Assembly (NCBI RefSeq): GCF_013839445.1 | Contig: NZ_JACDIT010000003.1 | Coordinates: 62,001 to 126,000, forward strand | Direction: 5' to 3' | Length of the DNA: 64,000 nt | DNA from: Chthonobacter albigriseus | GTDB taxonomy: Bacteria; Pseudomonadota; Alphaproteobacteria; Rhizobiales; Pleomorphomonadaceae | Shown: piece by piece, positions 1 through 64,000 of the stretch | How the letters are laid out: every line of letters begins with the position of its first letter | Numbering within the stretch: position 1 is the first letter of the stretch | The notes under the pieces: generated by a model | Seen by the model: only the letters and a program-made list of their open reading frames with translations | What the model was told of the DNA's origin: nothing | The model's database searches: none | Program-made: the position numbers and the translations under genes

Positions 1-209
1 TCCGATACTCTCCCGCCGGGGCCGCCGATCTCGACGACCTGAACATGCGCCTAGTCAACGCCGTGAACGACGACGGCCGAACCTACGTCACGCAGACCAA
101 GGTGGACGGCCGGATCGCCATCCGCATCCAGGTCGGCTCCTTCGACGCGACCCGGGCGGACATCGAGGACAGCTGGACGGCCATCAAGGACGTGGCCGCG
201 CGGCTGTAA
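1..209 (+). CDS. PLP-dependent (aromatic-L-amino-acid type) decarboxylase, C-terminal fragment
   Basis: Open frame entering from the left edge (first full codon at base 3) and ending at TAA 207-209; 68 residues are visible. The pattern LNMRLVNAVNDDGRTYV, then a DGR segment and an IRIQVGSF block followed by a helix ending in WTAIKDVAARL, is the usual C-terminal end of group II pyridoxal-phosphate decarboxylases (DDC/TDC/AADC-like). The active-site lysine and the substrate-specifying regions lie outside the window, so the substrate cannot be assigned. It converges on the minus-strand Uma2 gene 9 bases downstream, with no obvious terminator between them. Confidence 0.7.
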   Translation, partial: RYSPAGAADLDDLNMRLVNAVNDDGRTYVTQTKVDGRIAIRIQVGSFDATRADIEDSWTAIKDVAARL

Positions 210-218
210 TCGGAGGCC

Positions 219-812
219 TCAGCCGACATCCTCGAACACCCGCTCGTAGATCTCGGCAAGCGTGAGCGACGCCCCAATGGCGGCAAGGTCGAAACCTGCT
301 TCCTGGCTCTCCAGTGTCCGCCAGCTCCACGTCCCATCCGACTGCCGCTCCGTGATCCGAACAAGCAACCGCGTCTGGTCGATGATAATGTAGTTCACCA
401 GGGATGGAATGGATCGATAGGCGTCGAGCTTGGTTGTCTCGTCCTTTTCCCTGGTCGTCCGGGACAACACTTCCACCAGGACTGTCGGACTCTCGATCGC
501 GGTGCTGTTGACCTGCTGCGGTTCGCAAGTAACGACCACATTGGGAAAGAAGCTGGCTGACGCGGACTGCACACGCGTGCTTTCAGAGTAAACGTCGCAG
601 GAACGCCCGCTCCGCCGCAACTGAGCGGACAGGTGATAGGCGACATTGGCCACGATTCGGCGGTGGCGCGTGGTGCCGCCCACCATCATCTTGTAGATTC
701 GCCCGCCGATGAGTTCCCAACGCTCTCCGTCGGGCATCTCGGGAAGGATCTCCAGGAACTCTTCGAGGGACCACGGCTGCTCGACCGGGCCGCTCGATTT
801 GACGGTGCTCAT
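219..812 (-). CDS. Uma2 family (DUF820) PD-(D/E)XK nuclease-fold protein, probable active-site variant
   Basis: 197 residues from the ATG at 812. An in-frame start 48 bases upstream is possible but adds nothing conserved. Family signatures: [11 protein letters not shown] near residue 32, a histidine-containing helix near 50-60, the block FFPNVVVTC at 88-96, PTVLVEVLS at 109-117 and K128-xx-Y132 with IPSLVNY. Uma2 proteins normally have Y-P-D-V in the third block, and that aspartate is thought to be one of the PD-(D/E)XK metal ligands. Here it is N91, while E33 and E114 remain. The protein is therefore probably catalytically impaired. The biological role of Uma2 proteins is unclear; they are abundant in cyanobacteria and scattered in other bacteria. 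Confidence 0.8.
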
Positions 813-1004
813 CGTGACCCGGAACTCCAAACGGTCGGCCGGCGCTTCAGCTTGCGCCACTCGACCGGAATGAACTCACGGTCGCAACCTACCACATTCT
901 CCGCCGCTTTTCCGCCATCCGTCACCTTCCATTCTTGCGCTCGGCGGGCTGGCGTTCTATCCCCTGCCCCAAGCCGTCGTCCGCCTCCGAAGGGACCACT
1001 CGCC

Positions 1005-3212
<2,208 letters not shown>

Positions 3213-3235
3213 CGAGAACGGAAGGGAACGACGAC

Positions 3236-3472
3236 ATGGCCATGCAGGCCCGTGAGATCGAGGCGATGATCAAGGAAGCGCTTCCGGACGCGAAGGTCGA
3301 GATCCGGGATCTGGCCGGCGACGGCGACCACTACTCGGCCATCGTCGTGTCCGAAGCCTTCCGCGGTCTGACGCGGGTCAAGCAGCACCAGTTGGTCTAC
3401 AACGCCCTGCAGGGCAAGATGGGCGGGCAGTTGCATGCCCTCGCCCTTCAGACCAGCGCTCCTACCTCCTGA
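3236..3472 (+). CDS. bolA: BolA/IbaG family protein
   Basis: 78-residue BolA-like protein. Its sequence shows the family pattern: an N-terminal helix, a GDGDHYSAIVVSEAF strand region, then VKQHQLVYNALQ and a GGQLHALALQT C-terminus with the conserved histidine that can ligand a 2Fe-2S cluster with a monothiol glutaredoxin. The ATG at 3236 follows GAAGGGA at 3221-3227. It lies 23 bases after purL and 57 bases before grxD, the classic BolA-Grx4 pairing, so a role in Fe-S trafficking or iron sensing is a reasonable inference. Confidence 0.9.
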   Translation: MAMQAREIEAMIKEALPDAKVEIRDLAGDGDHYSAIVVSEAFRGLTRVKQHQLVYNALQGKMGGQLHALALQTSAPTS

Positions 3473-3529
3473 TTTCGAAGCCCATGTCCACCGCCGCGCC
3501 TTGAACCCGGCGAAGAAAGGATGAATACG

Positions 3530-3868
3530 ATGTCCGACGCCACTCACGCCTTCATCGACAACGAGGTCAAGTCCAACGACGTGGTGCTCTTCATGAAGGG
3601 CACTCCGGATTTCCCGATGTGCGGGTTCTCCGGCCAGGTCGTGCAGATCCTCAACTACCTCGGCGTGCCCTACAAGGGCATCAACGTCCTGGACAACGAG
3701 GAAATTCGCAACGGGATCAAGACCTACACCAACTGGCCGACAATCCCCCAGCTCTACGTCAAGGGCGAGTTCGTCGGCGGCTGCGACATTGTCCGCGAGA
3801 TGTTCCAACAGGGCGAACTGCAGGCCCACATGACCTCCGCCGGCGTGCCGGTGAAGTCGAACGCCTGA
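3530..3868 (+). CDS. grxD: Monothiol glutaredoxin, Grx4 type
   Basis: 112-residue CGFS-type monothiol glutaredoxin. Visible features: [15 protein letters not shown] with the single active-site cysteine in CGFS, the TWPTIPQ-like segment NWPTIPQLY with cis-Pro, and GGCDIVREM for glutathione contact. Proteins of this class carry and transfer 2Fe-2S clusters and form heterodimers with BolA, encoded just upstream. Of two in-frame ATGs (3521, 3530), the second is preferred: AAGAAAGG at 3513-3520 abuts the first but is 9 bases from the second. A strong terminator hairpin follows 48 bases after the stop. Confidence 0.93.
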
Positions 3869-3916
3869 TCGGCGCGGGTCGGATCAGATCCGCCCCGCCG
3901 CTTCCCGACCGAGCAG

Positions 3917-3946
3917 AAAGCCATCCCGCACGGGGTGGCTTTTTCC
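3917..3946 (+). terminator. Rho-independent terminator of purL-bolA-grxD
   Basis: An 11-bp stem (3917-3927 with 3932-3942, one G-U wobble) closes a 4-base loop. The 3' arm runs into a T tract, giving CTTTTT at 3939-3944. It sits directly downstream of grxD. The A-rich left flank could also give some function on the minus strand. Confidence 0.8.
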
Positions 3947-4049
3947 GTTTCCGGCAACCCGGCACCCGGTTCGACGGACAAACGAATTTTTTCTGGATCG
4001 GCCGGAACCAAACTCCATCACATCGGTTTATCGGCTGGGTGGGGTGTTT

Positions 4050-4240
4050 CCACATGCCTTATTCAACGCTGCCGCAGGATCCGATCGGGTCCGCCGGCAG
4101 GCGTTGTTCAGAACCGGCTTCCCCGTCGGAAGTCGGCGCCGTCCACTTGGTGATGGAGTCATCGCCCCCCACCGCCCCATTGCCGGTGGACGGCAATTTC
4201 CGGAAAGCCGGGATCCTCCAGGAGGGTCCCGGCTTTCTCG
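4050..4240 (+). ncRNA. Candidate structured small RNA between grxD and rpsD
   Basis: The gap 3869-4364 holds no credible protein gene but contains consecutive helices. CTTCC/GGAAG lies around 4119-4133. A perfect 9-bp pair GCCGTCCAC (4138-4146) with GTGGACGGC (4186-4194) encloses a smaller GGTGAT/ATCGCC helix. A long inverted repeat at 4203-4236 (17-bp arms with one wobble) then ends in TTTCTCGTTT, a terminator-like 3' end. It lies beyond the grxD terminator, so it would need its own promoter, which I could not identify with confidence. I did not recognise it as 6S, tmRNA, RNase P or SRP RNA. The 5' end given is approximate. Confidence 0.35.
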
Positions 4241-4310
4241 TTTCCGGCAGGCTTCCCGCCAGCAGGACCGGGGCCTGCCGTCCGTCCGGACTCTCCTGGT
4301 GCCACGCACG

Positions 4311-4338
4311 AAAAAACCGCCCGATCGCTCGGGCGGTT
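4311..4338 (-). terminator. Rho-independent terminator of rpsD
   Basis: Read on the minus strand, a 10-bp perfect stem (4329-4338 pairing with 4315-4324, loop 4325-4328) is followed by six T residues (complement of A4311-A4316). It lies 27 bases after the rpsD stop and separates rpsD from the convergent candidate RNA. Confidence 0.85.
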
Positions 4339-4364
4339 CTTGTGTTTTCGCCAGGGCGAACCGA

Positions 4365-4982
4365 TCAACGCGAGTAGAACTCGACGACCAGGTTCGGCTC
4401 CATCTGCACCGCATAGGGCACATCGCTGAGGCCCGGGACGCGGATGTACTTGGCGGTCATCTTCGAGCTGTCGACTTCCAGGTACTCCGGAACGTCACGC
4501 TCGGCGAGCGAGACGGCTTCCAGGACGATCGTCAGTTCCTTGGAGCGCTGGCGGATCTCGATGAGGTCGCCCGGCTTGCAGCGGTAGCTGGAGATGTTGA
4601 CGCGGCGGCCGTTGACGTTGATGTGCCCGTGGTTGATGAACTGGCGGGCGGCAAACGGCGTCGGCACGAACTTCGCGCGGAAGATGATGGTGTCGAGGCG
4701 GCTTTCCAGGAGACCGATCAGCATCTCGGAGGTGTCGCCGCGCAGACGCGAGGCTTCCTCGTAGATGGCGTAGAACTGCTTCTCGGAGATGTTGGCGTAG
4801 TAGCCCTTGAGCTTCTGCTTGGCGCGCAGCTGCTGACCGAAGTCGGAGAGCTTGCCCTTGCGGCGCTGGCCGTGCTGGCCGGGGCCGTATTCGCGGCGGT
4901 TGACCGGGCTCTTCGGGCGGCCCCAGAGATTTTCGCCGAGGCGGCGGTCGAGCTTGTACTTGGCGCTATGGCGCTTTGACAT
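4365..4982 (-). CDS. rpsD: 30S ribosomal protein S4
   Basis: 205 residues, the normal length for S4. The N-terminus [20 protein letters not shown], followed by [17 protein letters not shown], is typical of the alphaproteobacterial, non-zinc form. The S4 RNA-binding domain is at about 95-155 ([33 protein letters not shown]). S4 binds 16S rRNA early in 30S assembly. The gene is monocistronic with its own terminator. The 234-base gap to murI (4983-5216) contains a perfect 8-bp hairpin (5114-5121 with 5132-5139), whose function is not clear. Confidence 0.97.
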
Positions 4983-5216
4983 CGCGTATCCCGTTCTTTG
5001 AACGTTGGTTGTTCAGGACACACGCCCTCCTCTGTTCTTCGCCGGCCGAAGCCGCCGCCGAACCGACAGGATCGGATGCGCGCTTGCATCGTCTCCACGG
5101 GTGCGTGAACGACCACGCGGGCCCGTTTGGACCCGCGTGTTGCCGGGGTGTGTAACGGAGGCGGGCGGCCCTGTCAACGTGCCTCGGCGTGCTCTGGGCG
5201 GTCATCTCAGGCTGAT

Positions 5217-5987
5217 TCAAGCGCTTTCGGCCGCGCCGAACCCGAACTGCGCCAGCAGAGCCGGGGCGGGCTGATACCCGGTCGCCAGGAATCGGTCGCC
5301 ACCGCCGCCGATCCCGGCCCGGCCCTCCGTCACGGCCGAGACGCGCCGCGCGATGGCCGGCGCCGGATCGATCCACTCGACCGGCCAGGGCGCCAGTCGC
5401 TTGAGGCGGTCGAGCACCAACGGATAATGCGTGCAGGCAAGCACCACGGTATCCGTGCGGGCGTCGCCCTCCGCCACAAAGCAAGGCGCGATCTCCGCCG
5501 CGAAAGCCTGATCGGGAATGGCCTCTCCTCCGAGCGTCCGCTCCACGAGCCCGGCGAGCGCCACCGAGCCGACCAGCGTGAACCGGCAGTCCTGCCCGTG
5601 CTCGGCGATCAGCGACCGCGTGTAGTCGCGCTTCACGGTGCCCGGGGTCGCCAGCACCGACACAAGGCGTGTCCGGCTCTGCGCCGCGGCCGGCTTGATC
5701 GCCGGCACCGTTCCGACGAAGGGCACCTCCCAGCGCGCCCGCAGCGGCGGCAGCACCAGGGTCGAGGCCGTGTTGCAGGCGATCACCACCGCCGCCGGAT
5801 CGACCTCGGGAATGACCGCCTCCATCAGGGCCGTCACCCGCGCCACCAGCGCCTCGGGCTCCAGGCCGCCGTAGGGGAACACCGCGGTATCCGCCAGATA
5901 GGTGATCGCCGCGTCCGGCAGCAACCGACGGATCTCCCGCACCACGGAGAGCCCGCCCACGCCGCTGTCGAACACCAGGAGCCGCAT
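5217..5987 (-). CDS. murI: Glutamate racemase
   Basis: 256 residues; interconverts L- and D-glutamate for peptidoglycan synthesis. FDSGVGGLSV (6-15) carries the catalytic aspartate region. The two catalytic cysteines are C71 in ACNTAS and C185 in ACTHYPL, as in the Asp/Glu racemase superfamily. The start ATG lies 5 bases after the trmJ stop, so trmJ and murI are probably co-transcribed. Confidence 0.93.
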   Translation of the reverse strand: MRLLVFDSGVGGLSVVREIRRLLPDAAITYLADTAVFPYGGLEPEALVARVTALMEAVIPEVDPAAVVIACNTASTLVLPPLRARWEVPFVGTVPAIKPAAAQSRTRLVSVLATPGTVKRDYTRSLIAEHGQDCRFTLVGSVALAGLVERTLGGEAIPDQAFAAEIAPCFVAEGDARTDTVVLACTHYPLVLDRLKRLAPWPVEWIDPAPAIARRVSAVTEGRAGIGGGGDRFLATGYQPAPALLAQFGFGAAESA

Positions 5988-5992
5988 GCCCG

Positions 5993-6811
5993 TCAGCCTT
6001 CAGCGTCGGCAGGCGCCGCGGGCCCGCTCTTCCGCCGGGGCTTCGGTCCCTTGACCTTGGTCGGCCGGTTCGGCCGGCCCTCCAGCGTCGCGATCACGCC
6101 GCGCAGCGTACGGACCTCCTGGGCCGTAAGAGACATCCGCTGGAAGATGGCGCGCAGGTTGCGCACCATGTGCTCCTTCTTCTCCACGGGCCGGAAGAAG
6201 TTGCGCTCGTCAAGCGAGGTTTCCAGGTGCTCGAAGAGGTGCAGGATCTCGTCCTTCGTCGCCGGGGGCGACCGCTCCGGCATGCCGAACGGCAACCCGC
6301 CGTCCACAGCCTCGAAGCCGGCCTTGCGCCACTCGTAGGCGATCACCAGAACCGCCTGCGCGATGTTGAGCGAAGCGAACTCCGGCACCACCGGCAGCGT
6401 CAGGATCTCATCGGCGAGCGCGATCTCGTCGTTGTTGAGGCCCCATCGCTCGCGCCCGAACAGCAGCCCGGCCCGCACGCCCTGCCCTTCCAGCGCGCGC
6501 AGATGCGCCGCCGCGTGCACCGGCCCGCGCACCTCCTTGGTCACGTCGCGGTCTCGCGCGGTCGTCGCGTAGACGAAGGAGAGGTCAGCCACGGCCGCCT
6601 CCACGCTGTCGAAGACCTGCACGGCGCGGATGACGTGATCGGCCCGGCTCGCTGCCGCCACCGCCTTCTCGTTTGGCCAGCCGTCGCGCGGGCGCACCAG
6701 CCGGAGGTCGGACAGCCCGAAATTGGCCATCGCGCGCGCCGCGGCCCCGATGTTCTCGCCCATCTGGGGCTCGCAGAGAATGATGGCGGGGGATGGATCG
6801 CTGGACGTCAA
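5993..6811 (-). CDS. trmJ: TrmH/SPOUT-family RNA 2'-O-methyltransferase, TrmJ-like
   Basis: 272-residue SPOUT methyltransferase. Motif 1 is N20-IGAAARAMANFGL, motif 2 is GLLFGRERWGLNNDEI and motif 3 is PVVPEFASLNIAQAVLVIAYE; together they form the trefoil-knot SAM site. The C-terminal helical extension (about 175-272) fits TrmJ, which modifies tRNA position 32. The exact substrate is inferred from length and motifs. It ends in a basic tail rich in K, R and P. It is upstream of murI with a 5-base gap. Confidence 0.85.
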   Translation of the reverse strand: MTSSDPSPAIILCEPQMGENIGAAARAMANFGLSDLRLVRPRDGWPNEKAVAAASRADHVIRAVQVFDSVEAAVADLSFVYATTARDRDVTKEVRGPVHAAAHLRALEGQGVRAGLLFGRERWGLNNDEIALADEILTLPVVPEFASLNIAQAVLVIAYEWRKAGFEAVDGGLPFGMPERSPPATKDEILHLFEHLETSLDERNFFRPVEKKEHMVRNLRAIFQRMSLTAQEVRTLRGVIATLEGRPNRPTKVKGPKPRRKSGPAAPADAEG

Positions 6812-6904
6812 ATCGGTCGGCTCGCCGGAAACGGTCGAAGGGTCAGCCCCGGTTGTTAGGCGGATGCGGCCGCGAAGTCCAGAACCGCAGGGACGGATCG
6901 AGGG

Positions 6905-8053
6905 TCAAGCCGCCCCGAACACATCGAGCGAGGGCTCCCGGAAACCCGGGAAGATGCGTTCGGACACCGTATGCCGCATGTGGGTCGCCAGCACCTCGGC
7001 AAGCACCTGGCGGTAGTCCGTGGTGATCGCCAGATCCGCCCCCTGGTCCAGCGCATCGTTGGAAAGGCCGGGCCATCGGCCGAACATGCGGCCGCCGCGC
7101 ACCGGGCCGCCGAGCACCAGCATGACATTGCCATGCCCGTGGTCGGTGCCGCCGCCGGTGTTGGCGCGCAGCCTTCGGCCGAACTCGCTCATCACCACCA
7201 CGACCGTCTCCTCCGCATGCGCGCCGAGGTCGGTCCAGAACGCGGAAAGCGACGCCGAGAGATCCGCCGTCAGCATCGGGAACAGGCGCGCCTGGTCGAA
7301 GTGGGTGTCCCATCCTCCGGCATCCACGGTCGCCACCCGCAGGCCGAGGTCCAGCTTCATCGCCCAGGCGATCGACTTGAGGTTCCGCGCGAGCTCGCTG
7401 TCCGGGTACGCCGCCCGCGGGTCGGGCGCGTAGGGGGTCAGTTGGCCGTCCTCGCGGATCGGGATCTTCCGCTCGATGGCCTCGCTCAGCCGGATCAGCC
7501 GCGCGACCGGCGGACCGAAGTCTGGATGACCCGCCAGTTGGGCGCCGAGCCGGGCGATCACCTTGTCCCGCCCGGCGATCCAGGGCGCGAGGCGGATCGC
7601 TTCGAGCGACGGCGTGACCAGCGTGTTCCCCGCCCCCGACAGCATCTCCGGAGCCGCGCCGCCGGCCGAAAGCACCGGCATCAGCCCGTCGAAGGACGTC
7701 TCCGCCAGGAACCGCGCCAGCCAACCGTCCGTGGCGCCCTGGGCGCCGCCCCGTTCCATGATCCCCTCGGCTTCGAAGTGGCTGCGCGTGGCGTGCCGGA
7801 GGCCGGCCGCGTGGATCACTGCGAGGTGGCCCGACGCGTAGAGGTCCGCCAGTCCGCCCGCCTGCGGGTGGAAGCGGAAATCGGCGTCCGCGATGGCATC
7901 GCCGAGCACCCGGCCCGCGTCGTCGCCGCTCCGACCGACGCGGAGCTGCGGCGGCCGCGCCGCGACATAGTCCGCGTCTCCCGACGGGGCGACGAGGGAC
8001 AGCCCGTCGATTCCGCCGCGAAGGAACACGACCACAAGCTTGGGCTCGCTCAT
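6905..8053 (-). CDS. DUF1501 domain-containing protein lacking an export signal
   Basis: 382 residues. The sequence starts directly with the domain (PKLVVVFLRGGIDGLSLV), followed by the DUF1501 landmarks TRSHFEAEGIMERGG, VDAGGWDTHFDQ, VVVVMSEFGRRLRANTGGGTDHGHGNVMLVLGG and DYRQVLAEVL. The family belongs to the alkaline phosphatase/sulfatase-like superfamily and is usually Tat-exported. No twin-arginine or other signal peptide precedes this domain, and the upstream in-frame sequence overlaps the DUF1800 gene. It starts 8 bases after the DUF1800 stop, so the two are almost certainly co-expressed. Biochemical function is unknown. Confidence 0.85.
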   Translation of the reverse strand: MSEPKLVVVFLRGGIDGLSLVAPSGDADYVAARPPQLRVGRSGDDAGRVLGDAIADADFRFHPQAGGLADLYASGHLAVIHAAGLRHATRSHFEAEGIMERGGAQGATDGWLARFLAETSFDGLMPVLSAGGAAPEMLSGAGNTLVTPSLEAIRLAPWIAGRDKVIARLGAQLAGHPDFGPPVARLIRLSEAIERKIPIREDGQLTPYAPDPRAAYPDSELARNLKSIAWAMKLDLGLRVATVDAGGWDTHFDQARLFPMLTADLSASLSAFWTDLGAHAEETVVVVMSEFGRRLRANTGGGTDHGHGNVMLVLGGPVRGGRMFGRWPGLSNDALDQGADLAITTDYRQVLAEVLATHMRHTVSERIFPGFREPSLDVFGAA

Positions 8054-8061
8054 CCCGCCCC

Positions 8062-9786
8062 CTATCGCGCCAGGAATTCGGGACTGAGCGCGACCAGCAG
8101 CACCGCGCCCCGCAGCATCGAGCTGCGCTCCCAATCGCCGTCCGGCACCGCGGAGTCCAGATCTTCCGCGACGGCCGCAGCGACGGCCGCGATGAAGCGA
8201 TCGTCGGCCGGCGCGACCAGGAGACGGTCGGCGATCTCGCGCACGCAGGCCCGCACGGAAGGGGCGCCCGAGGCGATCGCGTCCAGCGGATCGCCGGAGA
8301 ACAGACCGAACCAGTCCTCGAACACCTGCAGCGTGAGCGTCACCATCCCCGCCACCGTCGCGGTGTTGGACCATGCAGCGGCCACGTCGGGATGACCGTT
8401 CGGCAGCCGCCACTGGTGCTGCCGCCACCCCGTCTGCGGCAGCGCCCAGCCGATATGCTCGCCAACCGCCACGTCGGCGCCGAGCGCCCGCGCCAGCGAG
8501 GCAAGATGCTCGAACGGCCGCTTCAGCTTGGCGGGCGGCGTGGCGGTGAACGGCTCGGAGAGGACGATGGTTCGGACCACCCGGGCGATCTGGTCGGGCG
8601 CGTCGCGGTGGTCGAGAAAGCTCTCCGCGGCCTGCTCCACCAAGACGGCCGGGGGATCGTCCGCGAGCAGGCGCCGCACCAGCTTGGCACATACGAAGCG
8701 CGCCGTGCCGGGATGCGCCGCCAGAATGTCGAGCACGGCCTCCCCGTCGGCCATCGGCGCGCCATAGGCGGCAAGTTCCCGCCCGAGCACGCGCTTCTGG
8801 TAGGGGTCGTGCCACGCGTCCACATAGGCGAAGGCACCCGTCCGCGGCGTCGTCTCACCGTCCGCCACCCAGCGTCCGTCGCCGATGGTCCAACCCGTGA
8901 AGGCGCGGGCCACCTCGTAGACGTCGTCGTCCAGATATCCTGCCGCCAGGCCGTCTGTCGCCCCTGGAACGGCGTCCCACCGGTCGGCCCGCCCGGCCCA
9001 GTAGTTATCGGCGCCCAGCGTATGAAGCTCCAGAAGCTCGCGCGCATAGTTCTCGTTGGCCGGGCTCGCCCGGCTGTCGGCATTGTTCAGGTAGGCCAGC
9101 ATCGACGGCGACCGCGCCACAGCTCCGAGCAGCGCCCGGAAGTTGCCCAGCGCGTGGCTTCTGATCGCCGCGTCGTGCCGGGCGAAGTGCGCCGCCACGA
9201 CCTCGTTGGCGAGCGCGTTGACGCTGAAATGGTCGTGCCAGAACTGGGTGATCACCTCACGCAGTTGCGCCGGCGCGTGGACGGCGCGGACCAGCGACGC
9301 CGCGATCACCTCGTCAGCCGGACGGGTCCGCTCCCCGTAGGCCATCGGCTTCTGCCAGTCCGTCAGGTCTACCAGCGGTTCCGTGGCCTCGTCCGCGATG
9401 AAGCCGAGCGGTCGAAGCTTCTCGGCCGCGGGCCAGCTGCCGCCATTCTCATCCGTCCCGGCCTCGTAGGCGATCTTGAGCCGGATCGCACCCAGCCGGC
9501 GGTCCAGATCGGCATCGCGGTCCGGCAGCGCGAGTTGCTCGTCGAGCCAGGCTTCCAGCCCCATCGCCTGAAGGCGCTGCAACTCCGCCCGAGTCGGACC
9601 GAAGGTCAGCCGGCCGAGCGCAGCGCGATCTGCCGCCGCGTCGGGCGCCTGCAACGCGAACGCCCGCGGAAGCTTCAACCCGCCAAGCACCAGCGCGGCG
9701 GTGAGCCCGCCCGCGCCGCCCTGCAGCAGGGCTCTGCGGCTCAACGTCGACGAAGTGGCTCCGGTGTCCCTGCGCGGCCGATTCAC
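8062..9786 (-). CDS. DUF1800 domain-containing Tat-exported protein
   Basis: 574 residues. Twin-arginine signal SRRALLQGG at 16-24 followed by a hydrophobic stretch ([11 protein letters not shown]) predicts folded export to the periplasm. The body matches DUF1800: RLTFGPT near the N-terminus, [23 protein letters not shown], the AFTGW block, and [15 protein letters not shown]1800 and DUF1501 genes occur as pairs in many Gram-negative bacteria and are of unknown function. The gene heads a two-gene operon divergent from icd. Confidence 0.88.
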
Positions 9787-9955
9787 GCTGATTCTCCCTC
9801 TGCAAACCTACCAGGAGGGTTTCCAGCCCGCTACGATCGTTCAATCGGTCCGGCCTTTCAGTGTGCGCTGCACGATGCTATGGAAGCGCCCGATTGTCGC
9901 GGTGCCGATAGCGCCCGGCCGCCCACCCGCTCAAAACGCCGAAAGGTCCCAACAG

Positions 9956-11167
9956 ATGGCGAAGATCAAGGTTGCCAATCCAGTCGTCGAACTCGACGGC
10001 GACGAGATGACCCGCATCATCTGGCAGGCCATCAAGGACAAGCTGATCCACCCCTATCTCGACGTGGACCTGCACTACTACGACCTTGGCATGGAGCACC
10101 GCGACGCCACGGATGACAAGGTCACCGTGGACGCCGCCGAAGCGATCAAGAAGTACGGCGTCGGCGTGAAGTGCGCCACCATCACGCCCGACGAAGCCCG
10201 GGTGAAGGAATTCAACCTCAAGAAGATGTGGAAGTCGCCGAACGGCACGATCCGCAACATCCTTGGCGGCGTGATCTTCCGCGAGCCGATCATCTGCAAG
10301 AACGTGCCGCGCCTCGTCCCCGGCTGGACCAAGCCGATCATCATCGGCCGCCACGCCTTCGGCGACCAGTACAAGGCGACCGACTTCGTGGTGCCCGGCC
10401 CCGGCAAGCTGACGATCAAGTTCGTCGGCAACGACGGCAAGACGATCGAGCACGAGGTATTCGACTTCCCCGCCGGCGGCGTCGCCCAGGCGATGTACAA
10501 CCTCGACGATTCCATCCGCGAATTCGCCCGCGCCTCGCTGAACTACGGCCTGAACCGCGGCTATCCGGTCTACCTCTCCACCAAGAACACGATCCTCAAG
10601 GCCTATGACGGCCGCTTCAAGGACCTGTTCCAGGAGGTGTTCGACGCCGAGTTCAAGGACAAGTTCGCCGAGGCGAAGATCACCTACGAGCACCGCCTGA
10701 TCGACGACATGGTCGCCTCGGCGCTGAAGTGGTCCGGCGGCTATGTGTGGGCCTGCAAGAACTACGACGGCGACGTGCAGTCCGACACCGTCGCGCAGGG
10801 CTTCGGCTCGCTCGGCCTGATGACCTCCGTGCTGATGACGCCGGACGGCAAGACCGTGGAGGCCGAGGCCGCCCACGGCACCGTCACCCGCCATTACCGC
10901 ACGCACCAGCAGGGCAAGGAGACCTCGACCAACTCGATCGCGTCGATCTTCGCCTGGACCCGCGGTCTCGCCCACCGCGCCAAGCTGGACGACAATGCCG
11001 AACTCGCCCGCTTCGCCACCACGCTGGAGAAGGTCTGCGTCGACACCGTCGAAGCCGGCTACATGACCAAGGACCTCGCCCTCCTGGTCGGCGACACCCA
11101 GGGCTGGCTCTCCACCACCGGCTTCCTCGACAAGATCGACGAGAACCTGCAGAAGGCGATGGGGTGA
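9956..11167 (+). CDS. icd: NADP-dependent isocitrate dehydrogenase
   Basis: 403 residues; oxidative decarboxylation of isocitrate to 2-oxoglutarate in the TCA cycle. It is the eukaryote-like type II form common in alphaproteobacteria: [13 protein letters not shown] (11-23), [19 protein letters not shown], the substrate and metal region [14 protein letters not shown], and a coenzyme region with [14 protein letters not shown] 9956 follows GAAAGG at 9941-9946. It is divergent from the DUF1800 gene; the 169-base gap should hold both promoters. A hairpin terminator follows. Confidence 0.96.
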
Positions 11168-11213
11168 AACCCGGCGATCTGCGGGTTTCGGACTTCGGTC
11201 GACGATCACACGG

Positions 11214-11240
11214 ACGGCGGGCCTTGCGCCCGCCGTTTTC
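11214..11240 (+). terminator. Rho-independent terminator of icd
   Basis: A perfect 9-bp stem ACGGCGGGC (11214-11222) with GCCCGCCGT (11228-11236), loop CTTGC, then TTTC. It lies between the convergent icd and channel genes. Confidence 0.8.
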
Positions 11241-11267
11241 GTTTCCGGCTGCCGGGTTCGTCTCCCG

Positions 11268-12494
11268 TCAGATCGGATCGATGTCCTTGAACGGGCGATC
11301 GACCGGCGTTTCCGACCGGATCTCCTCGCCGGCGATGTCGCCCTTCGGCGTCACCGCGTCGGCCTCGATCCGTTCGTGCGCCACGTCGTGGATGTGGCGC
11401 CGGATCTCCGGGCGGCGGTGCATCAGGTGGTGGAGATCCTCCGCGTCCAGCACCAGGAGGCGGGTGCGGGCGAGCGCCACCACGTCTGCGGATCGCCGAG
11501 CCCGCCGGAGCACGGCGATCTCGCCGAAGAACTTGCCCTCGCCGAGGATCCTGCGGCCCTTGGGCAGGTCGATTTCCACCTGGCCGGACACGATGAAGTA
11601 CATCGAACTCGCCGGTTCGCCGGCATAGGTGATGATCGTGCCCGCCTCCACGGTCTGCGCCCGCAGCAGCCGCATCACGTCGGCGATCTCAGCGGCGCCG
11701 AGTTCGCTGAACAGCGGCACCCGCGCCACCATCGACCACGTCACCACGAAGTCGCGCTGGCGGATCTCCCGCGCGAAGGCCGTGGCGATGATGCCGACCG
11801 GCAGCGCGAACATCGTGAAGCCGATCACCATGGTGATGCCGGCGAGCAGCTTGCCGGCCACTGTGACCGGCACGACGTCGCCGTAGCCGACCGTGGTGAG
11901 CGTGGTCACCGCCCAGTACATGGCCAGCGGGATGGAGCCGAACTTGTCGGGCTGGATCTCGCCCTCCAACGCGTGCATCAGCGTCGCCGCGGCGATCACC
12001 AGCCCCAGCATGATCACCGCCGAGGCGAGGATCGCGCGCCGCTCGGAAATGACGGCGGCTGCCAGCGACCGCATGCCCGGCGAATAGCGGGCAAGCTTCA
12101 GGAACCGGACCAGCCGGAAGGCGACCGCGAAGCCGACGTCGAACCGCCCAAACAGCGCGCCCACCACCGGCGGCAGGATCGCCAGGAGGTCGACAAGCGC
12201 GAAGGGCTGCAGGGCATAGGAGAACCGCGCACGGAGCGGCGGCAGGCGCGACAGCGAGGGGTGCAGCGGCGCCACCCACAGGCGCGCCGCATACTCCAGG
12301 ATGAAGGCGGCCACCGTGACTGCCTCGATCGCCAGGAACACCGCGTCATAGCGCGCCTTCAGGTCCGGCACGGTCTCCAGGATCACCGCGCCGACGTTGA
12401 GAACCACGAACGCGATGATCAGCACGTCGACCGCGCGGGCGGTGGGATCGCCGGGACTGCCTACCTCGAGGATCTCGTAGAGCCTGCGTCGCAT
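11268..12494 (-). CDS. Cyclic nucleotide-gated potassium channel homologue (MlotiK1-like)
   Basis: 408 residues from ATG 12494 (an in-frame start 33 bases upstream is less likely). The layout is a six-helix voltage-gated-type channel followed by a cyclic-nucleotide-binding domain. Helices span roughly 22-40, 52-75, 92-118 and an S4-like helix at 124-142 with arginines and a lysine every three residues, then S5, the pore and S6 to about 241. The selectivity filter TVGYGD at 201-206 indicates K+ selectivity. The C-terminal CNBD (about 265-375) has FFGEIAVL and a following RRSADV block where the cAMP phosphate binds. Its physiological role here is unknown; no adenylate cyclase gene is nearby. 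Confidence 0.88.
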   Translation of the reverse strand: MRRRLYEILEVGSPGDPTARAVDVLIIAFVVLNVGAVILETVPDLKARYDAVFLAIEAVTVAAFILEYAARLWVAPLHPSLSRLPPLRARFSYALQPFALVDLLAILPPVVGALFGRFDVGFAVAFRLVRFLKLARYSPGMRSLAAAVISERRAILASAVIMLGLVIAAATLMHALEGEIQPDKFGSIPLAMYWAVTTLTTVGYGDVVPVTVAGKLLAGITMVIGFTMFALPVGIIATAFAREIRQRDFVVTWSMVARVPLFSELGAAEIADVMRLLRAQTVEAGTIITYAGEPASSMYFIVSGQVEIDLPKGRRILGEGKFFGEIAVLRRARRSADVVALARTRLLVLDAEDLHHLMHRRPEIRRHIHDVAHERIEADAVTPKGDIAGEEIRSETPVDRPFKDIDPI

Positions 12495-12643
12495 GTCGCC
12501 ACCATCCCCCCGGTCCGATGGTGGCAAATTCCGGCGGCCTCAGGCATCCGGAAAACTGCGCGCGCCGCTGCATCCGCCCCAGGCGCCCCGTACCAGTGCG
12601 GGGACTGCGCGGATCTGGCTGCACCGGGGCCGGACGCCCCCGT

Positions 12644-15304
12644 TCAAGCCCCGCCGAGCACAGCCTCCACGGCGGCCAGCGCTTCGGCCGCCTTCGCGCC
12701 GTCCGGTCCGCCGGCCTGCGCCAGGTCCGGCCTGCCGCCGCCACCCTTGCCGCCCAGCGCTTCCGACGCCGCGCGGACGAGGTCGACGGCCGAAAAGCGC
12801 GCGGTGAGGTCGTCGGTGACGCCCACCACGACACCGGCCTTGCCGTCTTCCGACACGCCGATCAGCGCCACGATGCCGGAGCCGACCTGCTTCTTGCCCT
12901 CGTCGACCAGACCCTTGAGGTCCTTCGGTGCGACGCCCTCGGCCACGCGGCCGAGGAACTTGACGCCGCCGATCTCGCGCACTTCCGCGGCAGCCGCGCC
13001 ACCGCCGCCCATCGCCAGCTTCTTGCGGACTTCCGCCAGCTCGCGTTCCAGCTTGCGCCGATCCTCCACGAGTGTCGCCACTCGCTCCGCCACGTCGGCG
13101 ACGGACACCTTCAGCGTCGCCGCGATCTCCTTCAGCCGGCGCTCCTGCTGGTCGAGATGCCGCCGCGCCGCCTCGCCGGTGAGCGCCTCGAGGCGCCGGA
13201 CACCGGCCGCCACCGCGCCTTCGTTGACGAGATGGACGAGGCCGATCTCGCCGGTGCGGCCCACATGCGTGCCGCCGCAGAGCTCCACCGAATAGGCCTT
13301 GCCGGCCTTCTCGCCTTCGACGGCGGTGCCCATCGACACGACGCGGACCTCGTCGCCGTACTTCTCGCCGAACAGCGCCATCGCACCGGACTCGATCGCC
13401 TCGTCGACGGCCATCAGCCGTGTCACCACCGGCGCATCCTGCAGGATGATCCGGTTGGCGATCCGCTGGACCTCGCCGAGTTCGCCGTCGTCCACGGGCT
13501 TGGGGTGGGAGAAGTCGAACCTGAGCCGGTCCTGCGACACCATCGAACCCTTCTGCGCGACGTGCGTGCCGAGCACCTGCCGCAGCGCTTCGTGCAGCAG
13601 GTGGGTCGCCGAATGGTTCGCGCGGATCTTGCCGCGGCGCCCGTGATCGACGACGAGCTCCAGCGGCGCGCCGACAGTGAGGCTGCCCTCCTCCACGGTG
13701 ACCAGGTGGACGAACAGCCCGTCGGCCTTCTTCTGGGTGTCGGTGACGCGTGCGCGTACGCCCGCGCCGCTGACCAAGCCGGTGTCGCCGACCTGGCCGC
13801 CGCTTTCGCCATAGAACGGCGTCTGGTTGAGGATCAGCGCACCGCTCTCCCCGGCCTCCAGCGCCTGCACCTCCCGGCCGTCCTTGACGAGCGCCGTGAC
13901 CACGCCTTCGGCGGTCTCCGTCTCGTAACCGAGGAACTCGGTGCCGCCGAGCCGCTCGCGAAGCGCGAACCACACCGTTTCGGTGGCAGCCTCCCCCGAA
14001 CCCGACCAGCTGGCGCGCGCCTCGGCCCGCTGCCGCTCCATGGCGGTCGCGAACCCGGCGGTATCCACGTCGATGCCGCGCGCCTTCAGTGCATCCTGTG
14101 TCAGGTCGAGCGGAAAGCCGTAGGTGTCGTAGAGCTTGAAGGCCGTTTCCCCGTCGAGGCTCTGCCCGGCCGACATCGTCCCGGTGGCCTCCTCCAGGAG
14201 GCCGAGCCCGCGCGCCAGCGTGCGGCGGAACCGCGTCTCCTCCAGGCGCAGGGTCTCGGTGATCAGCGATTCCGCGCGAACCAATTCCGGATAGGCGGCG
14301 CCCATCTCGCGCACGAGCGCCGGCACCAGCCGATGCAGCAGCGGATCCACCGCGCCCAGGAGGTGCGCATGCCGCATCGCCCGCCGCATGATGCGCCGGA
14401 GCACGTAGCCGCGGCCCTCGTTGGACGGCAGCACGCCGTCGGCGATCAGGAAGGACGAGGCGCGCAGGTGGTCCGCGATGATCCGGTGGCTGGCGGTCTG
14501 GCCGCCCTCGGCCGCCACGCCGGTGGCCTCAACGGACGCGCGGATCAGCGCCTTGAAGAGATCGATCTCGTAGTTGTTGTGGACGCCCTGCAGCACCGCC
14601 GCGATGCGCTCCAGCCCCATGCCCGTGTCGATCGACGGCCGCGGTAGACTGACGCGCTCCTCCTTGGTGACCTGCTCGTACTGCATGAAGACGAGGTTCC
14701 AGATCTCGATGAAGCGGTCGCCGTCCTGCTCGGGCGAGCCCGGAGGACCACCGGCCACCCCCGGGCCGTGGTCGTAGAAGATCTCCGAGCACGGACCGCA
14801 GGGCCCGGTGTCGCCCATCGCCCAGAAATTGTCCGAGGTCGAGATGCGGATGATCCGGTCGTCGGAAAGCCCGGCGATCTTGCGCCAGAAGCCGGCCGCC
14901 TCCTCGTCCTCCGAATAGACGGTGACCAGCAGCCGGTCCTTGGCAAGACCGTACTCCTTGGTGATCAGCGTCCAGGCGAGCTCGATCGCGCGCTCCTTGA
15001 AATAGTCGCCGAACGAAAAGTTGCCGAGCATCTCGAAGAAGGTGTGGTGCCGCGCCGTGTAGCCGACATTGTCGAGGTCGTTGTGCTTGCCACCGGCGCG
15101 AACGCACTTCTGCGCCGTGACGGCGCGCGAATAGGGCCGCTTCTCCAGGCCGGTGAAGACGTTCTTGAACTGCACCATGCCCGCGTTCGTGAACATCAGC
15201 GTCGGATCGTTGCGCGGGACGAGCGGGCTCGACGAGACGACCTCGTGGCCGTTCTTGGCGAAGAAGTCGAGGAAGGTAGACCGGATTTCGTTGACGCCGC
15301 TCAT
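12644..15304 (-). CDS. alaS: Alanyl-tRNA synthetase
   Basis: 886 residues from [15 protein letters not shown]. Class II catalytic core with motif 1 ([21 protein letters not shown]), motif 2 ([18 protein letters not shown]) and motif 3 ([13 protein letters not shown]). The editing domain carries the zinc motif HSATH and [13 protein letters not shown], and the C-terminal oligomerisation domain is Gly-Ala-rich. It is full length for the family. It lies downstream of recA in the same direction, a conserved alphaproteobacterial arrangement. The 247-base recA-alaS gap holds GC-rich hairpins (15435-15465 and 15512-15545) but none has a good T tail on the minus strand. Confidence 0.97.
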
Positions 15305-15551
15305 GATCTGTCTCGTCACTCCCCAACGCCCGCCGATGCTCGAGGCCTCCGGCGGAACACCTCTCTCCCGCGGCCGGCTCCCGCCACCGGGAACCCGCCG
15401 CCCGCCACCCGATCCAGCCGACCGGACGAACGGGAACCGCCGCGGGACCCATGGTCCGCGGCGGTGTTTTCCGGGTTTTATCCGCGCGAACGGAGCCTGT
15501 CCAGGAGAAGCGGCGGCGATCCCGCGGGAATGGGACCGCGCCGCCGTCGCC

Positions 15552-16634
<1,083 letters not shown>

Positions 16635-16686
16635 GGTTGAGGCCCTTATTCCACGTGCCGCAGGTCGATTCAATTGAAGGCTGAAT

Positions 16687-16701
16687 GTACATGCTTTGTT
16701 C
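16687..16701 (-). promoter_or_regulatory. Near-match SOS (LexA) box in the recA leader
   Basis: Minus strand reads GAAC-N7-GTAC, one mismatch from the alphaproteobacterial LexA consensus GAAC-N7-GAAC. It overlaps a plausible promoter for recA (TTGCAA, 16 bases, TACATT), which is the expected place for a repressor site. It lies 53 bases upstream of the recA start. Confidence 0.5.
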
Positions 16702-16754
16702 CGATTTGCAAGACGCCAGCCAACAAATTGATTCACAATATTTTTCCCGCATGT

Positions 16755-16769
16755 GTTCACGGGACGTTC
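16755..16769 (-). promoter_or_regulatory. SOS (LexA) box upstream of recA
   Basis: Perfect GTTC-N7-GTTC on the plus strand (GAAC-N7-GAAC reading toward recA), the LexA target described in alphaproteobacteria. It lies 121 bases upstream of the recA start and 70 bases upstream of psuK, so it could in principle touch both divergent genes. Confidence 0.65.
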
Positions 16770-16838
16770 ATAGCACGCCGAACGATCGGGACGATGATCG
16801 GACCCGGCTGATTCGACGGGGCCAGAGCGAGGCGGACC

Positions 16839-17776
16839 ATGGTTGACCCGGCGCAAGGGACCCGCCTCGACTGCTTGGCGATCGGCGGCTGCCACCGCGA
16901 CCTCGTCGGCCGCACGGACGCCGCGTTCGAGCCTGCAACCTCCTGCCCGGGCAAGATCACCGAAACCAGCGGTGGCGTTGCCCGGAACGTGGCCGTCCTG
17001 ATGGCAAACGCCGGCCTGACGGTGGCGCTCGCCACCCGGATCGGCGACGACGCCGCGGGCCGCGCGCTTTCCGCCGCCCTTCGGTCCGCCGGCGTCCGGA
17101 CCGAACTGGTCGACGTCGATCCCGCCGCCGCAACCGGGACCTACATCGCCCTGCACGACCGTTCGGGCGAACTCGCCGCCGCGCTGTCCGACCTCTCCAT
17201 CTACGACGCGATCCGCCCCGAAGCGCTTCCTCGGGCGGCCATCGCAGACGCCGGGCTCGTCTTTGCCGACGCGAACCTCCCCGCCGCAACGCTGGAGGCG
17301 CTGTCCGCGCTCGCTCCCCGGACTCTGGCGGTTGATGCCATATCCCGCGCCAAGGCACCGCGCGTGGCGGCCCCGTTGCGGGCGGGCGCCCTCGTCTTCG
17401 TCAACCGCACGTCGGCCGAGGCGCTCTCCGGCCGTCCGTTCACGTCCGCGATCGAGGCGGCCGCGACCCTTGCCGCAGCCGGCGCCCGGCGGCTCGTCGT
17501 GACGGACGGAGGGCGGCCGCTTGCCGTTCTGGACGACGGCGGTGTCGACGAGCTTCCCGTGCCGGCCGCCGACGTCGCCGACGTGACCGGAGCGGGCGAC
17601 GCGCTGATTGCCGGAACGCTGCTCTCGCTTATCGGAGGCCGCCGGCTTATCGATGCGCTGTCGGGCGGGATCGCGGCGTCGCAAGCCGCGCTCGCCGTGC
17701 GGGGCGCGCTCCCGGCCCTTCCGGCCGCGCTCGTCGCTGCCATCCGCAACGGAACAATGCAAACCGGAGTACCCCG

Positions 17777-17780
<4 letters not shown>
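16839..17780 (+). CDS. psuK: PfkB-family carbohydrate kinase, probable pseudouridine kinase
   Basis: 313-residue ribokinase/PfkB-fold kinase. N-terminal GG motif region [11 protein letters not shown] and [17 protein letters not shown], and C-terminal catalytic signature DVTGAGDAL with the base aspartate. Substrate assignment comes from context: its stop codon overlaps the start of psuG by 4 bases (ATGA), and PsuK phosphorylates pseudouridine to give the PsuG substrate. Confidence 0.85.
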
Positions 17781-18697
<917 letters not shown>

Positions 18698-18704
18698 CGG
18701 ACGG

Positions 18705-19925
18705 TCACCACCGCACGACCAGCCGTTCCAACCCGTGGAAGTGATAGCGGTCGGCATAGACCGGCGCTTCGGCGAGGCGCAGGCCCGGCAGGCGGCGGAA
18801 CAGCGTCGGCAGCGCCACCTGCAGTTCCAGCCGCGCCAATGGTGCGCCGATGCAGAAGTGGATGCCGGCGCCGAAGGAGACGCTGGCGACATCCGCCCGG
18901 TCGAGGTCCAGCCGGTGCGGATCGCGGAAGCGGGCCGGGTCGCGGTTGGCGGCGCCGAGCATCAGGCCGATCTTGTCGCCGCGCTTCAGCGCTATACCGC
19001 CGATCTCCAGGTTCTCCAGCGCGTAGCGGGTGAACAGGTGGAGCGGCGCGTCGAAGCGGATCAACTCCTCGACCGCGTTTTCCGTCGCCGTCTCCGACCG
19101 GAACGCGACGGCGGGATCGACGCCGGCCTCCAGCACCGCCTTGGCGCCGTTGCCGATCGCGTGCACCGTCGCCTCGTGGCCGGCGTTGAGCAGCAGGATG
19201 CAGGTGGTGATCAGCTCGTCGGTGGAAAGCTTCTCGCCGGCCTCCTCGGCCGCGATCAGGTGGCTGATCAGGTCGTCGCCCGGCCGCGCCCGCCGTTCGT
19301 CGACATAGCCCCGCATGAACGCGACGAAGGCTTGCGTCGCGCGCACCGCGTCGTCCTCAATCTCGCGCGTGCGGTTGAACTGGTACATCGCCACCATCCG
19401 GTGCGACCAGTCGAGCAACTGGTCGGCCATGTCGACGGGAACGCCCAGCAGCTCCGCGATCACGATCACCGGGATCGGCGTGGCATAGGCCGCCAGGAGA
19501 TCCACCTCTCCGCCGGCTTCGAACCCGTCGATCAGGTCGTCGGACAGCGCCTGGATCCGCGGCCGCAGGCGCTCGATCGCCCGGCTCACGAAGGCGCGGG
19601 TGATCAGCGTGCGCAACCGCGTGTGGACGGGCGGCTCCCGTTCCAGCAGCGAATGCGCCTCAACGTCGTAGAACGGCTGTACGTGCTCCGGAATCTCCGG
19701 CCAGCCGAGTTCGGCGCGTGTCGCCACGTGCAGCACGTCGCGCCCGAAGCGGCGGTCGCGCAGGAGGCCGTTGACGGCCTCGAAGCCCGGGAAGCACCAG
19801 AAGCCGTAGTCCTCCCAGAAGAACGCCGGCCCGAGCGCCCGCATCCGCTCGTAGACCGGATAGGGATTCTGCACGAAGGCCGGATCGGTCGGGGACTGGC
19901 GGAACGAGGGCGCGTGGGCGGTCAT
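18705..19925 (-). CDS. Cytochrome P450
   Basis: 406-residue soluble bacterial-type P450 (monooxygenase). The heme-ligand loop is FGAGIHFCIGAPLARLE with the cysteine thiolate. The I-helix oxygen-activation segment is LLLNAGHEATV (the family AGxET/AGxEA region), and the K-helix ExxR is in VEELIRFDAP. Bacterial class I P450s need a 2Fe-2S ferredoxin and an NAD(P)H reductase; no redox partner is adjacent, but both types are encoded at 61.6-63.2 kb. The substrate cannot be inferred from sequence. Confidence 0.93.
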   Translation of the reverse strand: MTAHAPSFRQSPTDPAFVQNPYPVYERMRALGPAFFWEDYGFWCFPGFEAVNGLLRDRRFGRDVLHVATRAELGWPEIPEHVQPFYDVEAHSLLEREPPVHTRLRTLITRAFVSRAIERLRPRIQALSDDLIDGFEAGGEVDLLAAYATPIPVIVIAELLGVPVDMADQLLDWSHRMVAMYQFNRTREIEDDAVRATQAFVAFMRGYVDERRARPGDDLISHLIAAEEAGEKLSTDELITTCILLLNAGHEATVHAIGNGAKAVLEAGVDPAVAFRSETATENAVEELIRFDAPLHLFTRYALENLEIGGIALKRGDKIGLMLGAANRDPARFRDPHRLDLDRADVASVSFGAGIHFCIGAPLARLELQVALPTLFRRLPGLRLAEAPVYADRYHFHGLERLVVRW

Positions 19926-19974
19926 CGGAAACCTGGCAGGGGGTCGGATGCGGCATGCACGGGCAGCCTGTCCA

Positions 19975-22551
19975 TCAGCTCTGCAGCGTGTCCTTCACCG
20001 TGGTCGCCAGCTGTTTGAGGCTGAACGGCTTCGGCAGGAAGGTGAACTGCTCGTTCTCCGGCAGGTTCTTCTTGAAGGCGTCCTCGGCGTAGCCCGAGAC
20101 GAAGATGATCTTGAGGTCCGGCCGCGTCTTGCGCAGCTCGCGCAGCAGCGTCGGCCCGTCCATCTCCGGCATCACCACGTCGGAGACCACGAGGTCGATG
20201 TGGCCGCCGGCGTGCTCCATCACCTCCAGCGCCTCCGTCCCCGAACCGGCCTCGTGCACGGTATAGCCGCGCGACTGTAGCGCCCGCGCGGCGAAGGCCC
20301 GCACCGCCTCCTCGTCCTCGACGAGGAGGATGGTCGCACTGCCCGTCAGGTCCGCCACCGGCGGCGCTTCCGGCTTCTTGCCGCCCTCGTCCTGACCGGT
20401 TTCCTGCACGGGGAAGTGCCGCGGCAGGAAGATCCGGAACGTCGTGCCCGCCCCCACCTCGGAGTCCACGTAGATGTAGCCGTCGGTCTGCTTGATGATG
20501 CCGTAGACGGTGGAAAGCCCGAGCCCTGTGCCCTTGCCCACCTCCTTGGTGGAGAAGAACGGCTCGAAGATCTTCTCCATCACGTCGGGCGGCATGCCGG
20601 TGCCGGTGTCCTGCACCTCGATCATCACGTATTCCGCCGGAACCAGCCCCTGATAGCCGTAGGCCTCCGCCTGGGCCGGCGTCACGTTGGCCGTGCGGAC
20701 CTCCAGCTTGCCGCCGCCGGGCATCGCGTCCCGCGCGTTGACGGCAAGGTTGATGATCACCTGCTCGAACTGGTTGAGGTCGGCCATCACGGGCCACACG
20801 TCGCGCCCGTGCACCACCTTCAGCTTGACCTTCTCGCCCAGCAGCCGGTCGAGCAGGATGGTCAGGTCGGCGAGCACGTCCGACAGCGTCAGCATCGTCG
20901 GTCTCAACGTCTGCCGCCGCGAGAACGCCAGCAGCTGCCGGACAAGTCCGGCCGCGCGGTTGGCGTTCTGCTTGATGTTCATGATGTCCTGGAACGACGG
21001 GTCCGTCGGCCGGTGGTTGGCGAGCAGGAGGTCGGAGAAGCCGATGATGGCGGTCAGCACGTTGTTGAAATCGTGCGCCACGCCGCCGGCCAGCTGCCCG
21101 ACGGCCTGCATCTTCTGGCCCTGGGCGAACTGGGCCTCGAGCGCCCGCTGCTCGGTGGTCTCCAGCGCGTAGACGACGGCCACCTCGCCGTCGCCGGCCC
21201 CCTCCTCCACCGGCGAAACGAAGAACCGCGCCGAGCGGCCCTTGTCGTCGGCCAGCGGCAGGTCGATCGGCGGGATCTGGCTCTGCCCGCTTGCCGCCGC
21301 CTGGATCGCCTGGGCGAGGCTCTCGCGCTCCTTCTCCGCCACCACGTCGGAAAGCCGCCCGCGGCTTGCCGTTGTATCGGCCTTCACGAACGATCCGAAA
21401 AGCTTCATGAACGGCGCGTTGGTGCGGCCGATCCGGCCTTCCTTGTCGACGCCCGCGATGGCGATCGGCGTGTTGTTGAAGAAGCGCGCGAAGCGCACCT
21501 CGGCCGCCCGCAGCGCCTCGGAGATGTCCTCGCCCGGCGAGCGGTTGATCACCAGTGTCCGGCTGTCGCCGACGGTGCCCTCGGCTGCCACCGGCACCCG
21601 GTGGATCAGGCGGACGGGCAGGCTCTGCCCGTTGCGCTTCAGGAGGTCGATGTCGACGATGCCCGTCCGCACCTCGCCCGGCGCGCCGCGCACGCCGTCC
21701 AGCAGCGCCGCCCCGTCGCCGGCCACGATGTCGGTCAGCTTCACCGAACCCACGTCGAACTCGGCGAGGTCGTAGCCCAGCCAATCCGCGAGCGTGGCGT
21801 TCATGTAGACGATGCCGCCGAGCGCGTCGGTGGAGAAGAACCCGGCCGGCGCATGGTCCAGGAAGTTCACGGCCCGCTGCAGCGCCTGGAAGCTGTCCTC
21901 CTGGGCGTCGCGGTCGCGCGTCACGTCGGCGATCTGCCAGATGTTGAGCGCTTTGGTGCCTTCCGCCGGCAACGGGCGAACCCGGATCCGGTACCAGCGC
22001 GCCTGGCCTTCCGTGCGGCCGAGGGGATGGGAGACCCGCACCTCCTCCTCCGCCCGCCGGCCGTCGCGCGAGGCCTGCGCCAGCCGGAAGATCACGTCCA
22101 CGGCTTCGCTGTCGCCGGAGAACACGCGCTCCACGGTGCGCACTTCGCTCGCCGTGCCCGCCCGGATCAGACGTCCGTAGGCCGCGTTGGCGTAGACGAT
22201 CCGCCCCTCCGGATCGGTCACGCAGACACCGTCGTTCATGGTGTCGAGGAACCGCCGCGCCAGGCTCTGCCCGCCGTCCGTGCGGGCACCGAAGCGCAGC
22301 AGGCCGATCGCACCGGCGAACAACGAAAACACCCCGACGACGGCGAGGAGCCCGAGCAGGCCGAGCACGTAGGGCTCCGCCCGCGTGCGGTCCAGCATCG
22401 CGAACACGGCCGCCGCCGTCACCAGCGAAAGCGCCAGCGCCACCAGCAGTCCGACATTGCCGCCACGGTCCGACTTGTCGATCAGCGCCGCCTCGACCGT
22501 CGGGCCGACCTCCGCTTCCGTCATGCCGGAATTGCTTGGTTTCATAAGCAT
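19975..22551 (-). CDS. cckA: Cell cycle hybrid histidine kinase CckA
   Basis: 858 residues. Two membrane helices at the N-terminus (about 34-54 and 61-85), then PAS-like sensor modules ([58 protein letters not shown]). The H box is [17 protein letters not shown], the N box [14 protein letters not shown], the G box [20 protein letters not shown] followed by [10 protein letters not shown], and the receiver domain ends with [14 protein letters not shown] around the phospho-accepting aspartate. In alphaproteobacteria CckA passes phosphate via ChpT to CtrA and CpdR, and CtrA controls early flagellar genes. Its position at the end of the flhB operon fits that link. Confidence 0.93.
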
Positions 22552-22713
22552 GGTTCGTCGTCTGGAGGATGGGCGCGGACTGCAGGAGAATCACGCGCGG
22601 GACTGTCTCAGATCTATGTACCGCCTCGTCAGAGCGGCGCAAACGGCCGGCCGCTGATTTCCGCAAAAGCGTGCCTTTCCGGCACAGGGTGCGGGAACGC
22701 CTGCCGACAGCGT

Positions 22714-23790
22714 TCAGTTGCGCCAGGAGCGCTTGGATTTCAGATTCATGACGTAGCCGATCACCTCGGCGACGGCCTTGTAGTGCTGCTCGGGAATGAT
22801 CTCGTCGATGTCCACCGACGCATAGAGCGTCCGCGCCAGCGGCGGATTTTCCACGATGGTGACGTTGGCCTCCGTCGCCACCGCGCGGATCCTGAGCGCC
22901 ACCGCGTCGACGCCCTTGGCCACGCACACCGGGGCCTGCATGCCGGTCTCGTACTTCAGCGCCACCGCGTAGTGGGTCGGGTTGGTGACGACCACCGTCG
23001 CCGTCGGCACCGCCGACATCATCCGCTTGCGCGACCGCTCGATGCGGATCTGCCGGATCTTTGCCTTGATGGCGGGGTCGCCTTCGCTCTGCTTGTGCTC
23101 TTCCTTGATTTCCTGGATCGACATCCGGTGCTTCTTCAGCCACCGCTGGCGCGACCAGAGATAGTCGGCCGCCGCCACCAGGAACATGATGGCGAGCACC
23201 GCGCCGAGCACGTTCATGCTGAGCGTCTGCGTCAGCGTCAGCAGCGACGCCGGGTCCATGGTCACCATGGCCTCCAGCCGGGAACGCTCCGGCCAGAGCA
23301 CCATCATCATCACCACGCCGACCAGCACGATCTTCAGGATGCCCTTGGCGAAGTTCATCATCGCCTCGGCCGAGAAAAGCCGCTTGAAGCCGCTGAGCGG
23401 AGAGATCTTCTCCAGCTTCCACTTCAGGCTCTCGGCCGTGAACACCATCCGGTGCTGCACCATGTGCCCGGCCACACCGGCCACCATCATAATCAGCACC
23501 GGCAACACCATCGCCGCACCCACCGCGCCGAGCACCGCTATGAACAGCCGCCTGAGCCCGCCGCCGTCCATCGAGAAGTCGGCCGCATGCTCCAGCAGCC
23601 CGCGCAGCGGGTCGGTCAGGGTCTTGGAGGCGGGGCCGCCTGCCATGCCGACCACCAGCGCCACCGCGGCCAGGGTGAACCAGGTTGAGACCTCCTGGCT
23701 CTTGACGACGTCGCCGCGTTCGAAGGCGTCGTCCAACCTTCGCTGTGTTGGTTCTTCTGTTTTTTCGTTGTCGTCGCCGGCCTCTGCCAT
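22714..23790 (-). CDS. flhB: Flagellar export apparatus protein FlhB
   Basis: 358 residues. Four N-terminal membrane segments, then a cytoplasmic domain with the autocleavage site in VVVTNPTHYAVAL; cleavage between N and P switches export from rod/hook to filament substrates. The N-terminus EKTEEPTQRRLDDAFERGDV is typical. It follows fliR by 10 bases as the last gene of flgB-flgC-fliE-fliQ-fliR-flhB. A 162-base gap separates it from cckA, with no strong terminator seen. Confidence 0.95.
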   Translation of the reverse strand: MAEAGDDNEKTEEPTQRRLDDAFERGDVVKSQEVSTWFTLAAVALVVGMAGGPASKTLTDPLRGLLEHAADFSMDGGGLRRLFIAVLGAVGAAMVLPVLIMMVAGVAGHMVQHRMVFTAESLKWKLEKISPLSGFKRLFSAEAMMNFAKGILKIVLVGVVMMMVLWPERSRLEAMVTMDPASLLTLTQTLSMNVLGAVLAIMFLVAAADYLWSRQRWLKKHRMSIQEIKEEHKQSEGDPAIKAKIRQIRIERSRKRMMSAVPTATVVVTNPTHYAVALKYETGMQAPVCVAKGVDAVALRIRAVATEANVTIVENPPLARTLYASVDIDEIIPEQHYKAVAEVIGYVMNLKSKRSWRN

Positions 23791-23800
23791 CGCGTGCGCC

Positions 23801-24565
23801 TCACGGTCCGATGAAGCGCATCAGGCCGTCCTCCAGATGGGAGGCGTAGAGCCCCATCATGGTGGTGACCAGGAAGGCGAAGAGGATGAGGCCGACCCCG
23901 ATCGAGACCGGCATGGCGAGAAAGAACACCTGCAGCTGCGGCATCAGCTTGGCGAGCACACCGAGGCCGAAGTTGAACACCAGGCCGAACACGATGAACG
24001 GCGCGGAGATCTCGATACCGATCTTGAAAGCCTCTCCGACGGTCGTCACCGCGACGTCGGCGAAGTCGCCGATCGGCGGCGGCGAGCCCGGCGGAAACAT
24101 CGTGTAGCTGTCGGCGATCGCGGCGATCGCGATGTGGTGGATGTCGGCCGCGAAGATCAGCACCATCGCCGTCACCGACAGGAATCCCGCCACGATGGCG
24201 CCCTGCTGCCCCATGGTCGGGTCTACCGACATGGCGAAGCCGAGGCCGATCTGGCTGGCGATGTTGGTGCCGGCGATCTGCGTCACCGACATCATGATAC
24301 GGGCAATCAGCCCGATCGCGATCCCGATCAGGATCTCGCCGATCATCGCCACGACCAGCCGCGTCAGGTCGTTGGCGAGCCCCTGCGGCAAGGTCCCGGC
24401 GACGGTCGGGTAGAACACCAGCGAAAGGGTCAGCGCGATGCCGAGCCGGGCGTTGACCGGGATCGGCTGCTCTCCCGTTCCCGGCATCAGCATGACCAGC
24501 GCGCCGAGGCGCGCGAACAGCAGCAGGAACAGAACCGTGACGTCCGGGAGGATGGTGATCGTCAC
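23801..24565 (-). CDS. fliR: Flagellar export apparatus protein FliR
   Basis: 254 residues with about six hydrophobic segments. The family pattern is seen in FARLGALVMLMPGTGEQPIPVNARLGIALTLSLV and the C-terminal PQLQVFFLAMPVSIGVGLI. FliR forms the export gate in the MS ring with FliP and FliQ. It is 5 bases after fliQ and 10 before flhB. Confidence 0.95.
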   Translation of the reverse strand: MTITILPDVTVLFLLLFARLGALVMLMPGTGEQPIPVNARLGIALTLSLVFYPTVAGTLPQGLANDLTRLVVAMIGEILIGIAIGLIARIMMSVTQIAGTNIASQIGLGFAMSVDPTMGQQGAIVAGFLSVTAMVLIFAADIHHIAIAAIADSYTMFPPGSPPPIGDFADVAVTTVGEAFKIGIEISAPFIVFGLVFNFGLGVLAKLMPQLQVFFLAMPVSIGVGLILFAFLVTTMMGLYASHLEDGLMRFIGP

Positions 24566-24570
24566 CGCCG

Positions 24571-24834
24571 CTACCCGGCGACGATGCGTTCGGTGATCCG
24601 GGCCATGAACCCGTTCAACGCGTCCGACATGAAGGGCAGTGTCAGGATCAGCACCAGGAAGATCGCGATGATCTTCGGGATGAAGACCAGCGTCATCTCC
24701 TGGATCTGCGTCAGCGCCTGGATCAGCGCCACCACCAGGCCGATGGCGAGGCCGACGAGCATGGTCGGCGCGGAGATTTCCACGGTGACCCAGATCGCAT
24801 CCCGCGCGATGTCGAGAACCTCCGGGCCCGTCAT
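24571..24834 (-). CDS. fliQ: Flagellar export apparatus protein FliQ
   Basis: 87 residues with two membrane helices (PTMLVGLAIGLVVALIQALTQIQEMTLVFIPKIIAIFLVLI), the normal FliQ length and pattern. Export gate component; in the flgB-flhB operon, 23 bases after fliE. Confidence 0.94.
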   Translation of the reverse strand: MTGPEVLDIARDAIWVTVEISAPTMLVGLAIGLVVALIQALTQIQEMTLVFIPKIIAIFLVLILTLPFMSDALNGFMARITERIVAG

Positions 24835-24857
24835 CCTGTCTCTCCCGGCAGACGCCG

Positions 24858-25196
24858 TCAGATCGGCATCCGCATGATTTCCTGGTAGGCGTTGATCACC
24901 CGGTCCCGCACCGAGACCATCGTCTCCAGCGCGAGTTCGGTTTCAGACACCGCCGTCACCACGTCGATCACGTCGGCCTTGCCGGCCATCAGGTCGCGCT
25001 GCGCCGTGTCCGACGCCTTGCCCTGCTCGATGACCGAAGCCACCTGGTCCTTGATGAGATCGGCGAACCCGGACGGGTCCTTCGCGCCCGCCACCGCTCC
25101 CAGCGCATCCTTAGTCTGCGCTTCCGGGCCTCGATTCGCCATCCGCGCCATGGCGCCGTAGATGCTGGAAGCGTTCAGGGCCGTGGTGATCGCCAT
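24858..25196 (-). CDS. fliE: Flagellar hook-basal body protein FliE
   Basis: 112 residues. The C-terminal half carries the FliE signature: a D-V-V-T-A-V-S-E-T-E-L-A-L-E-T-M-V-S-V-R-D region followed by INAYQEIMRMPI. FliE joins the MS ring and gate to the proximal rod. It is located between flgC and fliQ, as usual in alphaproteobacteria. Confidence 0.93.
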   Translation of the reverse strand: MAITTALNASSIYGAMARMANRGPEAQTKDALGAVAGAKDPSGFADLIKDQVASVIEQGKASDTAQRDLMAGKADVIDVVTAVSETELALETMVSVRDRVINAYQEIMRMPI

Positions 25197-25228
25197 TTCA
25201 GTGCCTCAAGGTCGGGGAAAAGGGCTGG

Positions 25229-25639
25229 TCAGCGCTTCAGGAGATCGATGGTCCGCTGCAGCATGGAGCGCGTCGCGGTCACCACGTTGAGGTTGGCTTC
25301 GTAGGTCCGCTGCGCTTCGCGCATGTCGACGCCTTCGATCAGCAGCGACACGTTGGGATACCGCACCATCCCGTCCGCGTTCGCGGCGGGATGGCCTGGC
25401 TCGTAGCGCTCGTCGAACGGCGCCTTGTCCCGGTCGATCTTGCCGAGCTGGACGACTTGCGCCCCGAGTTCCGCGTCGAACTTGGACTGCACCGTCGGGA
25501 TCTTCCGCCGGTATGGGTCGTCCTGCGCCGTGCGCGCCGCGCTGTCGGCGTTGGCGATGTTCTCCGCGATCACCCGCATCCGACCCGACTGGACCTTCAG
25601 TCCGGAGGCCGAGATCATCAGTGTCTTCAGGAAGTCCAT
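25229..25639 (-). CDS. flgC: Flagellar basal-body rod protein FlgC
   Basis: 136 residues, full length. N-terminal rod motif SGLKVQSGRMRVIAENIANADS and C-terminal motif EAQRTYEANLNVVTATRSMLQRTIDLLKR, which form the coiled-coil D0 domain shared by axial proteins. Proximal rod subunit; 19 bases after flgB. Confidence 0.95.
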   Translation of the reverse strand: MDFLKTLMISASGLKVQSGRMRVIAENIANADSAARTAQDDPYRRKIPTVQSKFDAELGAQVVQLGKIDRDKAPFDERYEPGHPAANADGMVRYPNVSLLIEGVDMREAQRTYEANLNVVTATRSMLQRTIDLLKR

Positions 25640-25658
25640 GGCCCTGTCCCTTCAGCCG

Positions 25659-26066
25659 TCAGCGGCCGATCGCGGTCCGGAGCAGCCCGAGGCTCCTCTG
25701 GTAGAGCGACGTCGCCACCTGGTAGTCCATCTGGTTGTTGGACACCTTCATCATCTGCTCTTCCAGGACCACCGCGTTGCCGTCGGGTGTGATCTCGTAG
25801 CCGGCCACCTTGCCGTCCTTGAAGGCGCCGCCGGCCACCAGCGGCCGTCCGGGAATGTGCTGGGCATCCGTGCGGACCGGCAGCACGTTGGGGTCCGGCC
25901 GCATCTCCGCGGCCACCCTGAAGAAGTCGGGCGCCTTCACGTCCCGACCGGTGTAGCCCGGGGTGGAGGCGTTCGCGATGTTCTCCGCCAGAACCTTCTG
26001 CCGTTGCTCGTGGAAACGCAGCTTCTCCTTGAAGGCGCGAACGATGCCGACGTCCGAAATACCCAT
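25659..26066 (-). CDS. flgB: Flagellar basal-body rod protein FlgB
   Basis: 135 residues. N-terminal LRFHEQRQKVLAENIANASTPGY and C-terminal SNNQMDYQVATSLYQRSLGLLRTAI match FlgB. First gene of a six-gene minus-strand operon (flgB, flgC, fliE, fliQ, fliR, flhB). Upstream is an ftr-like palindrome and a perfect TTAA-N7-TTAA box. Confidence 0.95.
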   Translation of the reverse strand: MGISDVGIVRAFKEKLRFHEQRQKVLAENIANASTPGYTGRDVKAPDFFRVAAEMRPDPNVLPVRTDAQHIPGRPLVAGGAFKDGKVAGYEITPDGNAVVLEEQMMKVSNNQMDYQVATSLYQRSLGLLRTAIGR

Positions 26067-26127
26067 ACTCTGCGGCTCCCCACCACCGCTTCGACCTGAC
26101 CGAAAAGGATTCGACCGGGGAGAAGCT

Positions 26128-26143
26128 GGGCAATTTTTGCCGC
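26128..26143 (-). promoter_or_regulatory. ftr-like (FlbD-type) palindrome upstream of flgB
   Basis: Minus strand reads GCGGCAAAAATTGCCC, near-symmetric about AAA and alike the elements at 36904 and 41949. It lies between the CtrA-type box and flgB, about 70 bases before the gene, a place where a bound protein could repress. GG-to-GC spacing is 10, not the 12 of a sigma-54 promoter. Confidence 0.5.
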
Positions 26144-26151
26144 ATTGATGG

Positions 26152-26166
26152 TTAACGACTGGTTAA
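26152..26166 (-). promoter_or_regulatory. CtrA-type box between flgB and fliO
   Basis: Perfect TTAA-N7-TTAA (TTAA at 26152-26155 and 26163-26166), the CtrA full-site pattern. It lies in the 291-base divergent gap between flgB and fliO, 86 bases from the flgB start. The rest of the gap shows only an isolated TTGCCGC half-site at about 26273-26279 near fliO. Confidence 0.6.
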
Positions 26167-26357
26167 TCGCCTGCGCAGCGGCCGGGACAACCCCACCTAA
26201 GTGCCTGAAACTGCGGTGACGGAAAGGTTTCGGTGAGGTTTGTTCACCGACGCGACACGGGAGTCGGAAATCGTTGCCGCACCGTTTACAATCGCGAAAT
26301 CTGTAAGATTCGTCGAACGTGTTTTTGCGGCGAGACGCCTGGAACGAGAGATACAAT

Positions 26358-28103
26358 ATGCAGGAACTGCTCGTACAGTGGTTTGGGACATCGGGGGCGA
26401 CGGCCGCGCGGTATGTGATCGCGTTCGCGGTGGTTCTTGTCCTGCTTCTCGCCCTGCGCTGGATCCTGAAGAGCGTTTCGCGCGGTGGCGCGATGCGACC
26501 TCGCGGTAAGCAGCAGCGCCTCGCCGTCATGGACGTCACGGTGGTCGACGAGCGTCGCCGGCTGGTCCTGGTGCGTCGCGACGGGGTGGAGCATCTCCTC
26601 CTGGTTGGCGGCCCGACCGACATCGTCGTCGAACAGACCATCATCAAGGGCGTGCCGGTCGGCACGATGGGCCGGTTCCCCCGCCCTACCCAGGAGCAGC
26701 CGCAGGTGGACGGTCCGCCGCCGCCGCGGCGGATGCCGGCCCGTGAAGCGCCCGCCGAACCCAAGGTGGCCGCGGCGATGGCGGCTGCCGCCATAGCCGC
26801 TCCGGAGGAGGTGCCCGAGCCCGCACCGACGGTCGTCCGCCCCGCCATGCCGGCTCCGGAGCCGCGCCGGTCCGCGCCGCCCCCGCCTCCGCCGGTCTCC
26901 GAGCAGAGCTACGACGAGCCGCTCCCCTCCATGGAGCCGCGCGTTCCCGCGCCGATGCCGTCCGATATCCCGCCGGAACCGCTGGCGGACACCCGTCCTG
27001 CCAGCTTCCGCACGGCACGCCAGACCTATGCCCCGCCGGTCTCCGGCCGGCCCGAGCCGGTGCCTGCGCCCACGTTCAGCCCGTCCGACGAGGTGCTCGA
27101 CCGCGGCGCCGCCCCCGATGTGAGCCTCCCTCCGCTGGAACCGGCGGACGACGCCTTCGACGACCTTGCCCTGCGCCTCGACGAGGCCCTGCGGGAGGAG
27201 AATCCCAAGGTGGAGCCGAGCTTTGCGCCGACCCCGCCGGTCGCCCCGGTCGTCGTGGCGGCGGCTCCCGCGGTCACCGAACCGCCGGCCTTCATGCGCA
27301 ACACCCGCGGGCCGATCACCTTTTCCCGGCGCGACCGCGAGCCGCCTCCGGCGCCCGAACCGATCCGGGCGGAAACGCCCAAGGTCGAGCCTGCGCCGAT
27401 CGAACCGCCCGCGCCGGAGCCCGAACCGGAGCCGGAAATCGTGGTGTCCGCACCCGAGCCGGTTGCCCCGCCGCCGCCCCCCGCGCCGCCGGCCGACGAC
27501 CTCAACCGCTCGATGCTCGGCGCCGCCAGCGCCTGGTTCCGCCCCCGGACTCCGGCCCAGATCAAATCCGCCGACGAGAAGTTCGACCGCAAGCCGGAAC
27601 CGCCGCCGCAGCCCGCCGAGCGGGTGGAACCGGAGGATCTTGGCCTGAAGCCGGTCGAGGCGAACCCGCCGGCCGTTCGGATTCCGGCCGTCGAGCCGGA
27701 GACGATCGCCCGGGTCGGTGGCCTGGCCGCGGTGCTGCCGGCGGTCGAGGTCGCGCCCGACCTTCCGCCGCCCAACGTCGAGCCGCCAGCGCCGGAACCG
27801 GAGGCCGCAACGCCGGACTTCGACCTCTCCGACAGCCTCTCCGACGACCTGGACAACCTGCTCGTCGAAGCGGAACCTGCAACCGAATCAACACCTTCTC
27901 CGAAGATCGAGCCGGTCGTCGACGTCTGGAAGCCCGAACCCCCGAAGCCTGTCCCCGCCCCGGTTCCGGTAGTCCCGCCGCCGGTGCCGGTGCGGGCCGA
28001 CGAGCAGAAGGATCCGGACTTCACCTCCCTGGAGGACGAGATGGCGCGGCTGCTGGACGAGCTCGCGGGTGATATCCCGCGGCCCGGAAAACCGCGGAAT
28101 TGA
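26358..28103 (+). CDS. fliO: FliO-like flagellar protein with a very long proline-rich C-terminal region
   Basis: 581 residues from ATG 26358, with a GAGAG at 26346-26350. The N-terminal ~110 residues look like FliO: one membrane helix (about 15-34, VIAFAVVLVLLLALRWIL) followed by RLAVMDVTVVDERRRLVLVRRDGVEHLLLVGGPTDIVVEQTI. FliO helps assemble the FliP ring. It is adjacent to fliP as expected. The remaining ~470 residues are acidic, proline/alanine/glutamate-rich and apparently disordered, whereas typical FliO is only about 90-150 residues. A short segment near 386 (LNRSMLGAASAWFRP) stands out as possibly ordered. Confidence 0.8.
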   Translation: MQELLVQWFGTSGATAARYVIAFAVVLVLLLALRWILKSVSRGGAMRPRGKQQRLAVMDVTVVDERRRLVLVRRDGVEHLLLVGGPTDIVVEQTIIKGVPVGTMGRFPRPTQEQPQVDGPPPPRRMPAREAPAEPKVAAAMAAAAIAAPEEVPEPAPTVVRPAMPAPEPRRSAPPPPPPVSEQSYDEPLPSMEPRVPAPMPSDIPPEPLADTRPASFRTARQTYAPPVSGRPEPVPAPTFSPSDEVLDRGAAPDVSLPPLEPADDAFDDLALRLDEALREENPKVEPSFAPTPPVAPVVVAAAPAVTEPPAFMRNTRGPITFSRRDREPPPAPEPIRAETPKVEPAPIEPPAPEPEPEPEIVVSAPEPVAPPPPPAPPADDLNRSMLGAASAWFRPRTPAQIKSADEKFDRKPEPPPQPAERVEPEDLGLKPVEANPPAVRIPAVEPETIARVGGLAAVLPAVEVAPDLPPPNVEPPAPEPEAATPDFDLSDSLSDDLDNLLVEAEPATESTPSPKIEPVVDVWKPEPPKPVPAPVPVVPPPVPVRADEQKDPDFTSLEDEMARLLDELAGDIPRPGKPRN

Positions 28104-28140
28104 GCCGTTTTTTAGGTCCGCCGAGCGGACAGATGCGGAC

Positions 28141-28890
28141 ATGACTATGCGGCGGTGGGGACCTCGGGCGGCGGCGGTGACTGCCTTCGTGGTGGCGATG
28201 GTCTCCGCCCCCGCGATCGCTCAGGATGTCTCGATCTCGCTCGGTGAAGGCCAGACCTTGACCGAGCGCGCCGTCCAGCTGATCGGACTGATCACAGTCC
28301 TCAGCCTCGCCCCCTCCATTCTCGTGATGATGACGTCCTTCACCCGGATCGTCGTCGTCCTGTCTCTTCTGAGAACGGCGATCGGTCTGCAGGCCGCACC
28401 ACCCAACGCGGTGATGGTTTCACTTGCGCTCTTCTTGACCGCGTTCATCATGGCCCCAGTTTTTCAGACGGCCTACGACGAGGGCGTGCAGCCGGTCATC
28501 GACGGAACGCTCGACCTGCAGCAGGGCTTCGAAGCAGCCGTCGTTCCTTTCCACGCCTTCATGCGCCAGCATGTCCGGGAAGAAGACCTCGCGCTCTTCA
28601 TAGATCTTTCCAACCAGCCCGCCCCCGCCACCGCAGAAGAGATCAGCCTTCGCATCCTGATCCCGGCTTTCATGATCTCCGAGCTGAGACGAGCCTTCGA
28701 GATCGGGTTCCTTCTCTACTTGCCGTTTGTGATCATCGATCTGGTCGTGTCATCCATCCTGATGGCGATGGGCATGATGATGCTGCCGCCAGTGGTCGTT
28801 TCACTGCCGTTCAAGCTGATCTTCTTCGTTCTGGTGGACGGATGGTCGCTGGTCGCCGGCAGCCTGATCCGCTCCTACACAGGCGCCTAG
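28141..28890 (+). CDS. fliP: Flagellar export gate protein FliP
   Basis: 249 residues from ATG 28141, with a cleavable signal peptide (about 1-25, ending APAIAQ) followed by FliP motifs: SLAPSILVMMTSFTRIVVVLSLLRTAIG, PPNAVMVSLALFLTAFIMAP, LIPAFMISELRRAFEIGF and MGMMMLPPVVVSLPFKLIFFVLVDGW. It forms the pore of the export gate. It starts 37 bases after fliO. Codon use is slightly more AT-rich than its neighbours. Confidence 0.96.
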   Translation: MTMRRWGPRAAAVTAFVVAMVSAPAIAQDVSISLGEGQTLTERAVQLIGLITVLSLAPSILVMMTSFTRIVVVLSLLRTAIGLQAAPPNAVMVSLALFLTAFIMAPVFQTAYDEGVQPVIDGTLDLQQGFEAAVVPFHAFMRQHVREEDLALFIDLSNQPAPATAEEISLRILIPAFMISELRRAFEIGFLLYLPFVIIDLVVSSILMAMGMMMLPPVVVSLPFKLIFFVLVDGWSLVAGSLIRSYTGA

Positions 28891-28900
28891 ATCTTCCGGC

Positions 28901-28954
28901 GGCTACGTAGCGCCTTTTCCGTGTTTTGTAGTCTCACCCGCCCGCTACGTAGCC
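28901..28954. promoter_or_regulatory. Paired GCTACGTAGC palindromes between fliP and the TPR gene
   Basis: The perfect 10-bp palindrome GCTACGTAGC occurs at 28902-28911 and again at 28944-28953, 42 bases apart, which is four helical turns. With one flanking G or C each the two copies also form an 11-bp inverted repeat enclosing a T-rich loop. The 192-base convergent gap (28891-29082) holds nothing else recognisable. This could be a paired protein-binding site or a weak bidirectional terminator. Confidence 0.4.
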
Positions 28955-29082
28955 CTGGAACATCCCGGCGGTGACGACGGGGAGCCAAGGGGACCGCTGG
29001 TCGACTTCGGTGGCGCACTATCCCCGTTGGAGACGAAGTTATCCCCGGCCGCGCGATCCCGGTTAGTCTGAACGGGTCCGGC

Positions 29083-32000
29083 TCAACCGGCCTGCGCCGC
29101 CTGCCCGTCACCGGCGGGATCGGCGAGCGCGCTTGGAGCCGAATGCCCTGCCGCGCCGCCATGGCCGGCGTCAGGCGCCGGTGCGGTCCCGTGTTCGCCC
29201 TCCGGGGCCTGCGGGTCGCCATGCTGCGCGTCGGGACCATGAGCCGCATCGACGGGCCCGTCGGGCGCGGTACCGGGCACCTCCACGGGCACCTCTTCCT
29301 CGGGGCGCTTCTGCTCGACGAGATAGGCGGCGCCGGCACGCCCGGAGGTGAGGTAGCGCTTGCGGTACTCGGCGAGGAAGGCGGTGACGGAATCGGAGGC
29401 GACGATCTGCTGCGCCACCTGGTTGAATTCGGCTCCGGTGCCGTCGATCGGGCCGGTGACGACGTCGAAGGCGGACGCGCTCTTGGTGCCCGACATCTTG
29501 CCGCCGAACTTGTTGCGCAGCCGGTCCAGGCTGACCTCGTCCTGCGCCAACGCATAGGCGACACCGGCGCGCAGCACGTCGTGCTGCTCGCGCTCGTCAA
29601 GGGCGAGGTCTTCCGCCCAGCGTCCGCCGAGCAGCCGCTCGAACTGCTCGCCGCTCTCCTGGTGGCGGTCGGCGCCCCAGAGAACCTCGGCGCGTAGCCG
29701 GTCGACGTCCGAGCCGGCCAACGGTTTCAGGAGTTCCAGCGCGAGATCATACTTGCCCGTATCGGCCAGGGCCCGCACCTCGACCAGCCGCCGCTGGCGC
29801 TCGATGTCCACGGGAAGCTCGGCCTGGCGAGTCCGGCCGAGCGTCATCAGCGCCTGTTCCGGGCGCTTGTCGAGCAGGTAGACGAGCGCGAGATCCGCCG
29901 CGACCTTTGCCTTGGAGGCGCCACGGAGCCGGTTGTCGACCTGATAGGAGAGGAGTTGCGCCGCCTGCGGCAGAAGGTCGACGTCGACCAGCTTGCTGGC
30001 GAGATTGCGCACCATCTCGTCGCCCCGCTTCCCGGGCGGCGTCAACTCGCGAAAATCGTAGTAGAGGGCGAGGGCGTCCACCGGTTTCAAGTCGTCGGCC
30101 TTCCCGTCGAGAAACAGCGAGGCAAAGGCCGACTGCATCTCCTCCTGCATCAGGCGCGTGGTCTCGGCCTGGCTGTCGACCACGTTGGCGACCCGCATCA
30201 GCTCGAAGCCACGGCGGAAGTCGCCACGCTCCACGGAAAGCTGCCCCAGGGTGCGGAGCGTCCGGAGTTCCACATCGTCGCCGCGCCACGAGATGGCGAG
30301 CTGCTCCAGACGATCGGCAGCCTGGTCGGGGGTGATCAGCCCCTCGCGCCGCTGCAGGTTTACAAGACGATAGGTCGCCTCCGCTTCGACAGGGCCCCGC
30401 GCGTTCTGGACGGCCTTGGACAGCAACTCCATCGCGTCCGTGGAATGGCCGGTGGCGTCGGCAGCGCGAGCGTTGAGAATGTCGATGGAGGCAAGTTCGT
30501 TGGGCGAAAGGGTCTTCGGTTCCAACTGCGCCATCAAGCTGCGCGCCTTGCCATAGTCGTTGAGTTCGATCGACGCCTTGATGCCGGCGATCAGGAACTT
30601 GTTCTGGATGGCGACCGGATAGCGCCCGACCGCCACCTCGGCGCGCGGAAAGCTGCGCCGGGCCGCGGGATAGTCGCCGAGTTCGGTCAACGCGATCGAC
30701 TTCCAGATCGCCGCCTCCGGATGATCGGCGAACTCCGGCCCTTCCAGGTAGGTGAGCACGTCCTTGTAGCGGCTGGAAAGAACCGCCGCCGCCGCCCGCA
30801 TAATGCCCATGCGGCTGGAGGTAGCCTCCTCCGGCGCCAATGCGGAGATGTAGTCGAGCACTCCGCCCGCCTCATAGCCGAGGCTGTTCGCCAGGTTGAA
30901 CTCGGCGAACTCGTACCAGACCTTGACCTTCTCATCTTTCGTCTGCGCCTGTGCGGCCGCGGCATGCAGTTCGTGCCGGCGCTCCCAGAACTTGCGGGGG
31001 TCCGAAGTGTCCACTGCGCCGAGGTCCATGAAGGCCTGCCGCTCGGTCGACAGGACGCCCATCGCCGATGGCAGATCGAGCAGCGACGCCCGTTCGACCG
31101 GCACGGCAGTGGACACCGCCATGCCGTCCGGGCGGTCGATCACCACCGTGGTCTCGCGGGCGAGGACCGAAACGTCGTCGACCTTCGGCACGATGGCGAG
31201 GCCGTGGCCGGAGGAAAGCGCGTCGACATCGACGAAGCTTTGCGGCTTGGTCAGGCCGCGCGGCGGGCCGAGTGCCGTGACGACCACGATCTCGTCGCCC
31301 ACGGTCGGGTCCATCACCCGGTGGATGCCGTTCACCGGACCGAACGGCACCTCCAGCGAAACCGCGCCGTTGTCGCGGATCTGCCGCTTGATCTGCAGCG
31401 GCCGGATGGGCTGGGTGACCATATCGCCGATGGTGACGACCCAGAAGGTGCCGTCTGGGTTGAGCGTGGCGAGCAGCGGCTCGACAAGCGTGATGCGCAG
31501 GCCCCGCGCCTCGCCAACGGTGATCGGCTCGATCACCGATGCAATGCCGGCCAGCGCGTTCTGAAGGCTCTCCACCCCGAGCGGCGCGGGATCGTCGAAC
31601 AACAGCCACAACGTGCCACCGCGCGTGAACATCGCCGAGCCGATCTCGGCCTTGTACGGGAAGACCAGCCGGGTCGCCCGGCCGATCCGCTTGGCTTCCA
31701 CCCGCAACACGGCATCGGTCAGGTCGACGGAGCGCCCCTCCGGCACCTCCGCCATCTCGCCCGGATTGCCGTGGGCCAGAGGCGCGGCGGGCTTCGGCGC
31801 CTCCGCATCCGCCGCGGGCTGCGCGGGGTCGGAATGCGGGTCGGCAGCGGCATGCTCGACGGGTTCGGCATGCGGGTCGGCGGCGGCATGCTCGGCAGGC
31901 GCGGCATGCTCGCCCGTTGCGGCATGCGGGTCCGGCGAGGCGGCCTCGCCGTGCGGATCGGCAGCGGCGTGCTCCGTGGGCGCGGCATGTGGTTCGGCCG

Positions 32001-33045
32001 AGGCATGGTCTTGGCTTGCGGGAGGCACGGTCGGCGGCGCCACCGGTTCGGCGACCGAACCCGCCTGCTCCGATCCGGAGGCGTCGGGTATGCTGCCCTT
32101 GTAGCGGATCAGGTCCTTGCTGTTCGCATCCGTGCCACCGGCATCGCCGCGGGCCGCTCCGAGGAGCCGCCGGACGGCATCGTCGTTTTTGGTGCCCACC
32201 TTGCCTTCGATGTCGACGACATAGGTGTCCGCCTCGCGGAAGGCCCGCACGTCGGCGTCCGGCGCCACGAGGATGCGGAAACCGAGGCCGTCGGGTACCT
32301 CCGTATCGATCTCGATGTCATCCACGAAGGGCGGCAGGTCGGCCCGGATGGGCGACAGGTCGACCGGGGCGTTGCGGTTGAAGGCCACAGCCAGGACGCC
32401 GTCCGTCCGCTTCAGCGTGGCTTCGAACGGCACGTTCCAGGCGAACACGAAGCGCGAGAAGGTCGGCGTGCGGCCGACCCGGAGGTCGAGCCGGACCTTG
32501 GTGTCGCCGACCTGGCGCAGCAACGCCGCCTCCTTGGCCTGCAGGGCCGCCTCCTCCGCCCGGCGGGCGAGTTCGGCCACCACGTCGTCCGGCAGCCGCG
32601 GCGGCGGTCCGGACCAGCCGGACGGCAGGAAGTCGAGGAAAAGCTTGGCGCCGGCTTCCATGGTGTTGACGCGAACGCCGCGGGCCAATGCGAAGCGGGC
32701 ACCGCGATCGTCCGGATCTGCGCGAGCGATGGTGATGTAGCGGGCGAGCGTGATCGGGATCCGGGAGATGTCGAGCGGCGCTTCGGCCGCGAACTCGATG
32801 ACCAGCACCCCGTTGCTGGATCGGATGGTGTGCTTCGGCAGGATGTTGAGATCCGGAAAGTCCAGGATCACGCGGCCGTAGGTTTCCCAGTCCTCCACCG
32901 TCACGGTGGCCTTTTCGGCCGCCGGGGCATGCTGCGACAGCATCAGCACGACGAAAACGCCGGCAAGACACCGCCCGGCCAGGGACATCGGCCGGCGGAG
33001 GAACGCAGCGAAACGTTCCATCCAGGAGGAGACGATTTGAACCAT
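29083..33045 (-). CDS. Large exported TPR-type protein of the flagellar cluster
   Basis: 1320 residues from ATG 33045 (an upstream start at 33072 and internal starts at 33021 and 32988 are possible). A signal peptide or N-terminal membrane segment is present (LAGRCLAGVFVVLMLSQHAPA). The N-terminal ~300 residues are beta-rich with repeated VILDF/VDIEGKVG-like strands reminiscent of AMIN-type domains. A histidine-alanine-rich spacer is encoded at about 31.80-32.03 kb. The C-terminal ~600 residues are helical repeats that look like TPRs (KAQ-, LGDYPAARRSF-, YGKARSLM-like pairs), ending in another His/Gly-rich tail. Proteins of this layout sit beside motE in other alphaproteobacteria; the function is not established, and a motor or stator accessory role is inferred from position. 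Confidence 0.7.
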   Translation of the reverse strand: MVQIVSSWMERFAAFLRRPMSLAGRCLAGVFVVLMLSQHAPAAEKATVTVEDWETYGRVILDFPDLNILPKHTIRSSNGVLVIEFAAEAPLDISRIPITLARYITIARADPDDRGARFALARGVRVNTMEAGAKLFLDFLPSGWSGPPPRLPDDVVAELARRAEEAALQAKEAALLRQVGDTKVRLDLRVGRTPTFSRFVFAWNVPFEATLKRTDGVLAVAFNRNAPVDLSPIRADLPPFVDDIEIDTEVPDGLGFRILVAPDADVRAFREADTYVVDIEGKVGTKNDDAVRRLLGAARGDAGGTDANSKDLIRYKGSIPDASGSEQAGSVAEPVAPPTVPPASQDHASAEPHAAPTEHAAADPHGEAASPDPHAATGEHAAPAEHAAADPHAEPVEHAAADPHSDPAQPAADAEAPKPAAPLAHGNPGEMAEVPEGRSVDLTDAVLRVEAKRIGRATRLVFPYKAEIGSAMFTRGGTLWLLFDDPAPLGVESLQNALAGIASVIEPITVGEARGLRITLVEPLLATLNPDGTFWVVTIGDMVTQPIRPLQIKRQIRDNGAVSLEVPFGPVNGIHRVMDPTVGDEIVVVTALGPPRGLTKPQSFVDVDALSSGHGLAIVPKVDDVSVLARETTVVIDRPDGMAVSTAVPVERASLLDLPSAMGVLSTERQAFMDLGAVDTSDPRKFWERRHELHAAAAQAQTKDEKVKVWYEFAEFNLANSLGYEAGGVLDYISALAPEEATSSRMGIMRAAAAVLSSRYKDVLTYLEGPEFADHPEAAIWKSIALTELGDYPAARRSFPRAEVAVGRYPVAIQNKFLIAGIKASIELNDYGKARSLMAQLEPKTLSPNELASIDILNARAADATGHSTDAMELLSKAVQNARGPVEAEATYRLVNLQRREGLITPDQAADRLEQLAISWRGDDVELRTLRTLGQLSVERGDFRRGFELMRVANVVDSQAETTRLMQEEMQSAFASLFLDGKADDLKPVDALALYYDFRELTPPGKRGDEMVRNLASKLVDVDLLPQAAQLLSYQVDNRLRGASKAKVAADLALVYLLDKRPEQALMTLGRTRQAELPVDIERQRRLVEVRALADTGKYDLALELLKPLAGSDVDRLRAEVLWGADRHQESGEQFERLLGGRWAEDLALDEREQHDVLRAGVAYALAQDEVSLDRLRNKFGGKMSGTKSASAFDVVTGPIDGTGAEFNQVAQQIVASDSVTAFLAEYRKRYLTSGRAGAAYLVEQKRPEEEVPVEVPGTAPDGPVDAAHGPDAQHGDPQAPEGEHGTAPAPDAGHGGAAGHSAPSALADPAGDGQAAQAG

Positions 33046-33159
33046 ACGCAACCCGCCTGCGGACCGACACACGGCCGCACTTGGCAGGAAGCCTATGCGA
33101 GGGCCCTTAACAGGCTGTTGCGCCGAGGGCGGAAAGCGCTGGAATCCCGAGCTTTTGCA

Positions 33160-34299
33160 TTACTGGGCCGGCATGATCTTCGGCAGTGCGTCAAGCCCTT
33201 GCGCATCGCTCGGAACCGCAGCCTGCGAACTGGCGACGGGCACATCCGGCGTGACGGGAGGGGCCTGGACCTGCACTGTCATCCCGTAGGCGGCGAGCGC
33301 GGTGGTAAGGCTGCCGGCACGCTCCGGATCCATCACCGCCAGGATCGCCGACATCTTGCGCGGGTTCATGGCGCGGCTGAGCTCGATCAGGATGGGCAGC
33401 TCCAGCTTGTTGAACACCGCTGCGGCAGCCTTCGGCTTCATGTTCTCGTACATGGTGGCAAGGCCGCGGACCTGTTCCGACGGTCCTGGCGGGGCCGCGT
33501 TGGCCTGGGCATCGACGGCGGCCTTCAAGCCCTTCATCTCCTCCATCCGCTGCTGCAGGCGCCCCTCTGCCGCCTCCAGGAGCTTGAGGCGGGTGGTGAG
33601 ATCGTCCTCCCGCTGGTCCAGCGTCTGCCGGCGTTCGGAAAGCGACCGTTCGATCGCCAGCTCCGCCTGAGACTTCATCGGCTGGAATTCCTCAGGGCGG
33701 GTGGTGGACACGTTGGCGGGCAGGGTCGATTCGCCACCGCCATGCCCGTCAGCGGCCGGGGCTTCGCCGTGAGCGGCGGCGGCCGGGGCTTCAGCGTTGG
33801 CGGCGGCGGGAGCTTCGGCGTGTCCGTCGGCGGCGGGAGCCTCGGCATGCGCGTCGGCGGCAGGCGCTTCGGCGTGTCCGTCGGCGGCAGGCGCTTCGGC
33901 GTGTGCGTCGGCGGCCGGAGCTTCGCCATGGGCGTCCGCGGCAGGAGCGTCGCCATGGGCGTCTGCGGCAGGAGCTTCGCCGTGGGCGTCGGCGGCGGGG
34001 GCTTCGCCGTGGGCGTCGGCCGCGGGCGCGTCATGTCCGCCACTGGCAGCCTTCTGCTTGGCGAGCTCCTCGGCCTCACGGGCCAGATCGATTGGCGGGC
34101 CGAGGATCAGCGGGTCGTCGAAATTATCGCCCTGCGTCTTGGCGGGAGCTTCCTCGCCGTGCTCCCCGCCGCCGGCCGCGACGGCGGTGGCCGGGCCGAC
34201 CGCGAAGGAGCCGGACCCGGTCGCCATGCCAAGAACCTTGAGGACGAGAAGCGCCGAGACTGCGAACAGCACGATCGGCAGCAAGCGGATATCCTTCAC
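33160..34299 (-). CDS. motE: MotE-like flagellar motor protein with histidine-containing tandem repeats
   Basis: 379 residues, GTG start at 34299 overlapping the preceding stop by 4 bases (GTGA). One N-terminal membrane anchor (about 6-26), then a tandem repeat at 89-187 with unit H-G/A-E-A-P-A-A-D-A/G (9 residues, about ten copies), a coiled coil (SLSERRQTLDQREDDLTTRLKLLEAAEGRLQQR) and a C-terminal MgtE_N-like domain (YENMKPKAAAAVFNKLELPILIELSRAMNPRKMSAILAVMDPERAGSLT). In Sinorhizobium MotE is a periplasmic chaperone for MotC; homology here is at the domain level. It lies in the fliL-fliM-DUF6468-motE-TPR operon. Confidence 0.8.
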   Translation of the reverse strand: MKDIRLLPIVLFAVSALLVLKVLGMATGSGSFAVGPATAVAAGGGEHGEEAPAKTQGDNFDDPLILGPPIDLAREAEELAKQKAASGGHDAPAADAHGEAPAADAHGEAPAADAHGDAPAADAHGEAPAADAHAEAPAADGHAEAPAADAHAEAPAADGHAEAPAAANAEAPAAAAHGEAPAADGHGGGESTLPANVSTTRPEEFQPMKSQAELAIERSLSERRQTLDQREDDLTTRLKLLEAAEGRLQQRMEEMKGLKAAVDAQANAAPPGPSEQVRGLATMYENMKPKAAAAVFNKLELPILIELSRAMNPRKMSAILAVMDPERAGSLTTALAAYGMTVQVQAPPVTPDVPVASSQAAVPSDAQGLDALPKIMPAQ

Positions 34300-35048
34300 G
34301 CGGCCTCCTCGCGCTGCGCCCTGCGATAGGCGGAGAGTCGCTCCGCGGCGGCCTCCGCTGCGGCCTGCAGGGACCGGGACACCGGCTCGCGCTGTTGAAC
34401 CTGGGGCTGGGCCTGCGGCGGCGCGTAGGTCTGCGGGGCCGGCGCGTAGGCGGCGGGCGCCGGGGGCTCGTCGTAGCCGTAGTAGGCCGGCTGCGGTTCC
34501 GGCGCCGGCTGCGCCATGGCGAAGCCGTAACCGGGCGTCGGCGGCGCGGCGGGCCGCGGGGCCGGCTGACGGTATTGAGGCTCGGGCTGACGCTGCGGCT
34601 CCGGCTGACGGTATTGCGGTTCGGGCAGACGCTGCGGCTCCGGCTGACGGTATTGCGGTTCGCTCTGGCGCTGCGGCTCCGGCACGCGCATCGGCGCGGC
34701 CTCGCGGTGGGGCTCACCGCCGCGCCCGGAGGCGGCAGCGACCAGCCGGCGCAGCACGTCGTCGCCGAGCGCGATCTTGCGGTCGAGCTCCGAGATCGCC
34801 GCATCCGCCGAGGTCAGCCGGCCGCCGAGCGACTTCTCGCAGTCGGACGCGGTGGCCTTGAGGCCGAGGATCGCCCGCTCCGCGATCTCGGTGGCAGTGA
34901 TCAGCTCGGCGATGGTGGCGCGCAGCACCTCCTCGTCCGCGCGAAGCCGGGTGAGCCGCTGGTTGAGGATCATGCAATAGGCGATCGTCAGCACCAGCAG
35001 CGCCGCCACGATGATCTCGATGACCATTCCGAGGTTCAGGCCGGTCAT
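34296..35048 (-). CDS. DUF6468-type membrane-anchored flagellar-operon protein
   Basis: 250 residues. One N-terminal membrane helix (about 8-26, MVIEIIVAALLVLTIAYCMIL), then a helical/coiled-coil segment to about 110 (LTRLRADEEVLRATIAELI, ILGLKATASDCEKSLGGRL), and a low-complexity Pro/Gln region with a 13-residue unit E-P-Q-R-x-x-E-P-Q-Y-R-Q-P in three copies, followed by Pro/Ala/Tyr-rich sequence. Such proteins occur beside fliM in alphaproteobacteria; no function is known to me. ATG overlaps the fliM stop by 4 bases, and its own stop overlaps the motE start. Confidence 0.7.
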   Translation of the reverse strand: MTGLNLGMVIEIIVAALLVLTIAYCMILNQRLTRLRADEEVLRATIAELITATEIAERAILGLKATASDCEKSLGGRLTSADAAISELDRKIALGDDVLRRLVAAASGRGGEPHREAAPMRVPEPQRQSEPQYRQPEPQRLPEPQYRQPEPQRQPEPQYRQPAPRPAAPPTPGYGFAMAQPAPEPQPAYYGYDEPPAPAAYAPAPQTYAPPQAQPQVQQREPVSRSLQAAAEAAAERLSAYRRAQREEAA

Positions 35049-36256
35049 GTCTTTTCCATTTCCTTCTGGACGGCCCGTTCGAACGCCGCGAGCGTCATGC
35101 GCGGGCGGCGGAGCGGCTTGGACACCTTGACGGAGACGTTCTCGCCCAGCCGGCCGATGTGGCCGGAGGTGAGCTGGATGTCGCCGCACTTCACCGCGAT
35201 CGGGTCGCCCGGTCCGGTGTTGAACAGCAGCGTCTGCCCGACCGCCAGATCCAGCACCATCGACAGCGGCAAGTGCTCCTCGCACATCACCGCGTCGACG
35301 GCGACGTTGGCGTGGAAGATCTCGGTGGCGAGATGCCCTTCCCAGATGTGGTCGCGGCCGAACTTCTCGCCCATGAACATCTGCAAGAGCAGGTTCCGGA
35401 TCGGTTCGATCGTGGCATAGGGGAGCAGCATCTCCACCTTGCCGCCGCGGTCCTCCATGTCGACGCGGAACTGGATCAGGATCGCTGCATTCTTCGGCCG
35501 CGAGATCGCCGCGAAGCGCGGGTTGGTCTCCAGACGCTCCAGCGAGAACTTGATCTGGGTGAGCGGCGCGAAGGCCTTCTCCGTATCGGCCAGGATGATC
35601 TCGATCATCCGCCGGACGAGGTTCATCTCGATGGTGGTGTAGGGCCGCCCCTCCACACGGATCGCGGTGGTACCGCGCCCGCCGCCGAGCAGCACGTCGA
35701 TGATGGAGTAGATCAGCGAGGAATCGACGGTCATCAGGCCGAAGTTGTCCCACTGCTCCGCCTTGAACACCGCCAGGATCGCCGGCAGCGGGATCGAGTT
35801 CAGATAGTCGTCGAAGCGCACCGAGGAGATGCTGTCGAGCGAGACTTCCACGTTGTCGGACGTGAAGTTGCGCAGGCTCGTCGTGGTCTCGCGCACCAGC
35901 CGGTCGAACACGATCTCCAGCATCGGCAGACGCTCGTAGGACACCATCGCCGAGTTGATCAGGGCGCGGATGCCGCTCTGGTCGTTGGCGATGTGGTCGT
36001 CGACGTTGAAGCCGAGGAGGTTGTCGATCTCTTCCTGGTTGAGCACGCGGTCGGCGCCGCGCGAGGACGACTCCATGTCCGTGTCGGTGTCGTCGAGCGT
36101 GGCGGCCCACTGGGCGGCCATCGCGTCGGCGTTCTCCACGCCCTGCTCTTCCAGCGCCGCGCCCCACTCCGCGGCGAGATCGTCCATGTCGTCGCCTTTT
36201 TGCTCGGCGAGCGCGGCGCCCCAGTCAGCGGAGAGATCTTCGTCCTCGTTCTCCAT
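35045..36256 (-). CDS. fliM: Flagellar motor switch protein FliM with triplicated N-terminal motif
   Basis: 403 residues from ATG 36256 (a TTG two codons upstream is less likely). The EIDNLL motif at 76-81, the CheY-P docking site that normally lies at the extreme N-terminus, is preceded here by 70 acidic residues. This extension has three WGAAL-like units with tryptophans at 12, 31 and 50, exactly 19 residues apart. The middle domain (INSAMVSYERLPMLEIVFDRL, DVLLGGGRG, EMNLVRRMIEIIL) and C-terminal SpoA-like domain (VLDLAVGQTLLFNTGPGDPIAVKCGDIQLTSGHIGRLGENVSVKV) are complete. C-ring switch protein; second gene of the fliL operon. Confidence 0.95.
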   Translation of the reverse strand: MENEDEDLSADWGAALAEQKGDDMDDLAAEWGAALEEQGVENADAMAAQWAATLDDTDTDMESSSRGADRVLNQEEIDNLLGFNVDDHIANDQSGIRALINSAMVSYERLPMLEIVFDRLVRETTTSLRNFTSDNVEVSLDSISSVRFDDYLNSIPLPAILAVFKAEQWDNFGLMTVDSSLIYSIIDVLLGGGRGTTAIRVEGRPYTTIEMNLVRRMIEIILADTEKAFAPLTQIKFSLERLETNPRFAAISRPKNAAILIQFRVDMEDRGGKVEMLLPYATIEPIRNLLLQMFMGEKFGRDHIWEGHLATEIFHANVAVDAVMCEEHLPLSMVLDLAVGQTLLFNTGPGDPIAVKCGDIQLTSGHIGRLGENVSVKVSKPLRRPRMTLAAFERAVQKEMEKT

Positions 36257-36269
36257 CGACAAACCCCGG

Positions 36270-36788
36270 TTACTGGACGATGACGTTCTTGAAGAGCACG
36301 TCGTCGACGCGCGCCGGATAGACGGCCACGTTGATGCGGCGCTGCAGCTCCTCCTTGAGACGGTAGAGACCCGCCGACCCCTGCAGGTCGCTGGTCCTGA
36401 GCTCGCGGAGATAGGTCTGGAAGGCGTCCAGCACGCGCGGCATGTTGGGCTCGATGACCTGCAGCATCTCCTGGTTGGACACCTCCAGCGTCACCGCCAG
36501 CTTCACGTAGGCGGCAGTGTTGTCCACCGACGACAGGTTCACGATCATCACCGGCAGGTCCATGTAGTAGGCGCTCGGCTCAGGCGGCGCCGCGGGATGA
36601 TCGAGTGCCGCCTCCTCCGCCGTCTTCTCGCCGCCGGCGAACAGGAAGAAGTAGGCCCCGCCGCCGACCCCGAGCAGCAGCACCACCCCGACGCCGATCA
36701 GGATCAGCTTGTTGCCGAGCAGCTTTCCGATCAGGCCTTTCGGCTTCTCCTCGCCTTCGGCCCCGCCCTCTTCGCCCTTGTCAGCCAT
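36270..36788 (-). CDS. fliL: Flagellar basal body-associated protein FliL
   Basis: 172 residues from MADKGEEGG. One membrane helix (about 29-50, LILIGVGVVLLLGVGGGAYFFLF) and a periplasmic domain with YYMDLPVMIVNLSSVD and the C-terminal LKEELQRRINVAVYPARVDDVLFKNVIVQ. FliL stabilises stator-rotor interaction. First gene of the fliL-fliM-DUF6468-motE-TPR operon; 13 bases before fliM. The divergent gap to flgF carries CtrA-type, ftr-like and sigma-54 sites. Confidence 0.93.
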   Translation of the reverse strand: MADKGEEGGAEGEEKPKGLIGKLLGNKLILIGVGVVLLLGVGGGAYFFLFAGGEKTAEEAALDHPAAPPEPSAYYMDLPVMIVNLSSVDNTAAYVKLAVTLEVSNQEMLQVIEPNMPRVLDAFQTYLRELRTSDLQGSAGLYRLKEELQRRINVAVYPARVDDVLFKNVIVQ

Positions 36789-36873
36789 CGCCCCTGAACC
36801 ATCATTGGGATGCCGGCCCCGCGACTCTGCCGCGGCCTTCACCGGCTCTGTGCTGAAGGTGGGACCACAAAGG

Positions 36874-36899
36874 TTAACGAAACGTTGATGAAGCGTTAA
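36874..36899 (-). promoter_or_regulatory. Overlapping CtrA-type boxes upstream of fliL
   Basis: TTAA (36874-36877), 7 bases, TTGA (36885-36888), 7 bases, TTAA (36896-36899). This gives two overlapping TTAA-N7-TTAA-like sites sharing a central TTGA, one mismatch in each. It lies 86 bases upstream of the fliL start, which suits an early CtrA-dependent promoter. Confidence 0.5.
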
Positions 36900-36903
36900 C
36901 CGT

Positions 36904-36920
36904 GCGGCAAATCTTGCCGC
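36904..36920. promoter_or_regulatory. ftr-like (FlbD-type) palindrome between fliL and flgF
   Basis: Perfect 17-bp palindrome GCGGCAAATCTTGCCGC. It resembles the Caulobacter ftr elements bound by FlbD. It is 4 bases from the CtrA-type site on the fliL side, and its centre is 109 bases from the -12 GC of the flgF sigma-54 promoter. Confidence 0.55.
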
Positions 36921-37006
36921 TCCGACCTGCCGACCGGCAGCTTCAGCCCCTTGCGTCGAATGCCGTCTTTCCGGTTAACCGTCTGTTTTCCTTAAGGGTT
37001 CGTTGC

Positions 37007-37021
37007 TGGCACGCATCCTGC
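37007..37021 (+). promoter_or_regulatory. Sigma-54 promoter of flgF-flgG-flgA-flgH
   Basis: TGGCAC-GCATC-CTGC: invariant GG and GC at the required 12-base spacing, with one mismatch from TGGCAC-N5-TTGC. The predicted start site is near 37033, about 55 bases upstream of the flgF ATG. Confidence 0.75.
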
Positions 37022-37087
37022 GAGGATGCCGTCGGTAGCGCCGCTGGGGAGCGCAACGCTGCCAACGGACTTGGGGAATACGGCACG

Positions 37088-37831
37088 ATGGAGAACACAT
37101 CCCTCGTGGCGCTGTCTCGCCAGCTGGTGCTCAGGCGCAAGCTGGACGTGATCGCCAACAACGTGGCCAACCTGGACACTGTCGGCTACAAGCGCCTCTC
37201 GCTGGAACTCGACGAATACAAGATGCCGGTCGCGCGGGCGAACACGTTCCAGCGCCGCGACCAGGTGCATTCCTTCGTCGAGGACTGGAACACCACCGCC
37301 GACTTCGAGGAAGGCCCGACCGAAACGACGGGCAACCCGCTCGACGTCGTCATCCAGGGCGACGCCTTCTTCGTGGTGATGACCGAGGGCGGCCAGGAGC
37401 GCTACACCCGCGCCGGCAACTTCCAGATCGACGAGACCGGCCGCCTGGTGACGGCCGACGGGCACGCCGTGATGGGCGAAGGCGGCGAGATCGTCTTCGC
37501 GGCCAACGAAAAGGACGTGCTGATCAACAACGACGGCACGGTCGCCACCAACGTCGGCCCCCGCGGCTCCCTGCGCCTCGTCTCCTTCGCCGACGACGCG
37601 GTCCTTTCCCACCAGGGCGACAACACCTTCTCCGCCTCGGGCACCTCGCTGCCGGCGACCGATTTCATGCTCAAACAGGGCTCGATCGAGAAGTCCAACG
37701 TGGAAGGGATCATCGAGCTGACGCGCTTGATGGAAGTGACGCGCGCCTACGAGTCCGTCTCCAAGATGATCAGCGAACACGACGACCTGCGCAGCAAGGC
37801 CATCGAACGCCTCGGCGACACAACCGCCTGA
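37088..37831 (+). CDS. flgF: Flagellar basal-body rod protein FlgF
   Basis: 247 residues from ATG 37088. N-terminal LRRKLDVIANNVANLDTVGYKR, central GNPLDVVIQGDAFFVVMTEGG and C-terminal NVEGIIELTRLMEVTRAYESVSKMI are the standard FlgF/FlgG/FlgE family blocks. Proximal rod subunit, first gene of flgF-flgG-flgA-flgH with a sigma-54 promoter. The open frame extends upstream through the promoter region, so a more distal start is rejected. Confidence 0.95.
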   Translation: MENTSLVALSRQLVLRRKLDVIANNVANLDTVGYKRLSLELDEYKMPVARANTFQRRDQVHSFVEDWNTTADFEEGPTETTGNPLDVVIQGDAFFVVMTEGGQERYTRAGNFQIDETGRLVTADGHAVMGEGGEIVFAANEKDVLINNDGTVATNVGPRGSLRLVSFADDAVLSHQGDNTFSASGTSLPATDFMLKQGSIEKSNVEGIIELTRLMEVTRAYESVSKMISEHDDLRSKAIERLGDTTA

Positions 37832-37851
37832 GGGCGAAGGAGTGACATGAG

Positions 37852-38637
37852 ATGAAAGCCTTCCGCATCGCGGCTTCGGGCATGATGGCGCAGGAGATGA
37901 ACGTCAACGTCATCTCCAACAACATCGCCAACATGCGCACCACGGGCTACAAGCGCCAGCGCGCCGACTTCCAGGATCTGTTCTACCAGAACATGCGCCG
38001 GGTCGGCACGGAAACCTCCGAGAACGGCAGCCAGGTTCCGACCGGCGTCTCCGTCGGCTCCGGTGTCCGCACCGTCGCGACGCCCCGAATCATGACCCAG
38101 GGCGACATCGAGCAGACCGGCAAGGAGACCGACGTCGCCGTCCGCGGCGAAGGCTACTTTCAAGTCGAGCTGCCGGACGGCCGCACCGCCTACACCCGCG
38201 ACGGCTCGCTGGAGCTCGACGCCAACGGCACGCTGGTCACCCAGGACGGCTACCAGCTCAACCCGGCGATCACCGTCCCGGCGAACGCCAAGGACTTTAC
38301 GATCAGCGCCACCGGCTCCGTCCAGGTGGTGGTCGGCAACGCTTCCGTCTCCACGGTGCTCGGCCAGATCACCCTCGCCCGCTTCATCAACAAGGGCGGC
38401 CTGGAAGCGATCGGCGACAACCTGTTCGTCGAGACCGCCGCCTCCGGCCCCGCGCAGGTCGCCAACCCCGGTGACGAAGGCTACGGCACGATCCTCCAGA
38501 ACCACCTGGAAAGCGCCAACGTCGTTGCCGTCTCCGAGCTGTCGTCGCTGATCGCCGCCCAGCGCGCCTACGAGATGAACTCCCGCATCATCCGCGCCGC
38601 CGACGAGATGGCGCAGGCCACCGCGAACCTGCGCTGA
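37852..38637 (+). CDS. flgG: Flagellar distal rod protein FlgG
   Basis: 261 residues, full length. N-terminal SGMMAQEMNVNVISNNIANMRTTGYKRQRADFQDLFYQ and C-terminal LESANVVAVSELSSLIAAQRAYEMNSRIIRAADEM are diagnostic. A GGAG-containing SD precedes ATG 37852, 20 bases after flgF. Confidence 0.97.
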   Translation: MKAFRIAASGMMAQEMNVNVISNNIANMRTTGYKRQRADFQDLFYQNMRRVGTETSENGSQVPTGVSVGSGVRTVATPRIMTQGDIEQTGKETDVAVRGEGYFQVELPDGRTAYTRDGSLELDANGTLVTQDGYQLNPAITVPANAKDFTISATGSVQVVVGNASVSTVLGQITLARFINKGGLEAIGDNLFVETAASGPAQVANPGDEGYGTILQNHLESANVVAVSELSSLIAAQRAYEMNSRIIRAADEMAQATANLR

Positions 38638-38648
38638 GGAGAGACGCC

Positions 38649-39641
38649 ATGACCTTCCGCTCCTTCCTCGCGCGCCTTCTGCTGGCGGCCGGCATCGCAG
38701 CCGCGATCGCCGCCGGCATCGCGATCCGCCCCGCGGCGGCAGCCGCGCTGCTCCGGGCCGACGTGGTCGTCACCGGCGACGTCGTCACCCTGGGCGACCT
38801 GTTCGCCGGCGCCGGCGACCTCGCCTCCACCCCCGTCTTCCGCGCCCCGGACCCCGGCGTCGACGGCGCCCTCCCGGCCAGCGCCGCGCTCGCAGCGGCC
38901 GCCAAGGCCGGCCTGGAGGTCTCCGGCGTCGAGGCGGACACCGTCAAGGTGGTACGCGCCTCGGTGCCGCTCGACGCCAGCGCCTTCCAGCATGTGATTG
39001 CCCGGGCTGCCGCCTCCCGCCTCGGTATCAACGCGGCGGACGTCGAGGTCGCGTTCGACGGCCTCGTGGAGACGGTCCACGCGAGCACCCTCGCCGCCGA
39101 ACCGGCGACCATCCTGGCCATGTCGATGCAGGGTTCCAACGGCCGCTTCGCCGCCCGGCTTGCGGTCGACCTGGGTGGCGGCGCCACCCGCACGCTGGAC
39201 TTCGGTGGCACCGCGACCGCCACGGTGGAGGTCCCGGTGGTCTCCCGCCCGGTCGCCCGCGGCGCCGTCCTCACCTCCGCCGACGTCGGCTATGCCCGGG
39301 TGGACCGCAAGCGCGCCGCCAATGCGCTCGGCGACATGAAGGCGGTGATCGGCATGGCCGCGAGCCGGCAGCTCCGCCCCGGCGATACGCTGTCGGCCTC
39401 CGACGTGAATGCGCCGAAGGTCGTCGGCCGCAACGAATACGTGACCATCGTCTACGAGCGCCCCGGCCTGACCCTGACCGCTCGTGGCCGCGCCCTGTCG
39501 GACGCATCCGCCGGCGAAATCGTCAGCGTCCTCAACGAACAGTCCCGCCGCACGATCCAGGCGGTCGCCGTCTCCGCCGGCACGGTTCGCGTCGAACCGG
39601 TCACGCCCCGCTTCGCCAGCATCGCAGAGAGCACCCCATGA
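38649..39641 (+). CDS. flgA: Flagellar P-ring assembly chaperone FlgA
   Basis: 330 residues. Signal peptide about 1-34 (LLLAAGIAAAIAAGIAIRPAAAAA). The C-terminal third carries the SAF-like domain (VPVVSRPVARGAVLTSADVGYARVDR, IGMAASRQLRPGDTLSASDV) and the FlgA end (EYVTIVYERPGLTLTARGRALSDAS, GEIVSVLNEQSRRTIQAVAVSAGTVRV). Periplasmic chaperone for FlgI. ATG 38649 is 11 bases after flgG, and its stop overlaps the flgH start (ATGA). Confidence 0.92.
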   Translation: MTFRSFLARLLLAAGIAAAIAAGIAIRPAAAAALLRADVVVTGDVVTLGDLFAGAGDLASTPVFRAPDPGVDGALPASAALAAAAKAGLEVSGVEADTVKVVRASVPLDASAFQHVIARAAASRLGINAADVEVAFDGLVETVHASTLAAEPATILAMSMQGSNGRFAARLAVDLGGGATRTLDFGGTATATVEVPVVSRPVARGAVLTSADVGYARVDRKRAANALGDMKAVIGMAASRQLRPGDTLSASDVNAPKVVGRNEYVTIVYERPGLTLTARGRALSDASAGEIVSVLNEQSRRTIQAVAVSAGTVRVEPVTPRFASIAESTP

Positions 39642-40396
39642 GCCGCCCCCTCGCCCGCACCGTCCTTCGTCTCGCGTTCGCAGCCGGGACCGCGCTCACC
39701 CTGTCAGCCTGCGGCTCCGCGGTGGACCGGTTGAAGAACGTCGGCCAGGCACCTGCCCTGTCGGCGATCGAGAACCCCACGGCGCAGCCCGGCTATCGCC
39801 CGGTGCAGATGCCGATGCCGCAGGTCGAGCCGGTCGCCTACAGCCCGAATTCACTGTGGCAGTCGGGCTCGCGCACCTTCTTCAAGGATCAGCGCGCCCG
39901 CACCATCGGCGACATCCTGACCGTCCGCGTCCGGATCACCGACGAGGCTTCGATCGAGAACACCACCCAGCGCACCCGCACCTCGTCTGACAGCCTCGGC
40001 GTCCAGGGTGCGATGGGCGCGGTGATCGCCGACGTGATCTCGCCGGGTCCCAACGCATCCGGCCTGATCTCCAACAGCGGCAACATGAGCGCCACCGGCA
40101 GCGGCTCGGTGGACCGCAGCGAGGAACTGACCACCAACGTCGCCGCCGTGGTGACCCAGGTCCTGCCGAACGGCAACATGGTGATCGAGGGTCGCCAGGA
40201 GGTCCGTGTCAACTTCGAGGTGCGCGAACTGATCATAGCCGGCGTGATCCGCCCGGAGGACATCGCCTCCGACAACACCATCGACAGCGCCAAGATCGCG
40301 GAGGCGCGCGTCGCCTACGGCGGCCGCGGCCAGATCACCGACGTCCAGCAGCCCCGCTACGGCCAGCAGGTGCTCGACATCCTGCTGCCCTTCTGA
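39638..40396 (+). CDS. flgH: Flagellar L-ring lipoprotein FlgH
   Basis: 252 residues. Lipobox LSAC with the lipidated cysteine at 25. FlgH blocks: SLWQSGSRTFFKDQRARTIGDILTVRVRITDEASIENTTQR, NGNMVIEGRQEVRVNFEVRELIIAGVIRPEDIASDNTIDS and the C-terminal YGGRGQITDVQQPRYGQQVLDILLPF. Outer-membrane L ring around the rod. Last gene of the operon; the 489-base gap to dksA is non-coding and carries a REP pair. Confidence 0.96.
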   Translation: MSRPLARTVLRLAFAAGTALTLSACGSAVDRLKNVGQAPALSAIENPTAQPGYRPVQMPMPQVEPVAYSPNSLWQSGSRTFFKDQRARTIGDILTVRVRITDEASIENTTQRTRTSSDSLGVQGAMGAVIADVISPGPNASGLISNSGNMSATGSGSVDRSEELTTNVAAVVTQVLPNGNMVIEGRQEVRVNFEVRELIIAGVIRPEDIASDNTIDSAKIAEARVAYGGRGQITDVQQPRYGQQVLDILLPF

Positions 40397-40660
40397 GGCG
40401 TTTGCCGCTCAACTTCTCCCGCCTTTCGCAGCGCCGCCGTTCCCCCAGGTCCGGCGCCGCCGCGGATCCCCCGCGCGCCCGGCTCCCCAACGGGGCCCGC
40501 GGGGTTCCACGGTCGCCCGCCAGCTCCCCACAGCGCGGACGACCACCCCCGACGGGCGCGGCGCTCCGGCTCCTCAAGCGGACGCCGCGCCCGTGGGATG
40601 GGGTTTCGGGTGATGGGAGAAACCGGCTGTTCAGGGGGCGGAGGTTTACCTCCACCCGGC

Positions 40661-40764
40661 CGTCATGGTCCGCGCAGGCGGACCACCAACGACTTTGCAC
40701 CCTTCCCCACCCTCCATCGCCCCGCGAAAAATGGGTGGGTGGTCCGCAGCCGCGGACCACGACG
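40661..40764. repeat. REP-like palindromic repeat pair (inverted)
   Basis: Two copies of TGGTCCGC-N4-GCGGACCA: 40666-40673/40678-40685 and 40740-40747/40752-40759. The flanks (CGTCA on one side, CCACC/GGGTGG on the other) show that the second copy is inverted relative to the first, with about 55 bases between. This is the layout of REPIN/BIME units. The same element occurs at 61264-61413. The rest of the flgH-dksA gap (40397-40885) holds no recognisable gene. Confidence 0.8.
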
Positions 40765-40885
40765 ATTGAGTCCTGCGGAAGACGTCCGGCTTCTTCAGCC
40801 GAAACCCGCGCTCTCAGGCTTGCGGAAAAGGTAGGAGTGGGGGTGACCGCAACGCTCGCCGACCGGTCCAGCCACCCGAACCACC

Positions 40886-41302
40886 CTAGTCGTCCCGGTA
40901 GACGCGCTCGCGTCGCTCGTGGCGTTCCTGCGCCTCGATCGACAGTGTGGCGATGGGCCGGGCGTCGAGGCGCTTGAGCGAGATGGGCTCGCCGGTCTCC
41001 TCGCAATAGCCGTAGGACCCGTCGTCCAGACGCTTGAGCGCGGAGTCGATCTTGGAGATCAACTTGCGCTGCCGGTCACGGGCGCGGAGTTCGATGGCGC
41101 GGTCGGTCTCCGAGGAGGCGCGGTCCGCTATGTCGGGCAGATTGATGTTCTCATCCTGCAGATGCTGGAGAGTCTCCTTGCTCTCCTTCAGGATCTCATC
41201 CTTCCAGCTCATGAGCTTCCGCCGGAAGTACTCCCGCTGGCGGTCGTTCATGAAAGGCTCGTCCTCGGTCGGCCGATAGTCTTCAGCCAGCTCGATCGAC
41301 AT
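40886..41302 (-). CDS. dksA: DksA/TraR-family RNA polymerase-binding factor, low-cysteine type
   Basis: 138 residues. The coiled-coil tip motif DIADRAS (57-63) keeps the two aspartates needed to act in the RNA polymerase secondary channel. The globular part has GYCEETGEPISLKRLDARPIATLSIEAQERHERRE with a single cysteine (C100); the other three positions of the four-cysteine zinc site are E/T and non-cysteine residues, as in other alphaproteobacterial DksA proteins. It is likely to act with ppGpp. Located downstream of fliX in the same orientation, with a 138-base gap that may contain its promoter. Confidence 0.92.
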   Translation of the reverse strand: MSIELAEDYRPTEDEPFMNDRQREYFRRKLMSWKDEILKESKETLQHLQDENINLPDIADRASSETDRAIELRARDRQRKLISKIDSALKRLDDGSYGYCEETGEPISLKRLDARPIATLSIEAQERHERRERVYRDD

Positions 41303-41440
41303 CCGGTGTCCTCTCCCTGGTCCAACGCGCGGCGGAATATATCCACTGGGTCACTCTGCCACAACGCTAAAAAGGCGCCGTCCGCAACGCGCGTCCCGCA
41401 TCGAAAAAAGGTTCATTGGCAATTTGTTAGCCGGCACTGC

Positions 41441-41878
41441 TCAACCGCGGGTCCTTTCCAAGTAGCGGCCGAGCTTGGCGAGTTCGACCTCCGCCCGGAG
41501 CGCGATGTCCTCCACAAGGCCGTCGAGGGCCGGGTCTCCGGAGGGTTCCAGGGACCCGAGCAGGGCCACGACGCGGTCGAGCGCGACGCCCGACAGCTGC
41601 CCCGCGAGCAGGCCGATCTTGATCTCGTCGAGCACGTCGAGGATGTCGTGTCCGCGCTTGACCACCCGCCGCCGCCGCTGCCGCGGCAGATCCTCCTCGA
41701 TGGTCTGGAGGGCGATGAGGGAATCGAGGCTGGAGAGCGGACCGGCCGAAGTGGTCTGGGCGCCGCGGGCCGGCGTCTCCGCCGACGCCGGCGCAAAGCT
41801 GGCCCCGCCGTCGGAGGCTCGGCGCACCGACGCCCCGCCCTGGGGGCCGATCGGACGTCCGGGTCCGGTGATCCGCAT
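41441..41878 (-). CDS. fliX: Flagellar assembly regulator FliX
   Basis: 145 residues, typical FliX length. N-terminal MRITGPG followed by a flexible Ala/Ser-rich region, then the conserved C-terminal helical part LDSLIALQTIEEDLPRQRRRRVVKRGHDILDVLDEIKIGLLAGQL. In Caulobacter FliX couples basal-body assembly to the activity of the sigma-54 activator FlbD. It is divergent from flgI, and the shared gap carries CtrA-type, ftr-like and sigma-54 sites. Confidence 0.92.
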   Translation of the reverse strand: MRITGPGRPIGPQGGASVRRASDGGASFAPASAETPARGAQTTSAGPLSSLDSLIALQTIEEDLPRQRRRRVVKRGHDILDVLDEIKIGLLAGQLSGVALDRVVALLGSLEPSGDPALDGLVEDIALRAEVELAKLGRYLERTRG

Positions 41879-41930
41879 CGCTTGGAAGAGCCCTCGTTGC
41901 CGCTGCCGGGAAAATAACGCCCCTCCAGAG

Positions 41931-41945
41931 TTAACACCGCGTTAA
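41931..41945 (-). promoter_or_regulatory. CtrA-type box between fliX and flgI
   Basis: Perfect TTAA-N7-TTAA (41931-41934 and 41942-41945), 53 bases upstream of the fliX start and 3 bases from an ftr-like palindrome. Suits an early, CtrA-dependent fliX promoter. Confidence 0.62.
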
Positions 41946-41948
41946 CGA

Positions 41949-41967
41949 CCCGGCACTTCTTGCCGCC
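41949..41967. promoter_or_regulatory. ftr-like (FlbD-type) element between fliX and flgI
   Basis: CCCGGCACTTCTTGCCGCC, near-palindromic and very close to the elements at 36904-36920 and 53736-53754. Its centre lies 118 bases from the -12 GC of the flgI sigma-54 promoter, an enhancer-like distance. Confidence 0.55.
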
Positions 41968-42061
41968 GACGGCCGTGCGACGTTTTCCACGCGCCACGCT
42001 CGGCAACGGATTGTTGTTGTCTGGCAAGAGGTTGTTCAGCTTTCCGGACTCGCCTTGGGAA

Positions 42062-42076
42062 TGGCACGCCGCTTGC
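42062..42076 (+). promoter_or_regulatory. Sigma-54 promoter of flgI
   Basis: TGGCAC-GCCGC-TTGC, an exact match to TGGCAC-N5-TTGC. The predicted start site is near 42088, so translation must begin downstream; this excludes the in-frame ATG at 42061. Confidence 0.82.
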
Positions 42077-42102
42077 GGAGGCTGGCCCGGGAGCCTTTGG
42101 AC

Positions 42103-43236
42103 ATGGATCGGACGACAATGCGCAATCGCTGGATCGGCCTCGTGGGGTTGGCCGTCCTCACCCTGGTGTCGCTGACGGGAGCCGGCAACGCGGCGTCCCG
42201 CATCAAGGACATCGTGGACGTTGAGGGCGTGCGCGAGAACCAGCTGATCGGCTACGGCCTGGTGGTGGGCCTGCAGGGCACGGGCGACAGCCTGAACAAC
42301 TCGCCCTTCACCAAGCAGAGCCTGCAGACCATGTTCGAGATGCTCGGCAAGCTGAATATCCGCGACGCCAACATCCGCACCGCCAACTCCGCCGCCGTGA
42401 TCGTCACCGCCAACCTGCCGCCTTTCGGCACCGCCGGCGCCCGCATCGACGTGACGGTGAGCGCCATCGGCGACGCCAAGAGCCTGCAGGGCGGCACGCT
42501 GCTGGTCACGCCGCTGATCGGCGCCACCGGCGAGGTGTTCGCCATCGCCCAGGGTCCGATCGCCATCGGCGGCTTCCAGGCCTCCGGCGACGCGGCCACC
42601 ATCACCCGCGGCGTGCCCACCCAGGGCCGCATCGCCAACGGCGCGGTGATCGAGAAGGAGATCCCCTACACGCTGGCGGCGCAGACCTCGCTGCGCCTGT
42701 CGCTGCGCAACCCGGACTTCACCACCGCCCGCCGCATCGCCCTCTCCATCAACGACCTGCTCGGCGACGGCGTCTCCGAGCCGCTGGACCCGGCCACCGT
42801 GCGCGTCACCGTGCCGGAGCGTTTCCGCGGCAACATCGTCGATCTCCTCACCGACATCGAGCAGCTGATCGTCGAGCCCGACCTGCCGGCCAAGGTGGTG
42901 GTCGACGAGGCGACCGGCATCATCGTGATGGGCCAGGAGGTGCGCGTGTCCACCGTGGCCGTCGCTCAGGGCAACCTGACCGTTCTCGTCACCGAGGACA
43001 TCCAGGTGTCGCAGCCCAACCCGCTCGCCGAGGGCGAGACGGTGGCGGTTCCGCGCACCACCCTGGAGGTCCAGGACGGCCGCGAGAAGAAGATGGCGGT
43101 GGTCCGCTCCGGCATCAGCCTGCAGGAGCTGGTCGACGGCCTCAACGCCCTCGGTCTCGGCCCGCGCGACCTGATCTCCATCCTGCAGGCCATCAAGGCC
43201 GCCGGCGCCCTCCAGGCCGAGATCGAGGTGCTCTGA
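42103..43236 (+). CDS. flgI: Flagellar P-ring protein FlgI
   Basis: 377 residues from ATG 42103 (GGGAG at 42089-42093; ATG 42118 is an alternative). Signal peptide about 1-31 ending GNAAS. FlgI blocks: RIKDIVDVEGVRENQLIGYGLVVGLQGTGDS, NIRTANSAAVIVTANLPPFGTAGARIDVTVSAIGDAKSLQGGTLL and the C-terminal LQELVDGLNALGLGPRDLISILQAIKAAGALQAEIEVL. Periplasmic P ring. First gene of flgI-flgJ-flgN/flbY; its TGA overlaps the next ATG by one base. Confidence 0.97.
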   Translation: MDRTTMRNRWIGLVGLAVLTLVSLTGAGNAASRIKDIVDVEGVRENQLIGYGLVVGLQGTGDSLNNSPFTKQSLQTMFEMLGKLNIRDANIRTANSAAVIVTANLPPFGTAGARIDVTVSAIGDAKSLQGGTLLVTPLIGATGEVFAIAQGPIAIGGFQASGDAATITRGVPTQGRIANGAVIEKEIPYTLAAQTSLRLSLRNPDFTTARRIALSINDLLGDGVSEPLDPATVRVTVPERFRGNIVDLLTDIEQLIVEPDLPAKVVVDEATGIIVMGQEVRVSTVAVAQGNLTVLVTEDIQVSQPNPLAEGETVAVPRTTLEVQDGREKKMAVVRSGISLQELVDGLNALGLGPRDLISILQAIKAAGALQAEIEVL

Positions 43237-43547
43237 TGGTCACCGCCCTCGACACCCTCTCCATCCAGGCCGCCGCCGACCGCCCGCGCACCGGCGCCAT
43301 CCGCGACAAGGCCGAGGCGATGCGCATCGCCGAGGAGTTCGAATCGGTCTACCTCGCCGATGCTCTGAAGATGATGACCGCCGAGATCGGCAACGATCCG
43401 GTCACTGGCGCCGGCACCGGGTCACAAAATTGGCGCGAACTTCTGATGGACGAGTACGCCAAGGACATGACCCGCAAGGGCGGACTCGGCCTCGCGCCGT
43501 CGATCGCCCGCGAACTCTTAGCGATCCAGGAGACCCACGGACCATGA
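43236..43547 (+). CDS. flgJ: FlgJ-type rod-binding protein (CheL-like)
   Basis: 103 residues, corresponding to the N-terminal rod-capping domain of FlgJ only: KAEAMRIAEEFESVYLADALKMM, WRELLMDEYAKDMTRKGGLGLAPSIARELL. The muramidase domain of enterobacterial FlgJ is absent, as usual in alphaproteobacteria, where such proteins are often called CheL. Translationally coupled on both sides (TGATG with flgI, ATGA with the next gene). Confidence 0.88.
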   Translation: MVTALDTLSIQAAADRPRTGAIRDKAEAMRIAEEFESVYLADALKMMTAEIGNDPVTGAGTGSQNWRELLMDEYAKDMTRKGGLGLAPSIARELLAIQETHGP

Positions 43548-44026
43548 TGAGATCCGCCCAGACCGCGCGGCCCGCCGTCGAGGCCCGCGTCACCTCCGCG
43601 CAAACCGCCAAGGCCGTGGTCGAGGACCTCCACCGCGCGATGGACGACCTGCTCGTGCTGCTGGAGGAGGAGACCCGTCTCGTCAAGGCCGGCAAGCTGA
43701 AGGAGGCCTCCGAGCTTTCCCACCAGAAGGAGGAGCGCGCCGCCGAGTACACCCGCCTGATGCTCGCCGCCCGCGACGAGGTGGAGACGCTGCAGGCCTA
43801 CGACCCCGTCGGTACGGAATCGCTGCGCCGCCGCCACGAGCTGTTCCGCGCCGAGGTGCAGATCAACCTCGCGGTTCTGGCCACCGCCCGCGACGTCGCC
43901 GAGGAGATGCTCCGCTCCGTCGCCAACGAGGTGGGCGCCTCCCGCCAGCCGGCAACCTACGGCCACCCTGCCCGCCCCCAGGCGGAGGCTCCCGTCCGCG
44001 GATTCGCCTTCGACAGAAACCTCTGA
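43544..44026 (+). CDS. FlgN/FlbY-like flagellar protein
   Basis: 160 residues from the ATG overlapping the flgJ stop. Almost entirely helical and charged (AVVEDLHRAMDDLLVLLEEETRLVKAGKLKEASELSHQKEERAAEYTRLMLAARDEVETL), the pattern of FlgN-type chaperones for hook-associated proteins. In Caulobacter the equivalent position downstream of flgI-cheL is held by flbY. Identification rests on fold pattern and position rather than a diagnostic motif. Confidence 0.65.
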   Translation: MMRSAQTARPAVEARVTSAQTAKAVVEDLHRAMDDLLVLLEEETRLVKAGKLKEASELSHQKEERAAEYTRLMLAARDEVETLQAYDPVGTESLRRRHELFRAEVQINLAVLATARDVAEEMLRSVANEVGASRQPATYGHPARPQAEAPVRGFAFDRNL

Positions 44027-44108
44027 TTAAGCCCTGCTCGGGTAGACAGATAGCGTCCCGCCTATGCCTCGGGACGTTCAGCAGAATCTCCGAAGAAAAG
44101 TCGCACGT

Positions 44109-44124
44109 CGATAAAGTTTTATCG
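44109..44124. promoter_or_regulatory. 16-bp palindrome upstream of the FlaG-like gene
   Basis: CGATAAA-GT-TTTATCG, perfect 7-bp arms. It lies about 85 bases before the FlaG-like start in an AT-rich stretch with no other gene, so an operator site is likely. The binding protein is unknown. Confidence 0.4.
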
Positions 44125-44165
44125 ATTCGCTGAACTACGTTTTCAAACCTCTATGCCTAGCGTCA

Positions 44166-44198
44166 TCCATCCGGGGCGGATCGTCCGCCCCTCATGGA
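44166..44198 (+). promoter_or_regulatory. Hairpin occluding the SD of the FlaG-like gene
   Basis: GGGGCGGA (44173-44180) pairs with TCCGCCCC (44184-44191) across a 3-base loop. TCCAT (44166-44170) can pair with ATGGA (44194-44198), which overlaps the GGAGG SD at 44196-44200. The helix would mask the ribosome-binding site. Confidence 0.4.
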
Positions 44199-44209
44199 GG
44201 ATGATGCAG

Positions 44210-44632
44210 ATGGAAATCGGCAGCATCAGGCCGGTCGTCACCGGTTCGATCGCGCCGACGCCACGAGCGCCGGCCCCTCAAGACACGGCCGTCCGCACCG
44301 ACCTGGCGGGTCCTTCCGCCGTGACCGACGCCCAGGAAGGGCAGTCGGTGGAGGACAAGACCCCCTACGCCGGCGAGCAGCGGGCGGAGACCACCGAAAC
44401 GGCCAAGGCATCGCGGGAGAAGAAGCTCTCGGCGTCGGGCTCTGAGGTGAAGCGCAAGGTCGAGTTGGACCCCCAGACGGAAGCCCTCGTCTTCAAGAAG
44501 CTCGACGTCCAGACGGGCGACGTGGTCGAGCAGGTGCCCGAGGAGGCGATCCTCAGAATGCGAGCCTCGATCGCCGCATGGGGCACCGGCATCCAGCAGG
44601 GCCGCACGGCCGCCTACGACCTGGAAGCCTGA
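44210..44632 (+). CDS. FlaG-like small flagellar protein
   Basis: 140 residues from ATG 44210, which is 9 bases after GGAGG; ATGs at 44153, 44201 and 44204 are in frame but less well placed. The C-terminal part (LDPQTEALVFKKLDVQTGDVVEQVPEEAILRMRASI) has the shape of the FlaG domain (a strand pair, then V-x-x-Q-x-P-x-E-x-x-L). The N-terminal 80 residues are Ala/Thr/Glu-rich and flexible. FlaG influences filament length in other bacteria. Position just before flagellin supports the call, but the match is by eye. Confidence 0.55.
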   Translation: MEIGSIRPVVTGSIAPTPRAPAPQDTAVRTDLAGPSAVTDAQEGQSVEDKTPYAGEQRAETTETAKASREKKLSASGSEVKRKVELDPQTEALVFKKLDVQTGDVVEQVPEEAILRMRASIAAWGTGIQQGRTAAYDLEA

Positions 44633-44645
44633 CGAAACCGGGATA

Positions 44646-44668
44646 ATCGGCGGCTCCTTTCCGCCGAT
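44646..44668 (+). terminator. Hairpin after the FlaG-like gene
   Basis: ATCGGCGG (44646-44653) pairs with CCGCCGAT (44661-44668) across a 7-base loop, 13 bases after the stop. The downstream sequence is not T-rich, so it may stabilise the 3' end rather than terminate efficiently. Confidence 0.45.
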
Positions 44669-44983
44669 CAGCCTGCGCCTCCCCCGGCGCGGGCCGCAGC
44701 CGTTCAGGATCTGCTAACCAAGATCCCCCGGCGTTCAGCTTGCATTCACCATGATCGCCCTGGATTTACGACTACTTCATAGAAGGCGAAGTAGTTTACC
44801 GTCCATTCACCATAAAATGTTGGCATTTTCTCTATTATTCCACCATTAACCACGGCCATTGGATCCTCCGTTTGTCACAAGTACTCACGGTTTTCTGCGA
44901 GCGATTTAAGAGTTTCTTGAAGGCTCAAGATGAAGATCGGGATGCCTCAAGAATGAGGCGCGTACTGAGAAGGATCTCGGAAA
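44669..44983 (+). promoter_or_regulatory. AT-rich flagellin promoter and leader region
   Basis: No gene. Contents: a weak sigma-54-like match at 44729-44743 (-12 TTGC good, -24 CGGCGT poor). CATTCACCAT occurs twice (44743-44752 and 44804-44813). There is an 8-bp inverted repeat ACTACTTC/GAAGTAGT (44771-44778 and 44788-44795). Two small hairpins lie close to the start codon: TCTTGA/TCAAGA (44915-44930) and GCCTC/GAGGC (44944-44959). The last two would be in the flagellin mRNA leader. Confidence 0.45.
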
Positions 44984-46429
44984 ATGGCTGGTAACGTCAC
45001 TCTCTCGTCTGCGGTTCGTCAGAACCTCCTGTCGCTGCAGTCGACCGCTGCGAACATGTCGCTGACCCAGAACCGCCTTGCCACCGGCAAGAAGGTCAAT
45101 TCGGCGCTCGACAACCCGACGAACTTCTTCACCGCGTCTTCGCTGAGCTCCCGTTCCAAGGATCTCTCAAACCTGATGGACGCCATGTCCAACGGCGTGA
45201 AGACGCTCGAGGCGGCCGACAACGGCCTCACCTCCATCACCAAGAACCTGGAGTCCATGCAGTCCACGCTCCGTCAGGCGCGCCAGGACAAGTCGTTCCA
45301 GACGGAGTCGTTCGACTTCGATGCCACGTCCGACACCTGGCAGGTCGTCTCCTTCGCCACCGACGCGGCCAAGCTCGGCTCGTTCGGCGCGCAGCGTGAC
45401 GTCACCCTCCAGTCGGTCGAGTCCTCCGGCTTCGATGTCGCCAACGTCGAGAACTCGACGATGACGATCTCCATGACGGACGACAACGGCACTGCCCTTG
45501 ACGACGTCGAGGTCAACATCAAGGCCGGCGACAGCGCCAAGGAGATCGCCAACAAGATCAACACCGCGCTGCGCAACTCCGACAACGGCGCCCAGGGCGT
45601 CCGCGCCTCGGTCGTCGACGGCGAACTGCGCATCACCGCCTCCTCCGCCCGCACCCTTTCGGTCGCTTCGGAAGACAGCGCCGGCGTTGACAACCTCGCC
45701 TCCGCCTTCGGTATCTCGACCGCCACCGCGGCCGCCGACACCGCCGAGAGCGTCGACGAGCTCGTGGCTGCGATCAATGCCGACTCGCTGGCCAGCGCCA
45801 GCGCCCGCGCCTCCAACAACAACGGCAGCCTGCGCCTGGAGAACCTCTCCACCAGCGATCTGTCGGTTGAGATCACGGACGGCACCACCCAGCAGGAAGG
45901 CACCACGATCGGCGGCAACCAGGTCCGCAAGAAGATCGCCGACCAGTTCAACGAACTGCGCGACCAGCTCGACAAGCTGGCCGACGACAGCTCCTTCAAC
46001 GGTATCAATCTTCTGCGCGGCGACAAGCTGACGATCACCTTCAACGAGACGTCGACCTCGACCCTCGACATCCAGACCAAGAACGGTGACTCCATCACCG
46101 CTCAGAACCTGGGCCTGTCGGACGTCGATGCCAGCGAGCTCGACAAGGACGCCGACATCGACACGCTGCTGACCAACGTCTCCAGCGCCCTGAACTCGAT
46201 CCGCTCGCAGTCGTCCGCGTTCGGTTCGAACCTGTCGATCGTGCAGAACCGCACCGACTTCACCAAGTCGATGATGAACACCCTGCAGACCGGCGCCGAC
46301 TCGCTCGTCCTCGCCGACACCAACGAGGAAGCAGCGAACATGCTCTCGCTGCAGACCCGCCAGCAGCTGTCCTCGACGGCTCTGTCGCTCGCCTCGCAGG
46401 CCGACCAGGCGGCTCTCCGTCTGTTCTGA
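44984..46429 (+). CDS. Flagellin, major filament protein
   Basis: 481 residues, no cysteine. N-terminal D0/D1 region (VRQNLLSLQSTAANMSLTQNRLATGKKVNSALDNPTNFFTA) and C-terminal region (SNLSIVQNRTDFTKSMMNTLQTGADSLVLADTNEEAANMLSLQTRQQLSSTALSLASQADQAALRLF) are conserved flagellin ends; the middle (about 110-330) is the variable surface domain. It has a long, hairpin-rich leader and its own terminator, suggesting high and post-transcriptionally controlled expression. FlbT, encoded downstream, is the likely regulator. Confidence 0.95.
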   Translation: MAGNVTLSSAVRQNLLSLQSTAANMSLTQNRLATGKKVNSALDNPTNFFTASSLSSRSKDLSNLMDAMSNGVKTLEAADNGLTSITKNLESMQSTLRQARQDKSFQTESFDFDATSDTWQVVSFATDAAKLGSFGAQRDVTLQSVESSGFDVANVENSTMTISMTDDNGTALDDVEVNIKAGDSAKEIANKINTALRNSDNGAQGVRASVVDGELRITASSARTLSVASEDSAGVDNLASAFGISTATAAADTAESVDELVAAINADSLASASARASNNNGSLRLENLSTSDLSVEITDGTTQQEGTTIGGNQVRKKIADQFNELRDQLDKLADDSSFNGINLLRGDKLTITFNETSTSTLDIQTKNGDSITAQNLGLSDVDASELDKDADIDTLLTNVSSALNSIRSQSSAFGSNLSIVQNRTDFTKSMMNTLQTGADSLVLADTNEEAANMLSLQTRQQLSSTALSLASQADQAALRLF

Positions 46430-46455
46430 TCCAGACGGACATTCCGAAGACAAGG

Positions 46456-46484
46456 AAGGGCCGGCGGTTTCCGCCGGCCCTTTC
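46456..46484 (+). terminator. Rho-independent terminator of flagellin 1
   Basis: A 12-bp stem (46456-46467 with 46471-46482) around a 3-base TTT loop, 26 bases after the stop, with T residues at the 3' side. Confidence 0.82.
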
Positions 46485-46555
46485 GCATTCTGCAAGGTGC
46501 CCCCCGCCCTGCGAAACGGGCAGCCGGTGGATTTCCCGACGCCCGGCGCGCCGCG

Positions 46556-46570
46556 TTAACCCTTTGTTAA
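46556..46570 (+). promoter_or_regulatory. CtrA-type box upstream of flagellin 2
   Basis: Perfect TTAA-N7-TTAA (46556-46559 and 46567-46570), 51 bases before the second flagellin start. It is followed by a CCGGCA half-site at about 46571, without a TTGCCG partner. Confidence 0.6.
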
Positions 46571-46621
46571 CCGGCACCGACCCTATCGTGGTTACCGGAT
46601 CGTTACGCCCGTCGGGTACCC

Positions 46622-47815
46622 ATGAGCGAAGTGAATCTCACCCGCGCCACGCGCGAGAACCTGACCGCGCTGCGCACTGCCATCGAGCAGGCCGGCAAGG
46701 CCGGCAATCGCATGGCGACCGGCGTCAAGGTTCAAACGGCGCTCGACCAGCCCTCCTCCTACTTCTCCTCGCAGGCACTCGGCGAGCAAGCGGCTGACCT
46801 CAACCGGATCCTCGAAAAGATCGGCCAGGGCATCCAGGTCGTGCGCGCCGCGGACCAGGGCCTCACCTCCATCGAGGATCTTCTGCAGGTCGCCCGCGCC
46901 AACGTCGAGCGCGCCCAGGCCAGTCTGAGCGCCTTCGAGCGGGCCGACATCGCACGCGATTTCAACGCCGTGCTGAAGCAGGTCTCCGAGACCGCCGCCG
47001 ATTCCGGATACCAGGGCCGCAATCTCCTCGGTGGCGACGGCAACGACCTGAAGCTCTACTTCTCCGACCAGCTGGTGAACGCCGTCACCATCAAGGCCGT
47101 CGACCTCGTCAACATCAAGGGCTCGCTCGACCTCGAGCCGGTTGAGGTCGGCCACTTCGGCACTCTCGAGGTGGACCTCGCCCTTGGCTCGGTCGCCTCC
47201 GCCGACACCCGGCTGATCGGCGACGCCTCCAACTTCACCGACGGCGACGTGATCACCGTCAAGAATGCGGCCGGCGAAACGGTGGCGTTGCTGGAGATCA
47301 CCGACCAGACCCGCGTCAGCGATCTTCTGAAGGCGTTCCGCCAGCCCAACCTCGGCCTTCGCGCGAGCTTCGAGGACAGCAAGCTGACCATCGAGACCGC
47401 GGACACAATGACCATCACCGGCGGCACGGCAGGCGGCGCCTTCGAGAACGCGACGATCGATGCCATCCCGAGCGAATGGCTGGGCCGCGTGGACATCGAC
47501 GATCCGCTGACGCCGGAGGACGACAACCGCCTGGACCTGCCCGACATGCTGACGCGCGTGCGCGCGGCGATCCTCACCACGCGGGACATGGCCTCCTCCT
47601 TCGGCACGAGCTTCGCGATGCTGCAGAGCCGCGAAAGCTTCATGAAAGGTTTCGCCGGTACGCTTCTGAGTGGCGCCGAACAGGCCGTCGCAGCGGACCG
47701 GGACGAGGAGGCAGCTAACCTCCTGGCTCTCAACGTGCGGCAGCAGTTCGCCTCCAATGCCCTGTCCTTCACGACGGAAGCAGACCAGGGCGTCCTCAGG
47801 ATGCTCGGCGGCTGA
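46622..47815 (+). CDS. Divergent second flagellin
   Basis: 397 residues. Flagellin-type ends (TRATRENLTALRTAIEQAGKAGNRMATGVKVQTALDQPSSYFSSQAL; MLQSRESFMKGFAGTLLSGAEQAVAADRDEEAANLLALNVRQQFASNALSFTTEADQGVLRMLGG) but quite different from flagellin 1, with another central domain. It could be a minor filament flagellin with a special location. It has a separate promoter region with a CtrA-type box, and is followed 37 bases later by flbT. Confidence 0.85.
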   Translation: MSEVNLTRATRENLTALRTAIEQAGKAGNRMATGVKVQTALDQPSSYFSSQALGEQAADLNRILEKIGQGIQVVRAADQGLTSIEDLLQVARANVERAQASLSAFERADIARDFNAVLKQVSETAADSGYQGRNLLGGDGNDLKLYFSDQLVNAVTIKAVDLVNIKGSLDLEPVEVGHFGTLEVDLALGSVASADTRLIGDASNFTDGDVITVKNAAGETVALLEITDQTRVSDLLKAFRQPNLGLRASFEDSKLTIETADTMTITGGTAGGAFENATIDAIPSEWLGRVDIDDPLTPEDDNRLDLPDMLTRVRAAILTTRDMASSFGTSFAMLQSRESFMKGFAGTLLSGAEQAVAADRDEEAANLLALNVRQQFASNALSFTTEADQGVLRMLGG

Positions 47816-47852
47816 AGCCGCGGGCCCGCACCCCAGAAAGGGGAGAAGACGG

Positions 47853-48290
47853 ATGGCTTTGAAAGTGGAATTGAAGCCCGGTGAGCGGATCATCATCGGC
47901 GAATCGGTGATCACGAACGACAATCAGAGGACCCGCCTCTTCATCGAGGGAAGCGCACCGATCCTGCGCGAGAAGGACATCCTCACCGCCAAGACGGCAA
48001 ATACACCAGCAAAGCGCATTTATCTGTGCGTCCAGCTGATGTATCTATCACAAGATGTAGCCAAGTTTCAGAAAGAATACTTCGAGTTTGTCAAGGATAT
48101 TATTGAAGCGGCACCCAGCACATTAGATATCGTGAGCACTATAAGTAACTATATATTAAGCGATTCGCTTTATAAGGCATTGAAGGAAGCACGTGCACTC
48201 ATCGAGTACGAGAAGAAGCTGATCAGCCATGTACAATCAGGCGGCGCAGGCGTACCAGCGGACCCAGCAGCAGACGGCCAACCCGCGTGA
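47853..48290 (+). CDS. flbT: Flagellar biosynthesis repressor FlbT, with an AT-rich central segment
   Basis: 145 residues. MALKVELKPGERIIIGESVITN and the following helical part match FlbT, a post-transcriptional regulator that binds flagellin mRNA leaders in Caulobacter. A GGGGAGAAG SD precedes ATG 47853. Bases 48001-48180 have about 39 percent G+C by count (32 percent in 48121-48180), with codons such as ATA and TTA, against about two thirds in the flanks. The reading frame and protein pattern stay intact across this segment. The 3' end overlaps flaF by 62 bases in another frame. Confidence 0.9.
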   Translation: MALKVELKPGERIIIGESVITNDNQRTRLFIEGSAPILREKDILTAKTANTPAKRIYLCVQLMYLSQDVAKFQKEYFEFVKDIIEAAPSTLDIVSTISNYILSDSLYKALKEARALIEYEKKLISHVQSGGAGVPADPAADGQPA

Positions 48291-48600
48291 GCTCGAGGCC
48301 TCGCTGCTGATCAAGGCGGCGGCCCGGCTCCAGGTGGTCCGGGACGAATGGGAAACCGCCCAGGACCAGCTCCACGAAGCCATCACGTTTAACCGCAAGC
48401 TCTGGACCATTCTGGCGACCTCCGCCACCGACGCGGAAAACCCGCTGCCGATCGAAGTGAAGCAGAACATCGGCAATCTCGCGGTCTTCATCTTCTCCCA
48501 GTCGATGCGGATCCTCACCAATCCGGCTCCGGAGCGTCTGACGTCTCTGATCACCATCAATGCCAATATCGCGGCGGGCCTGCGCGGATCGGCGGGTTGA
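48229..48600 (+). CDS. flaF: Flagellar biosynthesis regulator FlaF
   Basis: 123 residues. FlaF blocks: AAQAYQRTQQQTANPRELEASLLIKAAARLQ, FNRKLWTILATSATDAENPLP, KQNIGNLAVFIFSQSMRIL. FlaF promotes flagellin synthesis or export and acts opposite to FlbT. The start ATG lies inside the flbT 3' end, implying translational coupling. A strong terminator follows. Confidence 0.93.
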   Translation: MYNQAAQAYQRTQQQTANPRELEASLLIKAAARLQVVRDEWETAQDQLHEAITFNRKLWTILATSATDAENPLPIEVKQNIGNLAVFIFSQSMRILTNPAPERLTSLITINANIAAGLRGSAG

Positions 48601-48628
48601 AACCCGAAGGTCGAACGGCCTGAAGTAG

Positions 48629-48665
48629 ACGAGGGCGCGGCGAGGCACCGCGCCCTCGTTTCGTT
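48629..48665 (+). terminator. Rho-independent terminator after flbT-flaF
   Basis: A 12-bp perfect stem (48629-48640 with 48648-48659) around a 7-base loop, then TTCGTTT. It separates flaF from the convergent flgL. Confidence 0.85.
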
Positions 48666-48721
48666 TGAGGCCAAGGGAACCGGCAGGACGCCGTGGCGCC
48701 CTGCCCCCACTCAAGCATCGA

Positions 48722-50281
48722 TCAGCGGATGTAGTTGACGAGCGACAGTTCCGAGAGCAGCGACGTCGTCTGGTAGCTCGCCTGCATGCGCGTCTTCAGC
48801 GTCAGGATCTGGGCCGCCACGTCCTCGTACTTCACCCCCTCAACATCATCCACCATCTGCAGCATGGCCGAGCGGTTCGCCTGGTGACGCTCCTTGGCGT
48901 CGTTGGCGACCTTGCCGGCCATGGCGATTTCGGCGTGGATGTCCTGCGGCTTCTCGGCGCCATCCGGGAAGGTGAGCTCGGTGCGGGTGCGCTCGGCCAG
49001 CGCCCGGTAGCGGTCCTTGTCGTCGGCCACGTCGTTGGAGAAGGTCGCGTTTGCCATGGCGGCGAGCGACTGGACGACCTGCCGGAGCCCGTCCTCGTTG
49101 GCGCGGGCGCCGTAGGCGACGTCGACGGTCTTGTCGACACGGCTCGACACGTCGTTGCGCGGCAGCGTCGACGGATCGGCCGGATCGACCGCGTCGTTGG
49201 TGCCGCGGTACCAGAACACGGTGTCGGTCTCGGTGCCGTCGCGCAGCGTCGTGGCGGTCGCCAGCGTGCCGCCGCCCGAGGTGTCGTCGGCGCGCCGGGG
49301 CGCCTGTCCGCCGAAGGTGTCGAAGAACTCCTCCGACGCCTGCACCGCCGAGGCCGCCTTCAGGTCCGTGTTGGCGACGCGCTGGATCTCCGAGGAAAGC
49401 AGCGTATGGAAATTGGCTGCCGTGTCGGCCGGCGTGGCGCCGATCGAGAACTCGCCCTTGCCCGGCGTGGAGGCCGCCGTGGCGGTCAGCGTGATCTTCG
49501 ACAGCGTGCCGTCCGGGTTCTTCAGCTCCATCGAGAAGGTCTGGCCCGTCGTCGGCTGGCCGGTGAAGTCGACGGAGAAGTCGAGGATGCCCTGGTTGGT
49601 CGCCGGATCCGGATCCGGATCGTTGGTGGGCGTCACCGTGACATTGGAGAGCGTCGATTCCGCATCGGCGATCTTGAAGCCGAATACGGCGGACAGCGGC
49701 GTCTGCCGGGCGACGGTGACCGTGCTGCCGGCGACGGCGGTTTCCACGCGTCCGGTTCCCGCGGTGCCCATGTCCGCGACCAGCCGGTCGGCGGTGACCT
49801 GCGAAAGGCCGTCGCGTCCGCCGGCACCTTGCAGCATGGTCTGGATGTCGACGACCGGCTGTGTTTCCGTCGCCGCGCCGGCGAAGAGGTAGCGCCCGTC
49901 GGCCTCCGCGTTGAGCAGGCCGATCACCTCGTCGAGCGCGACGGTCGCAGCCTTCTGGGCGTCCGTGCGGCCGTCCTGGCGCAGCGTGTAGACGTTGGGG
50001 TCGATCGCGGCACGCATGTCGCTCGGGATGTTGCCGAGCCGCGTCATCGCGGTGTCCATCAGCTTCACGCGCAGCGCCATCTGCTCGACGCTGGAGGTGT
50101 AGGATTCAAGGTCGGTGATCTGCGCGCGGAACGACACCGAGACGGTGCGCTTGGTGCCGAGCCCGCCGTAGGTCTCCGACTTCTGGCCGGTGCCGAGCTG
50201 GCGCTGCAGGTCATCGAGCTGCGTGCGCATCTTCACGAGAAGGCCGACGCTGGGCCCGAGAGCGACGGTGGTGATGGCCAT
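48722..50281 (-). CDS. flgL: Flagellar hook-filament junction protein FlgL
   Basis: 519 residues, longer than the ~300-350 typical of FlgL because of a large central insertion (about 140-370). Flagellin-like ends: LDDLQRQLGTGQKSETYGGLG at the N-terminus and VEGVKYEDVAAQILTLKTRMQASYQTTSLLSELSLVNYIR at the C-terminus. Third gene of flgE-flgK-flgL, 17 bases after flgK. Confidence 0.88.
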   Translation of the reverse strand: MAITTVALGPSVGLLVKMRTQLDDLQRQLGTGQKSETYGGLGTKRTVSVSFRAQITDLESYTSSVEQMALRVKLMDTAMTRLGNIPSDMRAAIDPNVYTLRQDGRTDAQKAATVALDEVIGLLNAEADGRYLFAGAATETQPVVDIQTMLQGAGGRDGLSQVTADRLVADMGTAGTGRVETAVAGSTVTVARQTPLSAVFGFKIADAESTLSNVTVTPTNDPDPDPATNQGILDFSVDFTGQPTTGQTFSMELKNPDGTLSKITLTATAASTPGKGEFSIGATPADTAANFHTLLSSEIQRVANTDLKAASAVQASEEFFDTFGGQAPRRADDTSGGGTLATATTLRDGTETDTVFWYRGTNDAVDPADPSTLPRNDVSSRVDKTVDVAYGARANEDGLRQVVQSLAAMANATFSNDVADDKDRYRALAERTRTELTFPDGAEKPQDIHAEIAMAGKVANDAKERHQANRSAMLQMVDDVEGVKYEDVAAQILTLKTRMQASYQTTSLLSELSLVNYIR

Positions 50282-50298
50282 GCGATGCTCCCGTCAGG

Positions 50299-52143
50299 TC
50301 AGATGTTCATGAGGACGTCGAGCATCTCACGGGCGGCCGTGAGAACGCGGGCGTTGGCCTGGTAGGCCGTCTGCAGCTCGATCAGTTGGGCAAGTTCCGT
50401 GTCAACGTCCACTTCGCGGCTCTTCTCGTAGCGTTCCTGCAGGTTGTTGGTGACGATGTCCTGCCCCTCCTTCACGGCGGCGGCGTTTTCGGCCTGCGCG
50501 CCCTGCGTGGAGATGATCTGCTTCAGGAATTGCTGAACCGTTCCCGTGTAGGGCGCGGTGGACGAGCCGATGCCGATCTCCGGCGAGAAGGTGAGCGTGG
50601 TTGCGGTCAGCGCGTCGAGGATTGCCCGCGGGCGGGTGTTGTCGCTGACCGGGTTGGTGGTGGAGTAGTTGACCAGGTGGGCCGGATCCGCCTTCACCGT
50701 GGCGTTGACCATCATGCGCTGGGCGAACCCGCGCTTCTGATCGTTGCCGTCCACGAGGCCGGTAAAGGGATTGGAGCCCGTCGCCGCGTCGATGAAGAGG
50801 TTGAACGCCGGATCGCCCGCCTGCAGGCCGGCGGAGGAGACCGACGCGGTGAGTGCGGTCACCTGCGCGCCGCCGCCGGTCTCGATCCGCAAGAGCTGCC
50901 CGGACGGGTTCGACGCGGTCTGCGCGCCGCCGAGCACCGCGTTGATCTGGGTGACGATGTCCCCGATCGCGCCGGAGCTGATGTCGATGGCGTGTACGGT
51001 GTCGTTCGGGTCGGACGTGTAGTCGTTGCCCGGCGACGTCGCGCTCTTGGTGGCGACGAAGGTGAGCTTCTGCGCGCTCGCCCCGGTGCCCACGGTCAGC
51101 GAGATCGTGTTGCCTTCGCGCAGACCCGTCAGGTCCACGTCGAAGCCGTCGACGCCGGCGGGCTTGGTGCCCTTGTCGACGCGGTTGGACACGCCGAGCG
51201 TGATCGCCGCAGCGAGTTCGTCGAGCTGCGCCTGCGCCTCGACCAGCGTCTCGTCGCGCAGCGCCTTGTAGGCCGCGATGCCGCCGGTGCGGAACGCGCC
51301 TTCAGCGAAGAGGTCGACGCCGTTGGCGCCGAGGCCGGAGATGGTGACGGTGCCGAGCGAGCGCGTGGCGTCGTCGTCCGTCCACTCCGAGCCCGGTCCG
51401 ACGGTGCCGCGGGTGTCGAAGGCCAGCGTGGCGACGGTGTCGTCGTAGAGCAGCGTGCCCGACGACGTGTAGATCGCCACGGCGCCGAACTTCTGCTCCT
51501 CGACGCGCACGTCCATCAGCTTGGAGAGCTCGTCGATCGCCTTGTCGCGCTCGTCGAGCGCGCCGGCCGCGGTCTGGCCGCCCGCCTGGTAGGTGACCAC
51601 CTGCGCATCCAGCTTGGCGATGCGTTCCAGGAGCGTGTTGGCCTTGGTGACCATGTCGCCGATGGAGGTCTCCGCCTCCTGGCGCAGTTGCTGGATGTCG
51701 TCGGAGAGGCTGCGGATCCTGAGCGAGATCGTCTCGGCCGCCGATACCGCCTCCAGCCGCTTGGTGCGGTCCTCCGGCGCGTTGGCGAGCGCTTCGAGCT
51801 TGGACTTGAAATTGTTGAAGACGTTGTCGAGGGAACTGGGATCGGTTGGCCCGCCGAACATGGAATCGAGCCGCTCCAGGGCATCCGCCATGACGGTGGC
51901 GTACTCCTGGCTCGCCGCGCTGGTGCGCCACTGCCGCTGCACGTAGACGTCGATCTCGCGCGTGATCGTATCGGTCGCAACGCCGACGGTCCGCTCCGCG
52001 ATGTAGCGGGCGGAGTTGGTGACCGACTGCCGGCTGTAGCCGACCGAGCCGGAGTTGGCGATGTTGTTCGACGCGACCTCGAGGCCCGTCTGGGTGGCCT
52101 TGAGCCCCGTGAGCGAGATGTTGAGCGCGGTACTGATACCCAT
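50299..52143 (-). CDS. flgK: Flagellar hook-associated protein FlgK
   Basis: 614 residues. N-terminal LNISLTGLKATQTGLEVASNNIANSGSVGYSRQSV and C-terminal DTELAQLIELQTAYQANARVLTAAREMLDVLMNI are diagnostic. First junction protein between hook and filament. Starts 58 bases after flgE. Confidence 0.95.
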   Translation of the reverse strand: MGISTALNISLTGLKATQTGLEVASNNIANSGSVGYSRQSVTNSARYIAERTVGVATDTITREIDVYVQRQWRTSAASQEYATVMADALERLDSMFGGPTDPSSLDNVFNNFKSKLEALANAPEDRTKRLEAVSAAETISLRIRSLSDDIQQLRQEAETSIGDMVTKANTLLERIAKLDAQVVTYQAGGQTAAGALDERDKAIDELSKLMDVRVEEQKFGAVAIYTSSGTLLYDDTVATLAFDTRGTVGPGSEWTDDDATRSLGTVTISGLGANGVDLFAEGAFRTGGIAAYKALRDETLVEAQAQLDELAAAITLGVSNRVDKGTKPAGVDGFDVDLTGLREGNTISLTVGTGASAQKLTFVATKSATSPGNDYTSDPNDTVHAIDISSGAIGDIVTQINAVLGGAQTASNPSGQLLRIETGGGAQVTALTASVSSAGLQAGDPAFNLFIDAATGSNPFTGLVDGNDQKRGFAQRMMVNATVKADPAHLVNYSTTNPVSDNTRPRAILDALTATTLTFSPEIGIGSSTAPYTGTVQQFLKQIISTQGAQAENAAAVKEGQDIVTNNLQERYEKSREVDVDTELAQLIELQTAYQANARVLTAAREMLDVLMNI

Positions 52144-52201
52144 GACGCGGGATCCCGGTGGATCGCGGGCGCCGGATGATCCGGCGCCCGGTCAGTGTCC
52201 G

Positions 52202-53560
52202 TCAGCGGATGATGTTGAGGACGTCGTTCATCATGCTGTCGGCGGTGGTGATGACGCGCGAGTTGGCCGAGAAGGCCTGCTGCGTGACGATTAGCTTGGT
52301 GAACTCCTCGGAGATGTCGACGTTGGACGCCTCCAGCGCCGAGCCCTGGATCTCGCCCGTGGACGAGGTGACCGGAGGACCGGATTCCCGGGTTTCCATG
52401 TAGGCCCCGCCGTCCTGCGGCCGCAGCCACGACTCGCCGGCGAAGGACTTCAGCGGGATCTCGTAGATGTCGAGCGTCTTGCCGTTGGAGTAGTTGGCGG
52501 TGATGCGGCCGCCGGTGGAGATCGACACGTCGACGAAGTTGCCGGTCGGCACGCCGTCCTGCGTCAGCTGGCGAACGCGGGCGCTGCCGTTCTGGTCGTA
52601 GGTCTGCGTGATGCCGGTGGTGCCGTGGTCGAGCGTGATCGTGCCGAGGTTGGTGCCGCCCGCGGTGAAGTTGGCGATCGAGATGCTGCCGGTGGCAGGC
52701 GCCGTCATCGCGCCGGAGCTGTCGAAGGTGTAGGCCTGTCCGGTGTCGAGCCAGATCGGATCGGTGCCGGAGGCATTCTCGTCGGTCTGGTAGAACAGCC
52801 GCCAGGTATCCTCCACCGGGACGGTGGAGTCGGCCTTCACGGTCTTCGCCCAGCGCAGCTGCACCGGGATCGGCGTGCCCATCGGGTCGTAGACCGTCAC
52901 CGTGCCGCCGGAGATCGAGTTCTCCTTGAAGTCGTCGAGCTCGGCGGATGTGACGGACGTCACCGGCGTCGACCACAGCTCGGAGCCGGCAATGGTGCTG
53001 TCGGCGTTCACCGTCTTCGGGTAGTTCGGCAGGTTCAGCTTGTAGTCGATGCGGGTGGTCGGCGCGGCCGGGTAGACGTCGTTCTTGATCTTGATGACGC
53101 CAGGCTTGTCGCCGACCGCGTTGCCGGTCGAGCTGTCCACTTCGAGGCCGGAGAGGTAGTAGCCGGCGCCGTTGACGAGATAGCCTTCCTGGTCGAGCTT
53201 GAAATCGCCGCGGCGGCTGTACATCGTCGTCGGCGAAAACACCGCCTCGCCGTCGATCTCGCCGGTCTTCTTCTGGACGACGAAGAAGCCGTTGCCCTGC
53301 ACCGCCATGAAGGTCTTGGTCTGCGAGGCCTCCACCGAGCCCTGCAGGCCGATCGTGGAGCGCGAGGAGGCGAGCACGTTGCCGGCCGCCATCTGCTCCA
53401 CCTTGGAGGTGCCGCTCTGGATCAGGTCCTGGAAGCTGGTGTCCGTGCGCTTGAAGGCCGTGGTCTGCGAGTTCGCGATATTGCCGGAGATGTTCTCCAG
53501 CGCGAACGACTGGGCTGTCAGTCCGCTGACGGACTTGTTCATGGCTGAAAGGATGCCCAC
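52202..53560 (-). CDS. flgE: Flagellar hook protein FlgE
   Basis: 452 residues, GTG start at 53560 with GGAGA 7 bases upstream. N-terminal MNKSVSGLTAQSFALENISGNIANSQTTAFKR, FlgF/G/E central block FMAVQGNGFFVVQ and C-terminal SNVDISEEFTKLIVTQQAFSANSRVITTADSMMNDVLNIIR. Structural hook subunit. First gene of the flgE-flgK-flgL operon; a perfect sigma-54 promoter lies 68 bases upstream. Confidence 0.95.
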   Translation of the reverse strand: MGILSAMNKSVSGLTAQSFALENISGNIANSQTTAFKRTDTSFQDLIQSGTSKVEQMAAGNVLASSRSTIGLQGSVEASQTKTFMAVQGNGFFVVQKKTGEIDGEAVFSPTTMYSRRGDFKLDQEGYLVNGAGYYLSGLEVDSSTGNAVGDKPGVIKIKNDVYPAAPTTRIDYKLNLPNYPKTVNADSTIAGSELWSTPVTSVTSAELDDFKENSISGGTVTVYDPMGTPIPVQLRWAKTVKADSTVPVEDTWRLFYQTDENASGTDPIWLDTGQAYTFDSSGAMTAPATGSISIANFTAGGTNLGTITLDHGTTGITQTYDQNGSARVRQLTQDGVPTGNFVDVSISTGGRITANYSNGKTLDIYEIPLKSFAGESWLRPQDGGAYMETRESGPPVTSSTGEIQGSALEASNVDISEEFTKLIVTQQAFSANSRVITTADSMMNDVLNIIR

Positions 53561-53627
53561 GGCATTTTCTCCTGGAATAGAGCCGCTCGATGACCGGGTT
53601 CCCGGACGGGAACGTCGGTCTTCATCG

Positions 53628-53642
53628 GCAAGCCGCGTGCCA
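53628..53642 (-). promoter_or_regulatory. Sigma-54 promoter of flgE-flgK-flgL
   Basis: Minus strand reads TGGCAC-GCGGC-TTGC, an exact match to the -24/-12 consensus. The predicted start is near 53616, 56 bases before the flgE GTG. Confidence 0.82.
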
Positions 53643-53714
53643 GCATCGTCTGTGCAAAAAGTTGAGCGAAATCAGTCGGATGTCCCGGGTTGTTCGTTGA
53701 TGAATGATGAACAT

Positions 53715-53765
53715 CCCGGCAAGAACCGGTTTCCGCCCGGCAGCTTTTGCCTCCTGTCCCCGGCA
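53715..53765. promoter_or_regulatory. Phased CCCGGCA array (ftr-like) upstream of flgE
   Basis: CCCGGCA occurs at 53715, 53736 and 53759, spaced 21 and 23 bases (about two helical turns). The middle copy belongs to CCCGGCAGCTTTTGCCTCC (53736-53754), the same pattern as the flgI element. Its centre is 117 bases from the -12 GC of the flgE promoter. Confidence 0.5.
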
Positions 53766-53849
53766 AGAGGAGCCTGAAGGGGCGACCTTCGCCCGCCTTG
53801 TCGCCGCCGGATGCGCCCCCTACCCTCGAATGGACGCTGAGGAGAGACC

Positions 53850-54695
53850 ATGCGCTTTGAGGGAACCGCCGACTATGTCGCCACGCCGGATCTGACGATC
53901 GCGGTCAACGCCGCCGTCACACTGGAGCGGCCGCTGCTGGTGAAGGGGGAGCCGGGCACCGGCAAGACCGTGCTCGCCCGCGAGGTGGCCGAGGCGCTGG
54001 GCGCGCCCTTGATCGAATGGCATGTCAAGTCCACCACCAAGGCGGCCCAGGGGCTCTACGAATACGACGCCGTCTCCCGCCTGCGGGACAGCCAACTGGG
54101 CGACCCGCGCGTCGCCGACATCGCCCACTACATCCGCAAGGGCAAGCTCTGGGAGGCCTTCGAGGCCGACGTGCGCCCGGTGCTGCTGATCGACGAGATC
54201 GACAAAGCCGACATCGAGTTCCCCAACGACCTGCTGCTCGAACTCGACCGGATGGAGTTCTTCGTCTACGAGACCGGCGAGACGATCCGGGCCCGACGCC
54301 GGCCGGTGGTGATCATCACCTCCAACAACGAGAAGGAGCTTCCGGACGCCTTCCTGCGCCGGTGCTTCTTCCACTACATCCGCTTCCCCGACCGGGAGAC
54401 GATGGAGGCCATCGTCGAGGTGCACTACCCCGGCCTGAAGAAGCGCCTGTTGTCGGAGGCGCTGACGGTGTTCTTCGAGATCCGCGAGGTCCAGGGCCTG
54501 AAGAAGCGGCCGTCCACCTCCGAACTCCTCGACTGGATCAAGCTGCTGGTCAACGAGGACATCGACCCGGAGGTGCTGCGCGCCAAGGATGCCCGGTCGG
54601 CAATCCCGCCGCTTCACGGCGCCCTCCTGAAGAACGAGCAGGACGTCCACCTGTTCGAGCGCCTGGCCTTCATGGCGCGGCGCGAAGGGCGCTGA
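53850..54695 (+). CDS. MoxR-family AAA+ ATPase
   Basis: 281 residues. Walker A GEPGTGKT (32-39), Walker B VLLIDEIDKAD, sensor 1 IITSNNEKELPDAFLRRC including the arginine finger region. The N-terminus FEGTADYVATPDLTIAVNAAVTLERPLLVKGEPG is typical of the group that pairs with a VWA (CoxE-like) protein. It acts as a chaperone, probably in metal or cofactor insertion. Its usual partner lies at 58454, four genes downstream. A GAGGAGAG precedes the ATG. Confidence 0.9.
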   Translation: MRFEGTADYVATPDLTIAVNAAVTLERPLLVKGEPGTGKTVLAREVAEALGAPLIEWHVKSTTKAAQGLYEYDAVSRLRDSQLGDPRVADIAHYIRKGKLWEAFEADVRPVLLIDEIDKADIEFPNDLLLELDRMEFFVYETGETIRARRRPVVIITSNNEKELPDAFLRRCFFHYIRFPDRETMEAIVEVHYPGLKKRLLSEALTVFFEIREVQGLKKRPSTSELLDWIKLLVNEDIDPEVLRAKDARSAIPPLHGALLKNEQDVHLFERLAFMARREGR

Positions 54696-54697
54696 AC

Positions 54698-55144
54698 ATG
54701 GCCGCCATCCGCCCCGCCCGCGCCGTCGACCTCCAGGCGATCGAGGCGATCGTGCGTGAGGCCTACGCGATCTACGTGCCGCGGATCGGCAAGGAGCCGG
54801 CGCCGATGAAGGCCGACTACGCCGGCCTCGTCGAAACCGGCCGCGCCGCGGTGCTGGAGGACGAGAGCGGCGTCGCCGGGGTTGTCACCTTCTGGGAGAA
54901 GGCCGACCACATGTACCTCGACGCCGTCGCGGTCGCCGAAAGCGCCCGCGGCAAGGGCTATGGAAAGGCGCTGATCGAGCATGTTGAGGCGGCGGCGCGG
55001 GCGGCAGGCCTGCCGGAGGTGCGGCTCTACACCAACGCCCGGATGACCGAGAACGTGGCGATGTATCCCCGCCTCGGCTACCGCGAGACCCACCGCGCCC
55101 ATGACGAGGGCTACGACCGGGTGTTCTACGTCAAGGCCGTCTGA
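54698..55144 (+). CDS. GNAT family N-acetyltransferase
   Basis: 148 residues. Motif A/B region LDAVAVAESARGKGYGKALIEHVEAAARAAG contains the acetyl-CoA pyrophosphate loop RGKGYG; the C-terminal NVAMYPRLGYRETHR is a standard GNAT end. Substrate unknown. Starts 2 bases after the MoxR stop, so co-expressed with it. Confidence 0.88.
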   Translation: MAAIRPARAVDLQAIEAIVREAYAIYVPRIGKEPAPMKADYAGLVETGRAAVLEDESGVAGVVTFWEKADHMYLDAVAVAESARGKGYGKALIEHVEAAARAAGLPEVRLYTNARMTENVAMYPRLGYRETHRAHDEGYDRVFYVKAV

Positions 55145-55162
55145 GTCAGACCCGCGCGGGTC

Positions 55163-56179
55163 CTACTCCTCGACCTTCGCGCCCTTCCCCATCACGCCGC
55201 TCATCACGTCGCCGACGCCAGGGCGCGGCTGGGCGAGGAAGGGCAGCGGGCGGCAGACGTCGATGGCGGCGAGACCGATGCGGGCGGTGAGGAGGCCGTT
55301 GATGACCCCCTCGCCGAGCCGAGCGGATAGGCGTGCGGCGACGCCATGCCCGACGATCTGCTGGATCAGGCTGTCGCCGACGGCCATGCCACCGGTGACG
55401 GCGAGGTGACCGATCACCTGCCGGGTGAGCGACAGGAAGCCGAAGAAGCCCGGACGCCCCCCATAGAGGTCGGCGAGCTTGCGGATCAGGCCGAGCACCG
55501 CCACGAGCACGAAGAGCACGTCGACCACCGCGCGCGGCGATACGGCGGTGACGACGGAGACCCGCTTCGCGGCGTCGGCGACCAGTGTACGGGCCGCGGC
55601 GTCGAGCGGGCGCATCAGTTCGTGCTCGGTGAGGACCAGCAGGTCGCGCCCGTCGATCACCTCCCGCAGATGCCCCGCGAGTGCGCGCCGGCCGCGGGCG
55701 GTATCGGCCCGGTCTCGGTAGAGCGTGACGAGTTCCTTGGAGACGGCGAGCGCCTCGTCCGGTTCGTCCTTGGCGGCGGCGAGCACCGCCCGCTCGCGCA
55801 GGACGTCGATCCGGCGGACGCGGGCGACGCCGACGACCTCCCGGACGATGATGGCGACGGCCGCGACCAGAGCGAGGACGGCGAGCACCAGGCCGGTCCA
55901 GCCGAGCCAGTCGTTGCGGGCGAACAGGTCGCGCACAAGCGCGTCGATCGAGAGACCAACCCCGAGCGAGACGAGGCCGCCGAGCGCGGTCCAGAAGATC
56001 CGCCCCAGCGGCAGGCCACGCCGGCGCGGCACGACGGGAAGTGGCGCGTCCGGCTCCAGCTCTGGCTCCGGCGTGACCACGATGCGGGCGCCGGCGGGCG
56101 TTGCCTCGCCCTCGCGGACGATGGCGACGCCCTCCTCGTTCACCTCGAAGGCGACCGGCTTGCGGGGGGCGCGGGTCAT
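55163..56179 (-). CDS. TIGR01620/DUF697 (YcjF-like) membrane protein
   Basis: 338 residues. Soluble N-terminal ~55 residues, two membrane helices (about 60-80 and 92-112), then DUF697 with further hydrophobic segments (VLFVLVAVLGLIRKLADLYGG, VIGHLAVTGGMAVGDSLIQQIVGHGVAARLSARLGEGVINGLLTARIGLAAIDVCRPLPF). The pairing with YcjX is a conserved proteobacterial unit linked to envelope stress. Its ATG overlaps the ycjX stop by 4 bases. Confidence 0.88.
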   Translation of the reverse strand: MTRAPRKPVAFEVNEEGVAIVREGEATPAGARIVVTPEPELEPDAPLPVVPRRRGLPLGRIFWTALGGLVSLGVGLSIDALVRDLFARNDWLGWTGLVLAVLALVAAVAIIVREVVGVARVRRIDVLRERAVLAAAKDEPDEALAVSKELVTLYRDRADTARGRRALAGHLREVIDGRDLLVLTEHELMRPLDAAARTLVADAAKRVSVVTAVSPRAVVDVLFVLVAVLGLIRKLADLYGGRPGFFGFLSLTRQVIGHLAVTGGMAVGDSLIQQIVGHGVAARLSARLGEGVINGLLTARIGLAAIDVCRPLPFLAQPRPGVGDVMSGVMGKGAKVEE

Positions 56180-57684
56180 GCGAGGCGGTCTCCGATCAGG
56201 AAGTCGAGCGCGCGGTCGAGCCGGATGTGCGGAAGCGACAGCGTGACGCCCTCCGCCGTCGTCTCCAGCCGGGGCGGCCGGAAGCGGAGGAAGCGCATGT
56301 CTGGAATGAGCGTCTCGGTGGCCGCGGGCGAGCGGGCGTCCACCGGCGCGCCTTCCGGCATGGCGCGCTGCACGGCCTCGAACAGCACGTCCGGGTTCTC
56401 CGGCAGGTCGCCCGGAAAGAGGGTGATCGTCTCGCCGCCGTGGTAGGTCCGACCGTCGATGGTCTCGCCGGCCTGCGGCGTGCCCTGGATGCTTGGCAGG
56501 TCCTCGCCGTCGACCCGCATCATCGCCTCGCGCGTGGCGCGGACGGCGGCGATGGCGCGGACGTCAACGGTGGCGCCGGCAAAAGAGGCGCGAGCGATGG
56601 CCTTGTCGAGCAGGCGCTTCAGGATCGCCTCCAGCCGGTCGTGGCTGGTCTGGTGCAGGTGGTCGGCCTTGGTGGCGGCGAACAGGATCCGGTCGATCCG
56701 GCGGGTCAGCACCGAGGAGAGCCAGGACGACCGGCCGGGCCGGAAGGAGCCGAGGATCTCCGCGAGCGCGACTTCAAGGTCGGTGACGGCCGCCGGACCG
56801 GCGTTGAGCGCGGCGAGCACGTCGACGAGCACCACCTGCCGGTCGAGCCGGGCGAAGTGGGTGCGGAAGAACGGCCGCACGACGATGTCCTTGTAGGCGT
56901 CGAACCGCCGCTCCATCAGCTCCCAGAGGCTGCCGCGCGGAGCGGATCCCTCAGCTGGGATGGCGAGCGGGGCGAAGGTGAGCGCGGGCGAGCCGGCGAG
57001 GTCGCCCGGCATCAGGAAGCGGCCGGGCGGCACCATGGAGAGCGCGTGCCCGTCCGCACGGGCGGCGGCGAGATAGGCGGTGAACAGGCGGTGCGCCTCC
57101 TCCGCGCGCTCGTCGTCGGCGGGTGCGGCGGGGTCGAGCCGGTCGAGGTGCGCAAGCCATTCCCCGGCGATCGCGGCGCGGCCCGGCATCCGCGCCCGCT
57201 CGATGGCTTCAAGGCTCCAGGCGCGGAAGTCCTTGGCGAGCAGCGGCAGGTCGAGCAGCCACTCGCCGGGGTAGTCGACGATGTCGAGGTTGAGCCGTCC
57301 GCGCCCGAGGGTGCGGGAGAAAAAGCTCGCGCTCTCGTAGGCGATGGTGAGCCGCATCTCCGAGATCATGCGGGTGGATTCCGGCCAGACCCGCGCGTCG
57401 ACCAGCTTCTTGACGTGGCCACGGTAGTCGAAGGTGGGTACGTCGTCGTGCAGCTGCGGCCGAAGCTCGGCGCTTTCCAGCCGGCGCGCCCGCCACGGCT
57501 CGAACAGCGGCAGCCGGCCGCCGTGGATGAGATTGTGGACGAGCGCGGTGATGAACACCGTCTTGCCGGCCCGGGCGAGCCCCGTGACGCCGAGCCGGAG
57601 CGACGGCGATCCGAGGCTGGTGGCGAACTCGGCCGCGTTCTCCAGCGCGATCCGCGCCTCGTCGGTCAGGGAAGTCAGTCTCAA
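56176..57684 (-). CDS. ycjX: YcjX/DUF463 family P-loop protein
   Basis: 502 residues, TTG start at 57684 (the family begins with SLxDEARIAL...RLGVTGLARAGKT). Walker A GLARAGKT near 34-41, NLDIVDYPGEWLLDLPLL as a Walker B-like region, and IDRILFAATKADHLHQTSHDRL including the specificity motif TKAD. GTPase/ATPase of unknown role, under phage-shock/heat-shock control in enterobacteria. It is a two-gene operon with the TIGR01620 gene. Confidence 0.9.
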   Translation of the reverse strand: MRLTSLTDEARIALENAAEFATSLGSPSLRLGVTGLARAGKTVFITALVHNLIHGGRLPLFEPWRARRLESAELRPQLHDDVPTFDYRGHVKKLVDARVWPESTRMISEMRLTIAYESASFFSRTLGRGRLNLDIVDYPGEWLLDLPLLAKDFRAWSLEAIERARMPGRAAIAGEWLAHLDRLDPAAPADDERAEEAHRLFTAYLAAARADGHALSMVPPGRFLMPGDLAGSPALTFAPLAIPAEGSAPRGSLWELMERRFDAYKDIVVRPFFRTHFARLDRQVVLVDVLAALNAGPAAVTDLEVALAEILGSFRPGRSSWLSSVLTRRIDRILFAATKADHLHQTSHDRLEAILKRLLDKAIARASFAGATVDVRAIAAVRATREAMMRVDGEDLPSIQGTPQAGETIDGRTYHGGETITLFPGDLPENPDVLFEAVQRAMPEGAPVDARSPAATETLIPDMRFLRFRPPRLETTAEGVTLSLPHIRLDRALDFLIGDRLA

Positions 57685-57764
57685 GGGGGTCTCGCGTCGC
57701 CGGTGGGTCTTTCCCCATGTAGGAACGAATGGCGGGGAACGCAAAACGCTTTCCCGCGCCGCCG

Positions 57765-58316
57765 TCAGTCGTCGCCGTCGCCCGGGCCAGCTTCGCCCAC
57801 CAGTTCCAGCTCGCGCGGGCGGAAGAAGGCGATGATCCGGCCGCTGCCGGGTTTTAGATCCGCCCAGTCGTCGGTGGGCAGGTCGATCACCGCCAGGCCC
57901 GCGGTCGGGAACTTCTCGCGGATCTGCTCGATGAACTCCGGGTTGCCGTGGCCGATCACGGCAAGCGCGGTGTCTTGGATCGACGGGTTGTGCCCGACCA
58001 GCAGCAGCGAACGCGCGGTGCCGCCGTGCTTGCGCAGGATCGGGACGTAGGTGCCCTCCGACGCGGTGTAGATCGACCGCATCACGTCGATGGACATGTC
58101 GCCGGGGAAATGCGGCAGGAGGCCCGCCAGGGTTTCCCGCGTGCGGCGGGCGCTGGAGCAGAGGATCTTCTCCGGCACCAGCGCATGGTCGACCATGTGC
58201 CGCCCCATCAGCGGCGCCGACGCGCGGCCGCGGATGTTGAGCGGCCGGTCGAAGTCGGGAACGCCCGAGCCGTCCCAGGACGACTTGGCGTGGCGGAGGA
58301 GGAAAAGGCGCGCCAT
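57765..58316 (-). CDS. sixA: SixA-type histidine phosphatase
   Basis: 183 residues from MARLFLLRHAKSSWD. RHAKSSW is the SixA variant of the RHG motif; LLLVGHNPSIQD holds the second catalytic histidine. SixA dephosphorylates phosphohistidine in phosphotransfer proteins (ArcB, NPr) in E. coli. A longer N-terminus starting at 58364 lacks support. It ends in an acidic GDGDD tail. Confidence 0.85.
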   Translation of the reverse strand: MARLFLLRHAKSSWDGSGVPDFDRPLNIRGRASAPLMGRHMVDHALVPEKILCSSARRTRETLAGLLPHFPGDMSIDVMRSIYTASEGTYVPILRKHGGTARSLLLVGHNPSIQDTALAVIGHGNPEFIEQIREKFPTAGLAVIDLPTDDWADLKPGSGRIIAFFRPRELELVGEAGPGDGDD

Positions 58317-58453
58317 GGGATACTCGAGCGATGGAGACCGGGAATCGGACGGGAGGACGATCATACTCCCGTCCGCCGCGGATGGGATGACGCGGCTGCT
58401 CCCGCCGCGCGCCCGTGCTAGCCTGGATCCGACACGATAAGCCCGGGCGACCG

Positions 58454-59632
58454 ATGTTCCTGACCTTTTTCACCGATCTCCGGACCGCCGGCGTCCCCGT
58501 GACGTTGCGCGAATACCTGGACCTGATGGGCGCCATGGAAGCCGACCTCGCCGAGCGGCGGGTGGAGGACTTCTACCACCTCGCCCGCACCGTGCTGGTC
58601 AAGGACGAGGCGCACATCGACCGCTTCGACCGGGTTTTCGTCCGCCTGTTCAAGGGCCTGGACCTCATGTCGGACGCCGTCGACGTGGCGACGCTGCCGA
58701 CGGACTGGCTGATGAAGCTCGCCGAGAAGCACCTGACCGAGGAGGAGAAGCGGCGGGTGGAGGCGCTCGGTGGCTTCGACAAGCTGATGGAGACGCTGAA
58801 ACAGCGCCTCGCCGAGCAGAAGGGCCGTCACCAGGGCGGGTCGAAATGGATCGGCACGGCGGGCACTTCGCCGTTCGGCGCCTATGGCTACAACCCGGAA
58901 GGCGTTCGCATCGGGCAGGACGAGAGCCGCCACCGCCGCGCCGTCAAGGTGTGGGACCGCCGCGAGTTCAAGGACCTCGACGACACCGTGGAGATCGGCA
59001 CGCGGCAGATGAAGGTGGCGCTGAAGCGCCTGCGCCGCTTCGCCCGGCACGGCGCACCGGAGGAGCTTGACCTCTCCTCCACCATCGACGCCACCGCCCG
59101 CCAGGGCTGGCTCGACGTCAAGCTCCGCCCCGAGCGCCGCAACGCCATCCGCCTGGTGCTCTTCCTCGACATCGGCGGCTCGATGGACGACCACGTCCGG
59201 ATCACCAGCGAGCTGTTCTCGGCGGTGAAGAGCGAGTTCAAGTCGCTCCACCACTACTATTTCCACAACTGCCTCTATGAGGGCGTCTGGCAGGCCAACG
59301 CCCGCCGCCACGGCGAACGCATCCCCACCGCGGAACTGTTGCGCACCTTCCCTCAGGACACCCGAGTCGTCTTCGTCGGCGACGCCGCCATGAGCCCCTA
59401 CGAGATCACCCACGCCGGCGGCTCGGTGGAGCACTGGAACGAGGAGCCCGGCGCCGTCTGGCTCGCCCGCGCCGTCGCCGCCTGGCCCAAGCTCGCCTGG
59501 ATCAACCCGGTGGACGAGCGCCAGTGGGACTTCACCCACTCCACCCGCATCCTGCGGGCGATCGTCGGCGAGCGCATGTACCCGCTGACGCTGGAAGGGC
59601 TGGAGCGGGCGACGCGGGCGCTGGGACGGTGA
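58454..59632 (+). CDS. CoxE-like VWA domain-containing protein
   Basis: 392 residues from ATG 58454. The N-terminal helical domain (FFTDLRTAGVPVTLREYLDLMGAME) is followed by the VWA domain. The metal (MIDAS) motif reads FLDIGGSMDDH: D-x-G-x-S instead of D-x-S-x-S, a variation seen in this subfamily. It is the normal partner of the MoxR ATPase at 53850, acting in metallo-enzyme maturation. Here the pair is separated by 3.8 kb of other genes. Confidence 0.88.
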   Translation: MFLTFFTDLRTAGVPVTLREYLDLMGAMEADLAERRVEDFYHLARTVLVKDEAHIDRFDRVFVRLFKGLDLMSDAVDVATLPTDWLMKLAEKHLTEEEKRRVEALGGFDKLMETLKQRLAEQKGRHQGGSKWIGTAGTSPFGAYGYNPEGVRIGQDESRHRRAVKVWDRREFKDLDDTVEIGTRQMKVALKRLRRFARHGAPEELDLSSTIDATARQGWLDVKLRPERRNAIRLVLFLDIGGSMDDHVRITSELFSAVKSEFKSLHHYYFHNCLYEGVWQANARRHGERIPTAELLRTFPQDTRVVFVGDAAMSPYEITHAGGSVEHWNEEPGAVWLARAVAAWPKLAWINPVDERQWDFTHSTRILRAIVGERMYPLTLEGLERATRALGR

Positions 59633-59750
59633 GTTCTTCGGCCGTTCCTGCTCGAAATCGCTACGCCTCCCCTCCCCAGCCCCCGCTCCCGCCTGCTAGC
59701 ATCGCTCCACCCGGACCGGCTGAGTCCGGCAATGGAGAATCGCCCGTGTC

Positions 59751-61130
59751 ATGGTGCATGACGAGACCCTAGCTCCCCGACTGACCAATCCCCAGGATGC
59801 CATCCGCTGGCTGCGCGACCGGCGCATCGACGAGGTGGAGTGCATCGTTCCCGACATGAACGGGATCATGCGCGGCAAGATCGTCCCGCGCGAGGACTTC
59901 ATCGGCATCATCGGCGCCGGCGTCCGGCTTCCCGAATTCGTCTTCTTCCAGGCCGTGACCGGCGACAGCGCCGACGACAGCGAGGTGGTGAATCCGCTCG
60001 ACCGCGATGTGCGCTGCGTGCCCGACCTGACCACGCTGCGTCTGGTGCCCTGGTACGAGGAGCCGACGGCGCAGGTGATCTGCGACTGCTTCTTCGCCGA
60101 CGGCCGTCCCGTGGACTTCGCCCCGCGCTCGGTGCTGCGCCGGGTGGTGGAGCTCTACGAAGCCAAGGGCCTGCGCCCCGTGGTGGCACCGGAGCTGGAG
60201 TTTTACCTGACCGCCAACAACCTCGATCCGGACCTGCCGATCGAGGTGCCGATCGGCCTCTCCGGCCGCAAGGAGAGCGGGCGCCAGGCCTACGGCATCG
60301 AGCACGCCAACGAGTTCGATCACGTCGTCAACCTGATGTACGACTACTGCGAGGCCTCCCGCATCGAGATCGCGACCATGGCGCACGAGGCCGGGCCGGC
60401 GCAGTTGGAGATGAACTTCCGCCACGGCGACCCGATCGAGCGGGCGGACCAGACTTTCCTCTTCAAGCGCACCGCCCGCCTCGCCGCCCGCCGCCACAAC
60501 ATGGTGGCGACCTTCATGGCCATGCCGCACCAGGACATGCCCGGCAGCGCTACCCACATCCACCAGTCGATCGTGGAGATCGACGGCGGCCGCAACATCT
60601 TCGCCAACCCGGACGGCAGCGACGCCCCGGCGCTCCTCCACTACATCGGCGGCCTGCAGCGCTACGTGCCGAAGGCGATGAGCCTGTTCTGCCCCAACGT
60701 GAACAGCTACCGTCGCATCCGCCTGGAAAGCGACGCGCCGATCAACGTGCACTGGGGCCGCGACAACCGCACCTGCGGCCTCCGGGTGCCGGACAGCGAC
60801 GCCAAGTCTCGCCGGGTGGAAAACCGGGTGATCGGCGCCGACAGCAACCCCTACATCGCCATGGCCGCCACCCTCGCCTGCGGTTATCTCGGGCTTGTCG
60901 AGCAGGTCGATCCGGAGCCCGTGGTCGAGATCGACGCCCATACCCTCGGCGTCTCCCTGCCCTCCCACCTGTCCGACGCCCTGGCCGACCTGTCCTCGTG
61001 CGGCCCGCTGAAAGACGTCCTCGGCCCGCGCTTCGTGGAAGCCTACATCGACGTGAAACGGCTGGAGTGGCGCCTCTACAACCGCGTCATCTCGAGCTGG
61101 GAGCGGGAGTACCTGCTGCTGAACGTGTGA
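59751..61130 (+). CDS. Glutamine synthetase family protein (gamma-glutamylpolyamine-synthetase-like)
   Basis: 459 residues. GS beta-grasp N-terminus with VECIVPDMNGIMRGKIVP, a glutamate-binding region VAPELEFYLT, metal ligands in EAGPAQLEMNF, the ATP-binding region MPGSATHIHQS and NRVIGADSNPYIAMAATLA. The MNGIMRGK segment is typical of PuuA/type-3 relatives acting on amines rather than ammonia, so the substrate is uncertain. A GGAG lies at 59734-59737. It ends just before the REP cluster. Confidence 0.85.
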   Translation: MVHDETLAPRLTNPQDAIRWLRDRRIDEVECIVPDMNGIMRGKIVPREDFIGIIGAGVRLPEFVFFQAVTGDSADDSEVVNPLDRDVRCVPDLTTLRLVPWYEEPTAQVICDCFFADGRPVDFAPRSVLRRVVELYEAKGLRPVVAPELEFYLTANNLDPDLPIEVPIGLSGRKESGRQAYGIEHANEFDHVVNLMYDYCEASRIEIATMAHEAGPAQLEMNFRHGDPIERADQTFLFKRTARLAARRHNMVATFMAMPHQDMPGSATHIHQSIVEIDGGRNIFANPDGSDAPALLHYIGGLQRYVPKAMSLFCPNVNSYRRIRLESDAPINVHWGRDNRTCGLRVPDSDAKSRRVENRVIGADSNPYIAMAATLACGYLGLVEQVDPEPVVEIDAHTLGVSLPSHLSDALADLSSCGPLKDVLGPRFVEAYIDVKRLEWRLYNRVISSWEREYLLLNV

Positions 61131-61263
61131 GGCCCGAGTGTCCTTGCGGAGGCGGGCCACGACGGCGGAAAAGGCGAGGAGATAGAAGGGGGTGCGCGGG
61201 AGCGGGTGCGGTGAGAGGGCCGAAATCGGGCGCGGTTAACTTACCGATCTGCATCCTTCAGCC

Positions 61264-61413
61264 GTCATGGTCCGCGAAGGCGGACCACCCACGAATTCGA
61301 GTGGCGGGACGTTGCCTGTGGGCGCGTGGGTCGACGGGCAAAAATGCGTGGGTGGTCCGCCTTCGCGGACCATGACGATGTGGGACGTCGGTGGTCCGCC
61401 TTCGCGGACCATG
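61264..61413. repeat. Cluster of three REP-like palindromes
   Basis: TGGTCCGC-N4-GCGGACCA occurs at 61268-61287, 61353-61372 and 61392-61411, with loops GAAG, CTTC and CTTC. The second is inverted relative to the first; the third is a direct 39-base tandem copy of the second, including its flank. A degraded remnant (CGGACCATGAC) follows near 61472. The rest of the 480-base gap (61131-61610) shows no gene. Confidence 0.82.
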
Positions 61414-61610
61414 ACGATGTGGGAGGAGGGAAGGAGGGAGGAGAAGGGGATCGGACCGGCTTCCCCCCGCTCGGACCATGACAACGGTAAAGGAGAGCAG
61501 AGAGGCGCGACGGGCTTGTGGCGGGGTGTGATTGCGCGCCGCACACTCCACTTCCCGATCCCCACCCGCCTCTGTTGGTTCTTGCCCTAGGCAGGAACCC
61601 AGCTACCCTC

Positions 61611-63204
<1,594 letters not shown>

Positions 63205-63336
63205 CCGGACTGCCTCGGCAACAGGGGGTTTTCGCTGGGAAAGGGGCATAGCCGTTGCAGCGGCCACGTCAAGCAAAACCGCCGTGAAAGGCCGTTCTCC
63301 GGCCTGCCCGTGTCGAAGTAAGGCGGCCGTGGAGGC

Positions 63337-63687
63337 TCAGACGACCGTGCGGATGAAGCCGTTGGCGCGCTCCACCGCCGCCTGGACATCGGCGATCAGC
63401 CCATCCCCCGAGGCCGGATCCTGCCGCGTGGCGGATTCCAGGGCTTCGGCTGCCTTGGCGACTTCCCACGCGCCGATGCCGCGGGCGGAACCGACGATCA
63501 CATGGGCGAGCCCTGCCCGGTCGGCCCCAGGCTCGGCGAGCTTGGCGAGCGTGCGGACCGATTGCTTGAGGAAGAGGTGCAGCACCTCCCGCTCCAGATC
63601 CCGATTCCCCATCGTCTGCTTGGCGAGATGGGCAAGGTCGACCGGTCTGGAATCGGCGGTCGCCTGGGCCCGAACGGAGACGGACAT
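63337..63687 (-). CDS. Hpt domain-containing protein
   Basis: 116-residue single-domain phosphotransfer protein. The phospho-accepting histidine is H62 in LAHVIVGSARGIGA; the usual H-x-x-K-G motif has V65 in place of lysine. The four-helix bundle pattern is otherwise intact (DLEREVLHLFLKQSVRTLAKL; WEVAKAAEALESATRQ). A strong TAGGAG SD precedes ATG 63687. It could act in a phosphorelay, but no partner kinase is adjacent. Confidence 0.85.
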   Translation of the reverse strand: MSVSVRAQATADSRPVDLAHLAKQTMGNRDLEREVLHLFLKQSVRTLAKLAEPGADRAGLAHVIVGSARGIGAWEVAKAAEALESATRQDPASGDGLIADVQAAVERANGFIRTVV

Positions 63688-64000
63688 GAATACCTACTCC
63701 TATGAAAATACAGGCTCTTTGAATCGGTCCGAAACGAAGGGCCAGCATGCGGCCACAAGCGTTTCAGTTCGCTGAACGGACCGTCCCGCGGGCCGATCCG
63801 GACACCGCCCGCCGGAGATTCTCCGGATATGGTTAACCGCCGTTAAGGCGCGCTGTTCCACCCGCAGCGGCAGCGCGCTGGAGACCCCGCCTGCAGCGGA
63901 CCGCACGATCCCCGGTCGACTCGCGATCCGGCGTGCAGGGCATTCGCTGAAAATGAAAAACAAATAAAAAGCAGGAACTTGGAGCCTGTCGGACGGTTGC
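63688..64000. other. Non-coding right edge of the window
   Basis: No gene is recognisable in these 313 bases. They contain a 15-bp palindrome CCGGAG-ATT-CTCCGG (63812-63826) and a TTAA-N6-TTAA near-match to a CtrA box (63833-63846), either of which could serve the Hpt gene or one beyond the window. The last 60 bases are A-rich. Confidence 0.5.

Follow-up and report, generated by a model that had tools for sequence, protein, structure and literature searches.

In Caulobacter, the fliLM promoter depends on CtrA, and Stephens and Shapiro reportedly described it in 1993 as a class II promoter. Wu, Benson and Newton (1995) reportedly showed in vitro activation of both flgF and flgI by FlbD, with the ftr some 100 bp from the start site. 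At fliF, the element known as ftr4 overlaps the core promoter. According to the part of PMC3930126 that is accessible, FlbD acts through ftr to activate the middle and late genes of Caulobacter and through ftr4 to repress fliF. The class II/III flagellar logic and the requirement for IHF are likewise covered in the available part of PMC3096577. Divergent flagellar promoters that share a regulator site are also described. In the fla2 system of Rhodobacter sphaeroides, fliL2p and fliF2p share one CtrA site and are both activated by CtrA, and in Caulobacter flgBp-fliOp, which the same source cites, a shared CtrA site has opposite effects, repression on one side and activation on the other (both from the available part of PMC6180460).

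We analyzed a window of 64,000 nucleotides from Chthonobacter albigriseus that contains a 299-bp intergenic gap (36789-37087) between the start of fliL (36788, minus strand) and the start of flgF (37088, plus strand). By FlgF, the closest named relative is Chthonobacter rhizosphaerae (66% identity), and Pleomorphomonas is next. A reading made from the sequence alone (the sequence-only reading) had placed an early fliL-fliM-motE operon on the left of this gap. Profile searches bear out fliL and fliM, and the name motE has sub-threshold matches only (Table 1). On the right, flgG, flgA, and flgH follow flgF, as identified by profile search. The MotE-like open reading frame (ORF) contains a low-complexity repeat of the EAPAADAHG type at about 33800-34060. 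Also within the flagellar cluster, a 1329-aa ORF (29083-33072, minus strand) has no Pfam match.

For the motif searches, we used what we take to be the consensus forms of the ftr, IHF, CtrA, and sigma-54 sites. The elements that the sequence-only reading had described in the gap are all there: two overlapping CtrA-like TTAA sites, a perfect palindrome 4 bases away from them, and a sigma-54 promoter on the flgF side, which was called near-perfect and is an exact match. The distance it gave from the center of the palindrome to the -12 GC, 109 bases, is also correct (36912 to 37021). The two CtrA-like boxes, TTAACGAAACGTTGA (36874-36888) and TTGATGAAGCGTTAA (36885-36899), overlap in a TTGA and are each one mismatch away from TTAA-N7-TTAA; the array amounts to three half-sites at 11-bp steps. 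The palindrome, GCGGCAAATCTTGCCGC, has perfect 7-bp arms around a 3-base center (ATC) and begins 4 bases past the last TTAA of the array. The genome (4.64 Mb) has a single copy of this 17-mer, and nowhere else in the window is CGGCAA-N3-TTGCCG, the pattern of its 15-base core, matched without mismatch. From the start of ftr to the start of the sigma-54 motif is 102 bp. The sequence-only reading had not listed the weak IHF-like site, the additional ftr half-sites, or the repeat of the layout at fliX/flgI described below.

Table 1. Predicted elements and genes at the early/late-type gaps of the window and upstream of flgE.
Feature	Position	Strand	Remarks
fliL	36270-36788	-	First gene of early operon; NCBIfam PRK12785, E=4.6e-51; Pfam FliL
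fliM	35045-36262	-	Next after fliL; above profile cut-off
MotE-like ORF	33160-34299	-	Sub-threshold MgtE_N match and sub-threshold FlbB collar match
flgF	37088-37831	+	First gene of flgF-flgG-flgA-flgH
CtrA-type array TTAA-N7-TTGA-N7-TTAA	36874-36899		Two overlapping boxes, one mismatch each
ftr-like inverted repeat GCGGCAAATCTTGCCGC (GCGGCAA-ATC-TTGCCGC)	36904-36920		Candidate FlbD enhancer site
Possible extra ftr half-sites CTGCCG, CGGCAG	36918-36942		Beyond the main palindrome; read from sequence
Weak IHF-like site TAACCGTCTGTTT	36976-36988		2 mismatches to YAANNNNTTGATW, which we take to be the consensus
sigma-54 promoter -24/-12 TGGCACGCATCCTGC for flgF	37007-37021	+	Predicted; exact motif match
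Perfect CtrA box TTAACACCGCGTTAA	41931-41945		fliX(-)/flgI(+) gap
ftr-like site CGGCACTTCTTGCCG	41951-41965		Separated from the fliX/flgI CtrA box by exactly 5 bp; 1 mismatch
sigma-54 promoter TGGCACGCCGCTTGC for flgI	42062-42076	+	Predicted; in-frame ATG at 42103
flgB	start 26066	-	Above profile cut-off
ftr-like site GGGCAATTTTTGCCG	26128-26142		flgB/fliO gap; ~61 bp before flgB
Perfect CtrA box TTAACGACTGGTTAA	26152-26166		flgB/fliO gap; 9 bp from ftr-like site
fliO candidate	start 26358	+	Putative; small membrane-type ORF upstream of fliP
sigma-54 promoter for flgE	53627-53642	-	Predicted; ftr-like sites upstream, 53717-53735 and 53738-53752

We compared this gap across 20 sequences: 19 from the family search (this genome included, with its Pleomorphomonas relatives) and L072, a Hyphomicrobiales MAG from outside that search that we retained as an outside row. 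The family count leaves out L035 and L060, which lie at a contig end; L073 and L074, which come from distant Rhodospirillales; and L051, in which the match starts at residue 69. The sequence-only reading had proposed such an alignment and had held poor conservation against its own view, and the alignment showed the opposite, with the ftr, the first TTAA, and the sigma-54 motif kept in all 19 family sequences. The ftr has 0-2 mismatches (12 are perfect, 6 have one, and 1 has two); the first TTAA lies 29-31 bp before it; and the sigma-54 motif, which was found at 0-1 mismatch in all 20 aligned sequences, follows the ftr at a spacing of 100-102 bp across the 19. Of the 19, 16 also have a TTAA that precedes ftr by exactly 5 bp. 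In L072, the sigma-54 motif is present and ftr is missing from its place.

The sequence-only reading spoke of a single ftr element. This genome does carry one full site, with half-sites only (5 and 4 mismatches) at the positions 12-14 and 29-32 bp further on, where several other family members carry second ftr-like sites with up to 3 mismatches (9 of 19 and 10 of 19 sequences, respectively). The second sites suggest that "single ftr" may be too simple. The aligned family sequences also keep a TGCCG about 13 bp past the main palindrome.

For the wider comparison, we sampled 289 genomes of the class, found FliL in 151, and read 110 loci, one per genome. In 17 of these, the stretch that we examined had no FlgF match; in all 93 of the others, fliL and flgF are divergent. 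A sigma-54 motif (up to 1 mismatch, within 200 bp) is present at 91 of the 93 loci (shuffle mean 3.2), an ftr-like site anywhere in 400 bp at 68 (shuffles 3.0), and both together at 68 (shuffles 0.2); at 64 loci, the sigma-54 site follows the ftr by 40-160 bp. The other 25 loci have no ftr-like site at up to 2 mismatches. Because this layout is common in the class, it is peculiar to no single genome.

Could these be chance matches without function in GC-rich DNA? Genome-wide, the sigma-54 pattern with one mismatch is at background, being rarer than its reversed control (95+103 versus 224+272 matches), so that only exact matches are meaningful at that scale. The TTAA boxes are loose as well, with a CtrA-type box at 45 of the 93 class loci against 14.6 in shuffles. 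However, conservation in the family and the class far exceeds the shuffles, and of the six exact matches to TGGCACG-N4-YTGC in the genome, three precede flgF, flgI, and flgE in the window. (The ORFs downstream of the other three, L002, L003, and L007, look non-flagellar on reading.) We consider chance to be a most improbable explanation.

The spacing between ftr and sigma-54 is informative about the flgF side. With one genome per family, the distance between the two motifs is helically phased at fliL/flgF (Z = 16.3 at 11 bp and 9.5 at 10.5 bp; 44 families) and again at the fliX/flgI gap discussed below (Z = 13.9 and 11.3, respectively; 38 families). This is as expected if an activator bound at an enhancer loops to touch the polymerase at short range, and the phasing is the best evidence in our analysis that the predicted ftr serves the sigma-54 promoter. 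Between the two motifs, IHF-like sites with up to one mismatch were found at 23 of 64 class fliL/flgF loci (2.5 in shuffles) and at 21 of 47 fliX/flgI loci (1.6 in shuffles). Motifs together with family and class conservation support what the sequence-only reading proposed for this side, a putative promoter of the sigma-54/FlbD type, and likewise a CtrA box for fliL on the other.

The genome also encodes the expected regulators. The FlbD orthologue has an AAA+ domain, a Fis-type HTH, and a receiver domain under the Pfam cut-off, and its gene adjoins a FliH-like gene and fliN. We base its name on this domain make-up, the fliH-fliN neighborhood, and the score gap, and not on an FlbD-specific model. 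FliX is encoded inside the window, and the genome also encodes RpoN and CtrA (L404 for CtrA; NF045991, 427.9 bits against a cut-off of 350). Among 80 of the 92 other genomes with the flgF locus (12 second members of families were left out), 75 have an FlbD orthologue (E of 1e-142 or better), and no orthologue was found in five (G044, G078, G079, G083, and G100). All five carry ftr-like sites: at flgF in G044, G078, G079, and G100 (perfect in G100), and at flgI, likewise perfect, in G083. Such sites may reflect another binding protein, a gene that the search missed, or, in some of the genomes, gaps in the assembly, although the completeness ratings of G079 and G100 are 100%. We had also considered the co-occurrence of FlbD and ftr as proof of binding, which is unusable because FlbD is near universal in this set.

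Overall, the fliL/flgF gap is very probably a divergent flagellar promoter of the Caulobacter type, class II (CtrA) in one direction and class III (FlbD and sigma-54) in the other. From the observed motifs, their order, spacing, and conservation, and the four regulator genes, occupancy and activity would run as follows. CtrA at 36874-36899 would drive fliL-fliM leftwards, with the TTAA proximal to fliL in the role of -35. After completion of the export apparatus, FlbD under the control of FliX would bind ftr at 36904 and the half-sites, and, aided by an IHF bend near 36976, it would contact the sigma-54 RNA polymerase at 37007-37021. This contact would switch on flgF-flgG-flgA-flgH rightwards. 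Several observations count against this picture: the weak IHF-like site, the lack of a CTA-like -10 on the fliL side of this genome (see below), the 25 class loci and L072 with no ftr in place, and the ftr-like sites of the five genomes in which FlbD was not found.

To place the fliL core promoter, we took the 64 loci that have both ftr and sigma-54 and looked for a TAG at 8-15 bp from a TTAA, towards fliL. There are 21 such cases at 10 or 11 bp (16 + 5), in 16 families, and none at the other gaps. We infer that this TAG is the -10 of fliL (CTA) and that the CtrA half-site TTAA is its -35. In a narrower search (TTAA on the fliL side of ftr, at up to 110 bp), such a -10 was found in 15 of 36 families, against 4.8 in shuffles. 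All 16 families have the TAG-paired TTAA between fliL and ftr; once the limit on the side was dropped, none of the 64 loci had such a pair on the other side. The ftr would therefore be upstream of the core promoter, and any repression of fliL by FlbD would have to act via CtrA: FlbD would hinder CtrA 5 bp away and spare the core promoter itself. In this genome, neither reading the sequence nor the TAG search turned up a CTA-like -10 on the fliL side; here, the ftr lies between the CtrA array and flgF and hence does not overlap a class II core promoter of the fliF/ftr4 kind. For fliX, a -10 by the CTA rule was not found (1 of 26 families, versus 3.5 in shuffles).

The fliX/flgI gap of the same window (41931-42076) repeats the order seen at fliL/flgF: CtrA box, 5-bp gap, ftr, and sigma-54 site. 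In the class, FliX was found in 203 genomes, and we read 90 loci, of which 77 have a FlgI match and 13 do not. Among the 77, a sigma-54 motif is present at 58 (shuffles 2.4) and is accompanied by ftr at 47 (shuffles 0.0). The 5-bp gap between CtrA box and ftr is found in this genome and in L284, L286, L287, L292, and L299, although the ftr of L286 has 3 mismatches; in L285, the same gap lies next to a CTAA variant. Of the 14 genomes of a single genus, 12 (L288-L291, L294-L298, L300, L302, and L303) have a decayed CtrA box, of which GGTTACCG is an example, and retain ftr and sigma-54. L292 and L299 keep the box. Matching contigs identify the genus as Pleomorphomonas, and L293 is without fliX in the family fliX/flgI set.

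Other gaps in the window have some of these elements. Between flgB and the fliO candidate, an ftr-like site and a perfect CtrA box lie 9 bp apart, and no sigma-54 site was seen before flgB; this is possibly a promoter repressed by FlbD. By sequence match, and irrespective of gene context, Pleomorphomonas genomes also have a 9-bp element of this kind. Further coordinates that we noted in this gap are 26265-26279. Upstream of flgE, which has a predicted sigma-54 promoter and ftr-like sites, there is no CtrA box with up to one mismatch. Two flagellin-like genes (44984-46429 and 46622-47815) have CtrA-type boxes just upstream (44906-44920 and 46556-46570), and neither a sigma-54 nor an ftr-like site was found upstream of them. 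The second of these boxes is perfect and is followed by TTAACC-N10-CTATCG.

What remains to be weighed is whether the CtrA box and the ftr work as one site. FlbD at ftr might displace or block CtrA, so that fliL is turned off as flgF is turned on, and likewise at fliX/flgI. The strict gap speaks for such a hand-over: it is kept in most of the family at fliL/flgF and recurs at fliX/flgI. Alternatively, the ftr may activate flgF only and the CtrA box fliL only, with their closeness reflecting a short gap in gene-dense DNA; that two unrelated gene pairs keep a strict 5-bp gap, and do so in several genera, is awkward for this explanation. Yet the gap is not universal: at fliL/flgF, 3 of the 19 family members are without the TTAA next to ftr, and at flgB/fliO the gap is 9 bp.

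Helical phasing between TTAA and ftr is a further point in favor of a hand-over. At fliL/flgF, the nearest fliL-side TTAA within 60 bp is phased to ftr (Z = 7.6; 27 families), in a comparison that was chosen post hoc. A prediction of phasing at fliX/flgI, written beforehand, held (Z = 3.7, Rayleigh p = 0.025; 23 families), with p = 0.003 in a directed test. But 11 of these 23 families are shared with the first set, and the 12 new families give Z = 1.1, which is not significant. Wider windows weaken the phasing at fliL/flgF (Z = 3.0 and 3.5 at 10.5 bp), and the TTAA with a recognizable fliL -10 gives Z = 1.1 within 60 bp (n = 11) and Z = 0.1 overall (n = 15). Because it is weak in the wider windows, in the new families (n = 12), and in the strictest subset (n = 11), the phasing between CtrA box and ftr is only suggestive. 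Part of it could come from a single conserved array whose half-sites decay unevenly. The distance from TTAA to sigma-54 has no clear phasing (Z up to 2.5).

Two further findings fit neighbors that act independently. Across the class, the distance from TTAA to ftr ranges from 6 to more than 100 bp, while that from ftr to sigma-54 is tightly phased. Furthermore, ftr and sigma-54 persist at fliX/flgI in the 12 genomes that have lost the CtrA box, which counts against a shared switch. The sequence-only reading had held that one ftr shuts fliL off and turns flgF on. Its flgF half is supported by motifs and conservation; the repression of fliL does not fare as well, with ftr upstream of the inferred -35. 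Given the mixed evidence from spacing and box loss, we lean towards independent neighbors as the somewhat probable explanation and regard the one-site hand-over as a possibility that we would not bet on. We are similarly doubtful that FlbD, when bound here, reduces the transcription of fliL as well. The broader proposal, a composite operator for both CtrA and FlbD with 5-bp or whole-turn spacing at fliL/flgF and fliX/flgI in much of the class, seems unlikely. If it were true, FlbD would touch or evict CtrA, and shut-off would be coupled to switch-on at one DNA site. The fixed gap between CtrA box and ftr, along with the natural loss of the box at fliX/flgI, provides a comparative test bed for how FlbD silences early genes.

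Searches of the open literature turned up no title or abstract on the class-wide fliL/flgF layout or the 5-bp gap, which is weak evidence of novelty as subscription journals were mostly outside this search. Activation of flgF by FlbD is already known in Caulobacter, so the flgF half of this locus is another instance of it. More broadly, the class II/III flagellar logic of Caulobacter, in its gene pairs, motifs, and spacing, is widely retained in the class.

Compared to the class III promoters of Caulobacter crescentus (flgF, flgI, and flbG), the locus is similar in having a sigma-54 element with ftr about 100 bp upstream, in encoding FlbD, FliX, and RpoN, and in having flgF and flgI as the same targets. 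It differs in its host, which belongs to a family of Pleomorphomonas relatives, and in that the IHF-like site is weak. On the other side of the gap, there is, as for Caulobacter fliLM, an early fliL-fliM operon with its own control region, a likeness by description; set beside that promoter, this one has three half-sites spaced in 11-bp steps and lacks a clear -10. The flagellin-like genes here have a CtrA-type box upstream, whereas the flagellins of Caulobacter are RpoN-dependent according to the accessible part of PMC3930126. The ftr beside a putative class II promoter is also reminiscent of fliF/ftr4, the class II promoter that FlbD represses in the same part of PMC3930126, but in our locus the ftr sits upstream of the CtrA box. 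As in fliL2p-fliF2p of Rhodobacter sphaeroides (in the available part of PMC6180460), one regulator site lies between divergent flagellar operons; unlike fla2, the locus would use CtrA in one direction and sigma-54 in the other. Finally, opposite control from a single site at Caulobacter flgBp-fliOp is a precedent for the switch idea, although the regulator there is CtrA and not FlbD, and the flgB/fliO pair in our window adds an ftr-like site to that arrangement.
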